Source: Lachnospiraceae bacterium
GTDB taxonomy: Bacteria; Bacillota; Clostridia; Lachnospirales; Lachnospiraceae
Direction of reading: 5' to 3'
Assembly: GCA_017416465.1 (NCBI GenBank)
Contig: JAFQCK010000047.1
Span: forward strand, 23,817 to 87,816
Length of the DNA stretch: 64,000 nucleotides
Numbering within the stretch: the first letter of the stretch is position 1; each line of letters opens with the position of its first letter. Below the pieces are notes generated by a model, which did not search any database, was not told where the DNA came from, and saw nothing but the letters and a program-made list of their open reading frames with translations. This document shows, piece after piece, positions 1-64,000 of the stretch. The position numbers and the translations under genes are program-made.

Positions 1-1977
1 TAATGCCAATACCATAAATTCTTTCATTAATGCATTTACATTTATTATATTTTCTTCAAAGTTTTCTTTTTCCATATTCATTATATTATTTTTGAGTTTT
101 TCAAATAAATCTGCAAATTCCTCTTTATTTAATTTTTTTCTATTTATTAAATCCTTCTCAAAAGACTCAATTCCTTTTTTATGAGCATTAAACATCTTTA
201 TCCCATTTTTTACAACTTCTTCTATTTCTTGTTTAAGATCATCTTTTACATCATTAACAACGCCTAATACTTCATATTCTTCCGTTTTATTATACAGAGA
301 AACAATGGCCATTATTTTTCCCTCTTCTGTTTCTTTTACAATTTCATCAATTTCTCCCATAACTTTTTTAAATTCATTTGATTGTATCTTACCTTTTCTT
401 GCCAACTCAGACAATTTTTCATATTTTCTTATTCCTTTTTGCATCATTCTCTTGAAATTTTCTAACTTGAAAGTTATTTCATTCAATTCTTTTTCAAGAA
501 ATCTCATTTCATCTTCATCAAATGTTTTACTAATATTATCAATTATGTTTTTGTCTACATTTATTGCACATTCTCTCTCTATAGCCTCTCGTAATGTCAT
601 TATTTCCGTTCCCTTTATTTTTGCACCTCCCTCTGTTGCATCTATCACATTCAAATATGTATATCGCTCTAATTGATTTTCAAACCATATTCTGTATATA
701 TTCATATTAGTTTCTGTAAGTACCTTATTCCCATATACATCTTCAACTTCAAAATATTTATTCTCTTCCTTTACTATGTCCTTTTCAGTTCCTGCGTAAG
801 CATCCGAAACATGTTCTTTATTATTTGGATAAGCTAAATCTTGTCCTACAAGAATAATATTTTTAAAACCTAATACCTGGGCTAAAGAAAAAGCATCATT
901 TGCAACAGAACCACCACTTTCTAATATCTGCATATCTTCATTCTTTACTTTATCATATAAATAAGGCATATATGAACTACCACCGTAAAAATAAAATCTT
1001 TTTCCACTATGAATATGCAAAAGTTTACTATTAGAAATACCACATACTACTAAAGGTATTTCAAAAAAATCTTTATGTGCAAATAATATAGGAGGTTTAT
1101 GTCCGTCAATTGTTACCACTAAATCCGGCTTAATATTATGATTAAGCAATGCCGTCAATGCTGTATCAACAGCAATTATATATGCTTTTTTTTCACCTAA
1201 CTTTATATCATCTATATTTTTATTTAAAGATGGTCCGGCAGCAACAACTATTGCAGGAATTGATTGTATTTGTTCATTTCTTCTAAAGTCATCTCTTAAT
1301 TGATTAAGAACATATTGTGAAATCATATCCTTACAATTATCCAATTCATTATTTATGAATTCTTCAGAATATTTTATATATGTATTTCTTGATGCTATTA
1401 ATCCTTCATACCTTGATTTTATCGTATTAATTACTTCTTTCCATTCATTAACATACAATACTCCATAATTAGGCATACAGAAATAATTTAACAATCTCAT
1501 ATTAGAGTATTCCATAACGAAAAGTAAAAACTCCTGAAAACATCCGTCATTTATACCCTTTATACACAATAAAACGTTCTTTTGTAAAAGTATGTCTGAT
1601 AAATCCACTATATGTAAAGCATTATAAAATACTTCAACATCCGGTTCATATAATAATATAATATTTTTCCCTTCAACAACTTCTACTAATCTTTTTGCAC
1701 AAGAAAAATTCGATAAACCAAATAATAAAAAAACTTCTTTGTATTTTATCTTTTCAAAATCTTTTACCCATACATCAGCAAATTCCATATCACTGTATCT
1801 ACTATTTAAATAATATAAATGTTCATTAGACTTTATAGCTAATATTTTCTCTCCATTAATTGATTCATCTATTAAGACTCTATCAGTTTCTGATTTATAA
1901 TCTAATAATTCGTTATAGATATCTATATGTTCTTTTTTAAGCACACTCATATTTTTTTTAAATATATTATTATCCAC
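1..1977 (-). CDS. Motility-associated (Maf-type) glycosyltransferase family protein, partial
   Basis: The gene is open from a GTG start at 1977 to the left edge, so about 659 residues are visible and the C-terminus is missing. GTG is chosen because GGAGG (1986-1990) lies 8 nt upstream; an internal ATG at 1950 is the alternative. Motifs of the MptE-like/DUF115 flagellin-glycosylation family are clear: AAGPSL near residue 248, VTIDGH near 290 and GQDLAYPNNKEH near 380. The first ~180 residues look like the Maf N-terminal domain, and the last visible part is charged and probably coiled coil. Family members transfer nonulosonic (pseudaminic/legionaminic-type) sugars to flagellin Ser/Thr in the cytoplasm. 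Its place just downstream of flagellin fits that role; the sugar is not knowable here. Confidence 0.82.
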   Translation of the reverse strand, partial: MDNNIFKKNMSVLKKEHIDIYNELLDYKSETDRVLIDESINGEKILAIKSNEHLYYLNSRYSDMEFADVWVKDFEKIKYKEVFLLFGLSNFSCAKRLVEVVEGKNIILLYEPDVEVFYNALHIVDLSDILLQKNVLLCIKGINDGCFQEFLLFVMEYSNMRLLNYFCMPNYGVLYVNEWKEVINTIKSRYEGLIASRNTYIKYSEEFINNELDNCKDMISQYVLNQLRDDFRRNEQIQSIPAIVVAAGPSLNKNIDDIKLGEKKAYIIAVDTALTALLNHNIKPDLVVTIDGHKPPILFAHKDFFEIPLVVCGISNSKLLHIHSGKRFYFYGGSSYMPYLYDKVKNEDMQILESGGSVANDAFSLAQVLGFKNIILVGQDLAYPNNKEHVSDAYAGTEKDIVKEENKYFEVEDVYGNKVLTETNMNIYRIWFENQLERYTYLNVIDATEGGAKIKGTEIMTLREAIERECAINVDKNIIDNISKTFDEDEMRFLEKELNEITFKLENFKRMMQKGIRKYEKLSELARKGKIQSNEFKKVMGEIDEIVKETEEGKIMAIVSLYNKTEEYEVLGVVNDVKDDLKQEIEEVVKNGIKMFNAHKKGIESFEKDLINRKKLNKEEFADLFEKLKNNIMNMEKENFEENIINVNALMKEFMVLAL

Positions 1978-2045
1978 TTAACCTTCCTCCAAAAACTTTC
2001 TCATATATTTATCGGTTTTTTTTTAATATATATAATATTTAACAA

Positions 2046-2082
2046 CAAAAAAAGAATCACCACAGAAATCTGTGATGATCCT
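2046..2082 (-). terminator. Rho-independent terminator of flagellin gene
   Basis: On the minus strand a hairpin (GATCATCACAGA pairing with TCTGTGGTGATT, one mismatch) is followed by seven T. It lies 20 nt after the flagellin stop codon and separates it from the glycosyltransferase gene. Confidence 0.85.
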
Positions 2083-2101
2083 TAAATACGATAGTATTAA
2101 A

Positions 2102-2914
2102 TTACTGTAATAATGAAAGAACACCCTGTGTAGACTGGTTAGCCTGAGCAAGCATTGACTGTCCTGCCTGTGCAAGAATGTTGTTCTTGCTGTATTCTAC
2201 CATTGTAGCTGCCATATCTGTATCACGGATACGAGATTCAGCTGCACTTGTATTCTCAGATGTTGTATCTAAGTTAGCAATTGTATGCTCTAATCTGTTC
2301 TGGATAGCACCAAGTGTTGAACGCTGAGTTGACACTTTATCAATAGCTGCCTGAACTTTTGACATTGTTGTACCAGCTGATGCATTACTAGAAACCTTCA
2401 AACCTGATACTCCAAGAGTTCCAGCATTCATTGAACCAATAGAAATTGTAATTGTCTGTCCATTAAGTGCACCTACCTGAAGCTGTTTTCCTGAGAAAGT
2501 ACCATCAAGTAAGTTCATTGTATTGAACTGTGTTGTACTTGCAATTCTGTTAAGCTCTGTTGTAAGCTGATCAACTTCTGCCTGAAGAGCATTTCTATCT
2601 ACTGATGTATTAGTATCGTTTGCTGCCTGTGTAGCAAGTTCGTTCATTCTCTGAAGAATTGAATGAGCTTCATTTAAAGCACCTTCAGCTGTCTGAATTA
2701 AAGATACACCATCTTCTGCGTTTGTAGAAGCTTTGTTAAGACCTCTAATCTGGCTTCTCATCTTCTCTGAAATTGATAAACCAGCTGCATCATCACCTGC
2801 ACGGTTGATTCTGTAACCTGAAGCTAACTTCTCTGTAACTTTACCCTGAGAACCTGTAATAATTCCTAACTGTCTGTTAGTGTTCATTGCTGAAAGATTG
2901 TGTTGTACTATCAT
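2102..2914 (-). CDS. fliC: Flagellin
   Basis: A 270-residue flagellin, the filament subunit exported through the flagellar type III apparatus. The start is the ATG at 2914, not an upstream ATG at 2953, because AGGAGG (2921-2928) precedes it and the protein then begins MIVQHNLSAMNTNRQ, the normal flagellin N-terminus. N-terminal D0/D1 helices occupy about residues 1-140 and the C-terminal D1/D0 region about 180-270, ending NQSTQGVLSLLQ. The central part is only ~40 residues, so this is a minimal flagellin without large outer domains. It is a single-gene unit with a sigma-28 promoter (3049-3075), a leader carrying CsrA-type sites and its own terminator. Confidence 0.97.
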   Translation of the reverse strand: MIVQHNLSAMNTNRQLGIITGSQGKVTEKLASGYRINRAGDDAAGLSISEKMRSQIRGLNKASTNAEDGVSLIQTAEGALNEAHSILQRMNELATQAANDTNTSVDRNALQAEVDQLTTELNRIASTTQFNTMNLLDGTFSGKQLQVGALNGQTITISIGSMNAGTLGVSGLKVSSNASAGTTMSKVQAAIDKVSTQRSTLGAIQNRLEHTIANLDTTSENTSAAESRIRDTDMAATMVEYSKNNILAQAGQSMLAQANQSTQGVLSLLQ

Positions 2915-2920
2915 AATAAT

Positions 2921-3009
2921 TCCTCCTTGAATATACAATGGCATCCTTGCCATTGGTGATTAAATTTATTAGTTGCAACTGTGACCGACCGTACGCTTCA
3001 GTCATCCGT
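2921..3009 (-). promoter_or_regulatory. Flagellin mRNA leader with CsrA-type GGA sites
   Basis: Three GGA motifs of the CsrA type are present. AATGGCAAGGATGCCATT (2937-2954) folds into a 6-bp stem that presents AAGGAT in the loop. The Shine-Dalgarno CAAGGAGGA (2921-2929) is a second site, and ACGGATG (3003-3009) is a third. In B. subtilis, CsrA represses hag by binding one upstream hairpin and the Shine-Dalgarno, and FliW relieves this. csrA and fliW are both in this window, so the same control is inferred. Confidence 0.72.
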
Positions 3010-3048
3010 TACTATGTAAGTAAATTACATTTGTTTTACTTGTATATA

Positions 3049-3075
3049 TTATCGGCTCTTATTTTAAATACTTTA
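3049..3075 (-). promoter_or_regulatory. Sigma-28 promoter of flagellin
   Basis: On the minus strand TAAA (3072-3075), exactly 15 bp, then GCCGATAA (3049-3056): a full match to the flagellar sigma-28/SigD consensus. The predicted leader is about 125 nt. Confidence 0.88.
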
Positions 3076-3191
3076 TACCTAAATTTAAATTTTTTTAATT
3101 TTTTTAGGACCATTTTTTAGGACCATAGGATGAACATCCTAACGCAAGAAAATTTATAGAATTTTCGAGCTTAGTCCCAAAAACTCACTTA

Positions 3192-3321
3192 TCACTTTTT
3201 CTTATCCAAAAACTGAGGTTCCACCACATTTACCTTACTCATATTTTTATAATAATCAGTAGCCACCCTGTTAGCATTCTTTGACTGTCTTACTATATTT
3301 CTTTCTTCAGATAATCTCCCT
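3192..3321 (-). pseudogene. 3' fragment of FliT-like gene (duplicate of 4473-4602)
   Basis: Bases 3199-3321 repeat 4480-4602 (the 3' end of the intact FliT-like gene) with roughly eight differences. The fragment keeps the reading frame for the last ~40 residues, including NANRVATDYYKNMSKV and the final EPQFLDKKK, and ends at TGA (3192-3194). It has no start. It lies on the far side of the DUF1016 gene, so that gene is flanked by a direct repeat of its neighbour's 3' end. This suggests either a decayed second copy or a duplication made during insertion. Confidence 0.8.
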
Positions 3322-3331
3322 CTCGAAGCTT

Positions 3332-3360
3332 CAATATTGCAGATACCATCTGCAATATTG
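3332..3360. repeat. Perfect 12-bp inverted repeat after the DUF1016 stop
   Basis: CAATATTGCAGA (3332-3343) and TCTGCAATATTG (3349-3360) flank a 5-nt loop directly after the DUF1016 stop codon. There is no T run, so it is not an ordinary terminator. A related palindrome, TTTTGCAGA/TCTGCAAAA, lies inside the gene near 4102-4124. Confidence 0.75.
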
Positions 3361-3361
3361 A

Positions 3362-4396
3362 TTACTCTTCATCTGTACCATCTTCAATAGGCAACTTAAT
3401 ATGTTTTTCCCATGCCTCTGCGTCTGGAAGAGCTTTCTTAAATGCTTCCGGTATTTCTTGAGTAAGCTTGTATTCACTAACACCAATAGGTTTACTCATA
3501 TCCTTCAATGAATACTCTGCAACCACTTTGTTCTTGTCTCTACACAAAATTAAACCTATTGACGGATTATCTCCTTCTGTTTTCAACTGCTCATCCACAA
3601 TTGATAAATAGAAATTCATTTTTCCAGCATATTCCGGCCTAAATTTCTTCATTTTTAAATCAATCACTACATAACAATGAAGAATTGTATTATAAAACAG
3701 TAAATCCGGAAAAAACTCTTCATCTTCTACCCTCAGTAATTTTTGATGCCCCATATATGCAAAACCAGACCCCATCTCGAGCAAAAAATTGGTTATATGA
3801 TTAATCAATTCATTCTCAACATCGCGTTCTAACATTCCTTCGCGAACTTCAACAAAATCAAAAATATATGGGTCTTTCATTGTTTGAATTGCCAATTCAC
3901 TCTGTGGTTTCGGAAGTCTCAACTCAAAATTCTGCACTTTATTAAGATTATTTTGTCGTTCCATGAGCCTTCCAGCTATCTGAAACTCTAATACATCTAC
4001 CGACCAAGCATTTTCAATAGTTTTTAAACCATACCAAAATCTCTCATCCATAGTATGCAATTTTTCCAAAAGAACCAAATTATGAGACCAAGTTAATTTT
4101 GCAGACACCGTCTGCAAAAAGTTTAAATCGGTTATTTCCTTTGCAAATTTTTTCATATAACGAAGATTCCTTGCAGAAAAACCCTTTACTTTAGGCGACT
4201 CTAACTTAATTTCCTTAGCCAATGTATCAATAAATGCATTACCATATTGCACTTTTTCATTTAATTCTCTTCCAATACTCCAATATAGTTGAATCATTTC
4301 ACCATTAGCTTTAACCATAGCTCGATATTGAGCCTCTCGAACTTTACTCTTTATTTCTTCAATCAGATCTTTGTACTCATTATTGTCCGGCAACAT
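3362..4396 (-). CDS. DUF1016 (YhcG-type) PD-(D/E)XK nuclease family protein
   Basis: 344 residues. The N-terminal half carries family features such as FSARNLRYMKKFA and TWSHNLVLLEK; the C-terminal half has a PD-(D/E)XK core, FFPDLLFYN followed by YVVIDLKMKKF, at about residues 228-255. Relatives are annotated as YhcG-like endonuclease-domain proteins, often in mobile or defence contexts; the biological target is unknown. It sits between fliC and the FliT-like gene, is flanked by a duplicated fliT fragment, and is not a flagellar protein by homology. This points to a later insertion into the flagellar locus. Confidence 0.85.
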   Translation of the reverse strand: MLPDNNEYKDLIEEIKSKVREAQYRAMVKANGEMIQLYWSIGRELNEKVQYGNAFIDTLAKEIKLESPKVKGFSARNLRYMKKFAKEITDLNFLQTVSAKLTWSHNLVLLEKLHTMDERFWYGLKTIENAWSVDVLEFQIAGRLMERQNNLNKVQNFELRLPKPQSELAIQTMKDPYIFDFVEVREGMLERDVENELINHITNFLLEMGSGFAYMGHQKLLRVEDEEFFPDLLFYNTILHCYVVIDLKMKKFRPEYAGKMNFYLSIVDEQLKTEGDNPSIGLILCRDKNKVVAEYSLKDMSKPIGVSEYKLTQEIPEAFKKALPDAEAWEKHIKLPIEDGTDEE

Positions 4397-4472
4397 ATTT
4401 ACTTCCTTTCCGAGAGTAACCTTATAACACCACTCCCATGATTAGTGCTTTTTCATAGCCTTCTCTACATCT

Positions 4473-4955
4473 CTACTTCTTCTTATCCAAAAACTGAGGT
4501 TCCACCACATTTACCTTACTCATATTTTTATAATAATCAGTAGCCACCCTATTAGCATTCTTTGATTGTCTTATCTTAGTTCTCTCTTCAGATAATTTCC
4601 CAAACACCAACTTTTCATTTCTTTTTTCTGACAACTGTACTTCCATAGATTTTTCCGTTATCTCAGATATAAGTTTTTGAAACTCCTCTACATCCTTCTT
4701 ATACAATTCCGGATTCTCATCTATTTTTTCCTTGACATGTTTAAATACTGATTCAAAACCACTGTCTAATTTATTAAGTTCTGCTATACATACATCCTTT
4801 TTCTCAATAGATTCCTCAAATTTATCCTCATTAAATTTATCTTCTGATACACTTTCCTTTTGAAGCTCATTAAGTCTTAATATTTCATCAAGAACTTCTA
4901 CTTTTTTATAAAGACTCTCTTTTAAAATAGATATATAATTAACAGTGTTATCCAT
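4473..4955 (-). CDS. FliT-like flagellar chaperone, probable
   Basis: 160 residues from ATG 4955; a TTG at 4985 would add ten residues but lacks a good ribosome site, whereas GGTGA precedes 4955. The protein is hydrophilic, rich in Glu and Lys, and predicted to be helical coiled coil through most of its length, with no membrane segment. Position just after fliS in the fliD-fliS order is where FliT-type FliD chaperones occur, and size and character fit. Sequence similarity to known FliT is not obvious by eye, so the function is inferred from context. Its last ~40 codons are duplicated at 3192-3321. Confidence 0.55.
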   Translation of the reverse strand: MDNTVNYISILKESLYKKVEVLDEILRLNELQKESVSEDKFNEDKFEESIEKKDVCIAELNKLDSGFESVFKHVKEKIDENPELYKKDVEEFQKLISEITEKSMEVQLSEKRNEKLVFGKLSEERTKIRQSKNANRVATDYYKNMSKVNVVEPQFLDKKK

Positions 4956-5051
4956 TAATTCACCAGTCCTTTCTTTACTTAACAAAATAATTAATAAAAA
5001 TAATTAACAAAAAACTACTTATATTATTTTTACCAACTTCTTTATATTAAA

Positions 5052-5091
5052 TTAAAAGCTCGAAAATCATCAAAATTTTCAAGCTTTTAAT
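5052..5091 (-). terminator. Hairpin between fliS and FliT-like gene
   Basis: Minus-strand stem AAAAGCTTGAAAAT pairs with ATTTTCGAGCTTTT around a 7-nt loop, followed by a short T-rich stretch (AATTT). It may be a weak terminator or processing site. Confidence 0.5.
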
Positions 5092-5104
5092 TCTTAATCA
5101 GATA

Positions 5105-5482
5105 CTATTTCTGTTTTGAAAGTCTCATTACTTCCTTCCATGTATCTCTTAGTACACGAAGATGTTCATTAACTTCCTCCAGTATCTCTTTATCCTTTTT
5201 TAAATTTGCTTCAACGAGCCTTCTTGCAATATATTCATATACGTTTTCAAAATCCTGTGCTACCGGATACTTAAAATTAAGTGTTGCTCTAAATTCCTCA
5301 ATAATCTTTTCAACTTTTCTTATATTCAAATGTGCTTTTTCAATATCATTCGCATCAATTGCTTCAATTGCAAGATTACAGAACTTTATCGCACCATCAT
5401 ATAACATAAGAGTAAGTTGTGCCGGAGTAGCTGTCTGAATTTTGGTATTAGCATAATTTGCATATGGATTACCTATTGCCAT
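5105..5482 (-). CDS. fliS: Flagellar export chaperone FliS
   Basis: 125 residues, the normal FliS length. The start NPYANYANTKIQTATPAQL and the motif LMLYDGAIKF are typical. FliS binds the disordered C-terminus of flagellin in the cytoplasm, prevents premature polymerisation and delivers it to the export gate; in Bacillus it also links to FliW/CsrA homeostasis. It follows fliD with a 55-nt gap and is probably cotranscribed from the sigma-28 promoter upstream of flaG. Confidence 0.95.
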   Translation of the reverse strand: MAIGNPYANYANTKIQTATPAQLTLMLYDGAIKFCNLAIEAIDANDIEKAHLNIRKVEKIIEEFRATLNFKYPVAQDFENVYEYIARRLVEANLKKDKEILEEVNEHLRVLRDTWKEVMRLSKQK

Positions 5483-5537
5483 TCCTTATTGCTCCTTCTA
5501 AATACTTTATTAACTGCATAAATCTTTGTTTATAACT

Positions 5538-7772
5538 TTACATTCCTGTCATTCCCGAAAAATATGAAGACTGTGAATTAAGTGTAGCTAATGCTTTCTC
5601 CATAGCTGTAAACTGTTTTCTGTATTTTTCTTCATAAGCTTCTATTCTTTCTTCCCATTTCTTAATAGTCTTAGTATACTCATTATAATCATTCTTCATC
5701 TTCTTATCATTATATACTGTATATGCACTACTAAGCGTTGTACCTCTCATCTTACCACTAAGCTTTTCATATACACCTTGAGCAAGTTGATTAAAGAAAC
5801 TACATACAGCTTCAGGGTCTGATGCTATAGCAGCTCTAAGCTTATCAATATTACCTGAAGATATATCATCATCTTTATTACCATCTACATGATATAATGA
5901 CTTCTCATTATCTCCTGAAGAGAAATATCCTGCTGTCTTTATTCCAAAACTTGATAATGAATAACTCTTTCCATCAATAACATAAGATTTCTGAAATGCT
6001 GTCTTAATTGCGTCTGATACACCTTGTAATGTACCATCTCTTCTAAGGAGTGAATCTTTAACTTTCTTCTCCCATTTATCTATCTCATCATCTGTCATTT
6101 CCTCTTTTTCTTCATCTATAAGAGGCTCATAACCTTTAGCTGATGGTGCATTATATAACGAATCCATCTCTTTAATAAGTTCATTGTATTTATCAAAGAA
6201 ACCTACTATCATATCATAGATTCCATCAACATCAGTCTCAGTCGTGATAGAGATAGTCTCATCGCCCACTGTTTCTGCATTAGCAGTAATTGTAAGACCA
6301 TTAATTTGGAAGTTATTCGTATTAGATGTGAATGTTGCTCCATTTAACTCAATTACAGCATCTTCTCCTACAATTCTTACTGCTCCATCTCCACCTGTAG
6401 ATGTTGCACCTACTACACTAACAGCATCCAAATATTCCTGACTGGTCTTATCTGCATTCTTATCATTCACAATATCATATGCCTTAACATACTTATCTGC
6501 ATATGCTCTCTGCTCATTATAGAACTCTGTAATTTCTGCTAATAACTCTTCATTTTGTGTAGTAATTTTGGCATTCTCTTCATTTATGTATGCCGCAAAA
6601 CCTGCATCATCCGCTAATGCTGCAGAATTTTTATCTATTATCGCCTGATTCTCAGCAATTTTTTCATTATTAGTTTCTTTAGTATCATTTAATTCTGTAA
6701 GATATCCTTCTTCACTAAATGTACCATTAGTTGATGCAAGATATACTTCTCTCTTAAGCTTTAATTCTTCTAATTCTGCTTTCTCTTCTTCTGTAGGTTC
6801 TTTTATCTCACCAAGTTCCTTGATTCTTGCATCTGCTGCTTCAAGAAGTGCAGATTTTTCTTCAAATGTTTTCCCTGAAACTTCTGACAACGCACCAAGT
6901 TTAACATCTATATCAGCATTTGACTTATTCAATGCTTCATTAGACTTCTCAGCATTTTCTTTAGCACTTGTTAAAGACTGCTTAACCTTATCCATAGCTG
7001 TCGAATCAGTAATATCATACAAAGCTTTCTTTTTCTTTGTATACTCTGTCTGAATCAAAGAATTAATTTCATCATCTGTTAATGCTGCTTTCTTTCTTAA
7101 ATCAGCAACATCTGCCACTGTAGTTGTATTAAGCTTTAAATTCTGTAAAAGTGTATTACCTGCTGCATTGTTAGCTTTCAAAGAGAAATCTCCTGCTGCG
7201 CCACTTTTTTTAGAACTTACAAAGAATCTCTGATTAGCTTCATCAAAACTTGCATTAACTCCTGCTTCTTTTAACTTAACTACAAACTGATTAATTGTTG
7301 TATCTCCATCAACTGTAAAGTTAGTCTCTTTACCATCTACAGTTAATGATAAACTACTTCCATCAGTTATACCAAGTTCAGAAAGTTTAGTACTTCCTTT
7401 TATCTTATCACCTGATGTCGTTTTAACCACACCACCTGTAAGATATCCTGATGTAGCAAGATTCTTAATCTTTAAAGACTGTGTTCCTGATACTGCATCA
7501 CTACTTGCAGATACAGTAGCTTTTGAACTAGCCGACTGTGCCTTCTTTACAGAAAATGCACTTGAAAATCTCATTGGAGATAATGTCGAACTGTAAAAAC
7601 CATATATTTTTGAATTCAAATCTTTCCATGCATCCTGAGTCCACTCTAACTTAGTCTGCGCTTTAACATAATTATCTTTCTTAGCTTTATATCCTGATAC
7701 AAGCGCAGTTACGATAGAATCAGTATCAAGACCGGAATTCATACCTGATAATGCTACTCTATTACTAGCCAT
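5538..7772 (-). CDS. fliD: Flagellar filament cap protein FliD (enlarged)
   Basis: 744 residues. The N-terminus (SGMNSGLDTDSIVTALV) and C-terminus (FTAMEKALATLNSQSSYFSG) are those of FliD, the filament-cap protein that assists flagellin folding at the tip. Typical FliD proteins are about 450-550 residues. The extra length is a Glu/Lys/Ala-rich, probably coiled-coil region at about residues 225-445. Flagellin in the same strain is unusually short, so the cap is much longer than its filament subunit. A three-hairpin leader element lies directly upstream. Start ATG 7772 is preceded by GGAGG. Confidence 0.95.
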   Translation of the reverse strand: MASNRVALSGMNSGLDTDSIVTALVSGYKAKKDNYVKAQTKLEWTQDAWKDLNSKIYGFYSSTLSPMRFSSAFSVKKAQSASSKATVSASSDAVSGTQSLKIKNLATSGYLTGGVVKTTSGDKIKGSTKLSELGITDGSSLSLTVDGKETNFTVDGDTTINQFVVKLKEAGVNASFDEANQRFFVSSKKSGAAGDFSLKANNAAGNTLLQNLKLNTTTVADVADLRKKAALTDDEINSLIQTEYTKKKKALYDITDSTAMDKVKQSLTSAKENAEKSNEALNKSNADIDVKLGALSEVSGKTFEEKSALLEAADARIKELGEIKEPTEEEKAELEELKLKREVYLASTNGTFSEEGYLTELNDTKETNNEKIAENQAIIDKNSAALADDAGFAAYINEENAKITTQNEELLAEITEFYNEQRAYADKYVKAYDIVNDKNADKTSQEYLDAVSVVGATSTGGDGAVRIVGEDAVIELNGATFTSNTNNFQINGLTITANAETVGDETISITTETDVDGIYDMIVGFFDKYNELIKEMDSLYNAPSAKGYEPLIDEEKEEMTDDEIDKWEKKVKDSLLRRDGTLQGVSDAIKTAFQKSYVIDGKSYSLSSFGIKTAGYFSSGDNEKSLYHVDGNKDDDISSGNIDKLRAAIASDPEAVCSFFNQLAQGVYEKLSGKMRGTTLSSAYTVYNDKKMKNDYNEYTKTIKKWEERIEAYEEKYRKQFTAMEKALATLNSQSSYFSGMTGM

Positions 7773-7815
7773 AATCTTTCCTCCATTCCGCAGGCATCAT
7801 AAATGCCGAAGGAAC

Positions 7816-7919
7816 CGCGAGTTGAATTTCAGATTCAGCTCTGCGATAATATCTATTTGTACCACCTGCTGTACAAATAGTCGTGTTAAAAATAAGGTCA
7901 TCAGACTTATTTTTAACAC
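7816..7919 (-). repeat. Three-hairpin leader element, copy 1 (upstream of fliD)
   Basis: Plus-strand coordinates show three adjacent inverted repeats. Hairpin 1 is 7816-7845. Hairpin 2 pairs CTATTTGTAC (7853-7862) with GTACAAATAG (7871-7880). Hairpin 3 pairs 7883-7896 with 7906-7919, a perfect 14-bp stem, around the loop GTCATCAGA. Copy 2 upstream of fliW has the same order, the same 9-nt loop and the same inner stem AAATAAG/CTTATTT, but different, still complementary, outer stems. No T run follows, so it is not a terminator. Confidence 0.8.
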
Positions 7920-7965
7920 TGTCCTCCTTCTCTGAATAATTTTACCGTGAAGAATTCATCAATTA

Positions 7966-8388
7966 TTACAATTTCTCATCCACTAAGAGTCCTGCAAGTT
8001 CCCAAACCTTAGCTATCATATCTAATGTCTTTTCCGGTGGAAGCTCTTTAATAACTTCTTTTGAACTCTTATCAACGATTCTAATAGTTACTCTGTTAGT
8101 TGCTTCATGTACGCCAAACACGCATTCTGTATTACTAAGCTGTTTGTTAATATCACTGATTGCCTGCTTCATTGTCTCTTCAGATGGCTGTCTACCGTTC
8201 TGATTCTGATTACTGTCTCCCTGTGAGGCATTAGCTCCATTCACTATCCTTGTGTCCATGCTAATATCACTTACTACCTGTGCTGAACTTGTCTCAGTTG
8301 CTACAGGTGCCTCTACCTTTCTGGCCGTCTTTGTCTGTACCGGAGCCTGATATGTTCCTACTGCTCCTGTAATTCCTTCTATTGCCAT
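7966..8388 (-). CDS. flaG: FlaG family flagellar protein
   Basis: 140 residues from ATG 8388, chosen because GGAGGTGG lies 6 nt upstream (an ATG at 8403 overlaps that ribosome site). The N-terminal ~70 residues are low complexity. The C-terminal half matches FlaG: helical region, VFGVHEATNRVTIRIVD, SSKEVIKELPPEKTLDMIAKVWELAGLLVDEKL. FlaG is a small protein encoded beside fliD that influences filament length in several bacteria. First gene of the flaG-fliD-fliS unit, with its own sigma-28 promoter. Confidence 0.9.
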   Translation of the reverse strand: MAIEGITGAVGTYQAPVQTKTARKVEAPVATETSSAQVVSDISMDTRIVNGANASQGDSNQNQNGRQPSEETMKQAISDINKQLSNTECVFGVHEATNRVTIRIVDKSSKEVIKELPPEKTLDMIAKVWELAGLLVDEKL

Positions 8389-8431
8389 ATTTTCCACCTC
8401 CATGTGTATTTACATATTTTTTTATACCTTT

Positions 8432-8459
8432 TTATCGGCAATTTTTCTCAAAATGTTTA
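8432..8459 (-). promoter_or_regulatory. Sigma-28 promoter of flaG-fliD-fliS
   Basis: On the minus strand TAAA (8456-8459), 16 bp, then GCCGATAA (8432-8439). The -10 is a full consensus match and the spacer is one base longer than at fliC. It lies between the csrA stop codon and the flaG start. Confidence 0.75.
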
Positions 8460-8462
8460 TAG

Positions 8463-8681
8463 TTAACCAAGTAAATTCTTAAGTGCTTCTACATTTTCTA
8501 AATTAGTTGCATCTTTATTAGATTCCTGTATCTGTAAGAATACTTCTTTTCTGTATACAGGAACTGATTTTGGTGCTGTAATACCAATCTTTACATGGTC
8601 ACCTTTTACTTCTAAAATTGTAACTTCTATATTATTATTAATAACAATTGCTTCATCTTTTTTTCTTGATAATGCTAACAT
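8463..8681 (-). CDS. csrA: Translational regulator CsrA
   Basis: 72 residues. The start MLALSRKKDEAIVI and the segment VKIGITAPKSVPVYRKEV are diagnostic of CsrA, a dimeric RNA-binding protein recognising GGA in hairpin loops. In Bacillus it represses flagellin translation and is antagonised by FliW. It lies 6 nt after fliW, so the pair is translationally linked. Likely targets here are the flagellin leader (2921-3009) and possibly the ACGGAG loop in the element upstream of fliW. Confidence 0.97.
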   Translation of the reverse strand: MLALSRKKDEAIVINNNIEVTILEVKGDHVKIGITAPKSVPVYRKEVFLQIQESNKDATNLENVEALKNLLG

Positions 8682-8687
8682 AGTATA

Positions 8688-9140
8688 CTACGCTCCTTTC
8701 CCAGCCTTAAGAATATCATACACATAGTATTTAACAGGATAATCTTCATTATCCACAATTATCTGGCAACCTTTCATAGTACCCGAATTAATAACTATAG
8801 GTGCTTTTAGGTTCACGCTCATTTTTTCAATATCCGAAGGAACTGTAACTGTAGTAAGCACTAACATTTCTTCCCCTTCAATTTCACCAATATTTTTAAA
8901 TAATTCATCCTCTACTATAGGGTCATAATCCTCTTTAAAAAGAAGTGGGTCCGCAACCGGAAATGCTATATCAGTATCATCAATTGACTGAAGCCACATA
9001 ATCTTAGGACTTTCGTCCTCCACATCATGCATAAGCATAAACTGTTTAAGATTATCAAAACCAATCATACCACTGCTAAAATTAATGATTTTACTTGTGT
9101 CTATGTCTATCTCACCAAAAATTCTTGTTTTAATTGTCAT
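8688..9140 (-). CDS. fliW: Flagellar assembly factor FliW
   Basis: 150 residues from ATG 9140, with AGGTGG 6 nt upstream. The open frame extends to 9281, but that extension translates the structured leader element and should not be coding. The motifs FGEIDIDTSKIINFSSGMIGF and the Pro-rich FPVADP segment are those of FliW. FliW binds CsrA allosterically and flagellin competitively, coupling flagellin secretion to its translation. Adjacent csrA confirms the assignment. Confidence 0.96.
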   Translation of the reverse strand: MTIKTRIFGEIDIDTSKIINFSSGMIGFDNLKQFMLMHDVEDESPKIMWLQSIDDTDIAFPVADPLLFKEDYDPIVEDELFKNIGEIEGEEMLVLTTVTVPSDIEKMSVNLKAPIVINSGTMKGCQIIVDNEDYPVKYYVYDILKAGKGA

Positions 9141-9156
9141 AGTTTTCCACCTTTCC

Positions 9157-9305
9157 TTTCTACCGAAGCTTTTGCGTAGGTACTGCGTGGCAAATCTCAA
9201 ATTTGCCACTGCAATTATTAGAATTTGTGCTCCGTCACAAATTCTTGTATGAAAAATAAGGTCATCAGACTTATTTTTCATATTGTCCCTTTTCTACCGA
9301 AGCTT
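9157..9305 (-). repeat. Three-hairpin leader element, copy 2 (upstream of fliW)
   Basis: Three hairpins occur in the same order as at 7816-7919. Hairpin 1 is 9184-9213. Hairpin 2 pairs AGAATTTGTG (9220-9229) with CACAAATTCT (9236-9245). Hairpin 3 pairs 9248-9260 with 9270-9282, a perfect 13-bp stem, around the loop GTCATCAGA. Outer stem bases differ from copy 1 but remain paired. On the minus strand the hairpin 2 loop is ACGGAG, a possible CsrA site. The unit is bracketed by a 15-bp direct repeat, TTTCTACCGAAGCTT, at 9157-9171 and 9291-9305, resembling a target duplication. Confidence 0.8.
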
Positions 9306-9373
9306 CCATCTCCATATTTTTAATTTGGCGGGAATAAAAATTCCCGCCTAAACTAATTTTCACATTATAAATC

Positions 9374-10843
9374 CTATAAGAAATCCAACAATTTCTTCTG
9401 TACTACCTTTGAAGCTGCTGCCAATGATGCATCATATATCGCACTTGCTTCGTCAAGCTCAACTGCCACTTCTGTAAGGTTAACATCTTCATTAGTACTC
9501 TTAAGATTATCAACCGTAACCTTCTGTGCCTGTAATCTGCTTTCATTTAAATCAAGTCTGTTAAGCTTAGTACCAACCTCTGCTCTTGCAAGACTCACTC
9601 TGTCCTGATGAGCTGTAAACTTATCAAGACCTGACGCAAATGCATCTTCCATATTAGCTTTAGCAAAATCTATCTCTCTTTCACATAAATCTAAGAGCTG
9701 TTTGTATTTCTTCTGGGCATCACTGCCATCAACAGCTGATGCATACATCTTTTCAAGTTTATCTTTCTTTTCACCTGCATGTATTGCAACATTTACAACA
9801 TCAATAATATCATCAATATCTCTTGTCATATCAGGTGTAAATATGTCTTTTCCCTGTGTGTTAATAGTCATTGTCTGATTGAAATTAATCTCATAATTAA
9901 TCTCCTGTTTTCTATTAACATATTCTATCCACTCAGAAGAATCATCACTTGTCTTATCAATACAGTCAAAGAACTGTGTAGGGTCTAACTCACCTTTATC
10001 AAATCCTGTCTTTGTATATGTTATATTATATTCTTCTGCTTTCATCATCTTAGCATATACATTCTTTCCAAGAACCAACTCACCTGTGTCTGCAATAAAA
10101 TAAACTTCATCATCTCCAGGTACATATGCATCTGTATCTTTAGACTCTTTTACCATTGAAGTAATTGCTTCACCATCAACATCAATAGAAATACCTTTAT
10201 CAGCATCAAGTTCTGTATACGCAAGTCTTAATCTGTATACATTCTCCTGTGTAGGTAATTTTATGGAATTAATATCTACACTGTCTATTGTTGCATCATT
10301 TACAGTCGAAATATCAAGAGAATTAACTACCTTCTTTAGTGTCTCAATATTATCAGGAGTCATCTTCTGTGTTATCTCATATGTTTTATCACATTCCTCT
10401 GTATATGTAAGCATTCCGTCTGTCTTAAATCCTGTGAAAATTGTTCTTCCTGCACAGTCAGAATTAGCATTATGATATACTTGGTCTCTTAACGCCTTTA
10501 ACTCATCAACGATTGTCTTTTTATTTGTTTCATCATAGTAACCATTTACTGCCTGGTTGCAATATGTAGTCACATCACCTACGATACCTACAATACTTCC
10601 AAGTACTTCTTCCGTTGTCTCCATCCATGACCTTGCATCCTGTATATTCTTATTAAGATACTGGTCTATTTCAGAAAGTGTTGAACGAAATCTTAATGCT
10701 CTGATTGCAATAATCGGATCATCTGACGGACGTTGTATATTCTTCTCTGATGCAAGCTGAGTATTAAGCTTATCCATACTTGCTTTATTCGAGTTAATAC
10801 TATACAAAGAATTATTAATTAACATTCTATTCGTTACTCTCAT
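9374..10843 (-). CDS. flgL: Flagellar hook-associated protein 3 (FlgL)
   Basis: 489 residues from ATG 10843, giving MRVTNRMLINNSLYSINSNK, the standard FlgL start; the reading frame is open further but the extra residues look random. The C-terminal helix (DEASAIYDASLAAASKVVQKKLLDFL) resembles the flagellin D0 region. FlgL forms the junction between FlgK and the filament. It is longer than a typical FlgL (~300 residues), with an extended central part at about residues 150-330. It follows flgK after a gap filled by a long inverted repeat. Confidence 0.93.
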   Translation of the reverse strand: MRVTNRMLINNSLYSINSNKASMDKLNTQLASEKNIQRPSDDPIIAIRALRFRSTLSEIDQYLNKNIQDARSWMETTEEVLGSIVGIVGDVTTYCNQAVNGYYDETNKKTIVDELKALRDQVYHNANSDCAGRTIFTGFKTDGMLTYTEECDKTYEITQKMTPDNIETLKKVVNSLDISTVNDATIDSVDINSIKLPTQENVYRLRLAYTELDADKGISIDVDGEAITSMVKESKDTDAYVPGDDEVYFIADTGELVLGKNVYAKMMKAEEYNITYTKTGFDKGELDPTQFFDCIDKTSDDSSEWIEYVNRKQEINYEINFNQTMTINTQGKDIFTPDMTRDIDDIIDVVNVAIHAGEKKDKLEKMYASAVDGSDAQKKYKQLLDLCEREIDFAKANMEDAFASGLDKFTAHQDRVSLARAEVGTKLNRLDLNESRLQAQKVTVDNLKSTNEDVNLTEVAVELDEASAIYDASLAAASKVVQKKLLDFL

Positions 10844-10954
10844 AATCCACTTTTCCTTTCTTTTCTTTAGTAACAGTTCAAATCTATTTAACAAATACAC
10901 TACTGTTTAGAAGTTCCTAATATTTCAGTGTTTAACATTGAACTATTACATCAT

Positions 10955-11095
10955 TTGTATAAAATAGTCGTTCGTGATATCCTTATTAACATTTTCCTTG
11001 TTTATTGCGTATTGCGCCTTTAGGCGCACAACGGAGTGCTAGCAATAAAAAGGAAAATGTTAATAGGGATTATCACTTCAACTCATTTTATACAA
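10955..11095. repeat. Long inverted repeat IR-A (flgK2/flgL gap)
   Basis: Arms of about 54 bp pair over most of their length, for example AACATTTTCCTTGTTTATTGC near 10989-11008 against GCAATAAAAAGGAAAATGTT near 11043-11062. A GC-rich core hairpin TGCGCC-ttta-GGCGCA is at 11013-11028. The outermost arm bases TTGTATAAAAT (10955-10965) are the inverted copy of the last flgK2 codons and stop (11085-11095). The core shares words with IR-B: GCGCC/GCGAC-CTTT loop and CAACGGAGTG. Confidence 0.85.
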
Positions 11096-12632
11096 CACCC
11101 ATTTCATTAATGAGCTTATTATAAATCTGCTGCATTACCGATATCATCTTAGATGACAATTCAAACGCTTCCTGATATTTCACAAGGTTCATCGCCTCTT
11201 CATCACCATCTACGCCTGAATACGATAATTTCTGATTAGTTATACTTGTCTTAATATTCTGATAATTAAGTTCAAACATCTCTGACTTCTTAACGTCTAT
11301 AGAAATCTCTGTAACAATACTGTTAAGATATTCTTTTGCATTAGCGCCTCTGAATGCCTCTTCATCCTCTATTGCAATGAACTTCTCGATTACGCCTGCA
11401 TCATCCACACCATCATGTATAGGATACGAAGATGCTGCAAGTAGTGATGGGTCGTAAATCAAATCTTTGTTTACATACATTCTTCCAACTGAATCAAACA
11501 TAAATATAGGGATATCTTCTGTAGTATCACCATATAAATTGTAGTTAGCCGGAACTTCGTTACCATCTTCATCAATTCTTGTTGCCTTCTGATGAATATC
11601 ATTAAACAACTGTGCAATAGTTTCCTTAAAATCCTGTATCTTTTCTACATAGAATGGAACTCCCTTGTAATCAACAGCTTTTGCATATGCACTGTCTTCA
11701 TCCGGCATTCCGTTATTACCATCTCTTACATCCAATGTAGCTCTTAACGAACCGGTAAGTCCCATACTCTGTACATCAAACTTTGTACCTTTCTGACCTT
11801 TACCATCATAGTAGTAATAAATATCGTATAAACCGACTACGTCCATATCATTAACGCGATTTTCTCTTTCAACCAATACTAAACTCGAAGCATTGTATGT
11901 ATCAACTAAAGAAAATCCCTGAACACTTACATTAAAAGTTGTACTTCCGTTTCTACCAATATTCTCTTTTACTGTAATAGGTATAATTCCTGAAAGTTCA
12001 TCAAGCATTAACTCTCTTTTATCTCTTAAGTCATTCGCTTTAACACCTGTCTGCTCAACAGTGTTAATCTGCTTAGTTACAGAAGCAATCTGTTCCGATA
12101 AAACATTGATTCGTTCTACCATGTTACTGACTTCTGTATTACACTGCTGTTGTAAACCTGATAATTTTGTCTGTATATCATTAAAATAATCCGATATACT
12201 CTGACCAAAGTTAAGAAATTCTGCTCTGTATGTGAGCTCTGACGGATTACCCTGCATTGATTTTAAAATATCAAACATATTCGCATATTCTTTTGCAAAT
12301 CCGTCTGTATCAATCTCATTAAAATAATCTTCTATCTGAATATTGTAGGTGTATTTAATATTGTTTTCACCTAATTTTCCTTCATTCAATCTATACTTTA
12401 CATCGTAATAAGAATCTCTAATCTGTTCAATCGATGTAACTGTAACACCTGTACCAATCTGACCATATGGAGCAAAGAATTTAAGTGGTTCACTGGCCGA
12501 CTGATTAGTAACCTGCCTTGTATAGCCTTCTGTATTCTCATTAGCAATATTATGACCTGTTGTAGTAAGTGCTGCCTGAGACGCATATATTCCTGATGTA
12601 GCTATATTAAGTCCAAAAAATGTTGATGCCAT
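11088..12632 (-). CDS. flgK: Flagellar hook-associated protein 1, second copy (FlgK2)
   Basis: 514 residues. The N-terminus FGLNIATSGIYASQAALTTTGHNIANENTEGYTRQ is the flagellar rod/hook signature, and the C-terminus (DGDEEAMNLVKYQEAFELSSKMISVMQQIYNKLI) is FlgK-type. FlgK joins hook to filament. It lies 18 nt downstream of another full-length FlgK (12651-14405) with which it shares the end domains but little of the middle, so this is a tandem paralogue pair. The last codons form part of inverted repeat IR-A. Confidence 0.93.
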   Translation of the reverse strand: MASTFFGLNIATSGIYASQAALTTTGHNIANENTEGYTRQVTNQSASEPLKFFAPYGQIGTGVTVTSIEQIRDSYYDVKYRLNEGKLGENNIKYTYNIQIEDYFNEIDTDGFAKEYANMFDILKSMQGNPSELTYRAEFLNFGQSISDYFNDIQTKLSGLQQQCNTEVSNMVERINVLSEQIASVTKQINTVEQTGVKANDLRDKRELMLDELSGIIPITVKENIGRNGSTTFNVSVQGFSLVDTYNASSLVLVERENRVNDMDVVGLYDIYYYYDGKGQKGTKFDVQSMGLTGSLRATLDVRDGNNGMPDEDSAYAKAVDYKGVPFYVEKIQDFKETIAQLFNDIHQKATRIDEDGNEVPANYNLYGDTTEDIPIFMFDSVGRMYVNKDLIYDPSLLAASSYPIHDGVDDAGVIEKFIAIEDEEAFRGANAKEYLNSIVTEISIDVKKSEMFELNYQNIKTSITNQKLSYSGVDGDEEAMNLVKYQEAFELSSKMISVMQQIYNKLINEMGVV

Positions 12633-12650
12633 CTATTCTTCTACTCCTTT

Positions 12651-14405
12651 CTATCCTAATTTCTCTATAACGTACTGTAACATATCTGCTATAGTTGTAA
12701 CATATCTGGATGCTGCATTATAAGCACTTTGATATTTTATCATATTGGTTAATTCATCTTCCGAAGATACACCTGTAATCTCTGTTCTTCTATCATCAAT
12801 CTGGTCTCTTGCAATCTTTTGGTTACTTGCAATTGAATTATGTAAATCACCTTCATTACCGATTACATATACCAACTGTGCATAGAACTGTTTAAATGTG
12901 TATCTTGACATGTTATTAGGGTCAAGTGTCATTCCCTGTTTGCCCCATAATGCCACAAGTTCTTCACCCTTTGCCAAATCATTATCCTGCTGTTTTGTCT
13001 TAAACGGCAACTTCGAATAATCTTCAAGAATTACCTGATTCATCTCAATATTATTAAGAGTATATAATGATTCATCGTCTAAAGTGTTGGTATTATTAAA
13101 CATATAATATGTATTGCCATCATCACCTGTTACTTCTATATAACGTTCTGTATATTTTCTTGAAAATAATTCTTCAGGCGGCATCTTGCCATCATTACCT
13201 GTAGATGTAGTCATATCAAGTATCTTTACATCTGAGGCATTATACACATTACCATTAGCATCTGTATACTGTGTAACTCCGGCCGGTACTTCACTTGTAG
13301 TAGGGCTAAGTACATCATTAATTGCAGTTACAACATTATGAATTAATTTGTCAAACAATGCCTGCGTCTTCACTATCGAACAACATTCAACTGTCTTGTT
13401 ATATGTAGCAACCGCTTCCATATATTCATTATATCCTTCAGGTGTAGACACATCATAATCTGATACTTCCGGCACATCTGTATAAGAACCTACAAAATCA
13501 CCTCTCGCAAGAAGATATCCTTTTATATTACCTATATCATTCTTATTATCTGTGGTGATTGGTTCTTCTAAATGAAATACTTCCTGATTGTCAAGATACG
13601 GCCATACACATGTAGAATAAACCGAACCTTTGTCACCATCAAGTTCCTGAATTCCCATATGGAATACACCACCATCAGTAATAAACGGTACACCTTCTAC
13701 CATTACTGATACATAGCTGTTCTCATCTTCATTGTAATTAATCTTAACCATTCCCGAAAGTTCATCTAATAATAAATCTCTTCTGTCTCTAAGGTCATTC
13801 GCATCTTCAATATTTGGTGCTTCTATACCCGAAATCTTTAAGTTAAGAGCATTAATCTCGTCACCGAGCGAATTAATTTTATTAACAATATTCACAATCT
13901 TAGTATCAATATTCTTTTGATAATCAATTAATTCCGTATAAATATTCTTAGCTCTGTCAATGAATAATTCCGCATTCATTACAAGCTCCGACCTTGAAAC
14001 AGTACTGTCCGGAGTCTTAGCCATCTCATTAATAGATGTCCACACATCTTCTAATGTCTGTTGAAATCTTACTCCTTCTGTTTCACCAATTATGGTCTGA
14101 ATCTCTAACGCAACCTCATATTCTGCTTCATAGAATCCCTGTCTGCCATTCTCTGTTCTGTATGACTTATCAAGTAATATATCTCTTACTCTGCTAGTCT
14201 CTACCATTGATACACCAAGACCAACCTGCATTGCACTTGTATAACTCTGTCCAATAGTGTTATATGTCTTATCAGCTGTAAATGAAAGCTGTCTTGTATA
14301 TCCCGGTGTATAAACATTCGCTAAATTATGTGTTGTAGTATTGAGAGCTGTCTGAGCTGAATTAAGTCCTGACACTCCAATATATATACTCGTCATCTTA
14401 GCCAT
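12651..14405 (-). CDS. flgK: Flagellar hook-associated protein 1, first copy (FlgK1)
   Basis: 584 residues. The N-terminus YIGVSGLNSAQTALNTTTHNLANVYTPGYTRQ and C-terminus DELTNMIKYQSAYNAASRYVTTIADMLQYVIEKLG are typical of FlgK. Insertions in the middle make it longer than the second copy. ATG 14405 has GGAGG 9 nt upstream; ATG 14396 is an alternative. The order flgM-flgN-flgK matches B. subtilis except that flgK is doubled. Whether both proteins are built into one junction or replace each other is not known. Confidence 0.94.
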   Translation of the reverse strand: MAKMTSIYIGVSGLNSAQTALNTTTHNLANVYTPGYTRQLSFTADKTYNTIGQSYTSAMQVGLGVSMVETSRVRDILLDKSYRTENGRQGFYEAEYEVALEIQTIIGETEGVRFQQTLEDVWTSINEMAKTPDSTVSRSELVMNAELFIDRAKNIYTELIDYQKNIDTKIVNIVNKINSLGDEINALNLKISGIEAPNIEDANDLRDRRDLLLDELSGMVKINYNEDENSYVSVMVEGVPFITDGGVFHMGIQELDGDKGSVYSTCVWPYLDNQEVFHLEEPITTDNKNDIGNIKGYLLARGDFVGSYTDVPEVSDYDVSTPEGYNEYMEAVATYNKTVECCSIVKTQALFDKLIHNVVTAINDVLSPTTSEVPAGVTQYTDANGNVYNASDVKILDMTTSTGNDGKMPPEELFSRKYTERYIEVTGDDGNTYYMFNNTNTLDDESLYTLNNIEMNQVILEDYSKLPFKTKQQDNDLAKGEELVALWGKQGMTLDPNNMSRYTFKQFYAQLVYVIGNEGDLHNSIASNQKIARDQIDDRRTEITGVSSEDELTNMIKYQSAYNAASRYVTTIADMLQYVIEKLG

Positions 14406-14437
14406 GTCGTCCTGCCTCCATCTGTCATTAATCTGAC

Positions 14438-14950
14438 CTAGTTCTTCGCATCAAACCTTGAATTAATAACGCCTGAACTGCTATTATACGCACCTCTTGT
14501 ATAATTAGCTGTTTCAGGCATTTGATTAAGTCCATTAATATAATTAATGTTAAAGTCAACTAATTCAAGTGATTCTTCTAATAACTGCTTATTTATATTG
14601 TTTACGACCACCATGTCATTAAGTGTAAGCTTTAACCTATCGTGTACTTCAGCAAGCTTCTGCTGTTCCTTGTCTTGTCCTTTTAACAAATCGATTATGT
14701 GCCTAACTGTTAAAGTATTAACGTCCCTGTTCAATACTGTTGATATATCATTAATTACTTCAATCCTCTTATTCTCCAATGCTGTAAGCTTATCTGTATG
14801 AATCTGTTCCATCGCAACCATCTCATTAAGCCTCTTAACATCACCTTTAATAATAACTGAAGTTTTCTCCTTAGAAATCTTAACAAGTTCTACATATTCC
14901 GTATTCTCTGATTCTAAGGTATTAATTAATTCTTCTATTAAACTTGCCAA
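14438..14950 (-). CDS. flgN: FlgN family flagellar export chaperone
   Basis: 170 residues, almost all helical, with the FlgN-type N-terminus (SLIEELINTLESENTEYVEL) and an acidic/Leu-rich coiled coil. FlgN binds FlgK and FlgL in the cytoplasm before export. Position between flgM and flgK is the conserved yvyG/flgN slot. Confidence 0.88.
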   Translation of the reverse strand: MASLIEELINTLESENTEYVELVKISKEKTSVIIKGDVKRLNEMVAMEQIHTDKLTALENKRIEVINDISTVLNRDVNTLTVRHIIDLLKGQDKEQQKLAEVHDRLKLTLNDMVVVNNINKQLLEESLELVDFNINYINGLNQMPETANYTRGAYNSSSGVINSRFDAKN

Positions 14951-14992
14951 TTTAATTTCCTTTCTTATATTAGTTAACTCATCCTAAGTTAA

Positions 14993-15268
14993 TTAATATA
15001 ATGCTCCATAGCTCTCGAGTAATTTATTAGCAAAATCTTCGTTACTTACTTCGTAACTTCCGTTATCGATTCTGCTCTTAATATCAGCAACCTTATCTTC
15101 TCTTACATCAGAGGCTTCATTAACAGCCTTTTTAGTTGTCTGATATACCTTACCAAAATCAGATATCTCAACCTTATCTCGCATACTTGCTTTTTCTGTC
15201 TTCTGCGTTTTCATCCTAGTATTTGTCTTATAAATCTGCGCAACCTGATTATATGCATCTATTCTCAT
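14993..15268 (-). CDS. flgM: Anti-sigma-28 factor FlgM
   Basis: 91 residues. The C-terminal half has the FlgM pattern: KVEISDFGKVYQ, then EDKVADIKSRIDNGSYEVSNEDFANKLLES. FlgM holds sigma-28 inactive until the hook-basal body is complete and FlgM is secreted. First gene of flgM-flgN-flgK1-flgK2-flgL-fliW-csrA, with a probable sigma-28 promoter in front, which would give the usual autoregulatory loop. Confidence 0.93.
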   Translation of the reverse strand: MRIDAYNQVAQIYKTNTRMKTQKTEKASMRDKVEISDFGKVYQTTKKAVNEASDVREDKVADIKSRIDNGSYEVSNEDFANKLLESYGALY

Positions 15269-15317
15269 AGCAATTCGCCTCCCTGCTTTAATTCAAATCT
15301 TATATGTTATATCAAAA

Positions 15318-15344
15318 ATATCGGCATTCTTTTTATTTTCATTA
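15318..15344 (-). promoter_or_regulatory. Probable sigma-28 promoter of flgM operon
   Basis: On the minus strand TAAT (15341-15344), 15 bp, GCCGATAT (15318-15325): two mismatches from TAAA-N15-GCCGATAA. It lies in the yvyF/flgM gap, where B. subtilis has a SigD promoter. Confidence 0.6.
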
Positions 15345-15354
15345 GAGTATTTTT

Positions 15355-15762
15355 CTAATTATCAAAAAATCTCATTCTTGCACCCGCATCTTTTCTAAGT
15401 GAATTTCCAGAATTAGACTTCTTTTCTGTCCTGTAAACATCTCCTAATTTGTTAGCCATATTTCTCTTACAATCCACACAAAATCTTCCGGTCACAATAG
15501 CTTTTCCACAAGAATCACAAACAATTTCACCCCAAGCATCTGATAAAATAAGTCGTTCTTCTCTTATCCAATCTTTAAGCTGTCTAACAGGAACATCCAT
15601 CTCTTCTGCAACCTGAGAAAGTGTTGCATTCTTATTCTCTTCAACGTACTTTTTAACTTCTTGAAACTTCTCTTCAAGTTGTGCTCTGCATGCCGGACAC
15701 ATCTGTCTTCCACTTATATAATTAAATAATCTTCCACAAGTTCTACAATTCTTTACATCCAT
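15355..15762 (-). CDS. yvyF: YvyF/TIGR03826-type flagellar operon protein
   Basis: 135 residues with two zinc-binding cysteine pairs: CRTCGRLF...CPAC near residues 6-23 and CDSCGKAI...CVDC near 82-100. Between them is a short helix-turn-helix-like segment (ATLSQVAEEMDVPVRQLKDWI). This arrangement and the comFC-yvyF-flgM context match the conserved flagellar-operon protein of Firmicutes. Its molecular role is unclear; a regulatory one is likely given the MerR-like helix. Confidence 0.88.
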   Translation of the reverse strand: MDVKNCRTCGRLFNYISGRQMCPACRAQLEEKFQEVKKYVEENKNATLSQVAEEMDVPVRQLKDWIREERLILSDAWGEIVCDSCGKAIVTGRFCVDCKRNMANKLGDVYRTEKKSNSGNSLRKDAGARMRFFDN

Positions 15763-15845
15763 TATTATCAGCCCTTTCTGTCAGTTTCCTTCTTATGTAT
15801 AAGGATATATCTCAAACATATGCACATACATTTATATACGTAGAT

Positions 15846-16562
15846 TTAATATCCCATTCCGATACTAATGCTTATATAATATACTTCTTTCACACCATTA
15901 TTAAGCAATATCTTAGCACACTCATCTATTGTGCTACCCGTTGTATATATATCGTCAATTAATATAATTTTCTTAAACTTTTCTCTATCTTTTTGAATTT
16001 TATCTGCTCGTACAAAGAAAGCGTCTTTTAAATTTTTCTTTCTTCCAATGTCATTAAACTCCTTTTGTGGTCTTGTATTCTTAACTCTAATCAGAGTATT
16101 TGTATCCATAGGAATATTTAAACCTTTTGACAATCTCTTTGCTATTATTTCCGCCTGATTAAAACCTCTTTTTATTTTTTTCTTTTTATGAAGTGGTACA
16201 GGAATTATCACACTGCAATTCCATGAATCAATTTCATTTTTATATCTCTTTATTAATTCTTCAACATAAAAATCCACATACTCCCTTTTATTATTATATT
16301 TAATGGAATATATGGATTTTCTTACTATACTTGTATGAGATAATAGCGCTATCCCCTTTTTATAAAAATGTTTTTTATTTCTGCAATCAAAACAATATTC
16401 TTCTTCAAATTTTTCAATCTGTTTACCACATTTTTTACATCTTGGCTCAGATATGAAGTCTAATTTATTTTTACACAAATCACATATTTTCCCCTTATTA
16501 AATTTCAATACCTCATCACAGACAGGACACCGTCTGGGGTATAAAATACTTATTAAATCCAT
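15846..16562 (-). CDS. comFC: ComF family phosphoribosyltransferase-like protein (ComFC)
   Basis: 238 residues from ATG 16562 (GGGGAG 6 nt upstream); the frame is open to 16676 but that part translates an inverted repeat. An N-terminal zinc ribbon (CPVCDEVL, CDLCKNK, CKKCGKQ, CFDCRN) is followed by a PRTase-like domain with the PRPP motif IILIDDIYTTGSTIDECA near residue 200. ComFC homologues are needed for natural DNA uptake, probably acting on incoming single strands. The rest of the comF operon is not adjacent. Confidence 0.92.
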   Translation of the reverse strand: MDLISILYPRRCPVCDEVLKFNKGKICDLCKNKLDFISEPRCKKCGKQIEKFEEEYCFDCRNKKHFYKKGIALLSHTSIVRKSIYSIKYNNKREYVDFYVEELIKRYKNEIDSWNCSVIIPVPLHKKKKIKRGFNQAEIIAKRLSKGLNIPMDTNTLIRVKNTRPQKEFNDIGRKKNLKDAFFVRADKIQKDREKFKKIILIDDIYTTGSTIDECAKILLNNGVKEVYYISISIGMGY

Positions 16563-16598
16563 ACATATCTCCCCTTTATAAATATTCTTATAGACTTC

Positions 16599-16731
16599 AT
16601 AAATAATAACCTTGTGATTTGCATATTGCGACTTTTGGCGAACAATTTTTCTATTTTGTACGTAGCATACGAACAAAATAGTATAAATTGTACGAACAAC
16701 GGAGTGAAAGCAATCACAAAGTGTTATTTAT
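16599..16731. repeat. Long inverted repeat IR-B (recD2/comFC gap)
   Basis: The outer arms pair ATAAATAATAACCTTGTGATTTGC (16599-16622) imperfectly with 16710-16731. Inside are TTGCGACTTTTGGCGAA, a perfect 9-bp hairpin CTATTTTGT/ACAAAATAG (16651-16681) and CAACGGAGTG. The outer arm starts just past the recD2 stop codon. The core words are shared with IR-A. Confidence 0.8.
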
Positions 16732-18948
16732 TTAGTTTTCAAAAATTTCACTAATTCGCTTCTTAAGTCCCGAATATCTTTCTTGTTCTTTATCGTTTTC
16801 TTCCATCATGAAGAAGATTTCAGGATTTCCCACCATACATACGCATTTTTTAGCTCTTGTTACTGCTGTATATAACAAGTTTCTGTTCATTAACATTCGA
16901 GGTCCCGAAAACATCGGCATTATCACAGCAGGATATTCACTTCCCTGAGATTTATGTATTGTTATCGCATAAGCAAGTTCAAGCTCATCTAACTGTTTAA
17001 ACGTGTATGTAACGAATTTTCTATCTTCAAATTCAACTTCCATGTATTCTGTATAGGTATTAATTCGCCTTATTATTCCAACATCTCCATTGAATACACC
17101 CATTCCCTTATCTATGGCTATTCCGTATTTTCCTCTTGTTTCCCATTCTATCTGATAATCATTTTTTATCTGCATAACTTTATCTCCTTCTCTAAAGATT
17201 CCGTTTGCAGTTTCTTTTTCTATTTTATTTTTATCTTTCGGATTAAGATATTGTTGTAAAATAGTATTTAATCTTTCTACACCAAGCAGACCTTTTCTTG
17301 CCGGTGTAAGTATCTGAATTTCATTCATATCAGCATTTACATAGTTAGGTAATTTTTCTTTAATCAATGTAAGCATTGCAGATATGATTGCATCTGCATC
17401 ATCTCTTCTGATAAATAAGAAATCAAAACTTTTTTTAGCCAAATCTATCTTTTCACCATTATTTATCTTATGTGCGTTGATGACAATATCACTTGTAGCC
17501 GCCTGTCTGAAAATCTTTTCTAACTTAACTACATTAAATGATGCACTTGAAATAATATCTCTTAACACATTTCCCGGACCAACTGATGGAAGCTGATTAG
17601 TATCACCTACCAGTATAAGTCTTGTTCCCGGGACTATAGCTTTAAGTAGTGCATGCATAAGGAAAATATCAACCATCGACATTTCATCTATTATAATAAC
17701 ATCTGCTTCAAGTGGATTTTGCTCATTTCTTTCAAACTGTGACAGCTTATTATCACTTTCAGGATTGCCATTAAGTTCAAGCATTCTATGAATTGTCTGT
17801 GCATCACAGCCTGTTGCTTCCTGCATTCTTTTAGCCGCTCTCCCTGTTGGCGCTGCAAGTCTTAATTCAAGACCTTCATTTTCAAAATATTTTATTATGG
17901 TCTTAATAGTTGTTGTCTTTCCTGTACCTGGTCCTCCTGTAATTATAAGCAAACCGCTTTTAACAGCTTCTATTACTGCACGTTCCTGCATTTCATCAAG
18001 AATAATCCCTTCATCATCCTGAACTTTATTTAACTTATCAAGTATTTTTTTCTCATCTATATTAATTCTTTCGTTTAAATCTATTAATTTTCTGGCTATA
18101 TATAATTCTGTATAATAAAAATTACTTGCGTACACTTCATCATCTTTTATTATTACCCTTTTATCAATCGCCAAATCCATAAGATGTTTATCCACATCCG
18201 CATCTATAAGAGTAAGCAATTCTAAAGCTTGTCTTTTAAGTAATTCTTTAGGCAGATATACATATCCATTGAGTGCGCCCTGTTGTAGAGCATACAATAT
18301 TCCACTTTTTATTCTAAAATCCGAATCCGGACTTATCCCAACAGATGTAGCTATCTCATCAGCTATTTTAAATCCGATTCCATCAATATCATCCGCCAGC
18401 TTATACGGATTAACCTTTATCAGCTCATATATTCCCGGCCCGTAATAGTTATATATCTTAACAGCCAAATTCATTGAAATTCCATAGCCTGCGAGAAAAA
18501 TCATAGCTTTCCTCATATCCTTTTTTTCTTCAACCTGCGCAGAAATCTCCATTGCTTTTTTCATACTGATTCCTTTAATCTCTGCAAGTCGTTCAGGTTC
18601 TTCTTCCATTATTCGGAAAGTATCCTTTTTAAATCGGTTTACTATCTTAGTAGCTGTTGCTTCTTTTATTCCTTTGATTGCACCCGAACCTAAATATCTT
18701 ATTATTGCAAGTTCATCTTCCGGTTCTACCACTTCATAGTCACTTACTTTTAATTGTTCTCCATATGTAGGGTGTTCTATAAACTCTCCTCTTAACTCTA
18801 CATATTCTCCTTCATCAATAAAATGAAAAATGCCTACACAGGCTATGTCATCACCATCGGCGTTAATTGACATAACTGTGTAGCCATTTTCTGAATTTCT
18901 GTATACAATTTTCTCTATGTATCCCTTAATAATTTCCATGTATCTCAC
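16732..18948 (-). CDS. recD2: RecD2-type ATP-dependent DNA helicase
   Basis: 738 residues, the RecD2/RecD-like size. The N-terminal OB-like region (EIIKGYIEKIVYRNSENGYTV) is followed by helix-hairpin-helix segments near 85-200, Walker A GGPGTGKTTT at about 338-347, Walker B DEMSMVD near 422 and the C-terminal motif AYAITIHKSQGSEYP. It is a 5'-3' helicase that acts alone, without RecBC, in DNA repair. It lies 29 nt after the FlgJ-type gene and may be cotranscribed with it. Confidence 0.93.
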   Translation of the reverse strand: MRYMEIIKGYIEKIVYRNSENGYTVMSINADGDDIACVGIFHFIDEGEYVELRGEFIEHPTYGEQLKVSDYEVVEPEDELAIIRYLGSGAIKGIKEATATKIVNRFKKDTFRIMEEEPERLAEIKGISMKKAMEISAQVEEKKDMRKAMIFLAGYGISMNLAVKIYNYYGPGIYELIKVNPYKLADDIDGIGFKIADEIATSVGISPDSDFRIKSGILYALQQGALNGYVYLPKELLKRQALELLTLIDADVDKHLMDLAIDKRVIIKDDEVYASNFYYTELYIARKLIDLNERINIDEKKILDKLNKVQDDEGIILDEMQERAVIEAVKSGLLIITGGPGTGKTTTIKTIIKYFENEGLELRLAAPTGRAAKRMQEATGCDAQTIHRMLELNGNPESDNKLSQFERNEQNPLEADVIIIDEMSMVDIFLMHALLKAIVPGTRLILVGDTNQLPSVGPGNVLRDIISSASFNVVKLEKIFRQAATSDIVINAHKINNGEKIDLAKKSFDFLFIRRDDADAIISAMLTLIKEKLPNYVNADMNEIQILTPARKGLLGVERLNTILQQYLNPKDKNKIEKETANGIFREGDKVMQIKNDYQIEWETRGKYGIAIDKGMGVFNGDVGIIRRINTYTEYMEVEFEDRKFVTYTFKQLDELELAYAITIHKSQGSEYPAVIMPMFSGPRMLMNRNLLYTAVTRAKKCVCMVGNPEIFFMMEENDKEQERYSGLKKRISEIFEN

Positions 18949-18977
18949 TCCAAATATATTTTACTTGTAACTTATAT

Positions 18978-19331
18978 CTATATCTGATAATCTCGTTTCA
19001 TTGATTCGTACAACATCTGTGCAAGACCTAAACCTTGAGTCTCTGTTGACTGCGCTGCCAATTCCTGCACCATCGTATCTTTAAAGTAATCTACAGTCTT
19101 AGATGCCGTAGAATCTTTATCATCACTTTTAGGAATCATAGCTTCCATCCCTTTAAATACCTGTTCTAAAAAATACGCTTCAAATTCCTTACAGACCTCC
19201 ATTAATTCTTCATCTGTCGCTTTAGTATAATCTGTATTCGAAATCTTATCTGAAATCTTAGAACCATTCTGAGAGCTTTGACCGTACAAATCTGCAATAC
19301 TTCCTGCATATCCGTCAAGAGAAATATCCAT
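18978..19331 (-). CDS. flgJ: FlgJ N-terminal-type rod-binding protein
   Basis: 117 residues matching only the rod-capping half of FlgJ: ELMEVCKEFEAYFLEQVFKGMEAMIP and MVQELAAQSTETQGLGLAQMLYESMKRD. The peptidoglycan hydrolase domain of proteobacterial FlgJ is absent, as usual in Firmicutes. It assists rod assembly and follows flhO-flhP in one operon. AAAGGAGG precedes the start. Confidence 0.9.
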   Translation of the reverse strand: MDISLDGYAGSIADLYGQSSQNGSKISDKISNTDYTKATDEELMEVCKEFEAYFLEQVFKGMEAMIPKSDDKDSTASKTVDYFKDTMVQELAAQSTETQGLGLAQMLYESMKRDYQI

Positions 19332-19345
19332 AATCTAATCCTCCT

Positions 19346-20161
19346 TTAGCTCTTAAGCTGGTTAGCCTGTTTCATCATCTCATCTGTTGTTGTTATAGCT
19401 TTTGAATTCATCTCATAAGCTCTCTGTGCAACGATAAGATTAACCATTTCATCTACAACCTGAACATTTGAATTTTCAATAAATCCCTGTTTAATAACAC
19501 TTTGCTTTACAACGCCATCAATTTCATATACAGGTTCGCCTGAAGCATCTGTCATTTTATATAATGAACCACCCTGTTTTTCAAGTCCTGATGGATTAGC
19601 AAACTGTACAAGTCCTATCTGAATACCTAAAGGCTTTGGATTATTAGTTTCATCAGGATAACATACCTGTCCGTTTGCATCTATTGTAATTTTTGACACA
19701 TCATATTCTTCTGTATCAAATTCTATTGAGCTACCATTTGTATCCAATACTGGAAGACCATTAGAATTAGCAAGCATTACTCCGCCTTCCGAAGTTGTCC
19801 ATAAAAACTGTCCATTTCTTGAATAAACAGTTTCTCCGTCTATGTCCATTAAGGTGAAAAATCCATCACCCTGAATAGCAAAATCTGTATCATTCTCTGT
19901 CTGATTGATGTTACCCTGAGTAAATATTGATGTTATTGATGCATTCTTAACACCAAGACCAATCTGTGCTCCAACCGGCTTTGTATCACCATTTGCACTT
20001 GTTGTTTTTGCCTGTATTGTCTGATATAAAAGTGACTTAAATTCTGTTGTTTCTTTTTTATATCCTATTGTATTAACATTTGCTAAATTGTTTGAAATTG
20101 TATCCACATTAGTCTGCTGTGCTCTCATTCCTGATGCCGCAGTCCATAAAGATCTCATCAT
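19346..20161 (-). CDS. flgG: Flagellar distal rod protein FlgG (FlhP-type)
   Basis: 271 residues. N-terminal LWTAASGMRAQQTNVDTISNNLANVNTIGYKK and C-terminal VNLIVAQRAYEMNSKAITTTDEMMKQANQL are rod/hook family signatures, closest in length and pattern to FlgG. In the order mbl-flhO-flhP this is the FlhP position. A second ATG three bases downstream (20158) is the alternative start. Confidence 0.93.
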   Translation of the reverse strand: MMRSLWTAASGMRAQQTNVDTISNNLANVNTIGYKKETTEFKSLLYQTIQAKTTSANGDTKPVGAQIGLGVKNASITSIFTQGNINQTENDTDFAIQGDGFFTLMDIDGETVYSRNGQFLWTTSEGGVMLANSNGLPVLDTNGSSIEFDTEEYDVSKITIDANGQVCYPDETNNPKPLGIQIGLVQFANPSGLEKQGGSLYKMTDASGEPVYEIDGVVKQSVIKQGFIENSNVQVVDEMVNLIVAQRAYEMNSKAITTTDEMMKQANQLKS

Positions 20162-20276
20162 ATGCCTACACCCTTTCCGTTCCTTCTTTTTAATATTATT
20201 TATTATTCGAAATTTCCTATCAAAAGCTTATGTTTTGAATTCTTATTTTTCAACTATGATAATTAATTGAATAGAA

Positions 20277-21056
20277 TTATACTTTTCCTATTCTGTTTAC
20301 AGACTTATCAAGCATTGAATCAACTGTCTGAACCATCTTTTGATTAGCTTCATATGTTCTTTGAATTTCTATCATCTCTACCATCTCTGTTACTACATTA
20401 ATGTTAGACATTTCAAGATATCCCTGATTAACCTTGCCTGACCATTCAGTTTCAACTGCACCATCTACTGTTACATAATAGTTCTCGCCTGTATCTTTTT
20501 TCAAATAGTTATAATCTTCAAAATCTATGATTCCGAGAGTATCAATATATTCCTCATCTGCATATATATTACCCAATTCATCTACCAATACCTTAGATGC
20601 ATCTGTCGGAATATAAATCTCACTTCCGCCTTCACCTAAAACATAATCTCCATCTTTTGTTCTAAGCGCACCTTCTGCGTCCGTAATAAAACTTCCGTCT
20701 CTTGTATATTTAGTTGTTGTTTCACCGTTTTTATTCGTAAACGATATAGCAAAGAAACCTTTTCCTGCTATTGCCAAATCATAAGTATTCTCAGTTTCTT
20801 TAAAACCACCCTGTGAGTAATCAATATAATTCTCACCTATCTTAACACCAAGTGTCATATCTCCAATCACCTGATTAAGGTATCCTACTGAACTGTCTTT
20901 TACCTTTACAGCCAAAACATCATCGAATGATTTTGCTGTAGCACCCTCTCGCTTGTATCCTACTGTAGATGCATTAGCAAGATTGTTAGTAATGGTATCA
21001 AGTCTGTTCTGCTGATTCAACATTCCGGTATACGCTGTGTAAAGTCCTCTTACCAT
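20277..21056 (-). CDS. flhO: Flagellar hook-basal body protein (FlhO/FlgF-type)
   Basis: 259 residues with LYTAYTGMLNQQNRLDTITNNLANASTVGYKREG at the N-terminus and EMVEMIEIQRTYEANQKMVQTVDSML at the C-terminus, both rod-protein signatures. Shorter and less FlgG-like than its downstream neighbour, it corresponds to FlhO/FlgF, the proximal member of the pair. It follows mbl by 38 nt with a strong ribosome site. Confidence 0.92.
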   Translation of the reverse strand: MVRGLYTAYTGMLNQQNRLDTITNNLANASTVGYKREGATAKSFDDVLAVKVKDSSVGYLNQVIGDMTLGVKIGENYIDYSQGGFKETENTYDLAIAGKGFFAISFTNKNGETTTKYTRDGSFITDAEGALRTKDGDYVLGEGGSEIYIPTDASKVLVDELGNIYADEEYIDTLGIIDFEDYNYLKKDTGENYYVTVDGAVETEWSGKVNQGYLEMSNINVVTEMVEMIEIQRTYEANQKMVQTVDSMLDKSVNRIGKV

Positions 21057-21094
21057 TTCCTTCTCCTTCTGCCTTAAAGGCTATACATTTATTA

Positions 21095-22087
21095 TTAATC
21101 CATTGTTCCGTCGCTAAGGAATTCAATGAACTTGCCTGTTCCGATAGCAACTGCTGTCATTGGGTCTTCAGCTGTCATTGTGTTAATTCCTGTTTTCTCT
21201 TCAATAAGTTCCTCAAGTCCCTGCAATAAACATCCTCCACCTGTAAGAACTATTCCTCTGTCTGCAATATCTGCTGCAAGTTCAGGTGGTGTCTTTTCAA
21301 GAACACTGTGTACTGCTTCAACAATCTGTGAAGTTGTTTCTTTTAAAGCTTCTTCTGTCTCATCGGAAGTAACTGTAATAGTCTTTGGAAGACCTGTAAC
21401 TAAGTTTCTTCCTCTGACATCTAATGTAACTACTTCCGGTCTCTTAAATGCCGAACCAATCTTAATCTTAATCTCTTCAGCAGTTCTTTCACCGATAAGT
21501 AAATTATGTTTCTTTCTCATATATCTTACGATAGCTTCGTCAAAATCATCTCCTGCAATCTTAACAGATGTACTTACAACCGTTCCTCCAAGAGAAATAA
21601 CTGCGATATCAGTAGTACCACCACCTATATCTACTATCATATTTCCACAAGGTCTTGTAATATCAATACCTGCACCAATAGCTGCAGCGATTGGTTCTTC
21701 AATAATAGCAACCTCTCTTGCTCCTGCCTGTAATGTAGCATCTTCTACAGCCTTTTTCTCAACTTCAGTAACTCCACTTGGCACACATACACTTATTCTT
21801 GGTTTTTTGAAAGTTCTTCTTCCCATTGCCTTCTGAATAAAATGCTTAAGCATCTTCTCTGTTACCGTATAATCCGAAATAACACCTTGTCTCAAAGGTC
21901 TTACCGCAATAATGTTACCCGGTGTTCTACCTATCATAAGTCTTGCTTCTTCACCGATAGCTTTAATCTTATTAGTATCTCTATCAAAAGCTACTACTGA
22001 AGGCTCCTTTAACACTACACCTTTTCCTTTAATATATACTAAAATACTTGCAGTTCCTAAATCAATTCCGATATCTGTTGTTAACAT
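21095..22087 (-). CDS. mbl: MreB/Mbl-type cell-shape actin homologue
   Basis: 330 residues from ATG 22087 (AAGGTG upstream); the open frame reaches 22108 but MLTTDIGIDLGTASILVY is the conserved start. The actin-fold phosphate loops DIGIDLGTA, VDIGGGTTDIAV and the adenosine loop LTGGGCLL are present. It forms membrane-associated filaments that guide wall synthesis and rod shape. It is called Mbl because of the order spoIIID-mbl-flhO-flhP, as in B. subtilis; the sequence alone would also allow MreB. Confidence 0.92.
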   Translation of the reverse strand: MLTTDIGIDLGTASILVYIKGKGVVLKEPSVVAFDRDTNKIKAIGEEARLMIGRTPGNIIAVRPLRQGVISDYTVTEKMLKHFIQKAMGRRTFKKPRISVCVPSGVTEVEKKAVEDATLQAGAREVAIIEEPIAAAIGAGIDITRPCGNMIVDIGGGTTDIAVISLGGTVVSTSVKIAGDDFDEAIVRYMRKKHNLLIGERTAEEIKIKIGSAFKRPEVVTLDVRGRNLVTGLPKTITVTSDETEEALKETTSQIVEAVHSVLEKTPPELAADIADRGIVLTGGGCLLQGLEELIEEKTGINTMTAEDPMTAVAIGTGKFIEFLSDGTMD

Positions 22088-22333
22088 ACAATACACCTTG
22101 CATCGCATTTCTTATCTTTATATAAATAAGATTACGAACCGCCCCACTAACGACTGAAAGACCGGGCGCTTGCATTTTCCTTTCTTTAATGTATATCTTT
22201 CAATCTATATATATATAATTATTCAAGTTATTCTTCTAAGCAAACTATACCATTTCTCATTATATACAATATCGATTAAATATAAAAGAACTTTTTTAGG
22301 AAAATCTGATTTTTTTACAATTAGCATAAATAT

Positions 22334-22361
22334 TTATCGGTAAATCGGTTAAAAATTATTA
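22334..22361 (-). promoter_or_regulatory. Possible sigma-28-like promoter upstream of mbl-flhO-flhP
   Basis: On the minus strand TAAT (22358-22361), 16 bp, ACCGATAA (22334-22341). It matches the sigma-28 pattern at 10 of 12 positions, but this stretch is very AT-rich and the site is about 250 nt from the mbl start. Confidence 0.3.
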
Positions 22362-22439
22362 TTATTTTTAAAAATTTATTTCCTTTTTATATTTTTTTCA
22401 TATTAAGGACAAATTTTAGACACATTTAACTTCTATAAT

Positions 22440-22571
22440 AACAGCATACTACTTAATCAAGTAGTTAACAACTTAACATTTTCATAACTCAGCCTAGTGG
22501 TCTTTGCCACTAGGCATCCCCCCAAAAAAAGTTAACTCAAGGATTGTAACATTGCAATCCTTGAGTTTTTT
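22440..22571. other. Structured intergenic region between spoIIID and mbl
   Basis: It contains ACTACTT-aatc-AAGTAGT (22448-22465) and GCCTAGTGG-tctttg-CCACTAGGC (22492-22515), then a C6/A7 stretch, then the terminator at 22534-22572. A TATAAT lies at 22434-22439 on the plus strand but no convincing -35. It could be a short plus-strand RNA of about 125 nt, or simply the spoIIID terminator region plus an operator. Confidence 0.4.
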
Positions 22572-22572
22572 A
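22524..22572. terminator. Bidirectional terminator downstream of spoIIID
   Basis: A 13-bp perfect stem, AACTCAAGGATTG (22534-22546) with CAATCCTTGAGTT (22555-22567), is followed by six T on the plus strand and by AACTTTTTTT on the minus strand. It ends the spoIIID transcript 22 nt after its stop codon. Confidence 0.8.
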
Positions 22573-22593
22573 TTGAGTAAATATGAATAATTT

Positions 22594-22845
22594 TTACTTA
22601 TTTGATAAATATTTTTCCCTTGTTGCCATCCCCCCTCTTATATGTCGTTCAGATTTGTTAACATTTAATACTTTTCTTGTTTCTGCCGCAAGAGCACTGT
22701 TGATGTGTTCAAGCCTTTCGGTTACGTCTTTATGTACGGTTGATTTGCTAACTCCAAACTGTTTTGCTGCCTGCCGTACTGTCGCATTATTATTAATTAT
22801 GTAATTTGCGATTTCTATTGTTCGCTCCTCTATATATTGTTTCAT
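22594..22845 (-). CDS. spoIIID: Sporulation transcriptional regulator SpoIIID
   Basis: 83 residues from ATG 22845; the frame is open to 22875 but the extension runs through a palindrome. MKQYIEERTIEIANYIINNN, ATVRQAAKQFGVSKSTVHKDV and the C-terminal RHIRGGMATREKYLSNK are highly conserved in SpoIIID, the mother-cell DNA-binding regulator that acts with sigma-E. The recognition helix is QAAKQFGVSKSTVHKDV. The presence of this gene implies a spore-forming lineage. A 12-bp inverted repeat covers its ribosome binding site. Confidence 0.95.
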   Translation of the reverse strand: MKQYIEERTIEIANYIINNNATVRQAAKQFGVSKSTVHKDVTERLEHINSALAAETRKVLNVNKSERHIRGGMATREKYLSNK

Positions 22846-22850
22846 TAAAA

Positions 22851-22880
22851 ATACCTTGTATAGTTGTTTATACAAGGTAT
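22851..22880 (-). promoter_or_regulatory. Perfect inverted repeat over the spoIIID ribosome site
   Basis: ATACCTTGTATA (22851-22862) and TATACAAGGTAT (22869-22880) are perfect 12-bp arms with a 6-nt loop. On the mRNA the 3' arm contains the AAGGT Shine-Dalgarno 6-10 nt before ATG 22845, so the hairpin would mask it. As DNA it could instead be an operator. The upstream arm also reads CATACCTT on the minus strand, similar to a sigma-E -10 element. Confidence 0.65.
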
Positions 22881-22933
22881 GCTAAACTTACAGAAGTTAT
22901 TACCACATTTTTTACTTCCTATTAATATAATTT

Positions 22934-23593
22934 CTATTCTATGTATTGTAAGAATTGAGGGTACTTTTGCTTATTCTCTCTTATATAATTTCTCTTAAAT
23001 GCAGCAAACCTAGATTCTTTTCTCAATAAAGCCTTTAACTTCTTCATAGCAAATTTCGATTCCGGATTATCTTGCAATTCTTCTATTGAATCATATAATT
23101 TGTTCATCTCCTGATTCAACTCTCTAAATCTCATATCACACTTATATATGCGCATAGCTGTATTTCTCTTGTCAAATACTTCCATTATCAATTCAGCTGT
23201 CAAAACAGCTCGAGCATCTTTTTCATCCTTAGCCAAAATCTGCACCATTTCTTCTTTCAATCTAAAAAACATTACTTTCTCCGGATCTATTTTACAACAA
23301 TCCACTATCCCCGTATCATATTTTTCTTGATTTTTTATTCCGTTACAATGTCCACATGACCAAAAAAGATTATTCCAATCAAATTTTCTATCAGGATATT
23401 TATTACCTTTATGTGGTAATAAATGTTCTACTTGTGGATCTTGCAATTTATCCATTTCACAAATATAGCATTTATTATGAAAATCTTTTATCAACCTTTC
23501 TACAACATCTTCTTTTTCATAACTTCCAAATGCTTTATTTGCCTCAATTGCTAATGATTTGGGTGCAGGAAAAGATCTTTCTATCTTTACCAT
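22934..23593 (-). CDS. ptuB: HNH endonuclease, PtuB-like (Septu-type defence)
   Basis: 219 residues. The HNH core has two zinc pairs, CYIC at 42-45 and CGHC at 80-83, around VEHLLPHKG (55-63) and WNNLFWSC (73-80), the TIGR02646-like pattern seen in PtuB. Its ATG overlaps the TAA of the upstream ATPase gene (TAATG), so translation is coupled. In Septu systems the ATPase and HNH proteins form a complex that restricts phage; that function is inferred here from the pairing and order. Confidence 0.78.
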   Translation of the reverse strand: MVKIERSFPAPKSLAIEANKAFGSYEKEDVVERLIKDFHNKCYICEMDKLQDPQVEHLLPHKGNKYPDRKFDWNNLFWSCGHCNGIKNQEKYDTGIVDCCKIDPEKVMFFRLKEEMVQILAKDEKDARAVLTAELIMEVFDKRNTAMRIYKCDMRFRELNQEMNKLYDSIEELQDNPESKFAMKKLKALLRKESRFAAFKRNYIRENKQKYPQFLQYIE

Positions 23594-24843
23594 TAGATAT
23601 CCTCCCTATACCTTAACTCAGTTTTTAAACGTTGATATTCTGTTGTAATATTTAACGCCAAATAATCAGGTATTTCATTTAAATACAACTCTAAATCTGC
23701 AATTTCTTCTAAATCATCCTCTGTTATGTCATTTTTATTTGCCAATACCTTATATCTTTCATACTTTTCCCTTAACATCTTTGACAACTCATCTGCATTA
23801 AAATATCCTTCTACAATTCCACTGTATGGAACATCTGACAACCCATCTTTTACAAGCAATTGTTTCTCTAAATCATATATTATCGAATTTTCGAGACTAT
23901 TTATTATAAATGGCGAATGCGTTGAAACGATAAATTGAATATTAGGAAAAAACGTTGTTAATAAATCTAACACTTTCCTTTGTAATGTCAAATGCAGATG
24001 TGTCTCAATTTCATCTATTAGCACGATTCCTGAAGTAGAGAAATCAAATACTCTCTCTGTGTGCTTTTCCATTCTTATCATAAGATCCACAACAATATCC
24101 AAAACCGCAGCATATCCACTTGAAAGAGTATTGAATTCAAACGGTTCTCTTCCATCCATTAAAATATGGAACTTAAAAGTATCCTCGTCAAATACCAACC
24201 TTACGGAATCATTTTCAAATATTTCTTTTAATAGATTCTGAAATTTTTCAAACCAAAGTGTAATTTTTTGAGCTTTTTCTTTGTTATTATTTGACGCTGC
24301 TAACGCTTGAGTCATTTTCAAATCTAACAAGTATTTAATAAAATCCTTACGCGGAGACTCTGTAATTGTGTAATCTTTCTTCAATGTAACTTTTTCAACA
24401 TATTTAGGGATTTGTGCTTCAAAAACCCTATCTGCGCGATAATAAGCCACCACAAAATTCCCTTGTTTAAATTCCGGAAGCACATCATTTAGCAAACAGT
24501 TCATTTCTAACATCACACCACCTGTTGATGCAGAAATTCTTTTTTCATAATATGATATACGCTCCTTTGTTTCTCTAACTTTTATTTCAGCGTCCTCTTG
24601 ATTCTCAAAACTTAACAAATTTTTCTTGTCCACTTCTAAATTACGTATCGCCTCCATCGGGTCTTTAGAATTTGTTATAGAATTCAAAAATACTGCTATA
24701 GCATCTAACAAACTGGTTTTTCCACTACCATTTTTCCCAGTTATAACTAAATGTTTTCTTTCCATCTTTGATAATTCTATGACTACATTATTCAAATGTC
24801 GTACTTTATTTATTTTAATATTTGAAACGAATAATTGCTCCAT
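23593..24843 (-). CDS. ptuA: AAA/ABC-type ATPase, PtuA-like (Septu-type defence)
   Basis: 416 residues. Walker A GKNGSGKTS at 36-44, signature-like LSSGYAAVLD near 240, Walker B SGIVLIDEIETHLH near 268-281 and an H-loop VSTHSP near 308 define an SMC/RecF-like OLD-family ATPase. Directly coupled to an HNH nuclease gene, this is the PtuA-PtuB arrangement. No reverse transcriptase gene lies nearby, so a retron-linked version is not supported. A general DNA-repair ATPase is the alternative. Confidence 0.75.
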   Translation of the reverse strand: MEQLFVSNIKINKVRHLNNVVIELSKMERKHLVITGKNGSGKTSLLDAIAVFLNSITNSKDPMEAIRNLEVDKKNLLSFENQEDAEIKVRETKERISYYEKRISASTGGVMLEMNCLLNDVLPEFKQGNFVVAYYRADRVFEAQIPKYVEKVTLKKDYTITESPRKDFIKYLLDLKMTQALAASNNNKEKAQKITLWFEKFQNLLKEIFENDSVRLVFDEDTFKFHILMDGREPFEFNTLSSGYAAVLDIVVDLMIRMEKHTERVFDFSTSGIVLIDEIETHLHLTLQRKVLDLLTTFFPNIQFIVSTHSPFIINSLENSIIYDLEKQLLVKDGLSDVPYSGIVEGYFNADELSKMLREKYERYKVLANKNDITEDDLEEIADLELYLNEIPDYLALNITTEYQRLKTELRYREDI

Positions 24844-24965
24844 TTCATTCCTCCGCTCTTATTATGAACTCTTTATATTATAGATTATACCACACTGCAT
24901 AGAATAATTAAACATATCTTTTCCAACATCTCTAATGCATGTTTCAGAATAAACCACTCTAAACA

Positions 24966-27900
24966 CTACCCCAGTAATTCCATCAACTCATCCTTGGTCA
25001 TACTTGTTAAGTTCCCGTTTTCACCACTTAATATTTCATCTGCCAAATTTTTCTTCATATCCTGCATTTTTACAATTTTTTCTTCAATACTATTCTTAAC
25101 AATAAGTTTATAAACTGTTACAACCTTTTTCTGACCAATTCTGTGTGCTCTATCGGTCGCCTGATTCTGAGCCGCCTGATTCCACCATGGGTCATAATGA
25201 ATAACCATATCTGCTCCTGTAAGATTTAATCCCGTTCCACCTGCTTTTAATGATATTAAGAATACCGGTATATTTCCTTCATTAAATTTCTTTACAAGAT
25301 TAATTCTTTCTTCTTTTTTTGTTGCTCCTGTTATTTTATAAAACTCTATACCTTCACTCATCAAATCCTTTTCTAACATTGACAACATTGATGTAAATTG
25401 TGAAAAGATAAGTATTCTGTGTTCTCCTTCTATTGCTCGTTTGACCAAATCAACGCACATACTTCTCTTTGCCGATTCTCCATCATAATTTTCATATAAA
25501 AGTGACGGATCACAACAGATTTCTCTAAGTTTTGTAAGCTCTGCCAATATCTGAAGTTTTTTCTGTAAAAATTCCTCATCACTTTGTCTCGATAATATTT
25601 CTCGCATATGTACAACCTGTGCATCATACAAGTGCTGTTGCTTCTCATCAAACACCGTATATTGAATCTCCTCTAATTTTTCAGGAAGTTCCTTTAATAC
25701 ATCATATTTTAAACGACGTATAATAAATGGAGATACCATGCGTTTAAGGCGAAGCATTGCATCTTCATCCTTAACCTTCATTATAGGTGTTTCCAATTCC
25801 TTACGAAAGGTTTCATAGCCATATAAAAAACCAGGCATCAAATAGTCAAAAATGCTCCATAATTCACTTAAACGATTTTCTATAGGTGTTCCTGTTAGTG
25901 CATATTTTGTTACGCTTTGAATACATTTAACTGTTTTTGCAGCTACAGTTGTATGATTCTTAATATACTGTGCCTCATCAATAATCTGATATAGAAATTT
26001 CTTATCTTCATATTCTGCAATATCTCTTTTTAATAAATCGTAAGAAGTGATAAGAACATCATAATCCTCATAATGTTCAATAATATTCTTCCTTTCAACC
26101 TGTCCACCGCTTATTACTTCCGTTTTTAATACCGGTGCAAATCGTAAAAATTCTTCTCGCCAATTATATATAAGTGATGCAGGTGCAATAATCAAAGATG
26201 TTCCTTCCTTTTTCTCTTCCTTACTATGTAACAATACTGTTATAACCTGTAAAGTTTTACCCAGACCCATATCATCTGCCAAAATACCACCAAAACCATA
26301 ATTATCTAATGTTTTAAGCCATTTAAATCCTGTTAACTGATATGGTCTTAAAATTTTATTTAATGATGTAGGTGCTTCAAAATCAGAATCCTCCATAGTT
26401 TTAAATTCTTTAATGAGATTTTTAAAATGTTTGTCTCTTTCTACATATAAATTTTCTTTTTTCTCAAGAATTTTATCAAGGTATAAAGCACGATATCCCG
26501 GTAATTTGATTTTTCCTTTTAATATCTCCTTATCAGTGATATGCAAATTATCAATAACGTTCGATAATATTTCTAAATTCTCATCATCTGTATTTACAAA
26601 ATTACCATTTGTAAGTCTATGATATTTCTTCTTTCTTCTATAGCTTGCAAGTAAGTCTAACAATTCCTTTTGTGACAAATCATCAGATGAAATGTCAAGC
26701 TCCATAATACCACTTTCTAAAGATACTCCTACTGTCACCTTAGTATACTTTCTGATATTTATTCTCTTAACATTATCTGTACATAAAACCTCTCCATATG
26801 TCATCAACTCATCAATACCGTTTTCAAGCATTTCACAAACGTTATCGTCACCTTCACAAACAAATACATTCCTTTTATCATCTTCACTCGGACAATACTG
26901 TAACACTTTATCCAGTACTATTCTTTCCGAATAGACATCTCTTTTAGAATCTAAACTATAATCGTAAGACCCAATATCCATCAAAGAAAATTCTTCTTCT
27001 CCATATACTGCTTTTGCATTACATAAAAGTTCACCTTTTTCTGAATCCAAATAAAACCTAAAACCGGCTTTAGGCGGAAGATAGTTTTCTACAACCTCGC
27101 TTGCATTATCTATCACACAAATATTTTCACTAAGAATCGGTAATGTATGATAGTAAAAATCAACCAAAGATTTTCTTCCTATTCTAAATTCAAGCTCTCC
27201 ACCATATGACCTATTTAATAACGGCATAATAAACTTTGCATTTTCTTCTTCCATTCGATAAAGCCCCGAATCTTCTAACCAATAAAGATATTTTTCACCC
27301 TTTATTATTTCAGGTAATTCACAAAATACAGTAATTCCTTTAAATAATTCATTATCATACTCAGAATTTATTACAAGCTTTAAATCCGGATTCTTTTCTT
27401 CAAATACGAGTTCTCTTTCTTTTTTCCCATACTCTCTGTATGCAATCGTCTTTTTATTATTTTTAACTATATCAAAGAATTCATCAAGTCTGCTTCCGTA
27501 TAATAAAATTTTGTTTTTAACAGTATATTCTGCCGGGTAATAATCATTTCTTTCATATCTTAATTCTTCATCAGTAATAATTTTATTAATGAAATCAAAA
27601 TATGATTTCGATTCCTCACACACTTGATGTTTTCCAAAATCTATTTCTGCTTTAGAACCAAATTTTTGTTTCTCTCCACTTTCTACATTCCAGATAAATG
27701 TACTAAGTTCTTTTACTATATATAGCTTCTGTGTTCCTGTTTTAAAGGATACTTCAATACCATATTCTGTAGACTCCATACGTGCTTCTATTTTTAAGTC
27801 AAACTCTACTATATTCCCTTTCTTTTGCAAATCACCTTTATGTAGCATTTGATAATCTTCTATTAAATCAAAGGCTTTCATATCCGTTGTATCACCCGGA

Positions 27901-28616
27901 TTATATTTGTCAATGAATCCTTCTAATAAAAGTAAGGTTGCTATCTGATGTTTGCACAATTTCACATTATATCCATAATAAGAGTTATAAAAGAAATTCG
28001 TACACCCTATCACTCTACACGAAGTATCTATAATCTCATCTGTGCCAAGTCTCATTTCAATCAAATACGTCTTCTCTTTATCTTCATAATAGCCTTCAAC
28101 ATCCATAACAGGCATAGACTCTCCATAATGGTCACAAGTAAATCCTGTTCTTACAGATTGTAATCTAACACTGTTTTTCTTGACTAAATTCTGAGCTTCT
28201 TTAAACTCTTTTGACATTATTTTTACATTTTCAGTTATAGTGGCTAAATCAAAACATGTGTAGTTTTCTGCCCCCGGAACATTTCGACTGATAAATGGAG
28301 TTACCTGTAAATTAGGATTCTTGGCAGCCTTTTTTTGAAGTTCTTGCAATTCATATTCTCTTCCTTCTTTTTCTATCTTTACAAATACAGCTGCCATATG
28401 TTTACATTTATTTCCCTCGTATGCATACATGCAATCACATGACATTCCAAATTGCCCATTTGCCTTCTTCCAAATAGCTACATTATATGGTAAAGTTCCC
28501 ATTACTGTTGCAAAATAATCACAATCTACTTTTCTAAAATCTGTAACTTTTCCTTTTTTATAGTACGATTCACCTCTCTGTATTATAGCATCGGTAAAAT
28601 AATATCTCCAATTCAT
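24966..28616 (-). CDS. SNF2-family helicase with N-terminal SWIM zinc finger
   Basis: 1216 residues. A SWIM finger (CDC at 60-62, CKH at 71-73) lies near the N-terminus, followed by a long region without clear motifs. The SNF2 ATPase comprises LADDMGLGKTLQVI, Walker B IIDEAQYIKN, TGTPIENRLSELWSIFDYL, then the C-terminal helicase lobe with FSQFTSML, LISLKAGGTGLNLTGAD and DRAHRIGQKK. The family remodels protein-DNA complexes; a bacterial role is not well fixed, though several defence systems use SNF2 proteins. It lies 122 nt upstream of the Septu-like pair and could belong with it, but SWIM-SNF2 proteins are also common on their own. Confidence 0.9.
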   Translation of the reverse strand: MNWRYYFTDAIIQRGESYYKKGKVTDFRKVDCDYFATVMGTLPYNVAIWKKANGQFGMSCDCMYAYEGNKCKHMAAVFVKIEKEGREYELQELQKKAAKNPNLQVTPFISRNVPGAENYTCFDLATITENVKIMSKEFKEAQNLVKKNSVRLQSVRTGFTCDHYGESMPVMDVEGYYEDKEKTYLIEMRLGTDEIIDTSCRVIGCTNFFYNSYYGYNVKLCKHQIATLLLLEGFIDKYNPGDTTDMKAFDLIEDYQMLHKGDLQKKGNIVEFDLKIEARMESTEYGIEVSFKTGTQKLYIVKELSTFIWNVESGEKQKFGSKAEIDFGKHQVCEESKSYFDFINKIITDEELRYERNDYYPAEYTVKNKILLYGSRLDEFFDIVKNNKKTIAYREYGKKERELVFEEKNPDLKLVINSEYDNELFKGITVFCELPEIIKGEKYLYWLEDSGLYRMEEENAKFIMPLLNRSYGGELEFRIGRKSLVDFYYHTLPILSENICVIDNASEVVENYLPPKAGFRFYLDSEKGELLCNAKAVYGEEEFSLMDIGSYDYSLDSKRDVYSERIVLDKVLQYCPSEDDKRNVFVCEGDDNVCEMLENGIDELMTYGEVLCTDNVKRINIRKYTKVTVGVSLESGIMELDISSDDLSQKELLDLLASYRRKKKYHRLTNGNFVNTDDENLEILSNVIDNLHITDKEILKGKIKLPGYRALYLDKILEKKENLYVERDKHFKNLIKEFKTMEDSDFEAPTSLNKILRPYQLTGFKWLKTLDNYGFGGILADDMGLGKTLQVITVLLHSKEEKKEGTSLIIAPASLIYNWREEFLRFAPVLKTEVISGGQVERKNIIEHYEDYDVLITSYDLLKRDIAEYEDKKFLYQIIDEAQYIKNHTTVAAKTVKCIQSVTKYALTGTPIENRLSELWSIFDYLMPGFLYGYETFRKELETPIMKVKDEDAMLRLKRMVSPFIIRRLKYDVLKELPEKLEEIQYTVFDEKQQHLYDAQVVHMREILSRQSDEEFLQKKLQILAELTKLREICCDPSLLYENYDGESAKRSMCVDLVKRAIEGEHRILIFSQFTSMLSMLEKDLMSEGIEFYKITGATKKEERINLVKKFNEGNIPVFLISLKAGGTGLNLTGADMVIHYDPWWNQAAQNQATDRAHRIGQKKVVTVYKLIVKNSIEEKIVKMQDMKKNLADEILSGENGNLTSMTKDELMELLG

Positions 28617-28695
28617 CTGTTAATTTCTCCGTCCTTCTTATCATTGTATTTTATCAAGCAAATTTTCTTTCCAAAATCAATAATTTTTCCTATAT

Positions 28696-28890
28696 TCAAG
28701 TATACAAAGTATTCATTTCCTTCGCAATAGCAAGTCCTAATCCTGTTGATGTCTGACTACGGGATTTATCTACTTTATAAAATCTGTCAAACACCTTATC
28801 TGCATTTATCTCTTCTATATTTTCAGCATCATTTTTCACTATAATTTCAACAATTTTTTTATTATCTGAATTTTCCACGATGTGCTTATA
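28696..28890 (-). pseudogene. Remnant of a sensor histidine kinase C-terminus
   Basis: About 60 codons encode the end of a HATPase domain: IVEIIVKNDAENIEE, the F box VFDRFYKVDKSRS and the G2 box TGLGLAIAKE, then a premature NTLYT and stop. No H box, N box or start is present. It begins directly after the DUF4143 gene, so most of the kinase gene was removed, probably when the accessory genes arrived. Confidence 0.82.
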
Positions 28891-28891
28891 A

Positions 28892-30169
28892 TTATTCCCT
28901 AAGTGCAGTAATCGGAACAACATAAACACCATCTTCTCTTTGATATGCCGCACTTGACATACCACAAATGACACAAAGCACTTTTGGAGCTTTCCCATTT
29001 TCGTCTTTTTCTATATCTTTTTTTATTGATAAAAGATTTTCAGCGGCTACATCTATTTGATTTGCCCCTAGTTTAATTTCAAACGCACACCATTCACCAT
29101 CCGGCAACTCAATAACCGCATCTATCTCTTTATTTTGATAATCCTGATAATGATACAATGTTGCTCCAAATGAATCTGCATAAATTCTTAAATCCCTCTC
29201 ACACAAAGCTTCAAACAAAAAGCCTAATGTTTCTAAATCTCCTAACAACATATCCGGTGTAGCCTTTAATAATGCACATGCCAGCGATGGATCTGAAAAA
29301 TGTCGTTTCTCAGCTTGTTTCACTCGCACTGATGAACGAATTTTTGTAGAAAATGGTTGCTGATTATCTGTAATAAATAATCTGTCAAAAATATCCAGAT
29401 ATGAAGCAATTGTATCAACGTCTATATCTTCATCATCTATTGATTTAACATCATTCTTCAAAGATTTATTTGTAACTGTTGTACTTTCATTTCTTGCAAG
29501 TGGGCGAAGCAACAGTTTCATCTTTTTAGTATCCCTTTTTATTCCATCAATTCTATATACATCATCATCAATTACCGCATTTAAATACTCCATCGGTAAA
29601 AGTGCTGCTTTTTCAAGTTCCATATCAATATTAGCCGGCCATCCCCCTCTAATGATATATGAAATGATTTTTTTTAGTTCTACTTCTCCTGTCATAGCCT
29701 GTTTAAAATTATTATAACATAAGTCTTTCAACGAAATTTTTCCACTTGAATCACCCGATTCATATAATGACATAGGTCGCATTCTTATTTTTGCAATTCT
29801 TCCGGCTCCACTATGCAATATCCCTTTATGATTTTGCGTAGCAGAACCTGTCATAATATACTTTCCTTTTTTATTATCTTTATCAACCTCAAATCTAATT
29901 GCGTCCCATAACTGCGGAACTTCTTGCCACTCATCTATCAAACGAGGTTGTGTACCTTCTAATATAAGTAAAGGACTCAATTCAGCTAATCTTCTGTTTT
30001 GAAAATTTCCTTCAGGACTTCCAATATATATTTCACTATTACTGTGAAAAGAAGATGTCCAAGTTTTTCCACACCATTTCGGACCTTCAATACAAATTGC
30101 TCCAAAAGCTGATAAATAATCTTTAATTTTGCTGTCTACAATACGAAAACGATATTCTGATTTATCCAT
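28892..30169 (-). CDS. AAA ATPase with DUF4143 domain
   Basis: 425 residues from ATG 30169, with AAAGGA 8 nt upstream (ATG 30178 is too close to it). The N-terminal AAA domain has Walker A EGPKWCGKTW near 29-38, Walker B PRLIDEWQEVP and a sensor-1-like YIMTGSATQ. The C-terminal DUF4143 part contains a PD-(D/E)XK-like core, EIDAVIELPDGEWCAFEIKLG. These ATPases are abundant in gut Firmicutes and of unknown function; toxin-antitoxin-like and defence roles have been suggested. Its promoter is overlapped by a 7-unit 23-bp repeat array. Confidence 0.88.
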   Translation of the reverse strand: MDKSEYRFRIVDSKIKDYLSAFGAICIEGPKWCGKTWTSSFHSNSEIYIGSPEGNFQNRRLAELSPLLILEGTQPRLIDEWQEVPQLWDAIRFEVDKDNKKGKYIMTGSATQNHKGILHSGAGRIAKIRMRPMSLYESGDSSGKISLKDLCYNNFKQAMTGEVELKKIISYIIRGGWPANIDMELEKAALLPMEYLNAVIDDDVYRIDGIKRDTKKMKLLLRPLARNESTTVTNKSLKNDVKSIDDEDIDVDTIASYLDIFDRLFITDNQQPFSTKIRSSVRVKQAEKRHFSDPSLACALLKATPDMLLGDLETLGFLFEALCERDLRIYADSFGATLYHYQDYQNKEIDAVIELPDGEWCAFEIKLGANQIDVAAENLLSIKKDIEKDENGKAPKVLCVICGMSSAAYQREDGVYVVPITALRE

Positions 30170-30194
30170 TCCAACCATCCTTTCAATTAGTTAT

Positions 30195-30223
30195 ATAATA
30201 ACTCATTCCGTATGATTTTACAA
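30195..30223 (-). promoter_or_regulatory. Probable sigma-A promoter of the DUF4143 ATPase
   Basis: On the minus strand TTGTAA (30218-30223), 17 bp, TATTAT (30195-30200). The first unit of the 23-bp array lies inside the spacer, so a protein bound to the array would occlude this promoter. Confidence 0.5.
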
Positions 30224-30365
30224 TCATATTCCGTATGATTTTAATTTTCTATTCCGTATGATTTTGATTTTCCATTCCGTATAATTTAATTATTCCAGTC
30301 CGTATAATTCAAGTCTTTTATTCCGTGTGAATTTATTTTCTTATTCCGTATTATTTATATTATAA
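30205..30365. repeat. Seven-unit 23-bp tandem repeat array
   Basis: Units start at 30205, 30228, 30251, 30274, 30297, 30320 and 30343, an exact 23-bp period. Each has a conserved 15-bp part (consensus ATTCCGTATGATTTT) and a variable 8-bp part. Units 1-3, nearest the gene, are identical in the core; units 4-7 carry one to four changes. The period is about 2.2 helical turns. It is too short-spaced and has no unique spacers of CRISPR size. It resembles an operator or iteron array. Confidence 0.93.
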
Positions 30366-30439
30366 TTCATTTTATATTGGATTATTCAGATATTAATCAC
30401 CCAATAATCGTCCACACATATATCTATTAACATTTTTTT

Positions 30440-30503
30440 CCACAAAAATCCCCCTTGGAAACTGTAGTTCAAACTCACTTGAACATACCATTTCCAAGGG
30501 GGG
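30440..30503 (-). terminator. Terminator at the end of the fab operon
   Basis: CCCCCTTGGAAA (30450-30461) pairs with TTTCCAAGGGGG (30491-30502), with an inner GTTCAA/TTGAAC stem. On the minus strand the stem is followed by ATTTTTG. It lies about 45 nt after the fabT stop. Confidence 0.8.
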
Positions 30504-30548
30504 TATCGTATATTTTTATTATTCATCAAATAATGCGAATCAACTATT

Positions 30549-31004
30549 CTAAACCTTTATCTCTGATATTTCATCAAGTTCTGTCATAAGCTCTTTAGCT
30601 GTAATGCTTAAAACATCTTCAAACACCTTAAGTTGCTCATCATCAAATCTATCTTTCATTCTGTTAACAACATTAGTTACATATGATGAACTTATATTAT
30701 AATAATTTAAATACTTTTCAGTAACTTCTAAGTGATATTCTCTCTTATCACTTTCTGACTGTACCTTTCTCAAATAACCTTTTTTGATGAGTGAATTAAC
30801 CTTATATGCAGCATTAGGTGATGAAATCTGTATAAACTGTGCAAACTCACTCACTGTTGGATTATTCATTGCATATATTATCTCTATACAAAATGTCTCT
30901 ACTGTAGTAAGAGATGTTTCTCTATTCTGAATTTTTTCAAATAACGATTTATAAAAATGAAGTTTAAACTTCATATATACCTCACTAAAAGACTTTTCTA
31001 ACAT
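30549..31004 (-). CDS. fabT: MarR-family regulator, probable FabT
   Basis: 151 residues from ATG 31004 with GGTAGGG upstream (TTG 31010 is the alternative). A winged helix is visible: ETFCIEIIYAMNNPTVSEFAQFIQISSPNAAYKVNSLIKKGYL, then the wing with SDKREYHLEVTEKY. In several Firmicutes a MarR protein in the fab locus, FabT, represses the operon when bound by acyl-ACP. Here the gene is last, not first, in the operon. No FabT-type palindrome was recognised upstream of acpP, so the target is inferred from position only. Confidence 0.75.
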   Translation of the reverse strand: MLEKSFSEVYMKFKLHFYKSLFEKIQNRETSLTTVETFCIEIIYAMNNPTVSEFAQFIQISSPNAAYKVNSLIKKGYLRKVQSESDKREYHLEVTEKYLNYYNISSSYVTNVVNRMKDRFDDEQLKVFEDVLSITAKELMTELDEISEIKV

Positions 31005-31101
31005 TTTCAATCCCTACCATTTCATTTCTTTAATATTTATTAATATTATTCTTTCTAGTATAACAACAGTTAATCAAAAATGTCAACCACTCAATATTTT
31101 T

Positions 31102-31527
31102 TTATGATATAGCAAAAGATATTTCTGCACTGACTGCAACTTCACCATTTACAGTTGCCACTGCATTACCAATTCCAACAGGACCTTTTCTGCTTATAAT
31201 CTCACATGATAATTCAAGTACATCACCAGGTACAACCTGTTTACGAAATCTTGCTTTCTTAATTCCTCCAAAGAATGCAATCTTTCCTTTATTCTCTTCT
31301 TCTACTAAAATGGCAACTGCCCCTGTCTGAGCAAGAGCTTCAATAATAAGCACGCCCGGCATAACATGCTTTTTCGGAAAATGTCCCAAAAACTGCATCT
31401 CATTAGCACTCACACACTTAATACCTTTAGCCCACTTACCAGCTTCAAAATCCACAATCTTATCCACCATCAAAAATGGATACCTGTGTGGTAAAATTTC
31501 CTGTATCTGATTAGAATTCAATTCCAT
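31102..31527 (-). CDS. fabZ: 3-hydroxyacyl-ACP dehydratase FabZ
   Basis: 141 residues, normal FabZ size. The hot-dog motif LPHRYPFLMVDK and active-site segment GHFPKKHVMPGVLIIEALAQ carry the catalytic His49 and Glu63. It removes water from 3-hydroxyacyl-ACP to give trans-2-enoyl-ACP, the substrate of FabK. Separated from fabF by the long inverted repeat IR-C. Confidence 0.95.
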   Translation of the reverse strand: MELNSNQIQEILPHRYPFLMVDKIVDFEAGKWAKGIKCVSANEMQFLGHFPKKHVMPGVLIIEALAQTGAVAILVEEENKGKIAFFGGIKKARFRKQVVPGDVLELSCEIISRKGPVGIGNAVATVNGEVAVSAEISFAIS

Positions 31528-31589
31528 AACTTTTATCCTACTTTCCTAACATTTTTATATTTACTACTTTTCGTTTCTATTGCCTCATG

Positions 31590-31786
31590 AAATATTTTGA
31601 TTATGTATTATATACAGAAATCAGACAAATTAACAACTCAACCTACAGGTGCTTATGCTCCCGTCACTACTTAGGCGCTGTATTTTAGCGCCTTATGTAG
31701 TGCTACGAGGAGCATGCAGTGCAAACGTGCCTGTGTTGAGTTGTTAATTTTGTTTGATTTTTATTATCTATTAATCAAAATATTTT
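31590..31786. repeat. Long inverted repeat IR-C (fabF/fabZ gap)
   Basis: Perfect 16-bp arms AAATTAACAACTCAAC (31627-31642) and their complement (31735-31750) lie within longer imperfect arms. The outer left arm contains AAATATTTTGATTA (31590-31603), the inverted copy of the last fabF codons KYFD-stop. The centre is CACTAC (31665-31670), AGGCGCT (31673-31679), loop, AGCGCCT (31687-31693), GTAGTG (31697-31702). IR-E has the same design with compensating changes. Confidence 0.88.
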
Positions 31787-33003
31787 TTGAAAATCACACT
31801 TGCATTATGTCCACCAAATCCAAGTGAATTTGACATTGCATACTTAATCTCTTTTTCTCTTCCAACATTTGCAACTATATCCAAATCACAGTTTTCATCT
31901 GCTTCTTTATAATTAATTGTTGCAGGAACAAATCCATCTTTAACAGCCATCGCTGTAATAATACCTTCAACTGCTCCACTTGCACCTAACAAATGTCCTG
32001 TCATTGATTTTGTAGAACTCATCATAAGATTACCTGCATTCTCACCAAAAGCCTTCTTAACTGCCATTGTCTCACACTTATCATTCATAGGTGTAGAAGT
32101 TCCATGAGCATTGATATACTCAACTTCCTTAGCTGTAATGCCTGCATCTTTCATAGCTTTTTGCATACATTTAGCTGCTCCGCTTCCATCTTCTGATGGT
32201 GCTGTGATATGATAAGCGTCACAGTTTGCACCATAACCTACTACTTCTGCATAAATTTTAGCATTTCTGTTAAGAGCATGTTCTAACTCTTCCAATACAA
32301 GAATTCCTGCACCTTCGCCCATTACAAATCCACTTCTTTCTTTGTCAAACGGAATTGATGCACGATTTGGGTCCTCAACTTGAGCTAATGCTTTGAGTGA
32401 AGTAAATCCACCGATACCAAATTCTGTTATACAGCTTTCACTACCACCACATAACATTACATCTGAATATCCGTCTCTGATATGTCTGAATGCATCACCA
32501 ATCGCATTTGTACCACCTGCACACGCTGTTACCACCGAGCTGCACATTCCATGTATTCCATGTTCAATAGCAATTCTTCCTGCTGCCATATTAACAATAG
32601 CTGAAGGTATAAAGTAAGGCGAAATTCTGTCAAATCCTTTATGTTCACCTCTTGTATGCTCTTCCTCAATAGTTCCAAGACCGCCAATACCACTTGCAAC
32701 AATTACTCCACAGTCTTCTGATTCATTAGAAAAATCTATCTTAGAATCTTTTACTGCTTCATCAGCTGCAATAAGAGCAAGTGCTACGAATCTATCCATT
32801 TTTCTTAATTCTTTTTTATCAATATGCTCTTCAAGATTAAGATTTTTAACTTCGCCTGCTACCTTAACCTTTCTATCTGTTGTATCATAATGTGTTATGT
32901 AATCAATACCACATTTTCCTTCTTTTACACTTCTCCATGTCTCTTCTACGTTATTTCCAATAGGAGTTACTGCTCCCATTCCTGTAATTACAACTCTTCT
33001 CAT
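31771..33003 (-). CDS. fabF: 3-oxoacyl-ACP synthase II FabF
   Basis: 410 residues from ATG 33003 (GGAG 6 nt upstream; the frame is open to 33084). MRRVVITGMGAVTPIGNN is the usual start. The Cys-His-His triad is visible: Cys161 in VVTACAGGTNAIG, His in INAHGTSTPMND and His in SSTKSMTGHLLGASG. It elongates acyl-ACP with malonyl-ACP. Its last codons are part of inverted repeat IR-C. Confidence 0.96.
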   Translation of the reverse strand: MRRVVITGMGAVTPIGNNVEETWRSVKEGKCGIDYITHYDTTDRKVKVAGEVKNLNLEEHIDKKELRKMDRFVALALIAADEAVKDSKIDFSNESEDCGVIVASGIGGLGTIEEEHTRGEHKGFDRISPYFIPSAIVNMAAGRIAIEHGIHGMCSSVVTACAGGTNAIGDAFRHIRDGYSDVMLCGGSESCITEFGIGGFTSLKALAQVEDPNRASIPFDKERSGFVMGEGAGILVLEELEHALNRNAKIYAEVVGYGANCDAYHITAPSEDGSGAAKCMQKAMKDAGITAKEVEYINAHGTSTPMNDKCETMAVKKAFGENAGNLMMSSTKSMTGHLLGASGAVEGIITAMAVKDGFVPATINYKEADENCDLDIVANVGREKEIKYAMSNSLGFGGHNASVIFKKYFD

Positions 33004-33115
33004 ACTAATCTCCATTTCTATCAAAACAAATTTATTTCCGAAGACAATACAATTAACAATATTTGTACTCCGTTTCAAATTCACATACGAATTCTCAACA
33101 CTTAATCGTTATTTT

Positions 33116-33859
33116 TTATATCATACCACCATCAACACATATAACCTGGCCTGTTACATAAGCTGATTCCTTCATAGCAAAAAATGCCACTGTGTTCGCT
33201 ACTTCCTCAGGTTTTCCAGTCCTTTTTGCAGGTATTTGATTAAGCATTGCTTCCTTAACTTTTTCATTTAAAACATCTGTCATATCAGTTTCTATCATTC
33301 CCGGTGCCACTGCATTTACAGTAATATTTCTTGATGCAAGCTCTTTGGCTGCCGACTTTGTAAGTCCGATAATTCCTGCTTTCGAAGCACTGTAATTTGC
33401 CTGTCCTGCATTACCGCTTACCCCAACAACACTGCTTATATTAATAATTCTTCCATACCTCTGTTTCATCATCATCTTTGTTACAAGCTTCATACAGTTA
33501 AATGCACCTTTTAAATTAACACTTATAACATCATCAAAATCCTGCTCACTCATAGCCATAATGAGTTTATCTTTTGTTATACCTGCATTATTTACTAATA
33601 TATCAACTTTTCCAAATTCTTTTACAGCTTCATCAATCATTACCTGGCACTCATCTAATTTAGCCACATTAGCCTTCACCGCAATTGCTTTTACTCCTGC
33701 CTCTTCGCAAATCTTAACAGTTTCATCTGCTAACGCCTGATTTCCGGAATAATTTACAACAACATCCGCACCTCTTTTTGCAAGTTCTAGCGCAATAGCT
33801 CTACCAATTCCACGACTTGCACCGGTAACCACTGCAACCTGTCCACTTAATCCTTCCAT
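33116..33859 (-). CDS. fabG: 3-oxoacyl-ACP reductase FabG
   Basis: 247-residue short-chain dehydrogenase. The NADPH loop TGASRGIG is at 12-19, NNAG at 90-93, catalytic Ser near 142, Tyr156 and Lys160 in YSASK, and DMTDVL follows PGMIETDM. It reduces 3-oxoacyl-ACP to 3-hydroxyacyl-ACP. Start is 3 nt after the fabD stop. Confidence 0.96.
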   Translation of the reverse strand: MEGLSGQVAVVTGASRGIGRAIALELAKRGADVVVNYSGNQALADETVKICEEAGVKAIAVKANVAKLDECQVMIDEAVKEFGKVDILVNNAGITKDKLIMAMSEQDFDDVISVNLKGAFNCMKLVTKMMMKQRYGRIINISSVVGVSGNAGQANYSASKAGIIGLTKSAAKELASRNITVNAVAPGMIETDMTDVLNEKVKEAMLNQIPAKRTGKPEEVANTVAFFAMKESAYVTGQVICVDGGMI

Positions 33860-33862
33860 ATC

Positions 33863-34792
33863 TTATATCCTTTCCAAAACCTGTTCTAAGCCACTTAAAT
33901 CTTCAATTACATATGTATTAATTGAAGGCGCTGTCTTTTTCACAAATCCACTTAACGCTTTACCCGGTCCGATTTCGATAATTGTATCTACACCGTTTTT
34001 TTCAAGCAACTCTATTGTATTTTCCATATAGATACTGCTCTGTACCTGTTTTTCAAGTAATTCTTTAATATTTTCATCTGATTGTAATTCATTAGCTGTA
34101 GTATTAAAGATTACAGGCACTTTCATCTCGCCAAAATTAATATTTTCAAAATATTCTTTAAGTTTATCGCCTGCCGGTTTCATAAATTTTGTATGGAAAG
34201 GTCCACTAACCTTTAACGCAATACATCTCTTAGCACCTGCCTCTTTAGCCTTAACTTCTGCCTCCTCTACAGCACTTATATCGCCACAGATTACATACTG
34301 ACCTTTGCAGTTAAAGTTAGAAACTGTTACATATTTTTCATCTGATGAACCTGTAACCTCTTTACAAATTTCATCTAATACCTGACTTTCAAGACCCATT
34401 ACAGCACTCATTTTACAATTTATTCCTTCTGCTGCCTCTTCCATCGCTTTTCCTCTAAAAGAAACCAAATCAAGTAACTGTTGTGAACCGAAAACACCTG
34501 ATGCATGGAGTGCACTATATTCTCCGAGACTAAGTCCTGCCACATAATCCGGCACAATTCCTTTTTCATTTAACACCCCAATAACACCTGCCGCAAAAGC
34601 CGCCATACAAGGCTGTGTATATCTCGTCTGCGACAACTGCTCCATTGGACCTTCAAACATTAATTTCTTTATATCAAAATCCGCTTTAAGAGAATCGATT
34701 ATATTTCTGAACGTTTCATTGTTATCATATAAATCTTTTCCCATTCCAACTTTCTGACTTCCCTGTCCTGCAAATAAAAATGCTAATTTCAA
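33863..34792 (-). CDS. fabD: Malonyl-CoA:ACP transacylase FabD
   Basis: About 309 residues. The start is read as TTG 34792: GGAGGG (34800-34805) lies 7-8 nt upstream and the protein then begins LKLAFLFAGQGSQ; an ATG at 34807 would place the start on its own ribosome site. TTG overlaps the TGA of the upstream gene (TTGA), so translation is coupled. Active-site Ser is in AGLSLGEYSAL near residue 85-95, with His in GPFHTKFM. It loads malonate onto ACP. Confidence 0.93.
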   Translation of the reverse strand: MKLAFLFAGQGSQKVGMGKDLYDNNETFRNIIDSLKADFDIKKLMFEGPMEQLSQTRYTQPCMAAFAAGVIGVLNEKGIVPDYVAGLSLGEYSALHASGVFGSQQLLDLVSFRGKAMEEAAEGINCKMSAVMGLESQVLDEICKEVTGSSDEKYVTVSNFNCKGQYVICGDISAVEEAEVKAKEAGAKRCIALKVSGPFHTKFMKPAGDKLKEYFENINFGEMKVPVIFNTTANELQSDENIKELLEKQVQSSIYMENTIELLEKNGVDTIIEIGPGKALSGFVKKTAPSINTYVIEDLSGLEQVLERI

Positions 34793-35859
34793 GAGTTTTC
34801 CCTCCATTCAATTTCTATTTCTTTCATAAGTTCTTCTACTGACACTATTTTATCTATTCTTGGGGCATTTGCTCCACAAAAGAACAAGCCGTCTTCTTTA
34901 TTTCCTTTTACCGCTTCTATTAATGCTCTGCTTATACAATACGGTGTAAGATTTCCATGAGGACATGCTGTAAGACATTGATTACATCTGTCCGGTGTAA
35001 ACTTTTCACCTGCATTTAGCCTTTTAATTAATGGTGTGAGCAATGCTCTTCCGGGCATTCCAACCGGACTTTTTACTATAGTGATATCTTCTTCCTTTGC
35101 TTCTACCACCATATTTTTGTATTCTAACGAAGCATCACATTCCTCTGTAGCTATAAATCTTGTGGCAATCTGTACTCCACTTGCACCCAGCTTAGTAAAT
35201 TTTGCCATATCTTTTCCATCGAAGACTCCTCCTGCTACAAATACGGGAATTTTTCTACCATATTTCTGCTCGTATGGTTCAATCGCTGTTAATACTTCCG
35301 GTAAAATCTGTTCAAGTGCAGGAGCAGTTCCATCAATTATCTCTTCTTTTTTAAAACCTAAATGTCCACCTGCTTTTGAGCCTTCTATAATCATAAAGTC
35401 CGGCACAACATTACACTTTGTATCCCACCTTTTACAAATGAGTGCTGCCGCCTTTGCACTTGATACAATAGGTGCCGCTGCTGTAGCAGTTCCTTTTGTA
35501 AGATTAGGAAGTGTAAGCGGAAGTCCTGCACCTGATATTACCGCATCTATCCCTGATTCTATGGCAGCCTTTATAGTTTCTTCATAATGACTTACTGCTA
35601 CCATTGCATTTATTGCCACCATTCCTTTTCCTTTAGCAATATTAAAAGCTCTTTTTATTTCATCTTTTAATGCTCGTATATTTGCTTCAAAAGGATTTTT
35701 CATAAAATCTTTTTCTCTATATCCTGCATTTACAGTACTTATAACACCCATTCCACCACATGCAGCTACATTACCTGCAAGATTTCCAAGTGATACTCCT
35801 ACTCCCATTCCGCCTTGAATAATTGGAATATTTAAGGTCTTATTTAAGATTTCAACCAT
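34789..35859 (-). CDS. FabK-like nitronate monooxygenase-family protein with C-terminal Cys cluster
   Basis: 356 residues. The first ~270 residues are an FMN-dependent TIM barrel of the FabK/2-nitropropane dioxygenase family: IPIIQGGMGVGVS, FMIIEGSKAGGHLG, VFVAGGVFDGKD. Beyond this is a C-terminal extension with CNQCLTACPHGNLTPYC (C-x2-C-x3-C-x8-C), suggestive of an iron-sulfur cluster. Its start overlaps the end of fabK by 16 nt. It could be a second enoyl reductase, an electron-transfer partner or an unrelated oxidoreductase; the substrate is unknown. Confidence 0.82.
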   Translation of the reverse strand: MVEILNKTLNIPIIQGGMGVGVSLGNLAGNVAACGGMGVISTVNAGYREKDFMKNPFEANIRALKDEIKRAFNIAKGKGMVAINAMVAVSHYEETIKAAIESGIDAVISGAGLPLTLPNLTKGTATAAAPIVSSAKAAALICKRWDTKCNVVPDFMIIEGSKAGGHLGFKKEEIIDGTAPALEQILPEVLTAIEPYEQKYGRKIPVFVAGGVFDGKDMAKFTKLGASGVQIATRFIATEECDASLEYKNMVVEAKEEDITIVKSPVGMPGRALLTPLIKRLNAGEKFTPDRCNQCLTACPHGNLTPYCISRALIEAVKGNKEDGLFFCGANAPRIDKIVSVEELMKEIEIEWRENS

Positions 35860-36788
35860 AATTTAAGATTATCTCCTTCCATTGTTTTAAAAGCACCTTC
35901 ATAAAGTTCTTCGAAAATCTTCGCAATCGGTTTAATCTCTTTAATCTGTCCTGCTACCTGTCCTGCCATTAATGAACCTGTAGCTGTATCTCCATCAAAT
36001 ACTGCTCTTCTAAGAGAACCTAATGTAAACTTTTCAAGTTCCATCTTATCTGCGCCCTCTTTTTCTCTACGCACATATTCTCTGGCCATCTGATTTTTAA
36101 GTATTCTTACAGGTGTTCCACCAATTCTTCCTGTTACGATTGTGTCATTGTCTTTAGCTTTAATAACTGCCTGCTTGTAGTTATCATGAATTGGACACTC
36201 CTCACTAGCAAGTAAACATGTTCCAAGCTGTATTCCACTTGCTCCAAGTGCAAATGCTGCAAGCAACTGTCTTCCGTCTGCAATACCACCTGCTGCAATT
36301 ACAGGAATATTTAAGTTATCTACCATCTGTGGAACTATCGACATTGTTGTCATTTCACCGATATGTCCACCGCTTTCAGTACCTTCGGCAATAATATAAT
36401 CTGCTCCTGCTTTCTCGAGCTTCTTTGCAATAAGTACACTTGACATAACAGGCATAACTACTGTCCCATTTTCCTTCCACTTATCAATATATTTAGAAGG
36501 ATTTCCTGCACCGGTTGTTATAACTGTTATTTTTTCTCTATACACAAGTTCTGCCATCTCAGGTGCCTCCGGGTTCATAAGCATAATGTTTACACCGAAA
36601 GGCTTATCAGTAAGTTGTCTGCATTTATGAATATTTTCCTCTAACATCGCAACATTCATTCCACCGGCACCAATAAGACCAAGTCCGCCGGCATTTGAAA
36701 CTGCTGCTGCAAATTCTCCTGTTGCTATATTAGCCATTCCACCTTGAATAAATGGATATTTTATACCTAACTTTTTATCTATTCTCAT
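35844..36788 (-). CDS. fabK: Enoyl-ACP reductase II FabK
   Basis: 314 residues. YPFIQGGMANIATGEFAAAVSNAGGLG, the flavin loop AAGGIADGRQLLAAFALGASG and TEGTESGGHIGEM with the conserved His are FabK features. It is an FMN enzyme that performs the last reduction of each elongation cycle in place of FabI; no FabI or FabL is seen in the operon. AGGAAAGG precedes ATG 36788. Confidence 0.93.
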   Translation of the reverse strand: MRIDKKLGIKYPFIQGGMANIATGEFAAAVSNAGGLGLIGAGGMNVAMLEENIHKCRQLTDKPFGVNIMLMNPEAPEMAELVYREKITVITTGAGNPSKYIDKWKENGTVVMPVMSSVLIAKKLEKAGADYIIAEGTESGGHIGEMTTMSIVPQMVDNLNIPVIAAGGIADGRQLLAAFALGASGIQLGTCLLASEECPIHDNYKQAVIKAKDNDTIVTGRIGGTPVRILKNQMAREYVRREKEGADKMELEKFTLGSLRRAVFDGDTATGSLMAGQVAGQIKEIKPIAKIFEELYEGAFKTMEGDNLKLWLKS

Positions 36789-36815
36789 AATTTATCCTTT
36801 CCTACAGTTTATTTT

Positions 36816-36890
36816 TAACGGTTCAGAGCTAAGCAGATTTGGATAACTTAGGAAACACGTAGTGTTTTCACGCTTGGCTCTGAGTTGTTA
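36816..36890. repeat. Inverted repeat IR-D (fabH/fabK gap)
   Basis: Arms TAACGGTTCAGAGCTAAGC (36816-36834) and GCTTGGCTCTGAGTTGTTA (36872-36890), with an inner AAACAC-gta-GTGTTT hairpin. The TAAC-nn-TTCAGAG end and AGATTTGGATAACTT loop are shared with IR-F. Confidence 0.85.
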
Positions 36891-36897
36891 CTTTTTA

Positions 36898-37836
36898 CTA
36901 TACCTCTAACAACACACCACCCCATGTAAATCCTGCACCGAAACCTACGCATAATACTTTAGCTCTTGCTTTTAACAAACCTTTTTCATTCATTTCATCT
37001 AAAACGATTGGAATACTTGCCGCTGATGTATTACCATAATTATAAATGTTTATGTATAACTTTTCTTCCGGAATATCTAAGAATTTCTGAACACTTCTTA
37101 TTATTCTTTCATTTGCCTGATGGCAAACAACATAATCTATATCATTTACTGTTAAGTCAGCTTCCTCTAAAACCTGCTTTGCCACTTTTGTAATATTTTG
37201 CACCGCAAATTTGAACACTTTTTTTCCATCCATATATACATATGGTTTGTCTGAGCCATGCCCTTCACAACCAAGTGCCTCTACATTTCCTTCGCTACCT
37301 AATATTCCAACAAATTTCTTGTTGTCATTTTTCTTAATTATAGCTGCTCCTGCACCGTCACCAAATAATACACAAGTATTTCTGTCTGTCATATCAAGTC
37401 TGGTGGATATCTGTTCACTACCAATGACTAATGCATAAGGCTTATCTTGTCCTTCAATTAGCGAAGCTGCAACCTTTAATCCATACAAGAAACCTGAACA
37501 AGCCGCATTTATATCAAATGCTACTATCCCGGAAGGTAGTCCCAATTTTTCTTGTAATACACAAGATACAGATGGTGTCTGGTAATCCGGTGTAAATGTC
37601 GCAACAATTAAAAGACCGATTTCTTCCTTAGCTATTCCTGCTTTTTCAATAGCTTTACTTGCTGCCTCATACGCAAGATTCCAGTTTTTTTCTTCCTTAC
37701 AGAAATTTCTTTGCCTAATCCCTGTCCTTGATGTAATCCATTCGTCATTCGTATCTACTATTTTACTTAAATCATCATTTGTTATAATGTTTCCCGGTAT
37801 CGCTCGTCCCGTAGAAACTAAATCTATACCTATCAT
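36898..37836 (-). CDS. fabH: 3-oxoacyl-ACP synthase III FabH
   Basis: 312 residues. Catalytic Cys113 lies in DINAACSGFLYGL, His in VCHQANERI and Asn in NYGNTSAASIP. It starts fatty acid synthesis by condensing acyl-CoA with malonyl-ACP. It lies 5 nt after accA in the same operon. Confidence 0.96.
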   Translation of the reverse strand: MIGIDLVSTGRAIPGNIITNDDLSKIVDTNDEWITSRTGIRQRNFCKEEKNWNLAYEAASKAIEKAGIAKEEIGLLIVATFTPDYQTPSVSCVLQEKLGLPSGIVAFDINAACSGFLYGLKVAASLIEGQDKPYALVIGSEQISTRLDMTDRNTCVLFGDGAGAAIIKKNDNKKFVGILGSEGNVEALGCEGHGSDKPYVYMDGKKVFKFAVQNITKVAKQVLEEADLTVNDIDYVVCHQANERIIRSVQKFLDIPEEKLYINIYNYGNTSAASIPIVLDEMNEKGLLKARAKVLCVGFGAGFTWGGVLLEV

Positions 37837-37841
37837 AGAGG

Positions 37842-38726
37842 TTACCTCGCTTCTTTTCTTACCATGCCATGTATGCTATCCATTTTCCTAAACTTATGAT
37901 ATCTTGATTTAGCTATAGCATCACTTGTCATTTTCCCATATTTTTTTAATTCTTTACAAAGAATTTTATCTAATTCATCATACACTTCAAATGGATTAGC
38001 CTGCATTCCGCCTTCCGGCTCTGAAACAATCTCATCTATTAATTCATAATTTTTCAAATCTCTCGCTGTTATCTTCATCAAATCACAAGCCTTTGCACTC
38101 TTACTTGAATCTTTCCATAAGATTGATGCAAATCCTTCCGGTGAAAGTATTGAATATACCGCATTTTCAAGCATTATAATACTATTTGCAACAGATATTG
38201 CAAGAGCACCACCACTACTTCCTTCTCCCGTAATAACTGTAATAACAGGTACTTTTAATGTACTCATCTTAGCAATCGAATCCGCTATCGCTATTGCCTG
38301 ACCGTTTTCTTCTGCCTTTATTCCCGGATATGCCCCCGGTGTATCAACAAATGTAATAATTGGTCTACCAAATTTCTCAGCTTGTTTCATAAGTCTTAAG
38401 GCCTTACGATATCCTTCAGGTCCCGGCATCCCAAAATTACATGCCATATTTTCTTCAAGAGTCTTTCCTTTTCTATGACCAATAACTGTCACAGGAATAT
38501 TATGAAATAATGCAATACCACCAAGAATTGCATTATCCTCTTTTCCAAGTCTGTCGCCCTTTAATTCTACAAATTCATCAAATAATGCTGTTATAAAGTC
38601 AATTACCTTAGGTCTTTTTGTATCTCTTGCCAAATGAACTCTATCATATGCTGTTAACTCTTTTTTTCCTTCTGTATTAGTGATAATACTATTATCATTC
38701 ACATTATTTTCCATAACTTCGCTCAA
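37842..38726 (-). CDS. accA: Acetyl-CoA carboxylase carboxyltransferase subunit alpha
   Basis: 294 residues with the carboxyltransferase pattern: FVDTPGAYPGIKAEENGQ, GEGSSGGALAISVAN and SILSPEGFASILWKD. With AccD it transfers CO2 from carboxybiotin to acetyl-CoA. No accB or accC gene is in this operon, so the biotin carrier and carboxylase must be elsewhere. Confidence 0.95.
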   Translation of the reverse strand: MSEVMENNVNDNSIITNTEGKKELTAYDRVHLARDTKRPKVIDFITALFDEFVELKGDRLGKEDNAILGGIALFHNIPVTVIGHRKGKTLEENMACNFGMPGPEGYRKALRLMKQAEKFGRPIITFVDTPGAYPGIKAEENGQAIAIADSIAKMSTLKVPVITVITGEGSSGGALAISVANSIIMLENAVYSILSPEGFASILWKDSSKSAKACDLMKITARDLKNYELIDEIVSEPEGGMQANPFEVYDELDKILCKELKKYGKMTSDAIAKSRYHKFRKMDSIHGMVRKEAR

Positions 38727-38738
38727 CCTAATTACCTC

Positions 38739-39602
38739 CTATTTAATTTTTTTGTGTACATATAATAATTTTCCTATAACTTCTTTTAACTCACTTCTAT
38801 GTACAACCTTGTCTACAAAACCATGTTCTTCCTGAAATTCTGATTTCTGAAATCCTTCCGGTAACTTTTCATTAATAGTCTGCTCTATTACTCTAGGTCC
38901 TGCAAATCCTATAAGTGCATCAGGCTCAGCCAAAATAACATCACCAAGCATTGCAAAGCTCGCACTTACACCACCTGTAGTCGGATTAGTAAGAACTGAT
39001 ATATAAAAGCCTCCATTTTCTGAAAACTTTTCAATTGCAGCACTCGTCTTAGCCATCTGCATAAGCGAGAATAAACCTTCCTGCATTCTTGCTCCACCGC
39101 TCGCTGAAACTATTACTAACGGAAGGGTATTTTTCATAGCATACTCAACTGCTAGTGTAAGTTTTTCTCCTACAACAGTTCCCATGCTTCCCATCATAAA
39201 TGTAGAGTCCAAAACAACTATCTCAGCTCTTTGTCCGTTTATATTACCTTCACCTGTTATAATTGCATCTCTTTTTCCTGTTGTTTCCTTTAATTCTTTA
39301 AGTTTTGTTCTATAGCCTGGAAATTTAAGCGGATTACCCGAAATCATATTTGCATTTTGTTCTTTAAATGTCCCCTTATCCGCAAGCTGTCTTACTCTGT
39401 CTCTGGCTGACACTGTAAGATGCTTTCCACAATTCGGACAAATAAATAACTTTGCTTTAAGAAGTGCTTTGCTATATTCATTTTTACATCCGGAACAAGT
39501 CATCTCACCAAGTTCTTCTGTTTTCTTAACACTAAATGTCTCTTCTTTTATATTTTTAACTGAAAAATATTCTTTTTTCTTTACTCCAAACAAAGTACCC
39601 AT
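38739..39602 (-). CDS. accD: Acetyl-CoA carboxylase carboxyltransferase subunit beta
   Basis: 287 residues. An N-terminal four-Cys zinc finger (C36, C39, C55, C58) is followed by the crotonase-like core: VVSASGGARMQEGLFSLMQMAKTSAA and PTTGGVSASFAMLGD. It pairs with the downstream accA product. Preceded by a 232-nt gap after acpP that contains a hairpin. Confidence 0.95.
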   Translation of the reverse strand: MGTLFGVKKKEYFSVKNIKEETFSVKKTEELGEMTCSGCKNEYSKALLKAKLFICPNCGKHLTVSARDRVRQLADKGTFKEQNANMISGNPLKFPGYRTKLKELKETTGKRDAIITGEGNINGQRAEIVVLDSTFMMGSMGTVVGEKLTLAVEYAMKNTLPLVIVSASGGARMQEGLFSLMQMAKTSAAIEKFSENGGFYISVLTNPTTGGVSASFAMLGDVILAEPDALIGFAGPRVIEQTINEKLPEGFQKSEFQEEHGFVDKVVHRSELKEVIGKLLYVHKKIK

Positions 39603-39769
39603 GGTATCATTTTCACCCTTTCTTAAACAATATTTTTTATAGTTTTATTACCTCTATATAAACATTTTTGTTTAATCTCTTTAAAAACCAAAAATGTATT
39701 TTTCAACTTTTATTAACTAATTTTTTAAATAAATATTTTTAAATACTCTAACCTTATCTCTTAAAATCA

Positions 39770-39810
39770 GAAGCTATTTCAGACACCTTTATTTGTCTAA
39801 AATAGCCTTC
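39770..39810 (-). terminator. Hairpin between acpP and accD (possible attenuator)
   Basis: GAAGCTATTTCAGACA pairs with TGTCTAAAATAGCCTTC with small bulges. The minus strand continues TGATTTTAAG, so the T tract is poor. It may lower readthrough from acpP into accD, which would keep acyl carrier protein more abundant than the enzymes. Confidence 0.45.
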
Positions 39811-39834
39811 CTAAATTTCATCTTATCTTATCAA

Positions 39835-40077
39835 TTATTTTGTATTCTCATCAATATATGTAACAATATCATTAACAGTTACGAACTTTGCAAGATCTTC
39901 ATCAGCAATTGTAATATCAAATGCTTCTTCTAATGCCATACTAAGTTCTGCAGCATCTAATGAATCCGCTCCAATGTCATCCATCAAACTAGCTTCCATT
40001 GTAATCTTATCTTCTCCACAACTAAGAGTTTCCATAATAATTTCTTTAACTTTATCAAATGTCATTGTTTTACCCAT
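39835..40077 (-). CDS. acpP: Acyl carrier protein
   Basis: 80 residues from ATG 40077, or 76 from ATG 40065. The phosphopantetheine serine is in DDIGADSLDAAELSMALEEAF. It is an acidic four-helix protein that carries growing acyl chains and is first gene of the fab operon. The likely ribosome site (AAGAGG) is about 25 nt upstream, separated from the start by the small hairpin TCACT-tttt-AGTGA (40082-40095), so the start is not certain. Confidence 0.93.
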   Translation of the reverse strand: MGKTMTFDKVKEIIMETLSCGEDKITMEASLMDDIGADSLDAAELSMALEEAFDITIADEDLAKFVTVNDIVTYIDENTK

Positions 40078-40223
40078 GCATTCACTAAAAAGTGATACTA
40101 CCTCTTAACAGGTCGTGTAGGTAGTTGCATAATCCTTTCTTTATAAAATTAATGATGCTATAATCAACCTGTCGAAATTTAAATTAATTTAGTTAAATAT
40201 TTTTAGATAAATTAATTGAGCTT

Positions 40224-40252
40224 ATTTTATATTATACATGTAATGTTGTCAA
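40224..40252 (-). promoter_or_regulatory. Sigma-A promoter of acpP/fab operon
   Basis: On the minus strand TTGACA (40247-40252), 17 bp, TAAAAT (40224-40229). It places a leader of roughly 140 nt before acpP. Confidence 0.65.
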
Positions 40253-40303
40253 GAAAAATTTTTATTAAATACAAACATTACTTCGCTTGCACGGTTTTTG
40301 CCA

Positions 40304-40337
40304 TAAAAAAACTACAGGTACTTTCACCTGTAGTTTT
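40304..40337 (-). terminator. Terminator of the DUF308 gene
   Basis: AAACTACAGGT (40309-40319) pairs with ACCTGTAGTTT (40326-40336); the minus strand continues with seven T. A clear Rho-independent terminator. Confidence 0.88.
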
Positions 40338-40348
40338 CCATCGTTCAT

Positions 40349-40969
40349 TTATTGTTCTAAAGCTTCCATATCTTTTATATGGTCTTTAATCTTTTTATTC
40401 AATATAACAAAGCTCACTAAATCTGTGATTCCGCTAATCATCAATATTACTCCAAGAACTCTTAACACCAATCCGCTTACTCCAAATGGATTGATTATTG
40501 CGAAGGCTCCTGCCAAAATTACAACTATTGCCATAATAATCATCCATAAGCTTTTATCTTTATTGATTCTTCTGGCATCAAGGGCCGTCTGAAGCTTTGT
40601 AAGTCCATTTATAAAAATCAGAACTCCTATAACAGTTGGTATAACAGATACAATTAGTCTGTAAAGAATAAAAAACAAAATTCCAATTATCGTTAAAGCA
40701 ATACCTATCACAAGCTTATTCTTCTTTATATTATCTTTATAATCAGATACTAAATATATTATTATAAATACCACACCTGCACATAATATAATAGAACCAA
40801 TTGTATAGCATATTGTCCTTGTTACTCCTAACGGATTTATTGCAAGCACTAATCCCAAAAGTATAAATAATATAGCAATTAAAACTGATTGTAACTTTAT
40901 ACCTTTTAATTCTTTTAATTCATCAATTTCTTCTTTTCTCTTTTTTGCTTTACTTTTAAAAAACATCAA
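40349..40969 (-). CDS. DUF308/HdeD-type membrane protein
   Basis: 206 residues with about six hydrophobic segments (for example LQSVLIAILFILLGLVLAI, TIGSIILCAGVVFIIIYLV, LWMIIMAIVVILAGAFAII) and charged ends. Internal repeats of the pattern LGxxLxINPxG suggest the DUF308 family, duplicated trimers of helices related to HdeD. Its function is unknown. Monocistronic with its own terminator. Confidence 0.75.
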   Translation of the reverse strand: MMFFKSKAKKRKEEIDELKELKGIKLQSVLIAILFILLGLVLAINPLGVTRTICYTIGSIILCAGVVFIIIYLVSDYKDNIKKNKLVIGIALTIIGILFFILYRLIVSVIPTVIGVLIFINGLTKLQTALDARRINKDKSLWMIIMAIVVILAGAFAIINPFGVSGLVLRVLGVILMISGITDLVSFVILNKKIKDHIKDMEALEQ

Positions 40970-41028
40970 ATCACCCTTTCATATGGTGCACACATTAATG
41001 AAATAATCATTTAACACTTTAACAACAA

Positions 41029-42054
41029 TTACTCAATAACCTTAATCCATCCTTTTGGTGCTTCAATTCTTCCCATCTGGATTCCTGTTAATGTGTCATA
41101 TAACTTCTTAGTTACTTCACCCATTTCATCCATTCCACTTGGAAGACAGATTTCCTTACCATGGTCAACAATCTTTCCAACAGGAGATATAACTGCTGCT
41201 GTTCCACATAATCCACATTCAGCAAAATTCTCTAACTCATCAAGATATACTTCTCTTTCTTCTACTTCCATTCCTAAGTATTCTTTAGCAACATATACTA
41301 ATGAACGTCTTGTTATAGAAGGAAGTATACTATCAGACTTAGGTGTAACAAGCTTATTATCCTTTGTTATAAAGATAAAGTTAGCTCCACCTGTCTCTTC
41401 AACCTTAGTTCTTGTCTTAGGATCCAAATACATATTCTCAGCATATCCTTCTTCGTGAGCTGTAACAATTGCATGTAAGCTCATTGCATAGTTAAGTCCT
41501 GCCTTAATATTACCTGTTCCGTTTGGAGCAGCTCTGTCAAAATCACTAACCTTAATAACTATAGGCTTTGCACCGCCCTTAAAGTATGGTCCAACAGGTG
41601 TAGTGAAAATTCTGAACTGATACTCATCAGCAGGCTTTACACCAATTACAGGTGAACTACCAAACATATATGGTCTGATATAAAGTGTTGCTCCTGAACC
41701 ATATGGTGGTACATAAGCCGCATTAGCCTTTACAGTCTCAACTACTGCATCAATAAACTTCTCCTTCGGGAATACAGGCATCTCTAATCTCTTAGCAGAA
41801 TCAATCATTCTGTCAGCATTCAAATCAGGTCTGAAACATACAATCTTTCCATCTTCTGTTGTATATGCCTTAAGTCCTTCGAAACAAGTCTGAGCATACT
41901 GTAAAACACCTGCACATTCACTGATAACAATATTAGAGTCTTCTGTTAAAACTCCATCGTCCCATTTACCATCTTTGAAATTAGACACATATCTCATGTC
42001 TGTCTTCATATATCCAAATCCAAGATTTGACCAATCAATATTTTTCTTTTCCAT
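41029..42054 (-). CDS. ilvE: Branched-chain amino acid aminotransferase
   Basis: 341 residues from ATG 42054 (GGAAG upstream; TTG 42063 is less likely). It is a fold-type IV PLP enzyme: QTCFEGLKAYTTEDG, LYIRPYMFG, the PLP lysine in NGTGNIKAGLNYA, EETGGANFIFI and AECGLCGTAAVISPVG. It interconverts Leu, Ile and Val with their 2-oxo acids. It appears to be transcribed alone. Confidence 0.95.
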   Translation of the reverse strand: MEKKNIDWSNLGFGYMKTDMRYVSNFKDGKWDDGVLTEDSNIVISECAGVLQYAQTCFEGLKAYTTEDGKIVCFRPDLNADRMIDSAKRLEMPVFPKEKFIDAVVETVKANAAYVPPYGSGATLYIRPYMFGSSPVIGVKPADEYQFRIFTTPVGPYFKGGAKPIVIKVSDFDRAAPNGTGNIKAGLNYAMSLHAIVTAHEEGYAENMYLDPKTRTKVEETGGANFIFITKDNKLVTPKSDSILPSITRRSLVYVAKEYLGMEVEEREVYLDELENFAECGLCGTAAVISPVGKIVDHGKEICLPSGMDEMGEVTKKLYDTLTGIQMGRIEAPKGWIKVIE

Positions 42055-42126
42055 AATAATCAACTTCCTTTCACATATGATTTATTTTGACATATTATTA
42101 TAACAAATAAACCGAATACATAAAGT

Positions 42127-42795
42127 TTACTCTTGCTTTTTCATACTGTCAAGAAAATTATGCAATTCTTCAACTGTATTAATTATTCTAAAAGGATTGC
42201 AATCTACAAGTTCCTGTATTTCTCCATATCCATAGCCAATTAAAATACAAGGAATACCACATTCACTCGCACCAAAATAATCAAATTTTCTATCACCAAC
42301 CATAACCGCTTTGTTAGGTATAAAGTCATCTAACTTTGAAATTGCATATCTTATTACATCTGCTTTTTCAACCCGACTTCCATCCATTGTGCTTCCTGCT
42401 ACCACATCAAAATATTTCAGTATATCAAAATGCTCAAGAATCTGTGTTGCATATCCTTCCGGCTTAGAAGTTGCAAGCACTACCCTAACACCACTTTCAT
42501 GCAAATCCCTTACAAGTTCTTTAATTCCATCATATAAATAACATTCAAAAATACCTCTATCCTTATAATACACTCTATATTCATCCACAGCCTCTAAAGC
42601 CTGTTCATGAGAAAAACCATAAAACTTCTCATAAGACTGGCTAAGAGGTGGTCCAATAAACGGACATAACGAATCTAAATCAGTAACCTCAATTCCAAAC
42701 TTGCGAAGTGAAAACTGAATTGACTTGGTAATTCCTTCCTTCGGGTCAGTCACAGTTCCATCCAAATCAAAAAAAACATACCTTAAATCTTCCAT
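42127..42795 (-). CDS. HAD-family phosphatase (phosphoglycolate phosphatase-like)
   Basis: 222 residues from ATG 42795. HAD motifs: FFDLDGTVTDPKEGI (nucleophile and acid/base Asp), motif II VVLATSKPEG, and KAVMVGDRKFDYFGASECGI with motif IV Asp. The helical cap between motifs I and II is the GPH type. The substrate cannot be told from sequence. It lies downstream of buk, with IR-E in between. Confidence 0.85.
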   Translation of the reverse strand: MEDLRYVFFDLDGTVTDPKEGITKSIQFSLRKFGIEVTDLDSLCPFIGPPLSQSYEKFYGFSHEQALEAVDEYRVYYKDRGIFECYLYDGIKELVRDLHESGVRVVLATSKPEGYATQILEHFDILKYFDVVAGSTMDGSRVEKADVIRYAISKLDDFIPNKAVMVGDRKFDYFGASECGIPCILIGYGYGEIQELVDCNPFRIINTVEELHNFLDSMKKQE

Positions 42796-42849
42796 ATTAT
42801 ATAAAAACCTCCTAATTACGCACAACTTTTATTTTAGATTAAAAATTTT

Positions 42850-43020
42850 TTATTAGCATACTATTAAGCGATGCCTTTTACAAAACAAACCGCAGGTGCT
42901 ATGAGGCGGTCAGTACTTAGGTGGCGTATTTTGCCACCTTATGTACTGCTACCAGCCGAATGCAGCGAAAGCGTGCCTGCATTGTTTTTGCAAAAGGCAT
43001 CGCTTATTAACTCATAAAAA
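42850..43020. repeat. Long inverted repeat IR-E (buk/HAD gap)
   Basis: Outer arms TTAAGCGATGCCTTTT (42864-42879) pair with AAAAGGCATCGCTTATT (42991-43007), and pairing extends outward as TTTTTTAT. The centre is CAGTAC (42911-42916), AGGTGGC (42919-42925), loop, GCCACCT (42933-42939), GTACTG (42943-42948). The 3' half has ATGCAGCGAAAGCGTGCCTG, close to the IR-C sequence at 31714-31733. Confidence 0.88.
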
Positions 43021-43036
43021 AATCCATACTTAAACC

Positions 43037-43080
43037 AAAAGGCTGTACACAAACCTTTTGATTTGCATCACAGCCTTTAT
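43037..43080 (-). terminator. Hairpin downstream of buk
   Basis: AAAGGCTGT (43038-43046) pairs with ACAGCCTTT (43070-43078), with partial inner pairing. The minus strand continues TTGGTTTAAG, so the T tract is weak. Confidence 0.55.
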
Positions 43081-43084
43081 AATC

Positions 43085-44149
43085 TTAATATTCTTTAGCT
43101 TCTTCTTCTCCGTTTAATACTCTAAGTCCACCTTGTACAAGTGCGAGAAGTTCATCTTCACCGGCATATACTGTAAATGGTGCAATCCATTCACAAGCTG
43201 CTTTTAATTCATCAATAACCCATGCATTATAAGCAATTCCGCCTGTTACAATGATTCTATCAACTTTTCCTTTAAGCACTGAGGCCATAGAACCCATATC
43301 TTTGCTTACCTGTAAAATAAATGCATCCCTAACAAGTTTTGCATGTTCATCATCTTCTGCCATCTTAATAACATCTCTCATATCATTTGTATTAAGATAA
43401 GCATTAAAGCCACCGTTACCAACAAGCTTTTTGTAAACTTCAGCCTCTGTATATTCACCCGAGAAGCACATCTTAATTAATCCACCTACAGGAACTCCTC
43501 CTGCACGTTCAGGAGAAAATGCACCATCACCGTCAAGAGCATTAAATACATCTACAATTCTTCCATTCTTATGAGCACCAACTGATACACCACCACCCAT
43601 ATGAACAACAATTAAATTAAGGTCTTCATAATTCTTTCCTGCTTCTTTAGCATATCTCTTTGCTACTGCTTTCTGATTAAGAGCATGGAATACACTAACT
43701 CGTGGAATCTCAGGAACACCTGATAATCTTGCTTCCGGCATAAGCTCGTCAACTACAACAGGGTCAACTATATATGAAGGAACACCAATCTCATCACCGA
43801 TTTCTCTTGCAAGAATACCTCCTAAATTAGAAGCATGCTGTCCCTGCTTACCAATCTTTAAATCTTCTAATAATTCATCGCTAACTGCATATGTTCCACC
43901 AGGAATTGGTTTTAACATTCCACCACGACCAACTACCATATTAAGTGACTTAATATCAAAATCCTTTTCTTTTAAAAGATTAACAATAATATCTTTTCTG
44001 AAAGACTTCTGGTCAACAATTGAAGCATACTGACTGATTTCTTCTGTTGAATGTCTAAGGGTTTCTTCAAATAATAATGTTTCATCCTCAAACACACCAA
44101 TCTTTGTTGATGTAGAACCCGGATTAATAATCAAACTTTTTACTGACAT
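43085..44149 (-). CDS. buk: Butyrate kinase
   Basis: 354 residues of the acetate/butyrate kinase (ASKHA) family: [16 protein letters not shown] at the start, [35 protein letters not shown] and [13 protein letters not shown]. The length and the coupled ptb gene favour butyrate over acetate kinase. It converts butyryl-phosphate and ADP to butyrate and ATP. It follows ptb by 72 nt. Confidence 0.94.
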
Positions 44150-44221
44150 AAAATTTCCTCCAATTCTTAAGCGTTTACGCGCTACACATTTTTCTCCAAT
44201 TCTAAGTAATTTATTACAGCA

Positions 44222-45139
44222 TTAGTTATTTCTCATAGCCTCTGCAACTACTGAACCAAGAGCTATTGAATTAACCTTTGTTTCAAAATCATCTGAACGT
44301 GAAGTTAAGATAACAGGAGCTTTTGTACCTGTGATAATGTTACCATTCTTAACTTTAGCTGTATGAACTAATGTCTTGTATACAAGATTTCCTGCGTGAA
44401 TATCAGGGAATAATAAAACATCAGCATCTCCAACAATCTTTCTTCCCTCTGCACCCTTATGAGCTGCTGCTTCAGGACAGATTGCAAGGTCCATTGAAAG
44501 AGGTCCGTCAACGATACATCCCGGAATCTTTCCTTCTTCACACATCTTTGTAAGTTCTGCTGCATCAACTGTTGCAGGCATCTTAGGATTAACAACTTCT
44601 ACTGCTGCTAATGGTGCAACCTTTGGCATATCAATTCCGCAAGCATTACAGATTTCAACTGTGTTAGCTATAATATTAACCTTATCCTCTAATGTAGGAT
44701 ATGTCATAAATGCAACGTCTGTAAGGAATAATAACTTTTCAACACCTTCAATCTCGAATACACATACGTGAGATAATGGTCTGTTATTTCTAAGACCAAC
44801 TTCTTTATCAAGCACACTCTTTAAGAAAGACTTTGTATCAATGAGTCCTTTCATATACATATCAGCTTTTCCGTTATGTACAAGCTCTACTGCCTTAAGT
44901 GCTGCAGTATAATCATCTTTTTCATCAATAATTTCATAACCTGTTAAATCCATATCGATACTTTTAGCTAATTCTCTGATTTTGTCTTCATCACCAACTA
45001 AAATTGCATTAGCGATATTTCTTTCTTTTGCAGCCTTAACTGCCTCAAGTACAGGTGTATCCTGTGCAACCGCTACAGATACTGTTTTCATTGAACAACT
45101 GTTTACTTTTGAAATTAATTCTTCAAATCCTTTTGCCAT
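44222..45139 (-). CDS. ptb: Phosphate butyryltransferase
   Basis: 305 residues from ATG 45139 (GAGGTG 6 nt upstream; GTG 45148 is the alternative). Family segments include NAILVGDEDKI, MYMKGLIDTKSFLKSVLDKEVGLR, GPLSMDLAICPEAA and FPDIHAGNLVYKTL. It exchanges CoA for phosphate on butyryl-CoA. With buk it forms the ATP-yielding butyrate branch. Confidence 0.94.
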   Translation of the reverse strand: MAKGFEELISKVNSCSMKTVSVAVAQDTPVLEAVKAAKERNIANAILVGDEDKIRELAKSIDMDLTGYEIIDEKDDYTAALKAVELVHNGKADMYMKGLIDTKSFLKSVLDKEVGLRNNRPLSHVCVFEIEGVEKLLFLTDVAFMTYPTLEDKVNIIANTVEICNACGIDMPKVAPLAAVEVVNPKMPATVDAAELTKMCEEGKIPGCIVDGPLSMDLAICPEAAAHKGAEGRKIVGDADVLLFPDIHAGNLVYKTLVHTAKVKNGNIITGTKAPVILTSRSDDFETKVNSIALGSVVAEAMRNN

Positions 45140-45162
45140 TGTAAGCACCTCTTTTTATATAT

Positions 45163-45226
45163 TTTGTAACCGTTCAGAGTCAGGGAGATTTGAATAGCTT
45201 GACTCTAAATAGTTATTTTTTTGTAA
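45163..45226. repeat. Inverted repeat IR-F (upstream of ptb)
   Basis: TAACCGTTCAGAGTCA (45167-45182) and TGACTCTAAATAGTTA (45200-45215) pair with three mismatches or wobbles. The loop AGATTTGAATAGCTT matches that of IR-D. It lies in the ptb leader, about 30 nt from the start. Confidence 0.8.
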
Positions 45227-45244
45227 ATTTTTTCAAACAAATTT

Positions 45245-45273
45245 ATACTAGCACTAATCAATTAAAAATGCAA
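45245..45273 (-). promoter_or_regulatory. Possible sigma-A promoter of ptb-buk
   Basis: On the minus strand TTGCAT (45268-45273), 17 bp, TAGTAT (45245-45250). An inverted repeat CTCAA/TTGAG (45277-45296) lies just upstream. The rest of the 45.2-45.46 kb divergent gap is AT-rich with no further clear signal. Confidence 0.4.
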
Positions 45274-45462
45274 CGCTCAAATCCGTTAGTTTTGAGTATT
45301 TTTCTTAATACAATTTTATTTGTAAATTTTTTGTAAGAATTTTTCTAAAAGTATATACTTTTATTCAAATAACTTTTAAAATGAATGAAGAGATATTCAT
45401 ATCAAAATACCTTTTAATATTGAAAAAAAACAAACAAGGTAATCGGAGGCAAATGATTAAAT

Positions 45463-46131
45463 ATGAAAAAAATACTAATAATTGAAGATGATATTAATAT
45501 TGCTAAAATGATAAAAAGAGCTGTTGAGATGAAGAAATATACAGCACATATAGAGTATTCAGGTAATAAAGGTCTTGAACTAATTAACAGCAACGAATTT
45601 GACCTTATATTACTTGATGTAATGTTACCGGAACTTGATGGTTTTAAAATAATTTCGAAAAGGACTTCAAAGACACCTATTATTTTTATTACCGCAAAAC
45701 AGGATGTCGCAGATAAAATAAAAGGTCTGAAATTAGGCGCTGATGATTACATAGTAAAGCCTTTTGAAATTATGGAATTACTCGCAAGAATTGAAGTCGT
45801 ATTACGACGTTATAATAATTTAGAAGAAATACTAACATATGAAAATATTTACGTAAATACCAATGAACATGTTTGCAAATATAATAATAATGACTGTTAC
45901 CTTACACCAAAAGAGTTTGATTTACTTGTTTTTTTCTTAAATCATCCTGATGTAATAATAACCAGAAAACAGCTGTTATCTTCGGTATGGGGTTTTAATT
46001 TCGAAGGCGAAACAAGAACTGTTGATACACACATACAACAACTCAGAAAAAAGTTAGATTTAAAAGATAAACTGGTTACTGTTCCTAAATACGGTTACCG
46101 TCTTAATATGTCCGTTCATAACGAGGAGTGA
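45463..46131 (+). CDS. OmpR-family response regulator
   Basis: 222 residues. The receiver domain (1-~115) has acidic D9/D10, phospho-acceptor Asp52 in LILLDVMLPELDG, Thr in FITAKQD and Lys in YIVKPFEIMEL. The C-terminal winged helix (125-217) ends with TVDTHIQQLRKKL and VPKYGYRL. It pairs with the histidine kinase 11 nt downstream. GGAGG is 13 nt from the start, and a ten-codon ORF beginning at 45453 sits between. Confidence 0.95.
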   Translation: MKKILIIEDDINIAKMIKRAVEMKKYTAHIEYSGNKGLELINSNEFDLILLDVMLPELDGFKIISKRTSKTPIIFITAKQDVADKIKGLKLGADDYIVKPFEIMELLARIEVVLRRYNNLEEILTYENIYVNTNEHVCKYNNNDCYLTPKEFDLLVFFLNHPDVIITRKQLLSSVWGFNFEGETRTVDTHIQQLRKKLDLKDKLVTVPKYGYRLNMSVHNEE

Positions 46132-46142
46132 ATTAATAAAAA

Positions 46143-47594
46143 ATGAAATTATGGCAAAAAATATTCTTATGGACACTGTTAATAGTGATGATTTCAGTAA
46201 GTTCAACAGGTATCTTACTTTTGAAAAATGATTTTAATATGTCTATAAAAAATCAAACTGAAAATACAATTTCAACACACCATTATATGGCATCCATAAT
46301 AAGTAATAAAGTCCTTACAAAACGTTTGCAAAACAACTTGGTACTTTTATCAACAGATGAAATTACAATTGTTTTAGACGAATTACTAAGAAATGCTACG
46401 AGCGACTCTAATATCGTTGCATTAATAGATGACGAAAACGAAATTATTTACAATAATTTTCCATTAACCATAAGCAAGGAATTTTTTAATAGCATCAAAA
46501 TAAATAATCGTACCTGCAATCAGATAGTAACTCAGGATGACAGACATAGATTATTAGTTGCCTCTCCTCTAACGATTGAAAATCAAAAATATACCTTTGT
46601 TACCTCTACTGATATAACAAATATTTACAACGGCTATCAAAATCAATTTGAACATATCAAAAAAATGTGTATTTTTCTTTCAGTTGGCGGCGCTTTACTT
46701 TTAGTAATTGTATTAAAACTTTTATTAAAACCACTTTCAAAATTAAATAATACAACAAGAGCGATTGCAAACGGAGAGTATCACGAAAGAATTAATATAA
46801 ATTCCTATGATGAGCTTGGAGAATTAGCAAAAAATATGAACACTATGGCAGATTCCGTTGAAAAGAACATTATCCTATTAGAAGAAACTGCTAAAAACCG
46901 TTCCTTATTTATAAATAATTTCACTCATGAAATGAAGACCCCCTTAACTTCAATTCTGGGTTTTTCAGATATGATGAGAATAGACTGGAATTTATCTTCT
47001 GAAGAAATAGTTGAATATAGTAATATTATTTTCAATGAAGCCGACAGATTAAAACAGCTTTCAAGCAAATTAATGGAACTAATAACTATTGGTGAAACAG
47101 CAATTGAACTAAAAAAAACAAAAGCCAGTGACTTTTTTGACACTTTATTACAATCACTAACTTCAATTGCCGGAAACCACAATATTAACTTTCAATCAAA
47201 TATTGAAAACGCATACATTTATATTGATAAAGAACTGTTTGCTTCACTTATCTATAATGTTATTGATAATGCATTTAAAGCTTCGCCTAATAATTCTACA
47301 GTATTATTAGAAGCAAAATTTCAAAAAAAAGAAAAGTTCTATATAATAAAAATTAAGGATGAAGGTATCGGAATCCCCGAAGATGAATTATCAAAAATCA
47401 CTGAACCATTTTATATGATAGATAAAGCACGCACAAGAAAAGCAGGCGGTGCCGGACTTGGACTTGCCCTTTGTAAAAATATTGCTAACATTCATAACTG
47501 TGAATTTAAAATTGACAGTGTATTAAATAAAGGAACTACCGTCACAATAATATTAAAAGGAGAAAAACTAAAAGATGAAAATATTAACAGATAA
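46143..47594 (+). CDS. Sensor histidine kinase
   Basis: 483 residues. Membrane segments are at about 8-27 and 176-198, with a ~150-residue extracellular sensor between them, then a HAMP-like linker (PLSKLNNTTRAIANGEYHERI). The phospho-accepting His262 is in FTHEMKTPLTSILG; N box IYNVIDNAFKAS, G1 KDEGIGIPE and G2 GAGLGLALCKN follow. The signal is unknown. The next gene overlaps its end by 20 nt. Confidence 0.95.
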   Translation: MKLWQKIFLWTLLIVMISVSSTGILLLKNDFNMSIKNQTENTISTHHYMASIISNKVLTKRLQNNLVLLSTDEITIVLDELLRNATSDSNIVALIDDENEIIYNNFPLTISKEFFNSIKINNRTCNQIVTQDDRHRLLVASPLTIENQKYTFVTSTDITNIYNGYQNQFEHIKKMCIFLSVGGALLLVIVLKLLLKPLSKLNNTTRAIANGEYHERININSYDELGELAKNMNTMADSVEKNIILLEETAKNRSLFINNFTHEMKTPLTSILGFSDMMRIDWNLSSEEIVEYSNIIFNEADRLKQLSSKLMELITIGETAIELKKTKASDFFDTLLQSLTSIAGNHNINFQSNIENAYIYIDKELFASLIYNVIDNAFKASPNNSTVLLEAKFQKKEKFYIIKIKDEGIGIPEDELSKITEPFYMIDKARTRKAGGAGLGLALCKNIANIHNCEFKIDSVLNKGTTVTIILKGEKLKDENINR

Positions 47595-48432
47595 ATTTTT
47601 CGTTAAAAAGTCTGATATAAAATATCATTCTAAAAATTTGTATTTTACTTTTACTACATTTTTATATTCATTTATAATCATCTTTATAGGCTATAATATC
47701 CTTGATATTACCGGTAATTACTTTTTTTTAGACTCTAACAAAATATCATTTTCAAACAAATCAGATAATAATTCATATATATTTTTTGCACAAACAAACA
47801 ATGATATAGCCTTATTTCCGTGGAACTATTACAAAGAAAGTCTGCCTTTGTCAAAAGAATTTTCAAGCGAAGAAAATCCTGAACAGCTATCGCTTAATTA
47901 TAATCATATATTAACTATCCATGATTCCATAGATAAGACTTTTAATGACATAGTTTCACCGGAATTATCTGTATATCTTCATAATAATAATGACACATTA
48001 TACAGTATAGTTGATTTTGATTATATTTTTGACAAACTTTTAACATATACGGATTCTGATGGTGAGCAGTACTTTTTTTATTCAGAAAATAAATCTATAC
48101 AAAACGAAACTTACAATATTTCATTTTCTTTTGGAAGAAACCTTAAACTATACTCCTTTAAATTCACAAAGGTTCATTCAGATATCGATATAACTACCGA
48201 CGCCATTTCAAACGGCTATACTTTTTTAGACCAGCTCATAACAAATGGCAATGTAGGGCAAGCAGTTCCAAGAATTGATGGTTTAACCTTCAACATAATG
48301 AAAAATCCAAGCGATTCATATCAGATAATTGAATCTAACGGTGAGTTCTTATTAGTGTCAACAAGGGATATGGTTGTATATTATTATGACCCTGTCGAAA
48401 ATAAATTTACCGGGTTTAACCATATTTTTTAG
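47575..48432 (+). CDS. Membrane-anchored protein of unknown function in two-component operon
   Basis: 285 residues, not recognised. One hydrophobic segment at about 26-45 (FTFTTFLYSFIIIFIGYNIL) follows a basic N-terminus, so most of the protein should be outside the cell. The exterior part is rich in Asn, Ser, Tyr and Phe, without Cys. It overlaps the kinase gene by 20 nt, so the three genes form one operon. An accessory sensor or a regulated surface protein are both possible. Confidence 0.75.
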   Translation: MKILTDKFFVKKSDIKYHSKNLYFTFTTFLYSFIIIFIGYNILDITGNYFFLDSNKISFSNKSDNNSYIFFAQTNNDIALFPWNYYKESLPLSKEFSSEENPEQLSLNYNHILTIHDSIDKTFNDIVSPELSVYLHNNNDTLYSIVDFDYIFDKLLTYTDSDGEQYFFYSENKSIQNETYNISFSFGRNLKLYSFKFTKVHSDIDITTDAISNGYTFLDQLITNGNVGQAVPRIDGLTFNIMKNPSDSYQIIESNGEFLLVSTRDMVVYYYDPVENKFTGFNHIF

Positions 48433-48507
48433 ATTAGTTTTAAAAATATATTTACATTAAAAATATATTGAAGTATACTTACTTTTACTTCTAAGATTAT
48501 TATAGAA

Positions 48508-48552
48508 AGGAAAATGTAATGTAGGTAATTCTACGATTTACATGATAAAAAT
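48508..48552 (+). promoter_or_regulatory. Ribosome site separated from the LCP start by a hairpin
   Basis: AAAGGA (48507-48512) is about 40 nt before ATG 48553. TGTA-GTAG-CTAC-TACA inverted repeats (about 48519-48541) lie between and could bring the two together. No other Shine-Dalgarno is close to the start. Confidence 0.4.
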
Positions 48553-49767
48553 ATGTCTAATAAAAGATTATCTAAACAAGAACGAATCAAAAGAAAAAGA
48601 CGCAAAAAACGTATAAAAATGTGTATTTTTATTATAGAGATTTTATTTTTACTTGTAGCCATTGGTGCGGCCGTTATTTTCTTAATGCCAAACTCAAAGA
48701 AATTCATTGTAAATACCTTTACTAAATGTGCTGTAGGTCAGGCAATTATAGACGCCTTATATAAAGACGATTACGATAGCAATGTTTACGATGACAGTAT
48801 TGATGATGACGATATCACTACTGCTGACTTAGGTGACGGATATACTAATATCGCACTATTTGGTATTGACCCTCGTTATGATGAGTTTGAAGACAGCACA
48901 CATACTGATACTATTATGATTGTAAATATCAATAATAAAACTCATGAAGTTAAGCTTGTATCTGTATATCGAGATACACTTCTTCGAATGGAAACTTCTT
49001 CAGGTGATGTTGATTACGAAAAGGCAAATGCTGCTTACTTTAGAAATGGTATAACCGGTGCCTTAAATATGCTAAATGAGAATTTTGATTTAGATATAAC
49101 AGAATATGCTATGGTTAATTTTTCAGGTCTTGCAAAAATCATTGATGCTTTGGGCGGTCTTGATGTTAACATCACAGAAGATGAACGCTTTTATATAAAC
49201 GGATATTTAACTGAAACAAGAAAGATTACAGGCATGAGTGCACCTGATGTAAAACAGACAGGTGTTGTACATTTATCAGGTCTTCAGGCAACTGCTTATT
49301 GCCGTATCCGTTATGTTAATTATACTGATGAAGCAGGAAATATATATCATGACGATTATGGTAGAACTGCAAGACAAAGAAGTATTCTTAATAAGATTTT
49401 AGAAAAAGCTAAAAGTGCCGGTGTTAAAGAACTTATTAATGTTGCTGATACATTAATTAAGGAAAACAATGTTAATGGTAAAAAAATCATTTCAACTAAT
49501 ATAAAATGGAATAGAATTGTTGATTTGCTTACGGTTGCGGTTGATTGTAACCTTACAGAGACCTTTGGATTCCCTTATGATACTTATACACCGGAGCAGG
49601 GCGAACCTTATTATGGTTATGTAGTTCCAAGAGGATTAAAGCAGAATGTTGTAAGACTTCATGAGCATCTGTTCCCTAATTTAAATTATACGCCATCAAG
49701 TCTTGTAAATAGAATTGATAAGTATATAATAAATGAATCAGGGGTGTATCCGCCTGATTCGGAGTAA
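48553..49767 (+). CDS. LytR-CpsA-Psr (LCP) family protein
   Basis: 404 residues. A very basic cytoplasmic N-terminus (KRKRRKKRIK) is followed by one membrane helix at 23-46 and an extracellular LCP domain: NIALFGIDPRYDEFEDSTHTDTIMIVNI, KLVSVYRDTLLRM, LGGLDVNITEDE and QATAYCRIRYVN with DDYGRTARQRSIL. LCP enzymes attach wall polymers from lipid carriers to peptidoglycan. The frame before ATG 48553 has a stop and no alternative start codon. Confidence 0.92.
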   Translation: MSNKRLSKQERIKRKRRKKRIKMCIFIIEILFLLVAIGAAVIFLMPNSKKFIVNTFTKCAVGQAIIDALYKDDYDSNVYDDSIDDDDITTADLGDGYTNIALFGIDPRYDEFEDSTHTDTIMIVNINNKTHEVKLVSVYRDTLLRMETSSGDVDYEKANAAYFRNGITGALNMLNENFDLDITEYAMVNFSGLAKIIDALGGLDVNITEDERFYINGYLTETRKITGMSAPDVKQTGVVHLSGLQATAYCRIRYVNYTDEAGNIYHDDYGRTARQRSILNKILEKAKSAGVKELINVADTLIKENNVNGKKIISTNIKWNRIVDLLTVAVDCNLTETFGFPYDTYTPEQGEPYYGYVVPRGLKQNVVRLHEHLFPNLNYTPSSLVNRIDKYIINESGVYPPDSE

Positions 49768-50028
49768 GTTTTTATAATAAATTTAATAAAACAATTATGC
49801 CCTTTACTTAGTTCTACAAATATAAGTTTTTTCTAAGTGCTTTATAGTTCGATTTTGTAAACCATGACGTAACCGGCGTATATTCGCCATCGTGGCTCAG
49901 ATACGCCTTTAGCCGACATCGTGTCGGCTAATTACTGGTTTATTTATAAAGCACTAAGAAAAACTAATATTTGTATCAATGCGTAAAGGGCATAAATGTT
50001 TATAAAATTAATCTATAAAGTTTTACTC
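49762..50028. repeat. Long inverted repeat IR-G (between convergent LCP gene and mfd)
   Basis: Strongly paired arms: ATTATGCCCTTTAC (49791-49804) with GTAAAGGGCATAA, and TAAGTGCTTTATA with TATAAAGCACTAA. Pairing extends outward to GAGTAA (49762-49767, the last LCP codon and stop) against TTACTC (50023-50028). The core has TAGCCGACA-tcg-TGTCGGCTA (49910-49930) and GGCG/CGCC. It is the longest of the family, about 265 bp. From 50029 to 50141 nothing is seen. Confidence 0.85.
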
Positions 50029-50141
50029 AGTATCAAGGCGAGATATTTATCAACAAACTTATAACGATTTTCTAACTAATATACAGTAAAATCAATTTCA
50101 ACTCTTCGGTACATTAAAAACTCATATAACGAAATTCTTCT

Positions 50142-50240
50142 TTAGATTCCCGCCACGTTATTAACCACTATTACTATCAGCGCTCCTACTAAGGCTGCTC
50201 CTAAAATATAAGCTACAACATATCTTATTTTATACTTCAA
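50142..50240 (-). CDS. Small single-pass membrane protein (32 residues), putative
   Basis: A TTG start at 50240 with GGTGG 6 nt upstream opens 32 codons ending TAA (50142-50144). The peptide has a basic N-terminus (KYKIR) and a continuous hydrophobic stretch AYILGAALVGALIVIVV, as expected for a membrane miniprotein. It overlaps the last 11 nt of mfd, which would couple translation. Unrecognised; it could be chance. Confidence 0.4.
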   Translation of the reverse strand: MKYKIRYVVAYILGAALVGALIVIVVNNVAGI

Positions 50241-53200
50241 GTGTATCCACCACTTTCGAACATTTTTCTATACCTGATATTATGTCCAAAATGATTTTCT
50301 TGTATTCAGTCATATTTAAGTTTTTATTATCTAATGTATAAAGTAAATATGGATTTTCATCGGGAATGAATTTAAGTTTACCTTTATAACTTTCGATAAA
50401 TTCCGGAAATTTAGCTGTATTTATTTCTGCATTTTTATATAGAACTATCTTAAGTTTGCCACAGTTTTCTGTTATTTCTGTAATCCATACTTTATGAGCT
50501 AAGGATTTAATAAGCGCAATTGTCAAAAGATTCATTGCATTTTTCGGCATTTCTCCAAATCTGTCCATAAGTTCATCCTGCATATCGCTATAATCTTCCT
50601 CATTCTCTATAGCTGCAATCTGCTTATAAACATTGATTTTTTGTGTTTCATTCTTGATATAGGTTGCAGGAATGTAAGCATCAATATTCAAATCAATCTT
50701 AGTTTCAAATTCGTCCATTACCTTTTCACCCTTCATTAAAGATACGGCTTCATTTAATAGTTTACAGTACAAATCATATCCAACTGCTGCCATATGACCA
50801 TGTTGTTCGGCACCAAGCACATTTCCTGCACCTCTGATTTCCAAATCTCGCATAGCAATTTTAAAACCACTTCCAAGCTCTGTAAATTCTCTAATCGCCT
50901 GTAATCGCTTTTCTGCAACTTCCTTCAACATTTTATCTCGCTTGTACATTAAAAATGCATATGAAGTTCTGTTTGAACGCCCTACTCTTCCTCTTAGCTG
51001 ATACAACTGTGACAGTCCGAAATTATCTGCATCATGTATGATTATTGTATTAACATTAGAAATATCAAGGCCTGTTTCTATAATAGTCGTAGATACAAGC
51101 ACATCTATCTCACCTTTAATAAAATCATACATTATCTGCTCTAATTTTCTCTCACTCATCTGTCCATGCGCATATACAACATTGGCATCAGGAACCAGCT
51201 TAGCAATCCTGTTTGTAACCTCATCAATATCATTCACCCTGTTGTATACATAATACACCTGACCACCACGCATCATCTCTCTGTTAATAGCTTCTCTTAT
51301 CATCTCATCATCATATTCCATAACATAGGTCTGAATTGGAAGTCTGTCAACAGGAGGTTCTTCCAGTACGCTCATATCTCTTATTCCAACCAAACTCATA
51401 TGAAGAGTTCTAGGGATAGGAGTCGCTGTCAGCGTTAAAACATCGATTTCTTTCTTAAGTTCTTTAATCTTTTCTTTATGAGTTACGCCAAAACGTTGTT
51501 CCTCATCAATTATCAAAAGACCCAAATCTTTATACGAAATATCTTTCGACAACAATTTATGTGTTCCAATTACAATGTCAACTACACCTGTTTTTAAACC
51601 GTCTTTTGTATTTTTAACCCCTGACGGTGTTCTAAACCTTGAAAGCATATCTATCCTTATTGGAAATTCCTTCATACGCTCGGAAAATGTATTATAATGC
51701 TGTTGTGCAAGAATTGTTGTTGGCACAAGGACCGCAACTTGTTTACCATCCTGAACTGCCTTAAATGCAGCCCTGATTGCAATCTCAGTCTTACCATAAC
51801 CGACATCCCCACATATGAGTCTGTCCATAATTTTCTTACTTTCCATATCTTTTTTAGTGTCTTCAATAGCTGTAAGCTGGTCATTCGTTTCTTCAAACGG
51901 AAACATTTCTTCAAACTCTTTTTGCCATACATTATCTTCACTAAACTGAAATCCGTTTTTATTCTGCCTTGCCGCATATATTTTAACCAAATCTGCAGCA
52001 ATATCTTTAACAGCTGTTTTTACTCTTGTTTTTGTCTTAGACCATTCCTGTGTGCCAAGTTTATTAATCTTTGGTGCTTTAGCATCAGAGCCCGCATATT
52101 TTTGAATCATATCAAGCTGAGTAGCAAGAATGTACAGATTGCTGTTCCCTGCATATTCTATTTTGATATAATCCTTTATTACTCTGTCTACTTCAATCTT
52201 TTCTATACCTCTATATATACCAAGTCCATGATTTTCATGTACTACATAATCTCCTATACTTAGCTGAGAAAAGTTTTGAATTTTCTTTCCTGTATATTTT
52301 TTCTTAAGTCGTTTCTTTTTAGACTTTTCTTTTCCTAAAATGTCTGACTGTGTTATCACCACAAATTTAAGCAAAGGATACTCAAATCCCTGATGAATAT
52401 TTCCATAGGAAACCATTATTTCTTTAGGATTAATAACCCTGTCTAAGCTTTCCCCATAAAATGCTTCCAAGTCATAGCTTCTAATATTTTCCGCCAAACG
52501 TTCTGCCTTAGTTTTTGAATTAGTTAAAAGTAAAATCTTATATCCTTTTTTCTTATACGCCTTTAAATCCTTAATAAGCAACTCAAAACTACTATTATAA
52601 GAAACAATATTTTTAGCTTCTATATGAAATGTTTCTTTAATCTTAATCCCTTTTATTTTTTGCGCAAGCGTGGTAAATGCTATTATTTGTTTTTTATTAA
52701 TACTTGCAAGTATTTCGTCATAAGTATTCATAACATCAACCTGACCTGAAAGAACATATCCTTTTTCAAGTCGATTTATCATACTCTCCCTAAATTCTTT
52801 TTCTATTGCACTACTTCTATCCAACAATCTTGAAGGCTCATCAAGCAAATATATAACCTGCTCATCTTTTAAATAATCTATGAGCGAAGACATCTCGTCA
52901 TAAAAATAATTAACATAACTATCTATTGCCACGCCCATATTTCCAAGCTCTAACTGCTCGCAAAATTCACTTGTAATACTTTTTATACGATGAGCTTCTT
53001 CAGTCTTCATTTCCTTACGAAGCTTTTCCCATACCTCATTTGCCTCTGTTCTTATTTTCTTAATTCCATACTCTATCTGAGTTTTATCAAGAATAAATTC
53101 CGTTGCAGGATATATTTTTATTTCATCTATATTTTCAATAGACCTCTGACTGTCTACATCGAACGTCTTAATAGAATCAATTTCATCATCCCACAAATCA

Positions 53201-53772
53201 ATTCGTACAGGCACTTCCTCGCCCATTGGAAAAATATCTATAATCTCACCTCTCACCGCATACTGACCACTCATCTCTACCTGCGATACTCTTTCATATG
53301 ACATATTGCTTAATTTTTCCTGCATATCATTCATATCAATAGTATCCGACATATTTATAGTAATTAAATTATCTTTTATAATATCGATAGGAATAAGTTT
53401 ATCCATCAAGCCGTCAATAGTTGTTACTATTACAAGATGCTCTCCCTCAATAATCTTTTTAATTGCTGACAATCTTTCAGTTAGAGTAAGGTTGCCATGA
53501 ATATCCGCATTAAAGAATATGAAGTCCTTTGCCGGATAATAAATAACATTTTTATCGTACAACAAATAATCCTCGTAAATCTCACGCGCTCTTTTATCAT
53601 TGTGAGTTACGACGATACTATATTTATATTCTTTTGTTATCACACTCATTAAGTTAACCTGCTGTGAATCTATATTTCCTGTAAGCTGAATTGCTTCATT
53701 AGAAGATTTAAGCCTTTCTTTTATACTGTTAAACTCACTGCTACTATATAACGGTTCCTCAAATGTTTTCAT
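50230..53772 (-). CDS. mfd: Transcription-repair coupling factor Mfd
   Basis: 1180 residues from ATG 53772 (GAGGT upstream; the frame opens at 53823). The UvrB-like N-terminal domain is followed by the RNA polymerase interaction domain (YVVHENHGLGIYRGI), helicase motifs GDVGYGKTEIAIRAAF, IIDEEQRFGV, TATPIPRTLHMSL, the TRG region QLRGRVGRSNRTSYAF and a C-terminal TRCF domain. It removes stalled RNA polymerase and recruits UvrA. It follows pth by 76 nt. Confidence 0.96.
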   Translation of the reverse strand: MKTFEEPLYSSSEFNSIKERLKSSNEAIQLTGNIDSQQVNLMSVITKEYKYSIVVTHNDKRAREIYEDYLLYDKNVIYYPAKDFIFFNADIHGNLTLTERLSAIKKIIEGEHLVIVTTIDGLMDKLIPIDIIKDNLITINMSDTIDMNDMQEKLSNMSYERVSQVEMSGQYAVRGEIIDIFPMGEEVPVRIDLWDDEIDSIKTFDVDSQRSIENIDEIKIYPATEFILDKTQIEYGIKKIRTEANEVWEKLRKEMKTEEAHRIKSITSEFCEQLELGNMGVAIDSYVNYFYDEMSSLIDYLKDEQVIYLLDEPSRLLDRSSAIEKEFRESMINRLEKGYVLSGQVDVMNTYDEILASINKKQIIAFTTLAQKIKGIKIKETFHIEAKNIVSYNSSFELLIKDLKAYKKKGYKILLLTNSKTKAERLAENIRSYDLEAFYGESLDRVINPKEIMVSYGNIHQGFEYPLLKFVVITQSDILGKEKSKKKRLKKKYTGKKIQNFSQLSIGDYVVHENHGLGIYRGIEKIEVDRVIKDYIKIEYAGNSNLYILATQLDMIQKYAGSDAKAPKINKLGTQEWSKTKTRVKTAVKDIAADLVKIYAARQNKNGFQFSEDNVWQKEFEEMFPFEETNDQLTAIEDTKKDMESKKIMDRLICGDVGYGKTEIAIRAAFKAVQDGKQVAVLVPTTILAQQHYNTFSERMKEFPIRIDMLSRFRTPSGVKNTKDGLKTGVVDIVIGTHKLLSKDISYKDLGLLIIDEEQRFGVTHKEKIKELKKEIDVLTLTATPIPRTLHMSLVGIRDMSVLEEPPVDRLPIQTYVMEYDDEMIREAINREMMRGGQVYYVYNRVNDIDEVTNRIAKLVPDANVVYAHGQMSERKLEQIMYDFIKGEIDVLVSTTIIETGLDISNVNTIIIHDADNFGLSQLYQLRGRVGRSNRTSYAFLMYKRDKMLKEVAEKRLQAIREFTELGSGFKIAMRDLEIRGAGNVLGAEQHGHMAAVGYDLYCKLLNEAVSLMKGEKVMDEFETKIDLNIDAYIPATYIKNETQKINVYKQIAAIENEEDYSDMQDELMDRFGEMPKNAMNLLTIALIKSLAHKVWITEITENCGKLKIVLYKNAEINTAKFPEFIESYKGKLKFIPDENPYLLYTLDNKNLNMTEYKKIILDIISGIEKCSKVVDTLEV

Positions 53773-53847
53773 AACTACCTCTTCTACATTTATTTTAAGT
53801 TTTTGATAAACCTTAATTAACAAATACCTAATAATCTATTCAAGTTG

Positions 53848-54408
53848 TTAGTTGTATACATTCATCGCTGCATTAATATCTTTTTCTATTATAATTTTTA
53901 CTGCATCTGCTACTGACGCAATTCCCTCTTCAATTACTTTTTTCTCACTTGGTAAAAAGTTTCCCAGAACATAATCAGCCAAATCCATCTTTACAGGCTT
54001 TTCACCTACTCCAACCCTTATTCTTTTAAACTTTTCAGTACCTGAGTGAGCAATAATGCTCTTAATTCCATTATGCCCTCCTGCACTTCCTTTACTCCTA
54101 ATTCTAAGTCTTCCTACCGCAAGACTTATATCATCATATATAATAATAAGCTCATCTTCCGGATTAAATTTATAAAAATTCATAGCATCTCTTACAGATT
54201 CCCCACTATTATTCATAAAAGTCTGTGGTTTCATTAAAAGTACTTTTTCTCCACCTATAATGCCTTTACCACATAAAGCTTTATGCTTATATACCGATAC
54301 GTCAATTCCATATTCATCGGCAATCTTATCAATCGCCATAAAACCTACATTATGTCTTGTTCCTTTATATTTATCTGTTGGATTTCCAAGTCCTACAATT
54401 GCTATCAT
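53848..54408 (-). CDS. pth: Peptidyl-tRNA hydrolase
   Basis: 186 residues. The catalytic His19 is in YKGTRHNVGFMAID, with the asparagine and aspartate of LMKPQTFMNNSGES and IIIYDDISLAVGRLRIR, and SAGGHNGIKSI. It frees tRNA from dropped-off peptidyl-tRNA. In the usual Firmicute order it precedes mfd. Confidence 0.96.
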   Translation of the reverse strand: MIAIVGLGNPTDKYKGTRHNVGFMAIDKIADEYGIDVSVYKHKALCGKGIIGGEKVLLMKPQTFMNNSGESVRDAMNFYKFNPEDELIIIYDDISLAVGRLRIRSKGSAGGHNGIKSIIAHSGTEKFKRIRVGVGEKPVKMDLADYVLGNFLPSEKKVIEEGIASVADAVKIIIEKDINAAMNVYN

Positions 54409-54455
54409 ACTTTCACCTTTCTTATCACATTAAATCTATGTATTACATATTCTAT

Positions 54456-54505
54456 AATAAAAAAGTGCCACTTGCAACAATTCTCATTGCAACTCGTGGC
54501 ACTTT
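54456..54505 (-). terminator. Terminator of spoVG
   Basis: AAAGTGCCAC (54462-54471) pairs with GTGGCACTTT (54496-54505), with inner TTGCAA/TTGCAA-type pairing; the minus strand continues with six to seven T. A strong Rho-independent terminator between spoVG and pth. Confidence 0.88.
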
Positions 54506-54538
54506 CCTGTGTAAAAACCTTCTATTGTTCGACTTATA

Positions 54539-54805
54539 TTATTCGACTACATCTTCAGCTTCTTCATATTTCTGAAGAACTAAATTCTGTATTCTTTCTC
54601 TTGTTGCTGAATTAATAGGATGAGCAACATCTCTATATTCACCATCCGATGCTTTTCTACTTGGCATCGCTATAAATAATCCTTTTTCACCCTCAATTAC
54701 TTTAATATCATGAACTACAAATTCATCATCTATAGTAATTGAAACAACCGCCTTCATCTTGCCTTCTTTTGCTACTTTTCTAACTCTTACGTCTGTAATC
54801 TCCAT
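54539..54805 (-). CDS. spoVG: Regulator SpoVG
   Basis: 88 residues: [36 protein letters not shown] and [24 protein letters not shown] are near-invariant in SpoVG. It is a small nucleic-acid-binding protein affecting septation, sporulation and surface genes in Firmicutes. Monocistronic or distal to glgCD, with IR-H upstream and a strong terminator behind. Confidence 0.96.
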
Positions 54806-54837
54806 TTAAGTCCACCTTCCCAATACATTATATTAAT

Positions 54838-54990
54838 TATGTAACTATTCAGAACCAATCTCGAAAATACAACGTATTTCCTCGCTATGACGTATCCGCC
54901 ATATAACTTTACTAAAATATGCTCACGTATGCAAGCATTCATCGCCTACTTTAATAAAGTTGTATGGTTCTGAACAGTTACTAAATCATA
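54838..54990. repeat. Long inverted repeat IR-H (glgD/spoVG gap)
   Basis: TAACTATTCAGAACCA (54842-54857) pairs with TGGTTCTGAACAGTTA (54965-54980). An inner pair is ATATAACTTTA with TAAAGTTGTAT, and the centre has ATATGC-tcac-GTATGC-like elements. Both flanks carry TTATG, the right one being the end of glgD. The TAAC-nn-TTCAGA terminus is the same as in IR-D and IR-F. Confidence 0.85.
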
Positions 54991-56107
54991 AACCATAGCG
55001 TTCATTCTTTTCTACTATGATTTTAATTTCTCCATTTTCTCCTACGTATCTTGTATTAGCCTTAATCGTATCACGACTTTCAACAATACAATTCTCAATG
55101 TACGAATTATCTCCTATATAAACATTGTTAAGAATAATTGAATTCTTAATTGTACAATTATTACCTATATAAGCCTTCTTAAATAAGATAGAATTCTCAA
55201 CTACACCATTAATGATACAACCGCTACTTACCAAACTGTTCTTAACTACAGAACCAGGATTATACTTAGCAGGTGGTAAATCATCTACCTTAGAATAAAT
55301 ATCCGGATACTGTTTAAAGAAATAATTTCTCACATCAGGTTTTAAGAAATCCATATTAGTCTTGTAATATGCCTCAACAGTAGAAACATTACTCCAATAA
55401 CTACTAAGTTTATATCCGAATATTCTCTTAACATTCTTATATCTTACTAAAATATCTGAAACAAAATCATATCTGTCTTCCTGAGCACACTTCTCGATTA
55501 GCTCAATAAGAAGTCTTCTTCTGATAACATACACACCGGTTGATACTGTAAATGAACTTGAAACAAGAGGTTTTTCCTCAAATTCAATAATTCTGCTTTC
55601 TTCATTCATCTTAATACAACCAAATCTGCTAACATCCGTGTTTTCCGGCATGTCCTTACAAACCACTGTAATATCAGCCTTCTTAGCAATATGATACTCA
55701 AGAACTTTATTATAATCCATCTTGTAAATGCCATCACCTGAAGCAATTACAACATATGGCTCATGGCTGTTCTTAAGGAAACTGATATTCTGATAAATAG
55801 CATCTGCTGTACCCTGATACCAAAATCCATTCTCAGCTGTAATAGAAGGTGTAAATACAAACAAACCACCCTGTTTTCTTCCGAAGTCCCACCACTTAGA
55901 AGAACTTAAATGTTCATTAAGTGATAATGCGTTGTACTGTGTAAGTACTGCAACCTTCTGAATATGTGAATTAGACATATTACTTAATGTAAAGTCTATA
56001 CTTCTATAACTTCCTGCTATAGGCATGGCAGCAATCGCACGCTTGTATGAAAGTTCTTTCATCTTGTTGTTATTACCACCGGCCAAAATAATTCCTATTG
56101 CTCTCAT
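54986..56107 (-). CDS. glgD: Glucose-1-phosphate adenylyltransferase regulatory-type subunit GlgD
   Basis: 373 residues. It has the nucleotidyltransferase fold, but the loop reads [18 protein letters not shown] rather than the GGxGxRL form, as in GlgD; a left-handed beta-helix follows (repeats of the type [20 protein letters not shown]). GlgD forms a complex with GlgC and modulates it. ATGA overlap with glgC couples their translation. Confidence 0.93.
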
Positions 56108-57378
56108 CTCGCGTCACCTGCCTTAATAATATATTCACCTGCAGCAAGAACTCCGTTAGGATAATCCTCAGGTGTTGTTATTCCGGAAATAGCTATATTC
56201 TTACCAATCTTAACACCTTTAGGAATTACACTCTTCTCTCCTATTGTAGCAAGACCGCTGTTATAAATCTTAGGGTCAAGTTTACTTGGTGCTTCATCGC
56301 CAAATCCTACTACTACATCATTACCAATCTCTACATTCTCAGCTATAATCGCTCTATCAATTACTGTATTCTTTCCAATAGAAGTATTCTTCATAATGAT
56401 AGAATCTCTTACAACCGCTCCTTCACCAATTGTCACACCGGCTCCAATTATAGAATTACTTACCGTACCATATATCTCCGAACCTTCACTTATAAGACTT
56501 CGTTCAATATGTGCCTTATCCGAAATATACTGTGGTGGTAAAGTATCATTCTTTGTATAAATCTTCCAAAATTCTTCGTACAAATTAAATACCGGAATAA
56601 TATTAATTAATTCCATATTAGCTTCCCAATATGAAGATAATGTTCCAACATCCTTCCAATATCCATTGTATTCATATGCGAATAATCTGTCATTCTTCTC
56701 ATGACAATATGGAATAATATGTTTACCAAAGTCACAGTTGCTCTGGTCTGACATCTTAATTAATGCTTCCTTAAGTACTGACCAATTGAAGATATAAATA
56801 CCCATAGAAGCAAGATTACCTCTTGGATGTTCAGGTTTCTCTTCAAACTCTGTTATTCTGTTATCTTCGTCAGTAAGAACGATACCGAATCTGCTTGCTT
56901 CCTCATAAGGAACAGGCATAGTTGCTAATGTAATGTCTGCATTATTAGCCTTATGATAATCAAGCATCACCTCATAATCCATCTTATAAATATGGTCTCC
57001 TGATAAAATAAGAACATATTCAGGATTATAAGTATCAATGTAATCAATGTTCTGATAAATAGCATTAGCTGTACCCGTATACCATTCGCTGTTACCACTC
57101 TTCTCATATGGTGGTAAAACTGCTACTCCGCCAATATTTCTATCCAAATCCCAAGGAACACCAATTCCAATATGCGCATTTAATCTAAGTGGCTGATACT
57201 GAGTCAAAACACCTACAGTATCAATACCTGAGTTAATACAGTTACTCAATGGAAAATCAATAATTCTATACTTTCCACCAAATGCCACTGCCGGTTTAGC
57301 AACCTTTGATGTAAGTACACCTAAACGACTTCCCTGTCCTCCTGCCAATAACATGGCAATCATCTCTTTTTTAATCAC
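56104..57378 (-). CDS. glgC: Glucose-1-phosphate adenylyltransferase GlgC
   Basis: 424 residues from GTG 57378 (AGGTG 6 nt upstream); the frame is open to 57564 but the extension is not conserved-looking. [46 protein letters not shown] and the hexapeptide-repeat C-terminus are typical. It makes ADP-glucose for glycogen. The rest of a glycogen operon is not in the window. Confidence 0.95.
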
Positions 57379-57414
57379 GCTATCACCTCGCTGTACATAT
57401 TTTTTTATGCAAAT

Positions 57415-57443
57415 ATTATAACATATAAACTCAAAACAGTGAA
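57415..57443 (-). promoter_or_regulatory. Probable sigma-A promoter of glgC-glgD
   Basis: On the minus strand TTCACT (57438-57443), 17 bp, TATAAT (57415-57420). The remaining AT-rich gap up to 57764 shows no other clear signal. Confidence 0.5.
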
Positions 57444-57764
57444 CTAATTTTACATTTTTATTATAAAAAATATTTTTTATTGTTATCAAATTCAAAATAT
57501 GCACAAGTATATTCATTCTTTTTTGTGCAACATTTCCATATATTGTAAAAAAAATTATATTCATATTTAAAAATTGCTTCTATTCACCAGATTGAACTTT
57601 TAATTTTAAATTTAAAAATTACTATTAAATACTGTGTACTATATTATATGAAGGTTGTCCTTGCAAAAGAACTTCAATTTTTATTTTTTATATAATTTTT
57701 GTTAGATTATTACTTTTACGTAATTTACAATTCTTATTTGTCTTTCATATTTATCAAAAATTTC

Positions 57765-57793
57765 TTGACTGTATTTTATATAAATATTATAAT
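57765..57793 (+). promoter_or_regulatory. Sigma-A promoter of perR
   Basis: TTGACT (57765-57770), 17 bp, TATAAT (57788-57793). The region ATATTATAATA overlapping the -10 resembles half of a PerR box (TTATAATnATTATAA), which would permit autoregulation. Confidence 0.75.
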
Positions 57794-57835
57794 AAAACAG
57801 TAACCATTATTATTTTTAACTTTAGGAGGTATAAA

Positions 57836-58234
57836 ATGAAAGAGACCACGCGAACTCTTAACAAAAGCAAACAACGTGATGCTATTTTAAATTATCTTAC
57901 CCCCAGAACAGACCATCCCACTGCTGATTCCATATATAAAGCTATCAAGACAGATTTTCCAAATATAAGCCTTGGAACAGTTTACAGAAATCTTACTCTT
58001 CTGTGTGAATTAGGCATAATACAAAAGATTTCTTGCGGTGATGCTTGTGAACATTTTGACGGAAATCCTCTTCCTCATAATCATTTTTATTGTACTCAGT
58101 GCGGTAGTGTTCTTGATTTAGAAATGGATAATATCGACTTTATCAACACATTAGCTTCAAAGAACTTTAATGGTCAGGTAGAAGCCCATTGTGTTTATTT
58201 CAAAGGTAAGTGTGAAAAATGTGTCAATAAATAA
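57836..58234 (+). CDS. perR: Fur-family peroxide regulator PerR
   Basis: 132 residues. Structural zinc cysteines are C86/C89 and C126/C129. The five regulatory-metal residues of B. subtilis PerR (H37, D85, H91, H93, D104) correspond by exact spacing to H27, D75, H81, H83 and D94; the Asp at the last position, rather than Glu, favours PerR over Fur. PerR senses peroxide through metal-catalysed His oxidation and represses peroxide-defence genes. The next gene is reverse rubrerythrin. AGGAGG precedes the start. Confidence 0.88.
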   Translation: MKETTRTLNKSKQRDAILNYLTPRTDHPTADSIYKAIKTDFPNISLGTVYRNLTLLCELGIIQKISCGDACEHFDGNPLPHNHFYCTQCGSVLDLEMDNIDFINTLASKNFNGQVEAHCVYFKGKCEKCVNK

Positions 58235-58240
58235 AATTAG

Positions 58241-58290
58241 TAATAATTATTAATTTTATTGTTGACAAACAAAAATACATATGATATATT
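58241..58290 (+). promoter_or_regulatory. Rubrerythrin promoter with possible PerR box
   Basis: TTGACA (58262-58267), 17 bp, TATATT (58285-58290). A perfect palindrome TAATAATTATTA (58241-58252), similar to a PerR box, lies just upstream. PerR control is inferred. Confidence 0.65.
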
Positions 58291-58359
58291 ACTACTTGTA
58301 AACAACAAAAACAAAAAATCAAATTATAAATTTATTGAAAAGAAAAGGAGATTAAAATT

Positions 58360-58905
58360 ATGGCAAAATATGTATGTAGTGTATGCGGATATGTTCATGA
58401 AGGAGATCAGGCACCGGACGAATGTCCAGTATGTCATGTAGGTTCAGATAAGTTCAACAAACAGGAAGCAGAGATGACTTGGGCTGCTGAACACGTAATC
58501 GGTGTTGCACAGGGCGTTAGAGAAGATATCATCGCTGACCTTAGAGCAAACTTCGAAGGTGAATGTACAGAAGTTGGTATGTACCTTGCAATGGCTAGAG
58601 TTGCTCATAGAGAAGGATATCCTGAAGTTGGTTTATATTATGAAAAAGCAGCATGGGAAGAGGCTGAACATGCAGCTAAGTTCGCTGAATTACTTGGTGA
58701 AGTTGTAACAAACAGTACAAAGAAGAATCTTGAACTCAGAGTAGCTGCTGAAAATGGTGCAACAGCCGGTAAGGTTGACCTTGCAAAACGTGCTAAAGAA
58801 TTAAACCTTGACGCTATCCATGACACAGTGCATGAAATGGCTAGAGACGAAGCTAGACACGGTAAAGCTTTCGAAGGTTTATTAAAGAGATACTTTGGCG
58901 CATAA
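58360..58905 (+). CDS. Reverse rubrerythrin (NADH peroxidase-type)
   Basis: 181 residues. A rubredoxin-like iron site is N-terminal (C6, C9, C22, C25), followed by a four-helix di-iron domain with [34 protein letters not shown] and [22 protein letters not shown]. Domain order is opposite to classical rubrerythrin. It reduces hydrogen peroxide in anaerobes. Codons are more regular than in neighbouring genes, suggesting high expression. A 3' fragment of a second copy is at 63613-63732. Confidence 0.93.
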
Positions 58906-58932
58906 GAAAATGCTTGATTTATAAGGGTTGTT

Positions 58933-58966
58933 GAGGATAGATGTAAAAAGTCTATCCTCTTTTTTA
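58933..58966 (+). terminator. Terminator of reverse rubrerythrin
   Basis: GAGGATAGA (58933-58941) pairs with TCTATCCTC (58951-58959), followed by six T. The integrated element begins just beyond it. Confidence 0.9.
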
Positions 58967-58994
58967 TGCCTAAAAACAAGGATTTCACACTTCA

Positions 58995-59059
58995 AAAGTG
59001 GGAATAAAGTGGGAATGAACCACACCACATCTATCTTCAAATTCTATAAAGTGGGAATG
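58995..59059 (+). repeat. Left-end direct repeats of the element
   Basis: AAAGTGGGAAT(G) occurs at 58995-59005, 59006-59017 and 59048-59059. They resemble the arm-type sites bound by tyrosine integrases. ACCACCTCATTTCC (59066-59079) is, with one mismatch, the reverse complement of 63507-63520 at the right end. Confidence 0.8.
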
Positions 59060-59106
59060 GATAAAACCACCTCATTTCCTCTATTACACAGGAGGAAAAA
59101 CAGCTT

Positions 59107-59166
59107 ATGAACACGAAAAAAGATACCGGGATATTCCAGTTAGATAATGGCTACTGGGGTTATTGA
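59107..59166 (+). pseudogene. N-terminal stub of a tyrosine integrase
   Basis: Nineteen codons, MNTKKDTGIFQLDNGYWGY, then TGA, with AGGAGG upstream. The pattern (GIFQL-DNG-WGY) matches the start of the arm-binding domain of Tn916-type integrases found in gut Firmicutes. Everything after this domain start is gone; the sequence passes directly into the next ORF. Confidence 0.6.
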
Positions 59167-59530
59167 ATATGATGTGTTGTTTAAACGCATATCAGCCTCA
59201 TTTAAAGAGGAAAAAACATCAGATAACCAATCTTATACCTACGATAAAGACGAGGAAAATAAGGCATTTAAAGAGGTAATAAGCAAGATTATCAACATCA
59301 ATGCAGATATAGAAATTATCGGTCTTTGGGTATGGATTCATGGTGGTTACGAATACCGGGAACTGTTGAAATCCATAGGTTTCAGATATGCACCAAAGAA
59401 AAAATGTTGGTGTTGGCATTTTGGAGAATATCGCAGACACAACAAAAAAGAAGTGTCTTTAGATGATATTAGAATCAAATATGGTTCACAAAAAGTAAAG
59501 AATAAAGCAAGACAATATGCTTTGAATTAA
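59147..59530 (+). CDS. C-terminal part of a J-domain-type plasmid/ICE protein
   Basis: 127 codons. The segment IEYDVLFKRISASFKEE, then DEENKAFKEVISKII and LLKSIGFRYAPKKKCWCWHFGEYRR, matches the C-terminal half of small J-domain proteins common on mobile elements, in which a DnaJ-like domain precedes the EYD segment. That domain is missing and the frame begins inside the integrase stub, so a deletion seems to have fused the two. Probably not functional. Confidence 0.55.
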   Translation: MATGVIEYDVLFKRISASFKEEKTSDNQSYTYDKDEENKAFKEVISKIININADIEIIGLWVWIHGGYEYRELLKSIGFRYAPKKKCWCWHFGEYRRHNKKEVSLDDIRIKYGSQKVKNKARQYALN

Positions 59531-59543
59531 GGGGGTAAAATCT

Positions 59544-59726
59544 ATGTGCTTACTGAATCATCAACCGGTAAATGAATACAATTCTCCTTGTGGTAAATGT
59601 CCGGAATATCTCAATAGTTGTATTCCAGCAATCATAAACGGATATATCTTTGGAGAATGTGACCTTTGCTACTGTGAGTGGTGCAGTTGCAGTTCTATAT
59701 GCTTAAATACCGAAAGGAGTGACTAA
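59544..59726 (+). CDS. Small Cys-rich protein of the element
   Basis: 60 residues with 11 Cys, including CGKCPEYLNSC and CDLCYCEWCSCSSIC. Unrecognised. The pattern suggests metal binding. A GGGGG ribosome site precedes the ATG, and it is followed after 3 nt by the next ORF. Confidence 0.6.
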   Translation: MCLLNHQPVNEYNSPCGKCPEYLNSCIPAIINGYIFGECDLCYCEWCSCSSICLNTERSD

Positions 59727-59729
59727 CAG

Positions 59730-59993
59730 ATGAAGTTACTAAATTACGACCACCGGGAACTGATTATGCAAAATGTTCGGTCTACTACAAAAGAAATACC
59801 ACCAACATATACAACAAGCCAGTACAAAATTCTATGCCGACTTATCCGGCAAAAACGAATTACAAAACAGTTTTTTGATTTCATATTGCTACAACTGTTT
59901 GATTTATCAGATTGGCGAGAACTGAATTATTCGCAGATGTATGAACTGATACATATTTTAACTTATTGGAATTACAGAAAGAGAGGTAACTAA
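59730..59993 (+). CDS. Small protein of unknown function in the element
   Basis: 87 residues, basic, rich in Tyr and Leu (for example RELNYSQMYELIHILTYWNYRKRGN). AGGAG precedes the start and the spacing to both neighbours is 2-3 nt, so it is part of a small operon. No family recognised. Confidence 0.6.
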   Translation: MKLLNYDHRELIMQNVRSTTKEIPPTYTTSQYKILCRLIRQKRITKQFFDFILLQLFDLSDWRELNYSQMYELIHILTYWNYRKRGN

Positions 59994-59995
59994 TC

Positions 59996-60235
59996 ATGTC
60001 AGAATTATTGATAGAACTTTTTAATCATCTTATGGAAAGAGATAGTGACGCAGTTAAAATGCAAAACCGAATAAATACAGAAATGGAACGTATGTTAATT
60101 CCATATAAAGATAAATTGTCGGAAGAAGAAACGGAAAAGATATATGCTTTTCTTTATAATTTAAGCTATATTGCAGAACGAGAAGCCACCTTGTATGGAA
60201 TTAAACTTATGATGAGGTTAATGTTAGAATTATAA
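59996..60235 (+). CDS. Small helical protein of unknown function in the element
   Basis: 79 residues, acidic and helical: SELLIELFNHLMERD, EETEKIYAFLYNLSYIAEREATLYGIKLMMRLML. Similar short proteins (possibly the DUF6809 type) are common in mobile elements of Lachnospiraceae; no function known. AGAGAGG precedes the start. Confidence 0.6.
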   Translation: MSELLIELFNHLMERDSDAVKMQNRINTEMERMLIPYKDKLSEEETEKIYAFLYNLSYIAEREATLYGIKLMMRLMLEL

Positions 60236-60316
60236 AACTTTGGCTACTAATAATAAGGTTTTCCAGTTTCACATTATCCATATCTTTAATCGTATTGTGT
60301 TATTATTTTCAATTAC

Positions 60317-60378
60317 AGAGGTTGGATTGAATGTTTACTTATTAACGTAACACTAAATCTCTTATTTATCCAACCTCT
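60317..60378. terminator. Inverted repeat between the small ORFs and the DUF1796 gene
   Basis: AGAGGTTGGAT (60317-60327) and ATCCAACCTCT (60368-60378) are perfect 11-bp arms around a 40-nt loop, between two convergent genes. It may act as a terminator; the T runs are short. Confidence 0.45.
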
Positions 60379-60405
60379 TCTCTGTTTTTATTAGTTTTAA
60401 AATTA

Positions 60406-61455
60406 TTATCTATAATAATCCCATGATAATTTAGGAAGTAGCCCATAAATATTACGATAAGAAATTACTTTAATATTTTTTTCACTTTCATCAATTTGTT
60501 TTAAAATGGATTGGATTGCTTGTTCTGATACAATGGCAATAATAATATTTATATTGTTCTGGTGTAACTGAGAAAATTTTGTAACATGAATTCCATTAAC
60601 TACATCCCCTACTTTTTTGTCATCATTATCTATTATACCATTCACTTGTATTCCTTTAGCTAATAAGTAATTTAGTAAAATAACTCCTTTAGCTCCTGCA
60701 CCCCAAATATACACTCCAGAATCAATAGAATTAAAGTAATCTACCAATCCCAATTTTATACAATCATCCATATTATTCATCCAATAATCTATGAGAATAC
60801 CTTTAGTTCTAAATGTAATATCATAAGATATATTTTCTCTTATTTTCTCCTCTGACAAAATCCTTTCCTTACAATAAACTAGAAAATCTTTTGATGAATT
60901 AAATAATGTTCGCATTTCAAATCCTTGTCCAATATATTGATTAATATCTAATTTAAACCACAAAAAATCACCTGGCAAATCATCCATATATCTAGGCACC
61001 AAAAAGATAATTTCATTTTTGCAATTATTTTTCTTAATAACTCTTTCTATATATTCTTTATTTTCTTTAATATATAAAATTTCTTGGTTCGACCTAACTG
61101 TACGCAAAAAACAAGTAGGTCTTTTTGTATCCTCTAAAAAACGTTTGGCTCTTTTTGAATATTTTTTGAATATAAAAGGATATTCTTGTTCAAAATCTTC
61201 TTTTACATCATGATTACAATAAAATCCATATTTCGTATCAAAAAATTCTTTAGGGTTATTATCTACTAATTTTAAATTTTCTCTTAACATAAAATCTAAA
61301 AAATCATTATCTATAACCTCTAAAACAGCCTTTAAATCTGAATAGTACCAATCAAAAGGTCCACTACCACATCTTAAGCCATGTAAAGACATGGATGAAG
61401 CTGTTCCGCAAAACCACCCCAAAGAGATACAACTATTAAAAAATGCAGTTCTCAT
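60406..61455 (-). CDS. DUF1796 papain-like cysteine peptidase family protein with C-terminal Rossmann-like domain
   Basis: 349 residues. The N-terminal segment SLGWFCGTASSMSLHGLRCGSGPFDW is the DUF1796 signature (SLGxxC, GPFDW), annotated as a putative papain-like cysteine peptidase. The C-terminus, VYIWGAGAKGVILLNYLLAKGIQVNGIIDNDDKKVGDVVNGI, resembles the nucleotide-binding start of PglD-like or sugar-modifying proteins. Such combinations occur in polysaccharide or surface-glycan loci. It is the only minus-strand gene of the element and looks like cargo. Function unknown. Confidence 0.75.
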   Translation of the reverse strand: MRTAFFNSCISLGWFCGTASSMSLHGLRCGSGPFDWYYSDLKAVLEVIDNDFLDFMLRENLKLVDNNPKEFFDTKYGFYCNHDVKEDFEQEYPFIFKKYSKRAKRFLEDTKRPTCFLRTVRSNQEILYIKENKEYIERVIKKNNCKNEIIFLVPRYMDDLPGDFLWFKLDINQYIGQGFEMRTLFNSSKDFLVYCKERILSEEKIRENISYDITFRTKGILIDYWMNNMDDCIKLGLVDYFNSIDSGVYIWGAGAKGVILLNYLLAKGIQVNGIIDNDDKKVGDVVNGIHVTKFSQLHQNNINIIIAIVSEQAIQSILKQIDESEKNIKVISYRNIYGLLPKLSWDYYR

Positions 61456-62023
61456 AATTTCTCCTAAATAAGATAAAAATCTAATATATATAATAGCATT
61501 TCAGTTAAAATGTTCAACCATTTTTTTCTAGTGAGTTCGAAAGTACCAAGTATAACTAATAAATTTTCAAATAAATAAACATAAAATGTAACATGAGGAG
61601 ATATTTCAAAAAAGAGGTATCTCCTTTTACTGTTCTTAGGGAACAAGAGGACAATTTCAGATAGCTTTTAACACCCATTTCACACCACAAGAGCCAGTTT
61701 GCTTAAATGATATACCCTAGTAAAACAGCCTTTTGCAAATAACTGCCTAATAATCTTAGAAAAAATAATACCGGGTATAGAATCTAAGATAACAAGACCA
61801 TTCGGCACATTATCTATGGCAGTATAATAAGACACTCAACCACCTCAAAACACCTAGATTTCAGAGAGGGGTTGTAAGGTATTGAATCCCCGGAAACCCT
61901 CGTAAATACTGAATAAATTAGGTCTTAGTCCTTCAAAAACACTAACGGTTTCAACAGATATATAGTTGATATAATCGGTGCTTTCTTTCTGTAAAACTGG
62001 TATAATATACCTAATAAATCTAG
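61456..62023 (+). other. Gap before the replication-initiator-like gene
   Basis: No convincing gene. An extended -10 (TGGTATAAT, 61998-62006) lies just before the initiator start. The stretch is rich in short inverted repeats, such as TAGATTCTAAGA-type words at 61750-61790, and may hold the origin of the element. A minus-strand 68-codon frame here lacks protein character. Confidence 0.35.
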
Positions 62024-63385
62024 TTGGAAAAAACAATGGTACATACATTAGAATTATCAAAAGTAATTAGTCAAGAATCCTTTGAATCTTTAATTACCTC
62101 TTGTAAAGGACTAAAATTCAACGGATTTACTTTTTATACTAGAGCCTATGAAACAACCGGAATCCCTATGTTTTGTTTACGCAAATTTAAACCTAAAAGA
62201 AAAAACGATAAAGGAGAATATGTTATTTTTGATTCAGAACCATATATATACATGGTTGTTTTATCAATCAACACCGGCATCATGTTTGGTGGTGACGGAT
62301 ATTTGTCAAATAATGTATTGTCTTTTACACCCGACTTCGCCAAAGCTATCTACGATAAAATATTTGAACAATTTCCCGAATTGGAACTTTATCCCGAATA
62401 CAGAGAACAAGGCTATAAAAAACTTTGGAATACCGGGAAATCTCCCGAAATACTAAAAATGTATTACGACATAAATTCTTTTAAACTAAGACGTATTGAT
62501 TACACTTTTGATATTTTGACTTCCCCCGAACAATATATGCAGTTATTAGAGTGGGGGGAAATCTATTCGCAGAAAATCATTTGAAAGACAATATTTTGAT
62601 GATGAGGTAGATGATTTAATTGAGGAAGATGTTGATAACCTCGTAGAAGATGATGAACCGGATTTTGATGATATGCAAGAATTATTTGATAAATATTCTT
62701 CTGATACAAAATACATTTATATCAAATCCAAATCCGTAAACATAAACATTTACCTCAAAGGGGAACAGTTAAAAAAGGAAAATCTTATTTCTCCTTATAA
62801 TACCTCTTATAACTTTTTGCGATTAGAATTTCAGATTAAGAAAAGCAAACTAAATGCTTTAAATCAAAAACATAATATTAGTGGCAGAACATTTCACAAA
62901 ATGCCTATACCGGAATACGAATCAGAAATACTGTCTTACTATATCAATCAACTAACCGGAACTGGTTTATATGTAACACATGACAGAGCAAAAAAATTAT
63001 TGATAGTTCTAATTGTACCTATAAACAAAAAGAGAAACTGAAAAAAGTGTTATTCCTAATTGCTCAATATCATGGTGTAAAAAGATTTTTGGAAAAAGTA
63101 GAAAACGGAACAATTACTGAACTGGGAAAACTTTCTACTGTTCTATCATATATTCGTGAAATCCAAAAACTAGGTATCAATCCAGTAACCATTTCACGAA
63201 ACATGAAAAACAGTATTGCTGATTCTGAACTGGTAAATATTCTAACCGGAAACATTATCTCTGAATGTGCTTTGCCTAATCTTGTTGATATTGTTAATTC
63301 TTATAATGAACAACTGGAAAATGAACAGCAACTAGGCAGAAACATTTCAGATGATGAATTGAATAAAATAGATGATATACAATAA
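62024..63385 (+). pseudogene. Replication-initiator-like gene broken by two frameshifts
   Basis: Three open frames, 62024-62584, about 62570-63041 and 63005-63385, join into one protein of about 450 residues if one G is removed from the G6 run near 62556 and one A added to the A7 run near 62992. Segments such as LRRIDYTFDI, NINIYLKGEQLKKE, YNFLRLEFQIKKSKL and a C-terminal helix-rich part (GVKRFLEKVENGTITELGKL) resemble gene II/X-type rolling-circle initiators of phages and plasmids. That assignment is tentative. Start may be TTG 62024 or ATG 62036. Confidence 0.6.
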
Positions 63386-63397
63386 ACATAAGAATTA

Positions 63398-63421
63398 AGA
63401 GGTACTTCGGTATCTCTTTTT
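63398..63421 (+). terminator. Terminator of the initiator-like gene
   Basis: AGAGGTAC-ttcg-GTATCTCT, an 8-bp stem (one G-T pair) with a UUCG-type loop, followed by TTTTTC. Confidence 0.8.
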
Positions 63422-63500
63422 CTATACACTTACATATCAAAGAAAGGTGGTGCTAACAACATAAAATTATTAAAACACTACAACCATATTACATGACTAA

Positions 63501-63565
63501 AAAGTGGGAATGAGGTGGTAATCTCCCCTTAAAGAACAGATGTGAAAACCCATAAAGTGGGAATG
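63501..63565 (+). repeat. Right-end direct repeats of the element
   Basis: AAAGTGGGAATG at 63501-63512 and 63554-63565, identical to the left-end repeats and in the same orientation. Confidence 0.8.
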
Positions 63566-63612
63566 CAATATCTATTATAAAGTCCTTCAAATGCTTTTCC
63601 GTGGCTAGCTTG

Positions 63613-63732
63613 CAAAACGTGCAAAAGCTGCTAATCTGGATGCTATCCACGATACCGTGCATGAAATGGCTAGAGACGAAGCTAGACATGGTAAAGCTTT
63701 CGAAGGACTTCTTAAGAGATACTTCGGTTAAT
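63613..63732 (+). pseudogene. 3' stump of a second reverse rubrerythrin
   Basis: About 40 codons read [20 protein letters not shown], then [20 protein letters not shown] and TAA, matching the end of the intact protein at 58360-58905. Nucleotides differ at many third positions, so it is an older tandem paralogue, not a fresh target duplication. The upstream part has been lost at the right end of the element. Confidence 0.88.
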
Positions 63733-63815
63733 AAAAAGCCTTTAGAATTAATAGTTTAAGAAATATATGGGGTAGTCGGTTAATAACGATTTTCGCCCCA
63801 ATTCTAACAAAAATT

Positions 63816-63875
63816 GATATCCTACAGAAATACAAGCCTTTTGGTGATAAAATTTCTGTTAGGGTATCTTTTTAT
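63816..63875 (+). terminator. Terminator after the rubrerythrin stump
   Basis: GATATCCTACAGAAAT (63816-63831) pairs with ATTTCTGTTAGGGTATC (63852-63868) with minor bulges, followed by TTTTTATTTG. Confidence 0.75.
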
Positions 63876-63951
63876 TTGTATTTATTTAAAATATATCTTT
63901 ATTTTTGAGCATACTAAAAAAAGGTCATTTTATTTTTAACCATACTTCTTG

Positions 63952-64000
63952 CTATGATGCGATTTCTTCCTGTTTTCCTTCAAACTTTTTGATTTCATTA
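63952..64000 (-). CDS. Possible 3' end of a minus-strand gene at the right edge
   Basis: A frame ending at TAG (63952-63954) reads NEIKKFEGKQEEIAS. Too short to identify; another minus frame, MKSKSLKENRKKSHHSKKYG, is equally open. Confidence 0.25.
   Translation of the reverse strand, partial: NEIKKFEGKQEEIAS

Follow-up and report, generated by a model that had tools for sequence, protein, structure and literature searches.

ERIC/IRU/RU-1, YPAL, RUP, Correia/NEMIS and bcr1 are, like the hairpin family described here, short, multi-copy, mostly intergenic and foldable. For ERIC, one long stem-loop has been predicted (PMC2267715), and transcribed structural motifs in such small repeats have been reviewed (PMC2229807). 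REP/REPIN/BIME sequences are described as palindromes that often lie near each other in opposite orientation, many of them plausibly transcribed; the REPs are 20-40 bp (PMC3733652). Another dispersed hairpin, TwoAYGGAY, is marked in the paper describing it as a probable RNA that is probably not cis-regulatory (PMC2864571).

We analyzed a window of 64,000 nucleotides, by which we mean the whole stretch of DNA under study. A sequence-only reading of this window had described two long hairpins, IR-C and IR-E, and both are present where it placed them (Table 1). We also found the shared 3' segment that it had pointed out (ATGCAG-n-GTGCCTG) and the three places where paired bases differ while pairing is kept (CACTAC/GTAGTG against CAGTAC/GTACTG, AGGCGCT/AGCGCCT against AGGTGGC/GCCACCT, and CGT/ACG against GGT/ACC). 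By gene-family assignment, IR-C is flanked by a FabA-like (fabZ) and a beta-ketoacyl synthase (fabF) gene, and IR-E by genes for a HAD-family hydrolase and a member of the acetokinase family. The element is palindromic over almost its entire length, and the outer stem of IR-E has 24-nt arms with a complementarity of 92%. None of 200 dinucleotide shuffles was as stable as the + strand fold of IR-C (31580-31795; -91.8 kcal/mol, z = -13.15) or IR-E (42850-43025; -71.8 kcal/mol, z = -7.20). The right distal arm of IR-C overlaps the end of the fabF reading frame, and we first suspected that it was an inverted copy of the gene end. This was later disfavoured, not decisively: FabF C-termini vary freely among relatives and, judged by eye, locus L021 has a similar distal arm, so we prefer to regard it as a transposon end.

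Table 1. Positions of the hairpin elements and their parts in the window
Feature	Position	Strand	Basis
IR-C, whole palindromic element	31590..31786	+	sequence, fold
IR-C left distal arm AAATATTTTGATTA	31590..31603	.	14-bp perfect arms
IR-C right distal arm TAATCAAAATATTT	31772..31785	.	14-bp perfect arms
IR-C, outer stem and core matched by covariance model R1	31620..31759	+	133.9 bits (G000:C17:55436-55575 in the own genome)
IR-C upper stems CACTAC/GTAGTG and GGCGCT/AGCGCC, GTATTTT loop between	31665..31702	+	
IR-C small side hairpin, GNRA loop (GT-GCAA-AC)	31719..31726	+	
IR-E, outer stem and core	42862..43009	+	sequence, fold
IR-E match to covariance model R1	42868..43005	+	132.7 bits (G000:C17:66684-66821 in the own genome)
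IR-E upper stems CAGTAC/GTACTG and GGTGGC/GCCACC	42911..42948	+	
IR-E small side hairpin, GNRA loop (GC-GAAA-GC)	42965..42972	+	
TwoAYGGAY RNA (RF01731), a different dispersed hairpin family	49811..49979	-	Rfam model match

The search with covariance model R1 identified 16 copies above 130 bits in the own genome, 13 of which, IR-C and IR-E included, had served to build the model, and one more copy at 52.5 bits. With up to 8 candidates scored per genome, 100 of the 397 genomes from this taxonomic family, counting the own genome, carried the hairpin family at E<=1e-6, and it was frequently multi-copy within one genome. Records of Roseburia porci and Coprococcus catus also contain the pattern. 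Its distribution was patchy, as 6 of the 8 other genomes of the same genus had no copy at E<=0.001. We observed no orthologous copies in sister species for the part of the copies compared in three genera; blastn matches longer than 200 bp were element-sized only. The family had no match in Rfam 15 in the window, in 7 loci (gathering cut-off or E<1) or in 20 loci (E<0.1), and four weak matches in the 7- and 20-locus searches fell away from the element. No earlier report of it was found in the literature searched by title and abstract opening, a search outside which subscription literature mostly lay.

Inside an outer stem of mostly 10-35 bp lies the conserved core of approximately 90 nt. It has a middle stem, an apical stem closed by a loop of GUAUUUU type, and a side hairpin of 2 bp whose loop is GNRA. 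Since covariation could not be proven from two copies alone, we examined larger sets. In the sequence-only alignment A7 of 81 copies from other genomes (81 of 113 listed sequences; leaving out the other 32 by eye, among them short copies, near duplicates and the longer copies from G018, favours well-aligned rows), two-sided changes were present in 29 of 30 pairs, a count lowered by an extra base that shifts one stem in several G016 copies. The covariation score of the same alignment was 0.50, compared with 0.19 for shuffled and at most 0.11 for slid pairs. For 13 own-genome copies, from whose rows the structure itself was derived, the respective values were 24 of 43 pairs and 0.38, compared with 0.14 after shuffling. 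A set of 262 distinct copies, freed beforehand of 4 reverse-strand shadows and duplicates and fitted to the covariance model, likewise retained the pairing. Covariation in this hairpin family is very strong. The sequence-only reading had held that the folded form, as RNA or single-stranded DNA, is under selection or copied as a unit, and that independent variation of the stem positions in more extensive alignments would speak against this; we did not find such independence in A7, and both the fitted copies and A7 support selection on the fold.

The GNRA loop was present in 242 of the 262 copies. Model-fitted counts, which omit 9 of the 43 model pairs (9, 14-17, 20-22 and 41, which form poorly or are rich in wobbles in other genomes), gave 90 G·T vs 35 A·C pairs in the outer stem and 91 vs 59 in the core, and a stricter count of the outer stem gave 65 vs 29. 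A lax strand-neutral count, which ran into AT-rich flanks, yielded 41 vs 12 in the core and 175 vs 155 in the outer stem; the latter value shows hardly any strand bias and speaks against selection on one strand. The excess of G·T over A·C together with the GNRA loops suggests that one strand folds, most likely as RNA. However, stem changes were nearly all from one Watson-Crick pair to another and wobble pairs were rare, which weighs against the RNA form, as a DNA hairpin would give the same pattern.

Matching arms could also be produced by template switching, that is by quasi-palindrome correction during replication, with no selection on the fold. The vast excess of two-sided Watson-Crick changes over wobble intermediates would be expected from such a process, as would arms that are long, near-perfect and locus-specific. 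However, nearest copies that differed at 1 or 2 pairs did so mostly on one side (18 vs 8; 23 vs 5), and two-sided changes prevailed only from 4 differing pairs upward, which is the pattern predicted by stepwise compensation. The excess of G·T over A·C, and wobble-type positions that are fixed in sequence and stay uncorrected, also argue against template switching, and we consider it improbable.

In relatives the elements are bounded by terminal inverted repeats (TIR), usually ~202-212 or 271-274 bp apart. With overlapping loci kept, 66 TIR-A pairs fell in the 200-219 bp bin and 28 TIR-B pairs in the 260-279 bp bin; genome G190 had 16 pairs at 261-262 bp (counted from the listing). Among the matches listed for G211, TIR-A occurred 44 times forward and 44 times reverse, compared with 2 and 3 times for the reversed pattern. 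Target-site duplications (TSD) were detected in 48 of 89 TIR-A units (controls 1.2%), 38 of the 48 being 10-12 bp long in a test with 12 bp as the longest length tried and one mismatch allowed, and in 13 of 22 TIR-B units, where they measured exactly 7 bp (controls 1.2%); these counts cover units both with and without the core. As the same core occurs with two TIR spacings and two types of duplication, it sits in two backbones. Sites lacking the element were found as well: the fabF-fabZ junction is without it in G003, G007, G022 and G018, locus L134 is filled where L162 is empty, and L193 carries a different hairpin at the site where L021 has a hairpin of this family. There is no room for a transposase gene inside units of ~200-275 bp. 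Short TIR units of 62-136 bp without most of the core exist, which suggests that movement does not strictly depend on the core. With TIR, TSD and fixed unit length, the element in relatives is a miniature transposon (MITE), and the possibility raised in the sequence-only reading, that it is copied as a unit, is borne out there.

These features were not uniform. Only 55 of 235 copies were flanked by the TIR-A motif on both sides, against a mean of 2.7 and a maximum of 50 for the permuted motif. The distal arms reached a score of 10 in 99 of 235 copies, compared with 5.5% of mismatched pairs; many copies are therefore old or carry another type of TIR. The own genome gave no TSD signal (8 of 17 copies scored at least 7, compared with 40% of mismatched flanks), and its terminal repeats amounted to no more than degenerate distal arms specific to each locus. 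Among the TIR pairs in 1.89 Mb of locus sequence (L001-L020 left out) we found no autonomous element, and of 5 rich genomes examined for PF01609 transposases, 4 had none. The TIR ends of a related autonomous insertion sequence would be TAGGTAATTGCGAAACTC or GGTTCGGGTGTCAAAAGCCC. An all-vs-all blastp comparison of 847 flanking ORFs revealed no recurrent mobiliser-like neighbour in the 15 largest clusters, which, named by eye, look like common cellular genes, e.g. ABC transporters and response regulators. Duplications of 7 and 10-12 bp with TIR point to a DDE-type transposase, and for such lengths we considered the IS4/IS231 and IS256 families as presumed candidates.

One-strand asymmetry would fit single-stranded DNA too, and the element could be a REP/REPIN-like hairpin moved by a Y1 (HUH) transposase, with single-stranded DNA as the selected form. 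Close pairs of copies were head-to-head doublets in 11 of 12 cases, like the oppositely oriented REP units described in PMC3733652, and most G016 copies are followed by CGTCCGT, which resembles the CGTC tag described in the same paper. No conserved cargo was found between head-to-head pairs in 17 spacers compared at E<0.01; the only matches were one of 18 nt, AT-rich, and one of 21 nt between both spacers of one locus. However, members of a doublet may come from different families. Moreover, TIR with duplications of 7 and 10-12 bp suit a DDE-type transposase, and we regard the single-stranded DNA explanation as quite unlikely.

Copies were often located close to gene ends, in intergenic gaps; 0 of 263 distinct copies lay inside an ORF of at least 120 aa, and insertion orientation in the same set showed no preference. 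A fixed structured noncoding or cis-regulatory RNA that does not move would account for the strong covariation, the GNRA loop and the one-strand asymmetry, but it is largely refuted by the TSD, and TIR, empty sites, the lack of an evident gene association and the occurrence of both directions between co-directional neighbours (55 copies sense and 68 antisense, of 169) also make it very improbable. Recruitment between genes as a transcription terminator or insulator would agree with stable hairpins in intergenic gaps, often near gene ends, but it is hardly credible, as convergent gene pairs were not enriched (22 of 169) and neither orientation was favoured.

We conclude that IR-C and IR-E are probably copies of a DNA transposon that is non-autonomous and MITE-like, measures ~200-275 bp and keeps its core folded on one strand. 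From the outside in, such an element would consist of the target-site duplication, the terminal inverted repeat, the outer stem and the conserved core. A transposase provided in trans would cut and join the element, which would move as a unit, and the core would hold its fold on one strand, most likely within RNA transcribed through the element. The fold may be selected because it makes insertions between co-transcribed genes tolerable or, alternatively, because it helps the element to multiply. After insertion copies would diverge, and lineages keeping the fold would persist. We also entertain, tentatively, a wider reading, in which the core is a mobile RNA passenger selected for its own function, carried on at least two DNA-transposon backbones and growing by branch insertions into its stems, which we observed. 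It would then share with TwoAYGGAY a wider class of structured RNAs that are mobile in these bacteria, and different core families would be paired head-to-head around short spacers.

Drift is what one would ordinarily expect inside a non-autonomous transposon. In this family the interior shows very strong covariation in copies from one in four of the genomes sampled in a major family of gut bacteria, and it has no Rfam 15 match, which raises the question whether some bacterial MITEs carry functional RNAs.

TwoAYGGAY resembles the IR-C/IR-E family in its long stem, conserved core, multi-copy occurrence and locus-specific outer stems. The two form divergent pairs together, and elsewhere in the own genome TwoAYGGAY stands head-to-head with copies of this family. 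Its stems are followed by CGTCC in G001 and, directly or nearby, by CGTCCG in G016, as are most G016 copies of the IR-C/IR-E family. It differs in its core, and there is no Rfam cross-match: IR-C and IR-E do not match the RF01731 model, whose sole match in the window is the separate copy in Table 1, and no match was found in 20 loci with TIR-A units. TwoAYGGAY was detected in 4 of 40 genomes (8 matches in G000, the own genome, 18 in G001, 20 in G012 and 7 in G016). Its distal inverted repeats did not stand out clearly from the control, with 10 of 29 copies at score 9 (control 9.8%) and 3 of 29 at score 12 (control 0.3%). Rfam assigns TwoAYGGAY the type Cis-reg, and here it has the character of a dispersed repeat, so covariation alone is no proof that an intergenic motif is a gene or riboswitch.

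In comparison with REP, the IR-C/IR-E family is larger, its ~200-275 bp with TIR and TSD lying outside the size of REP/REPIN, palindromes of 20-40 bp that carry a GTAG/CGTC tag and are moved by a Y1 RAYT transposase. From ERIC-type repeats it is set apart, on their descriptions, by its different host group, by one folded core in two TIR/TSD backbones, by branched insertions inside the fold and by very extensive covariation across genera.

The sequence-only reading had proposed that two long hairpins, IR-C and IR-E, covary and that their folded form is under selection or is copied as a unit. We found both hairpins, with all of the listed compensatory differences, in the sequence. The interpretation was upheld and can now be given a new identity: the hairpin family is a widespread MITE-like element whose folded core (approximately 90 nt) is conserved, and its covariation support is very good. 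The family was not found in Rfam 15. An Rfam search of the window gave no match at IR-C or IR-E even at E<1; the sole match was TwoAYGGAY, a separate dispersed hairpin family. IR-C is flanked by a FabA-like gene (fabZ) and a beta-ketoacyl synthase gene (fabF), and IR-E by a HAD hydrolase gene and an acetokinase-family gene. Two more long inverted repeats had no Rfam match and were absent among the matches of R1, our covariance model of the family (outer stem and core). They may belong to other dispersed hairpin families.

Hairpin features of the window
Feature	Position	Strand	Description
IR-C	31590-31786		real, stable hairpin
IR-E	42850-43020		real, stable hairpin
TwoAYGGAY (RF01731)	49811-49979	-	Rfam match
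Long inverted repeat	10979-11070		in intergenic gap
Long inverted repeat	54836-54986		in intergenic gap

The window's own genome is a 3.7-Mb draft of 172 contigs. BLASTN with IR-C detected 11 other sites there at E<1e-9, IR-E not being among them. R1 was built from 13 own-genome copies, including IR-C and IR-E, and identified 16 copies above 130 bits in this genome (these 13 and three new ones), followed by one copy at 52.5 bits, weaker matches and reverse-strand shadows. When 40 relatives were searched, matches at E<=0.001 were present in 10 genomes, own included; some had many copies, such as G016 (23), G019 (18) and G010 (10). In a search of 397 genomes of the same family, with stricter filters and at most 8 candidates scored per genome, 100 matched at E<=1e-6. 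Named genomes were also scanned with a pattern, which gave at least 119 stretches. Lachnospiraceae made up most titles among the matches listed, which included Roseburia porci, Coprococcus catus, Anaerocolumna and Mobilitalea; these titles suggest Lachnospiraceae as the host family. Some matches (e.g. loci L190, L230 and L242) were in drafts titled Muribaculum, Bacteroidales or Gastranaerophilales, with isolate names all starting with NALB; misplaced contigs are more likely here than true hosts. Two viral contigs matched too. These contigs (L298, L299) and L268 have a variant copy of 165 nt within a phage tail operon; at L299 its neighbours are the genes for tail terminator and tail sheath. 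Phages can therefore carry the element.

Two-sided changes were observed at 24 of 43 pairs among the 13 own-genome copies. For other genomes, 81 copies were aligned by sequence alone, and the structure was written by hand from the own-genome model. In this alignment 86% of cells were paired, 29 of 30 pairs had two-sided changes, and the covariation score was 0.501 (shuffles, 0.188 +/- 0.007), falling to at most 0.11 when partners were slid. Nine R1 pairs formed poorly or had many wobbles in other genomes and were dropped from later counts. At the 34 pairs used, the 262 distinct copies fitted to R1 were 83-99% Watson-Crick, and each of 8 outer-stem pairs showed all four Watson-Crick types. When nearest copies differed by one or two pairs, most changes were one-sided (18 vs 8 and 23 vs 5, respectively); from four differing pairs upwards, two-sided changes prevailed (e.g. 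62 vs 21, 95 vs 38). This pattern is that of stepwise compensation rather than of one arm serving at once as template for its partner. The outer arms, mostly 10-35 bp long, were near perfect though locus-specific, with a median alignment score of 16 against the own arm vs 7 across different copies.

Near-identical copies in one relative, G190, define the unit: the hairpin is centred between near-perfect terminal repeats, GGGTGTCAAAAGCCCTTA, and host DNA is repeated directly outside them. With at most 3 mismatches, this 17-nt repeat was found there 46 times forward and 32 times reverse (control, 3 and 5), and 16 pairs were spaced 261-262 bp. Outside G190 the terminal repeat was TAGGYAATTGCGAAACTC. 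Among all loci examined, overlapping ones included, the spacing of the two terminal repeat types fell in the 200-219 bp bin for TIR-A (66 cases) and in the 260-279 bp bin for TIR-B (28 cases). After removal of duplicates, direct repeats lay outside 48 of 89 TIR-A units, 38 of them 10-12 bp long (12 was the longest length tested), and a repeat of exactly 7 bp lay at 13 of 22 TIR-B units; the mismatched-flank control was 1.2% for both. The two duplication lengths suggest two transposases and, therefore, the same core carried by two backbones. The transposase would be supplied in trans.

In G003 and G007 the fabF-fabZ junction, where IR-C lies, was short and carried no insertion, and no hairpin of the IR-C kind followed fabF in G022 and G018. 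Similarly, L134 was filled and L162 empty at the corresponding site. The terminal repeats and target-site duplications in relatives, together with the empty sites, mark the family as a mobile element. In the window's genome distal arms were detectable (14 bp and perfect at IR-C; L021, L024 and L027 also scored at least 13), and the copies look old. Since direct repeats at these copies did not exceed the control level (a score of at least 7 in 8 of 17 copies vs 40% of mismatched flanks), the reading of IR-C and IR-E as putative transposon copies rests on homology of core and outer stem to copies with target-site duplications, and on the empty site of IR-C.

None of 263 distinct copies lay inside an ORF of at least 120 aa. 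Both neighbours were present for 169 copies: 55 lay in sense and 68 in antisense to co-directional genes, 22 between convergent and 24 between divergent genes. We observed no recurrent mobiliser-like gene family in the 15 largest neighbour clusters. L021 and its counterpart L193 carry unrelated hairpins in the same gap in two species, which suggests that some gaps were colonised repeatedly. By eye, we also noted approximately 100 nt of hairpin-rich DNA in the coding sequence of a HAD-like gene at L148 (G007), which adjoins the IR-E neighbour. This segment is missing from the homologous genes compared and is possibly an in-gene insertion of another palindromic repeat.

We compared 16 TIR-A units, picked for their lengths. 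Four (62, 76, 120 and 136 bp) were without most of the core, and seven (259-263 bp) had a second small core next to the apical stem. Two in G118 (344 and 351 bp) had four extra near-perfect hairpins at that same point. The fold grows and shrinks at the inner loop and the stem is kept. In the two G118 units (L440 and L441) the four-hairpin block is identical and the arms differ.

If a palindrome served only as double-stranded DNA, its G·T and A·C mismatches should be equally frequent. We observed a one-strand bias, with 90 G·T vs 35 A·C in the outer stem and 91 vs 59 in the core; a laxer outer-stem count gave 175 vs 155. Copies with G·T in excess outnumbered those with A·C in excess (73 vs 27 and 64 vs 32, respectively), the sign test not being strict as copies are related. 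In the small side hairpin, 242 of 262 copies had a GNRA loop (GAGA 83, GAAA 69, GCAA 47, GGGA 24, and others) and none had a GNYA loop. GNRA is a hallmark of RNA; GCGAAAGC is a very stable hairpin as DNA too. RNA is the favoured, though not proven, acting form, and we infer that the fold is of benefit.

Twelve pairs of copies were separated by less than 500 bp, and in 11 of them the 5' sides face each other. With doublet members counted for each other, a long hairpin of any kind (score at least 16) lay 30-420 nt away on the 5' side of 22 of 227 copies and on the 3' side of 2 of 227; at a score of at least 12 there were 47 vs 9. No common content was found among 17 spacers compared. L310 (G293) has five copies in 2.2 kb, and the spacers of its two head-to-head pairs (24 and 77 bp) have a 21-nt segment in common. 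TwoAYGGAY was the head-to-head partner in three pairs in the own genome and one in G016. It is itself multi-copy (8 matches in the own genome, 18 in G001, 20 in G012 and 7 in G016), with locus-specific outer stems, and forms divergent pairs. Terminal repeats were sought for it and none established. Rfam types this dispersed multi-copy hairpin as Cis-reg; TwoAYGGAY may itself be a transposon-borne structure.
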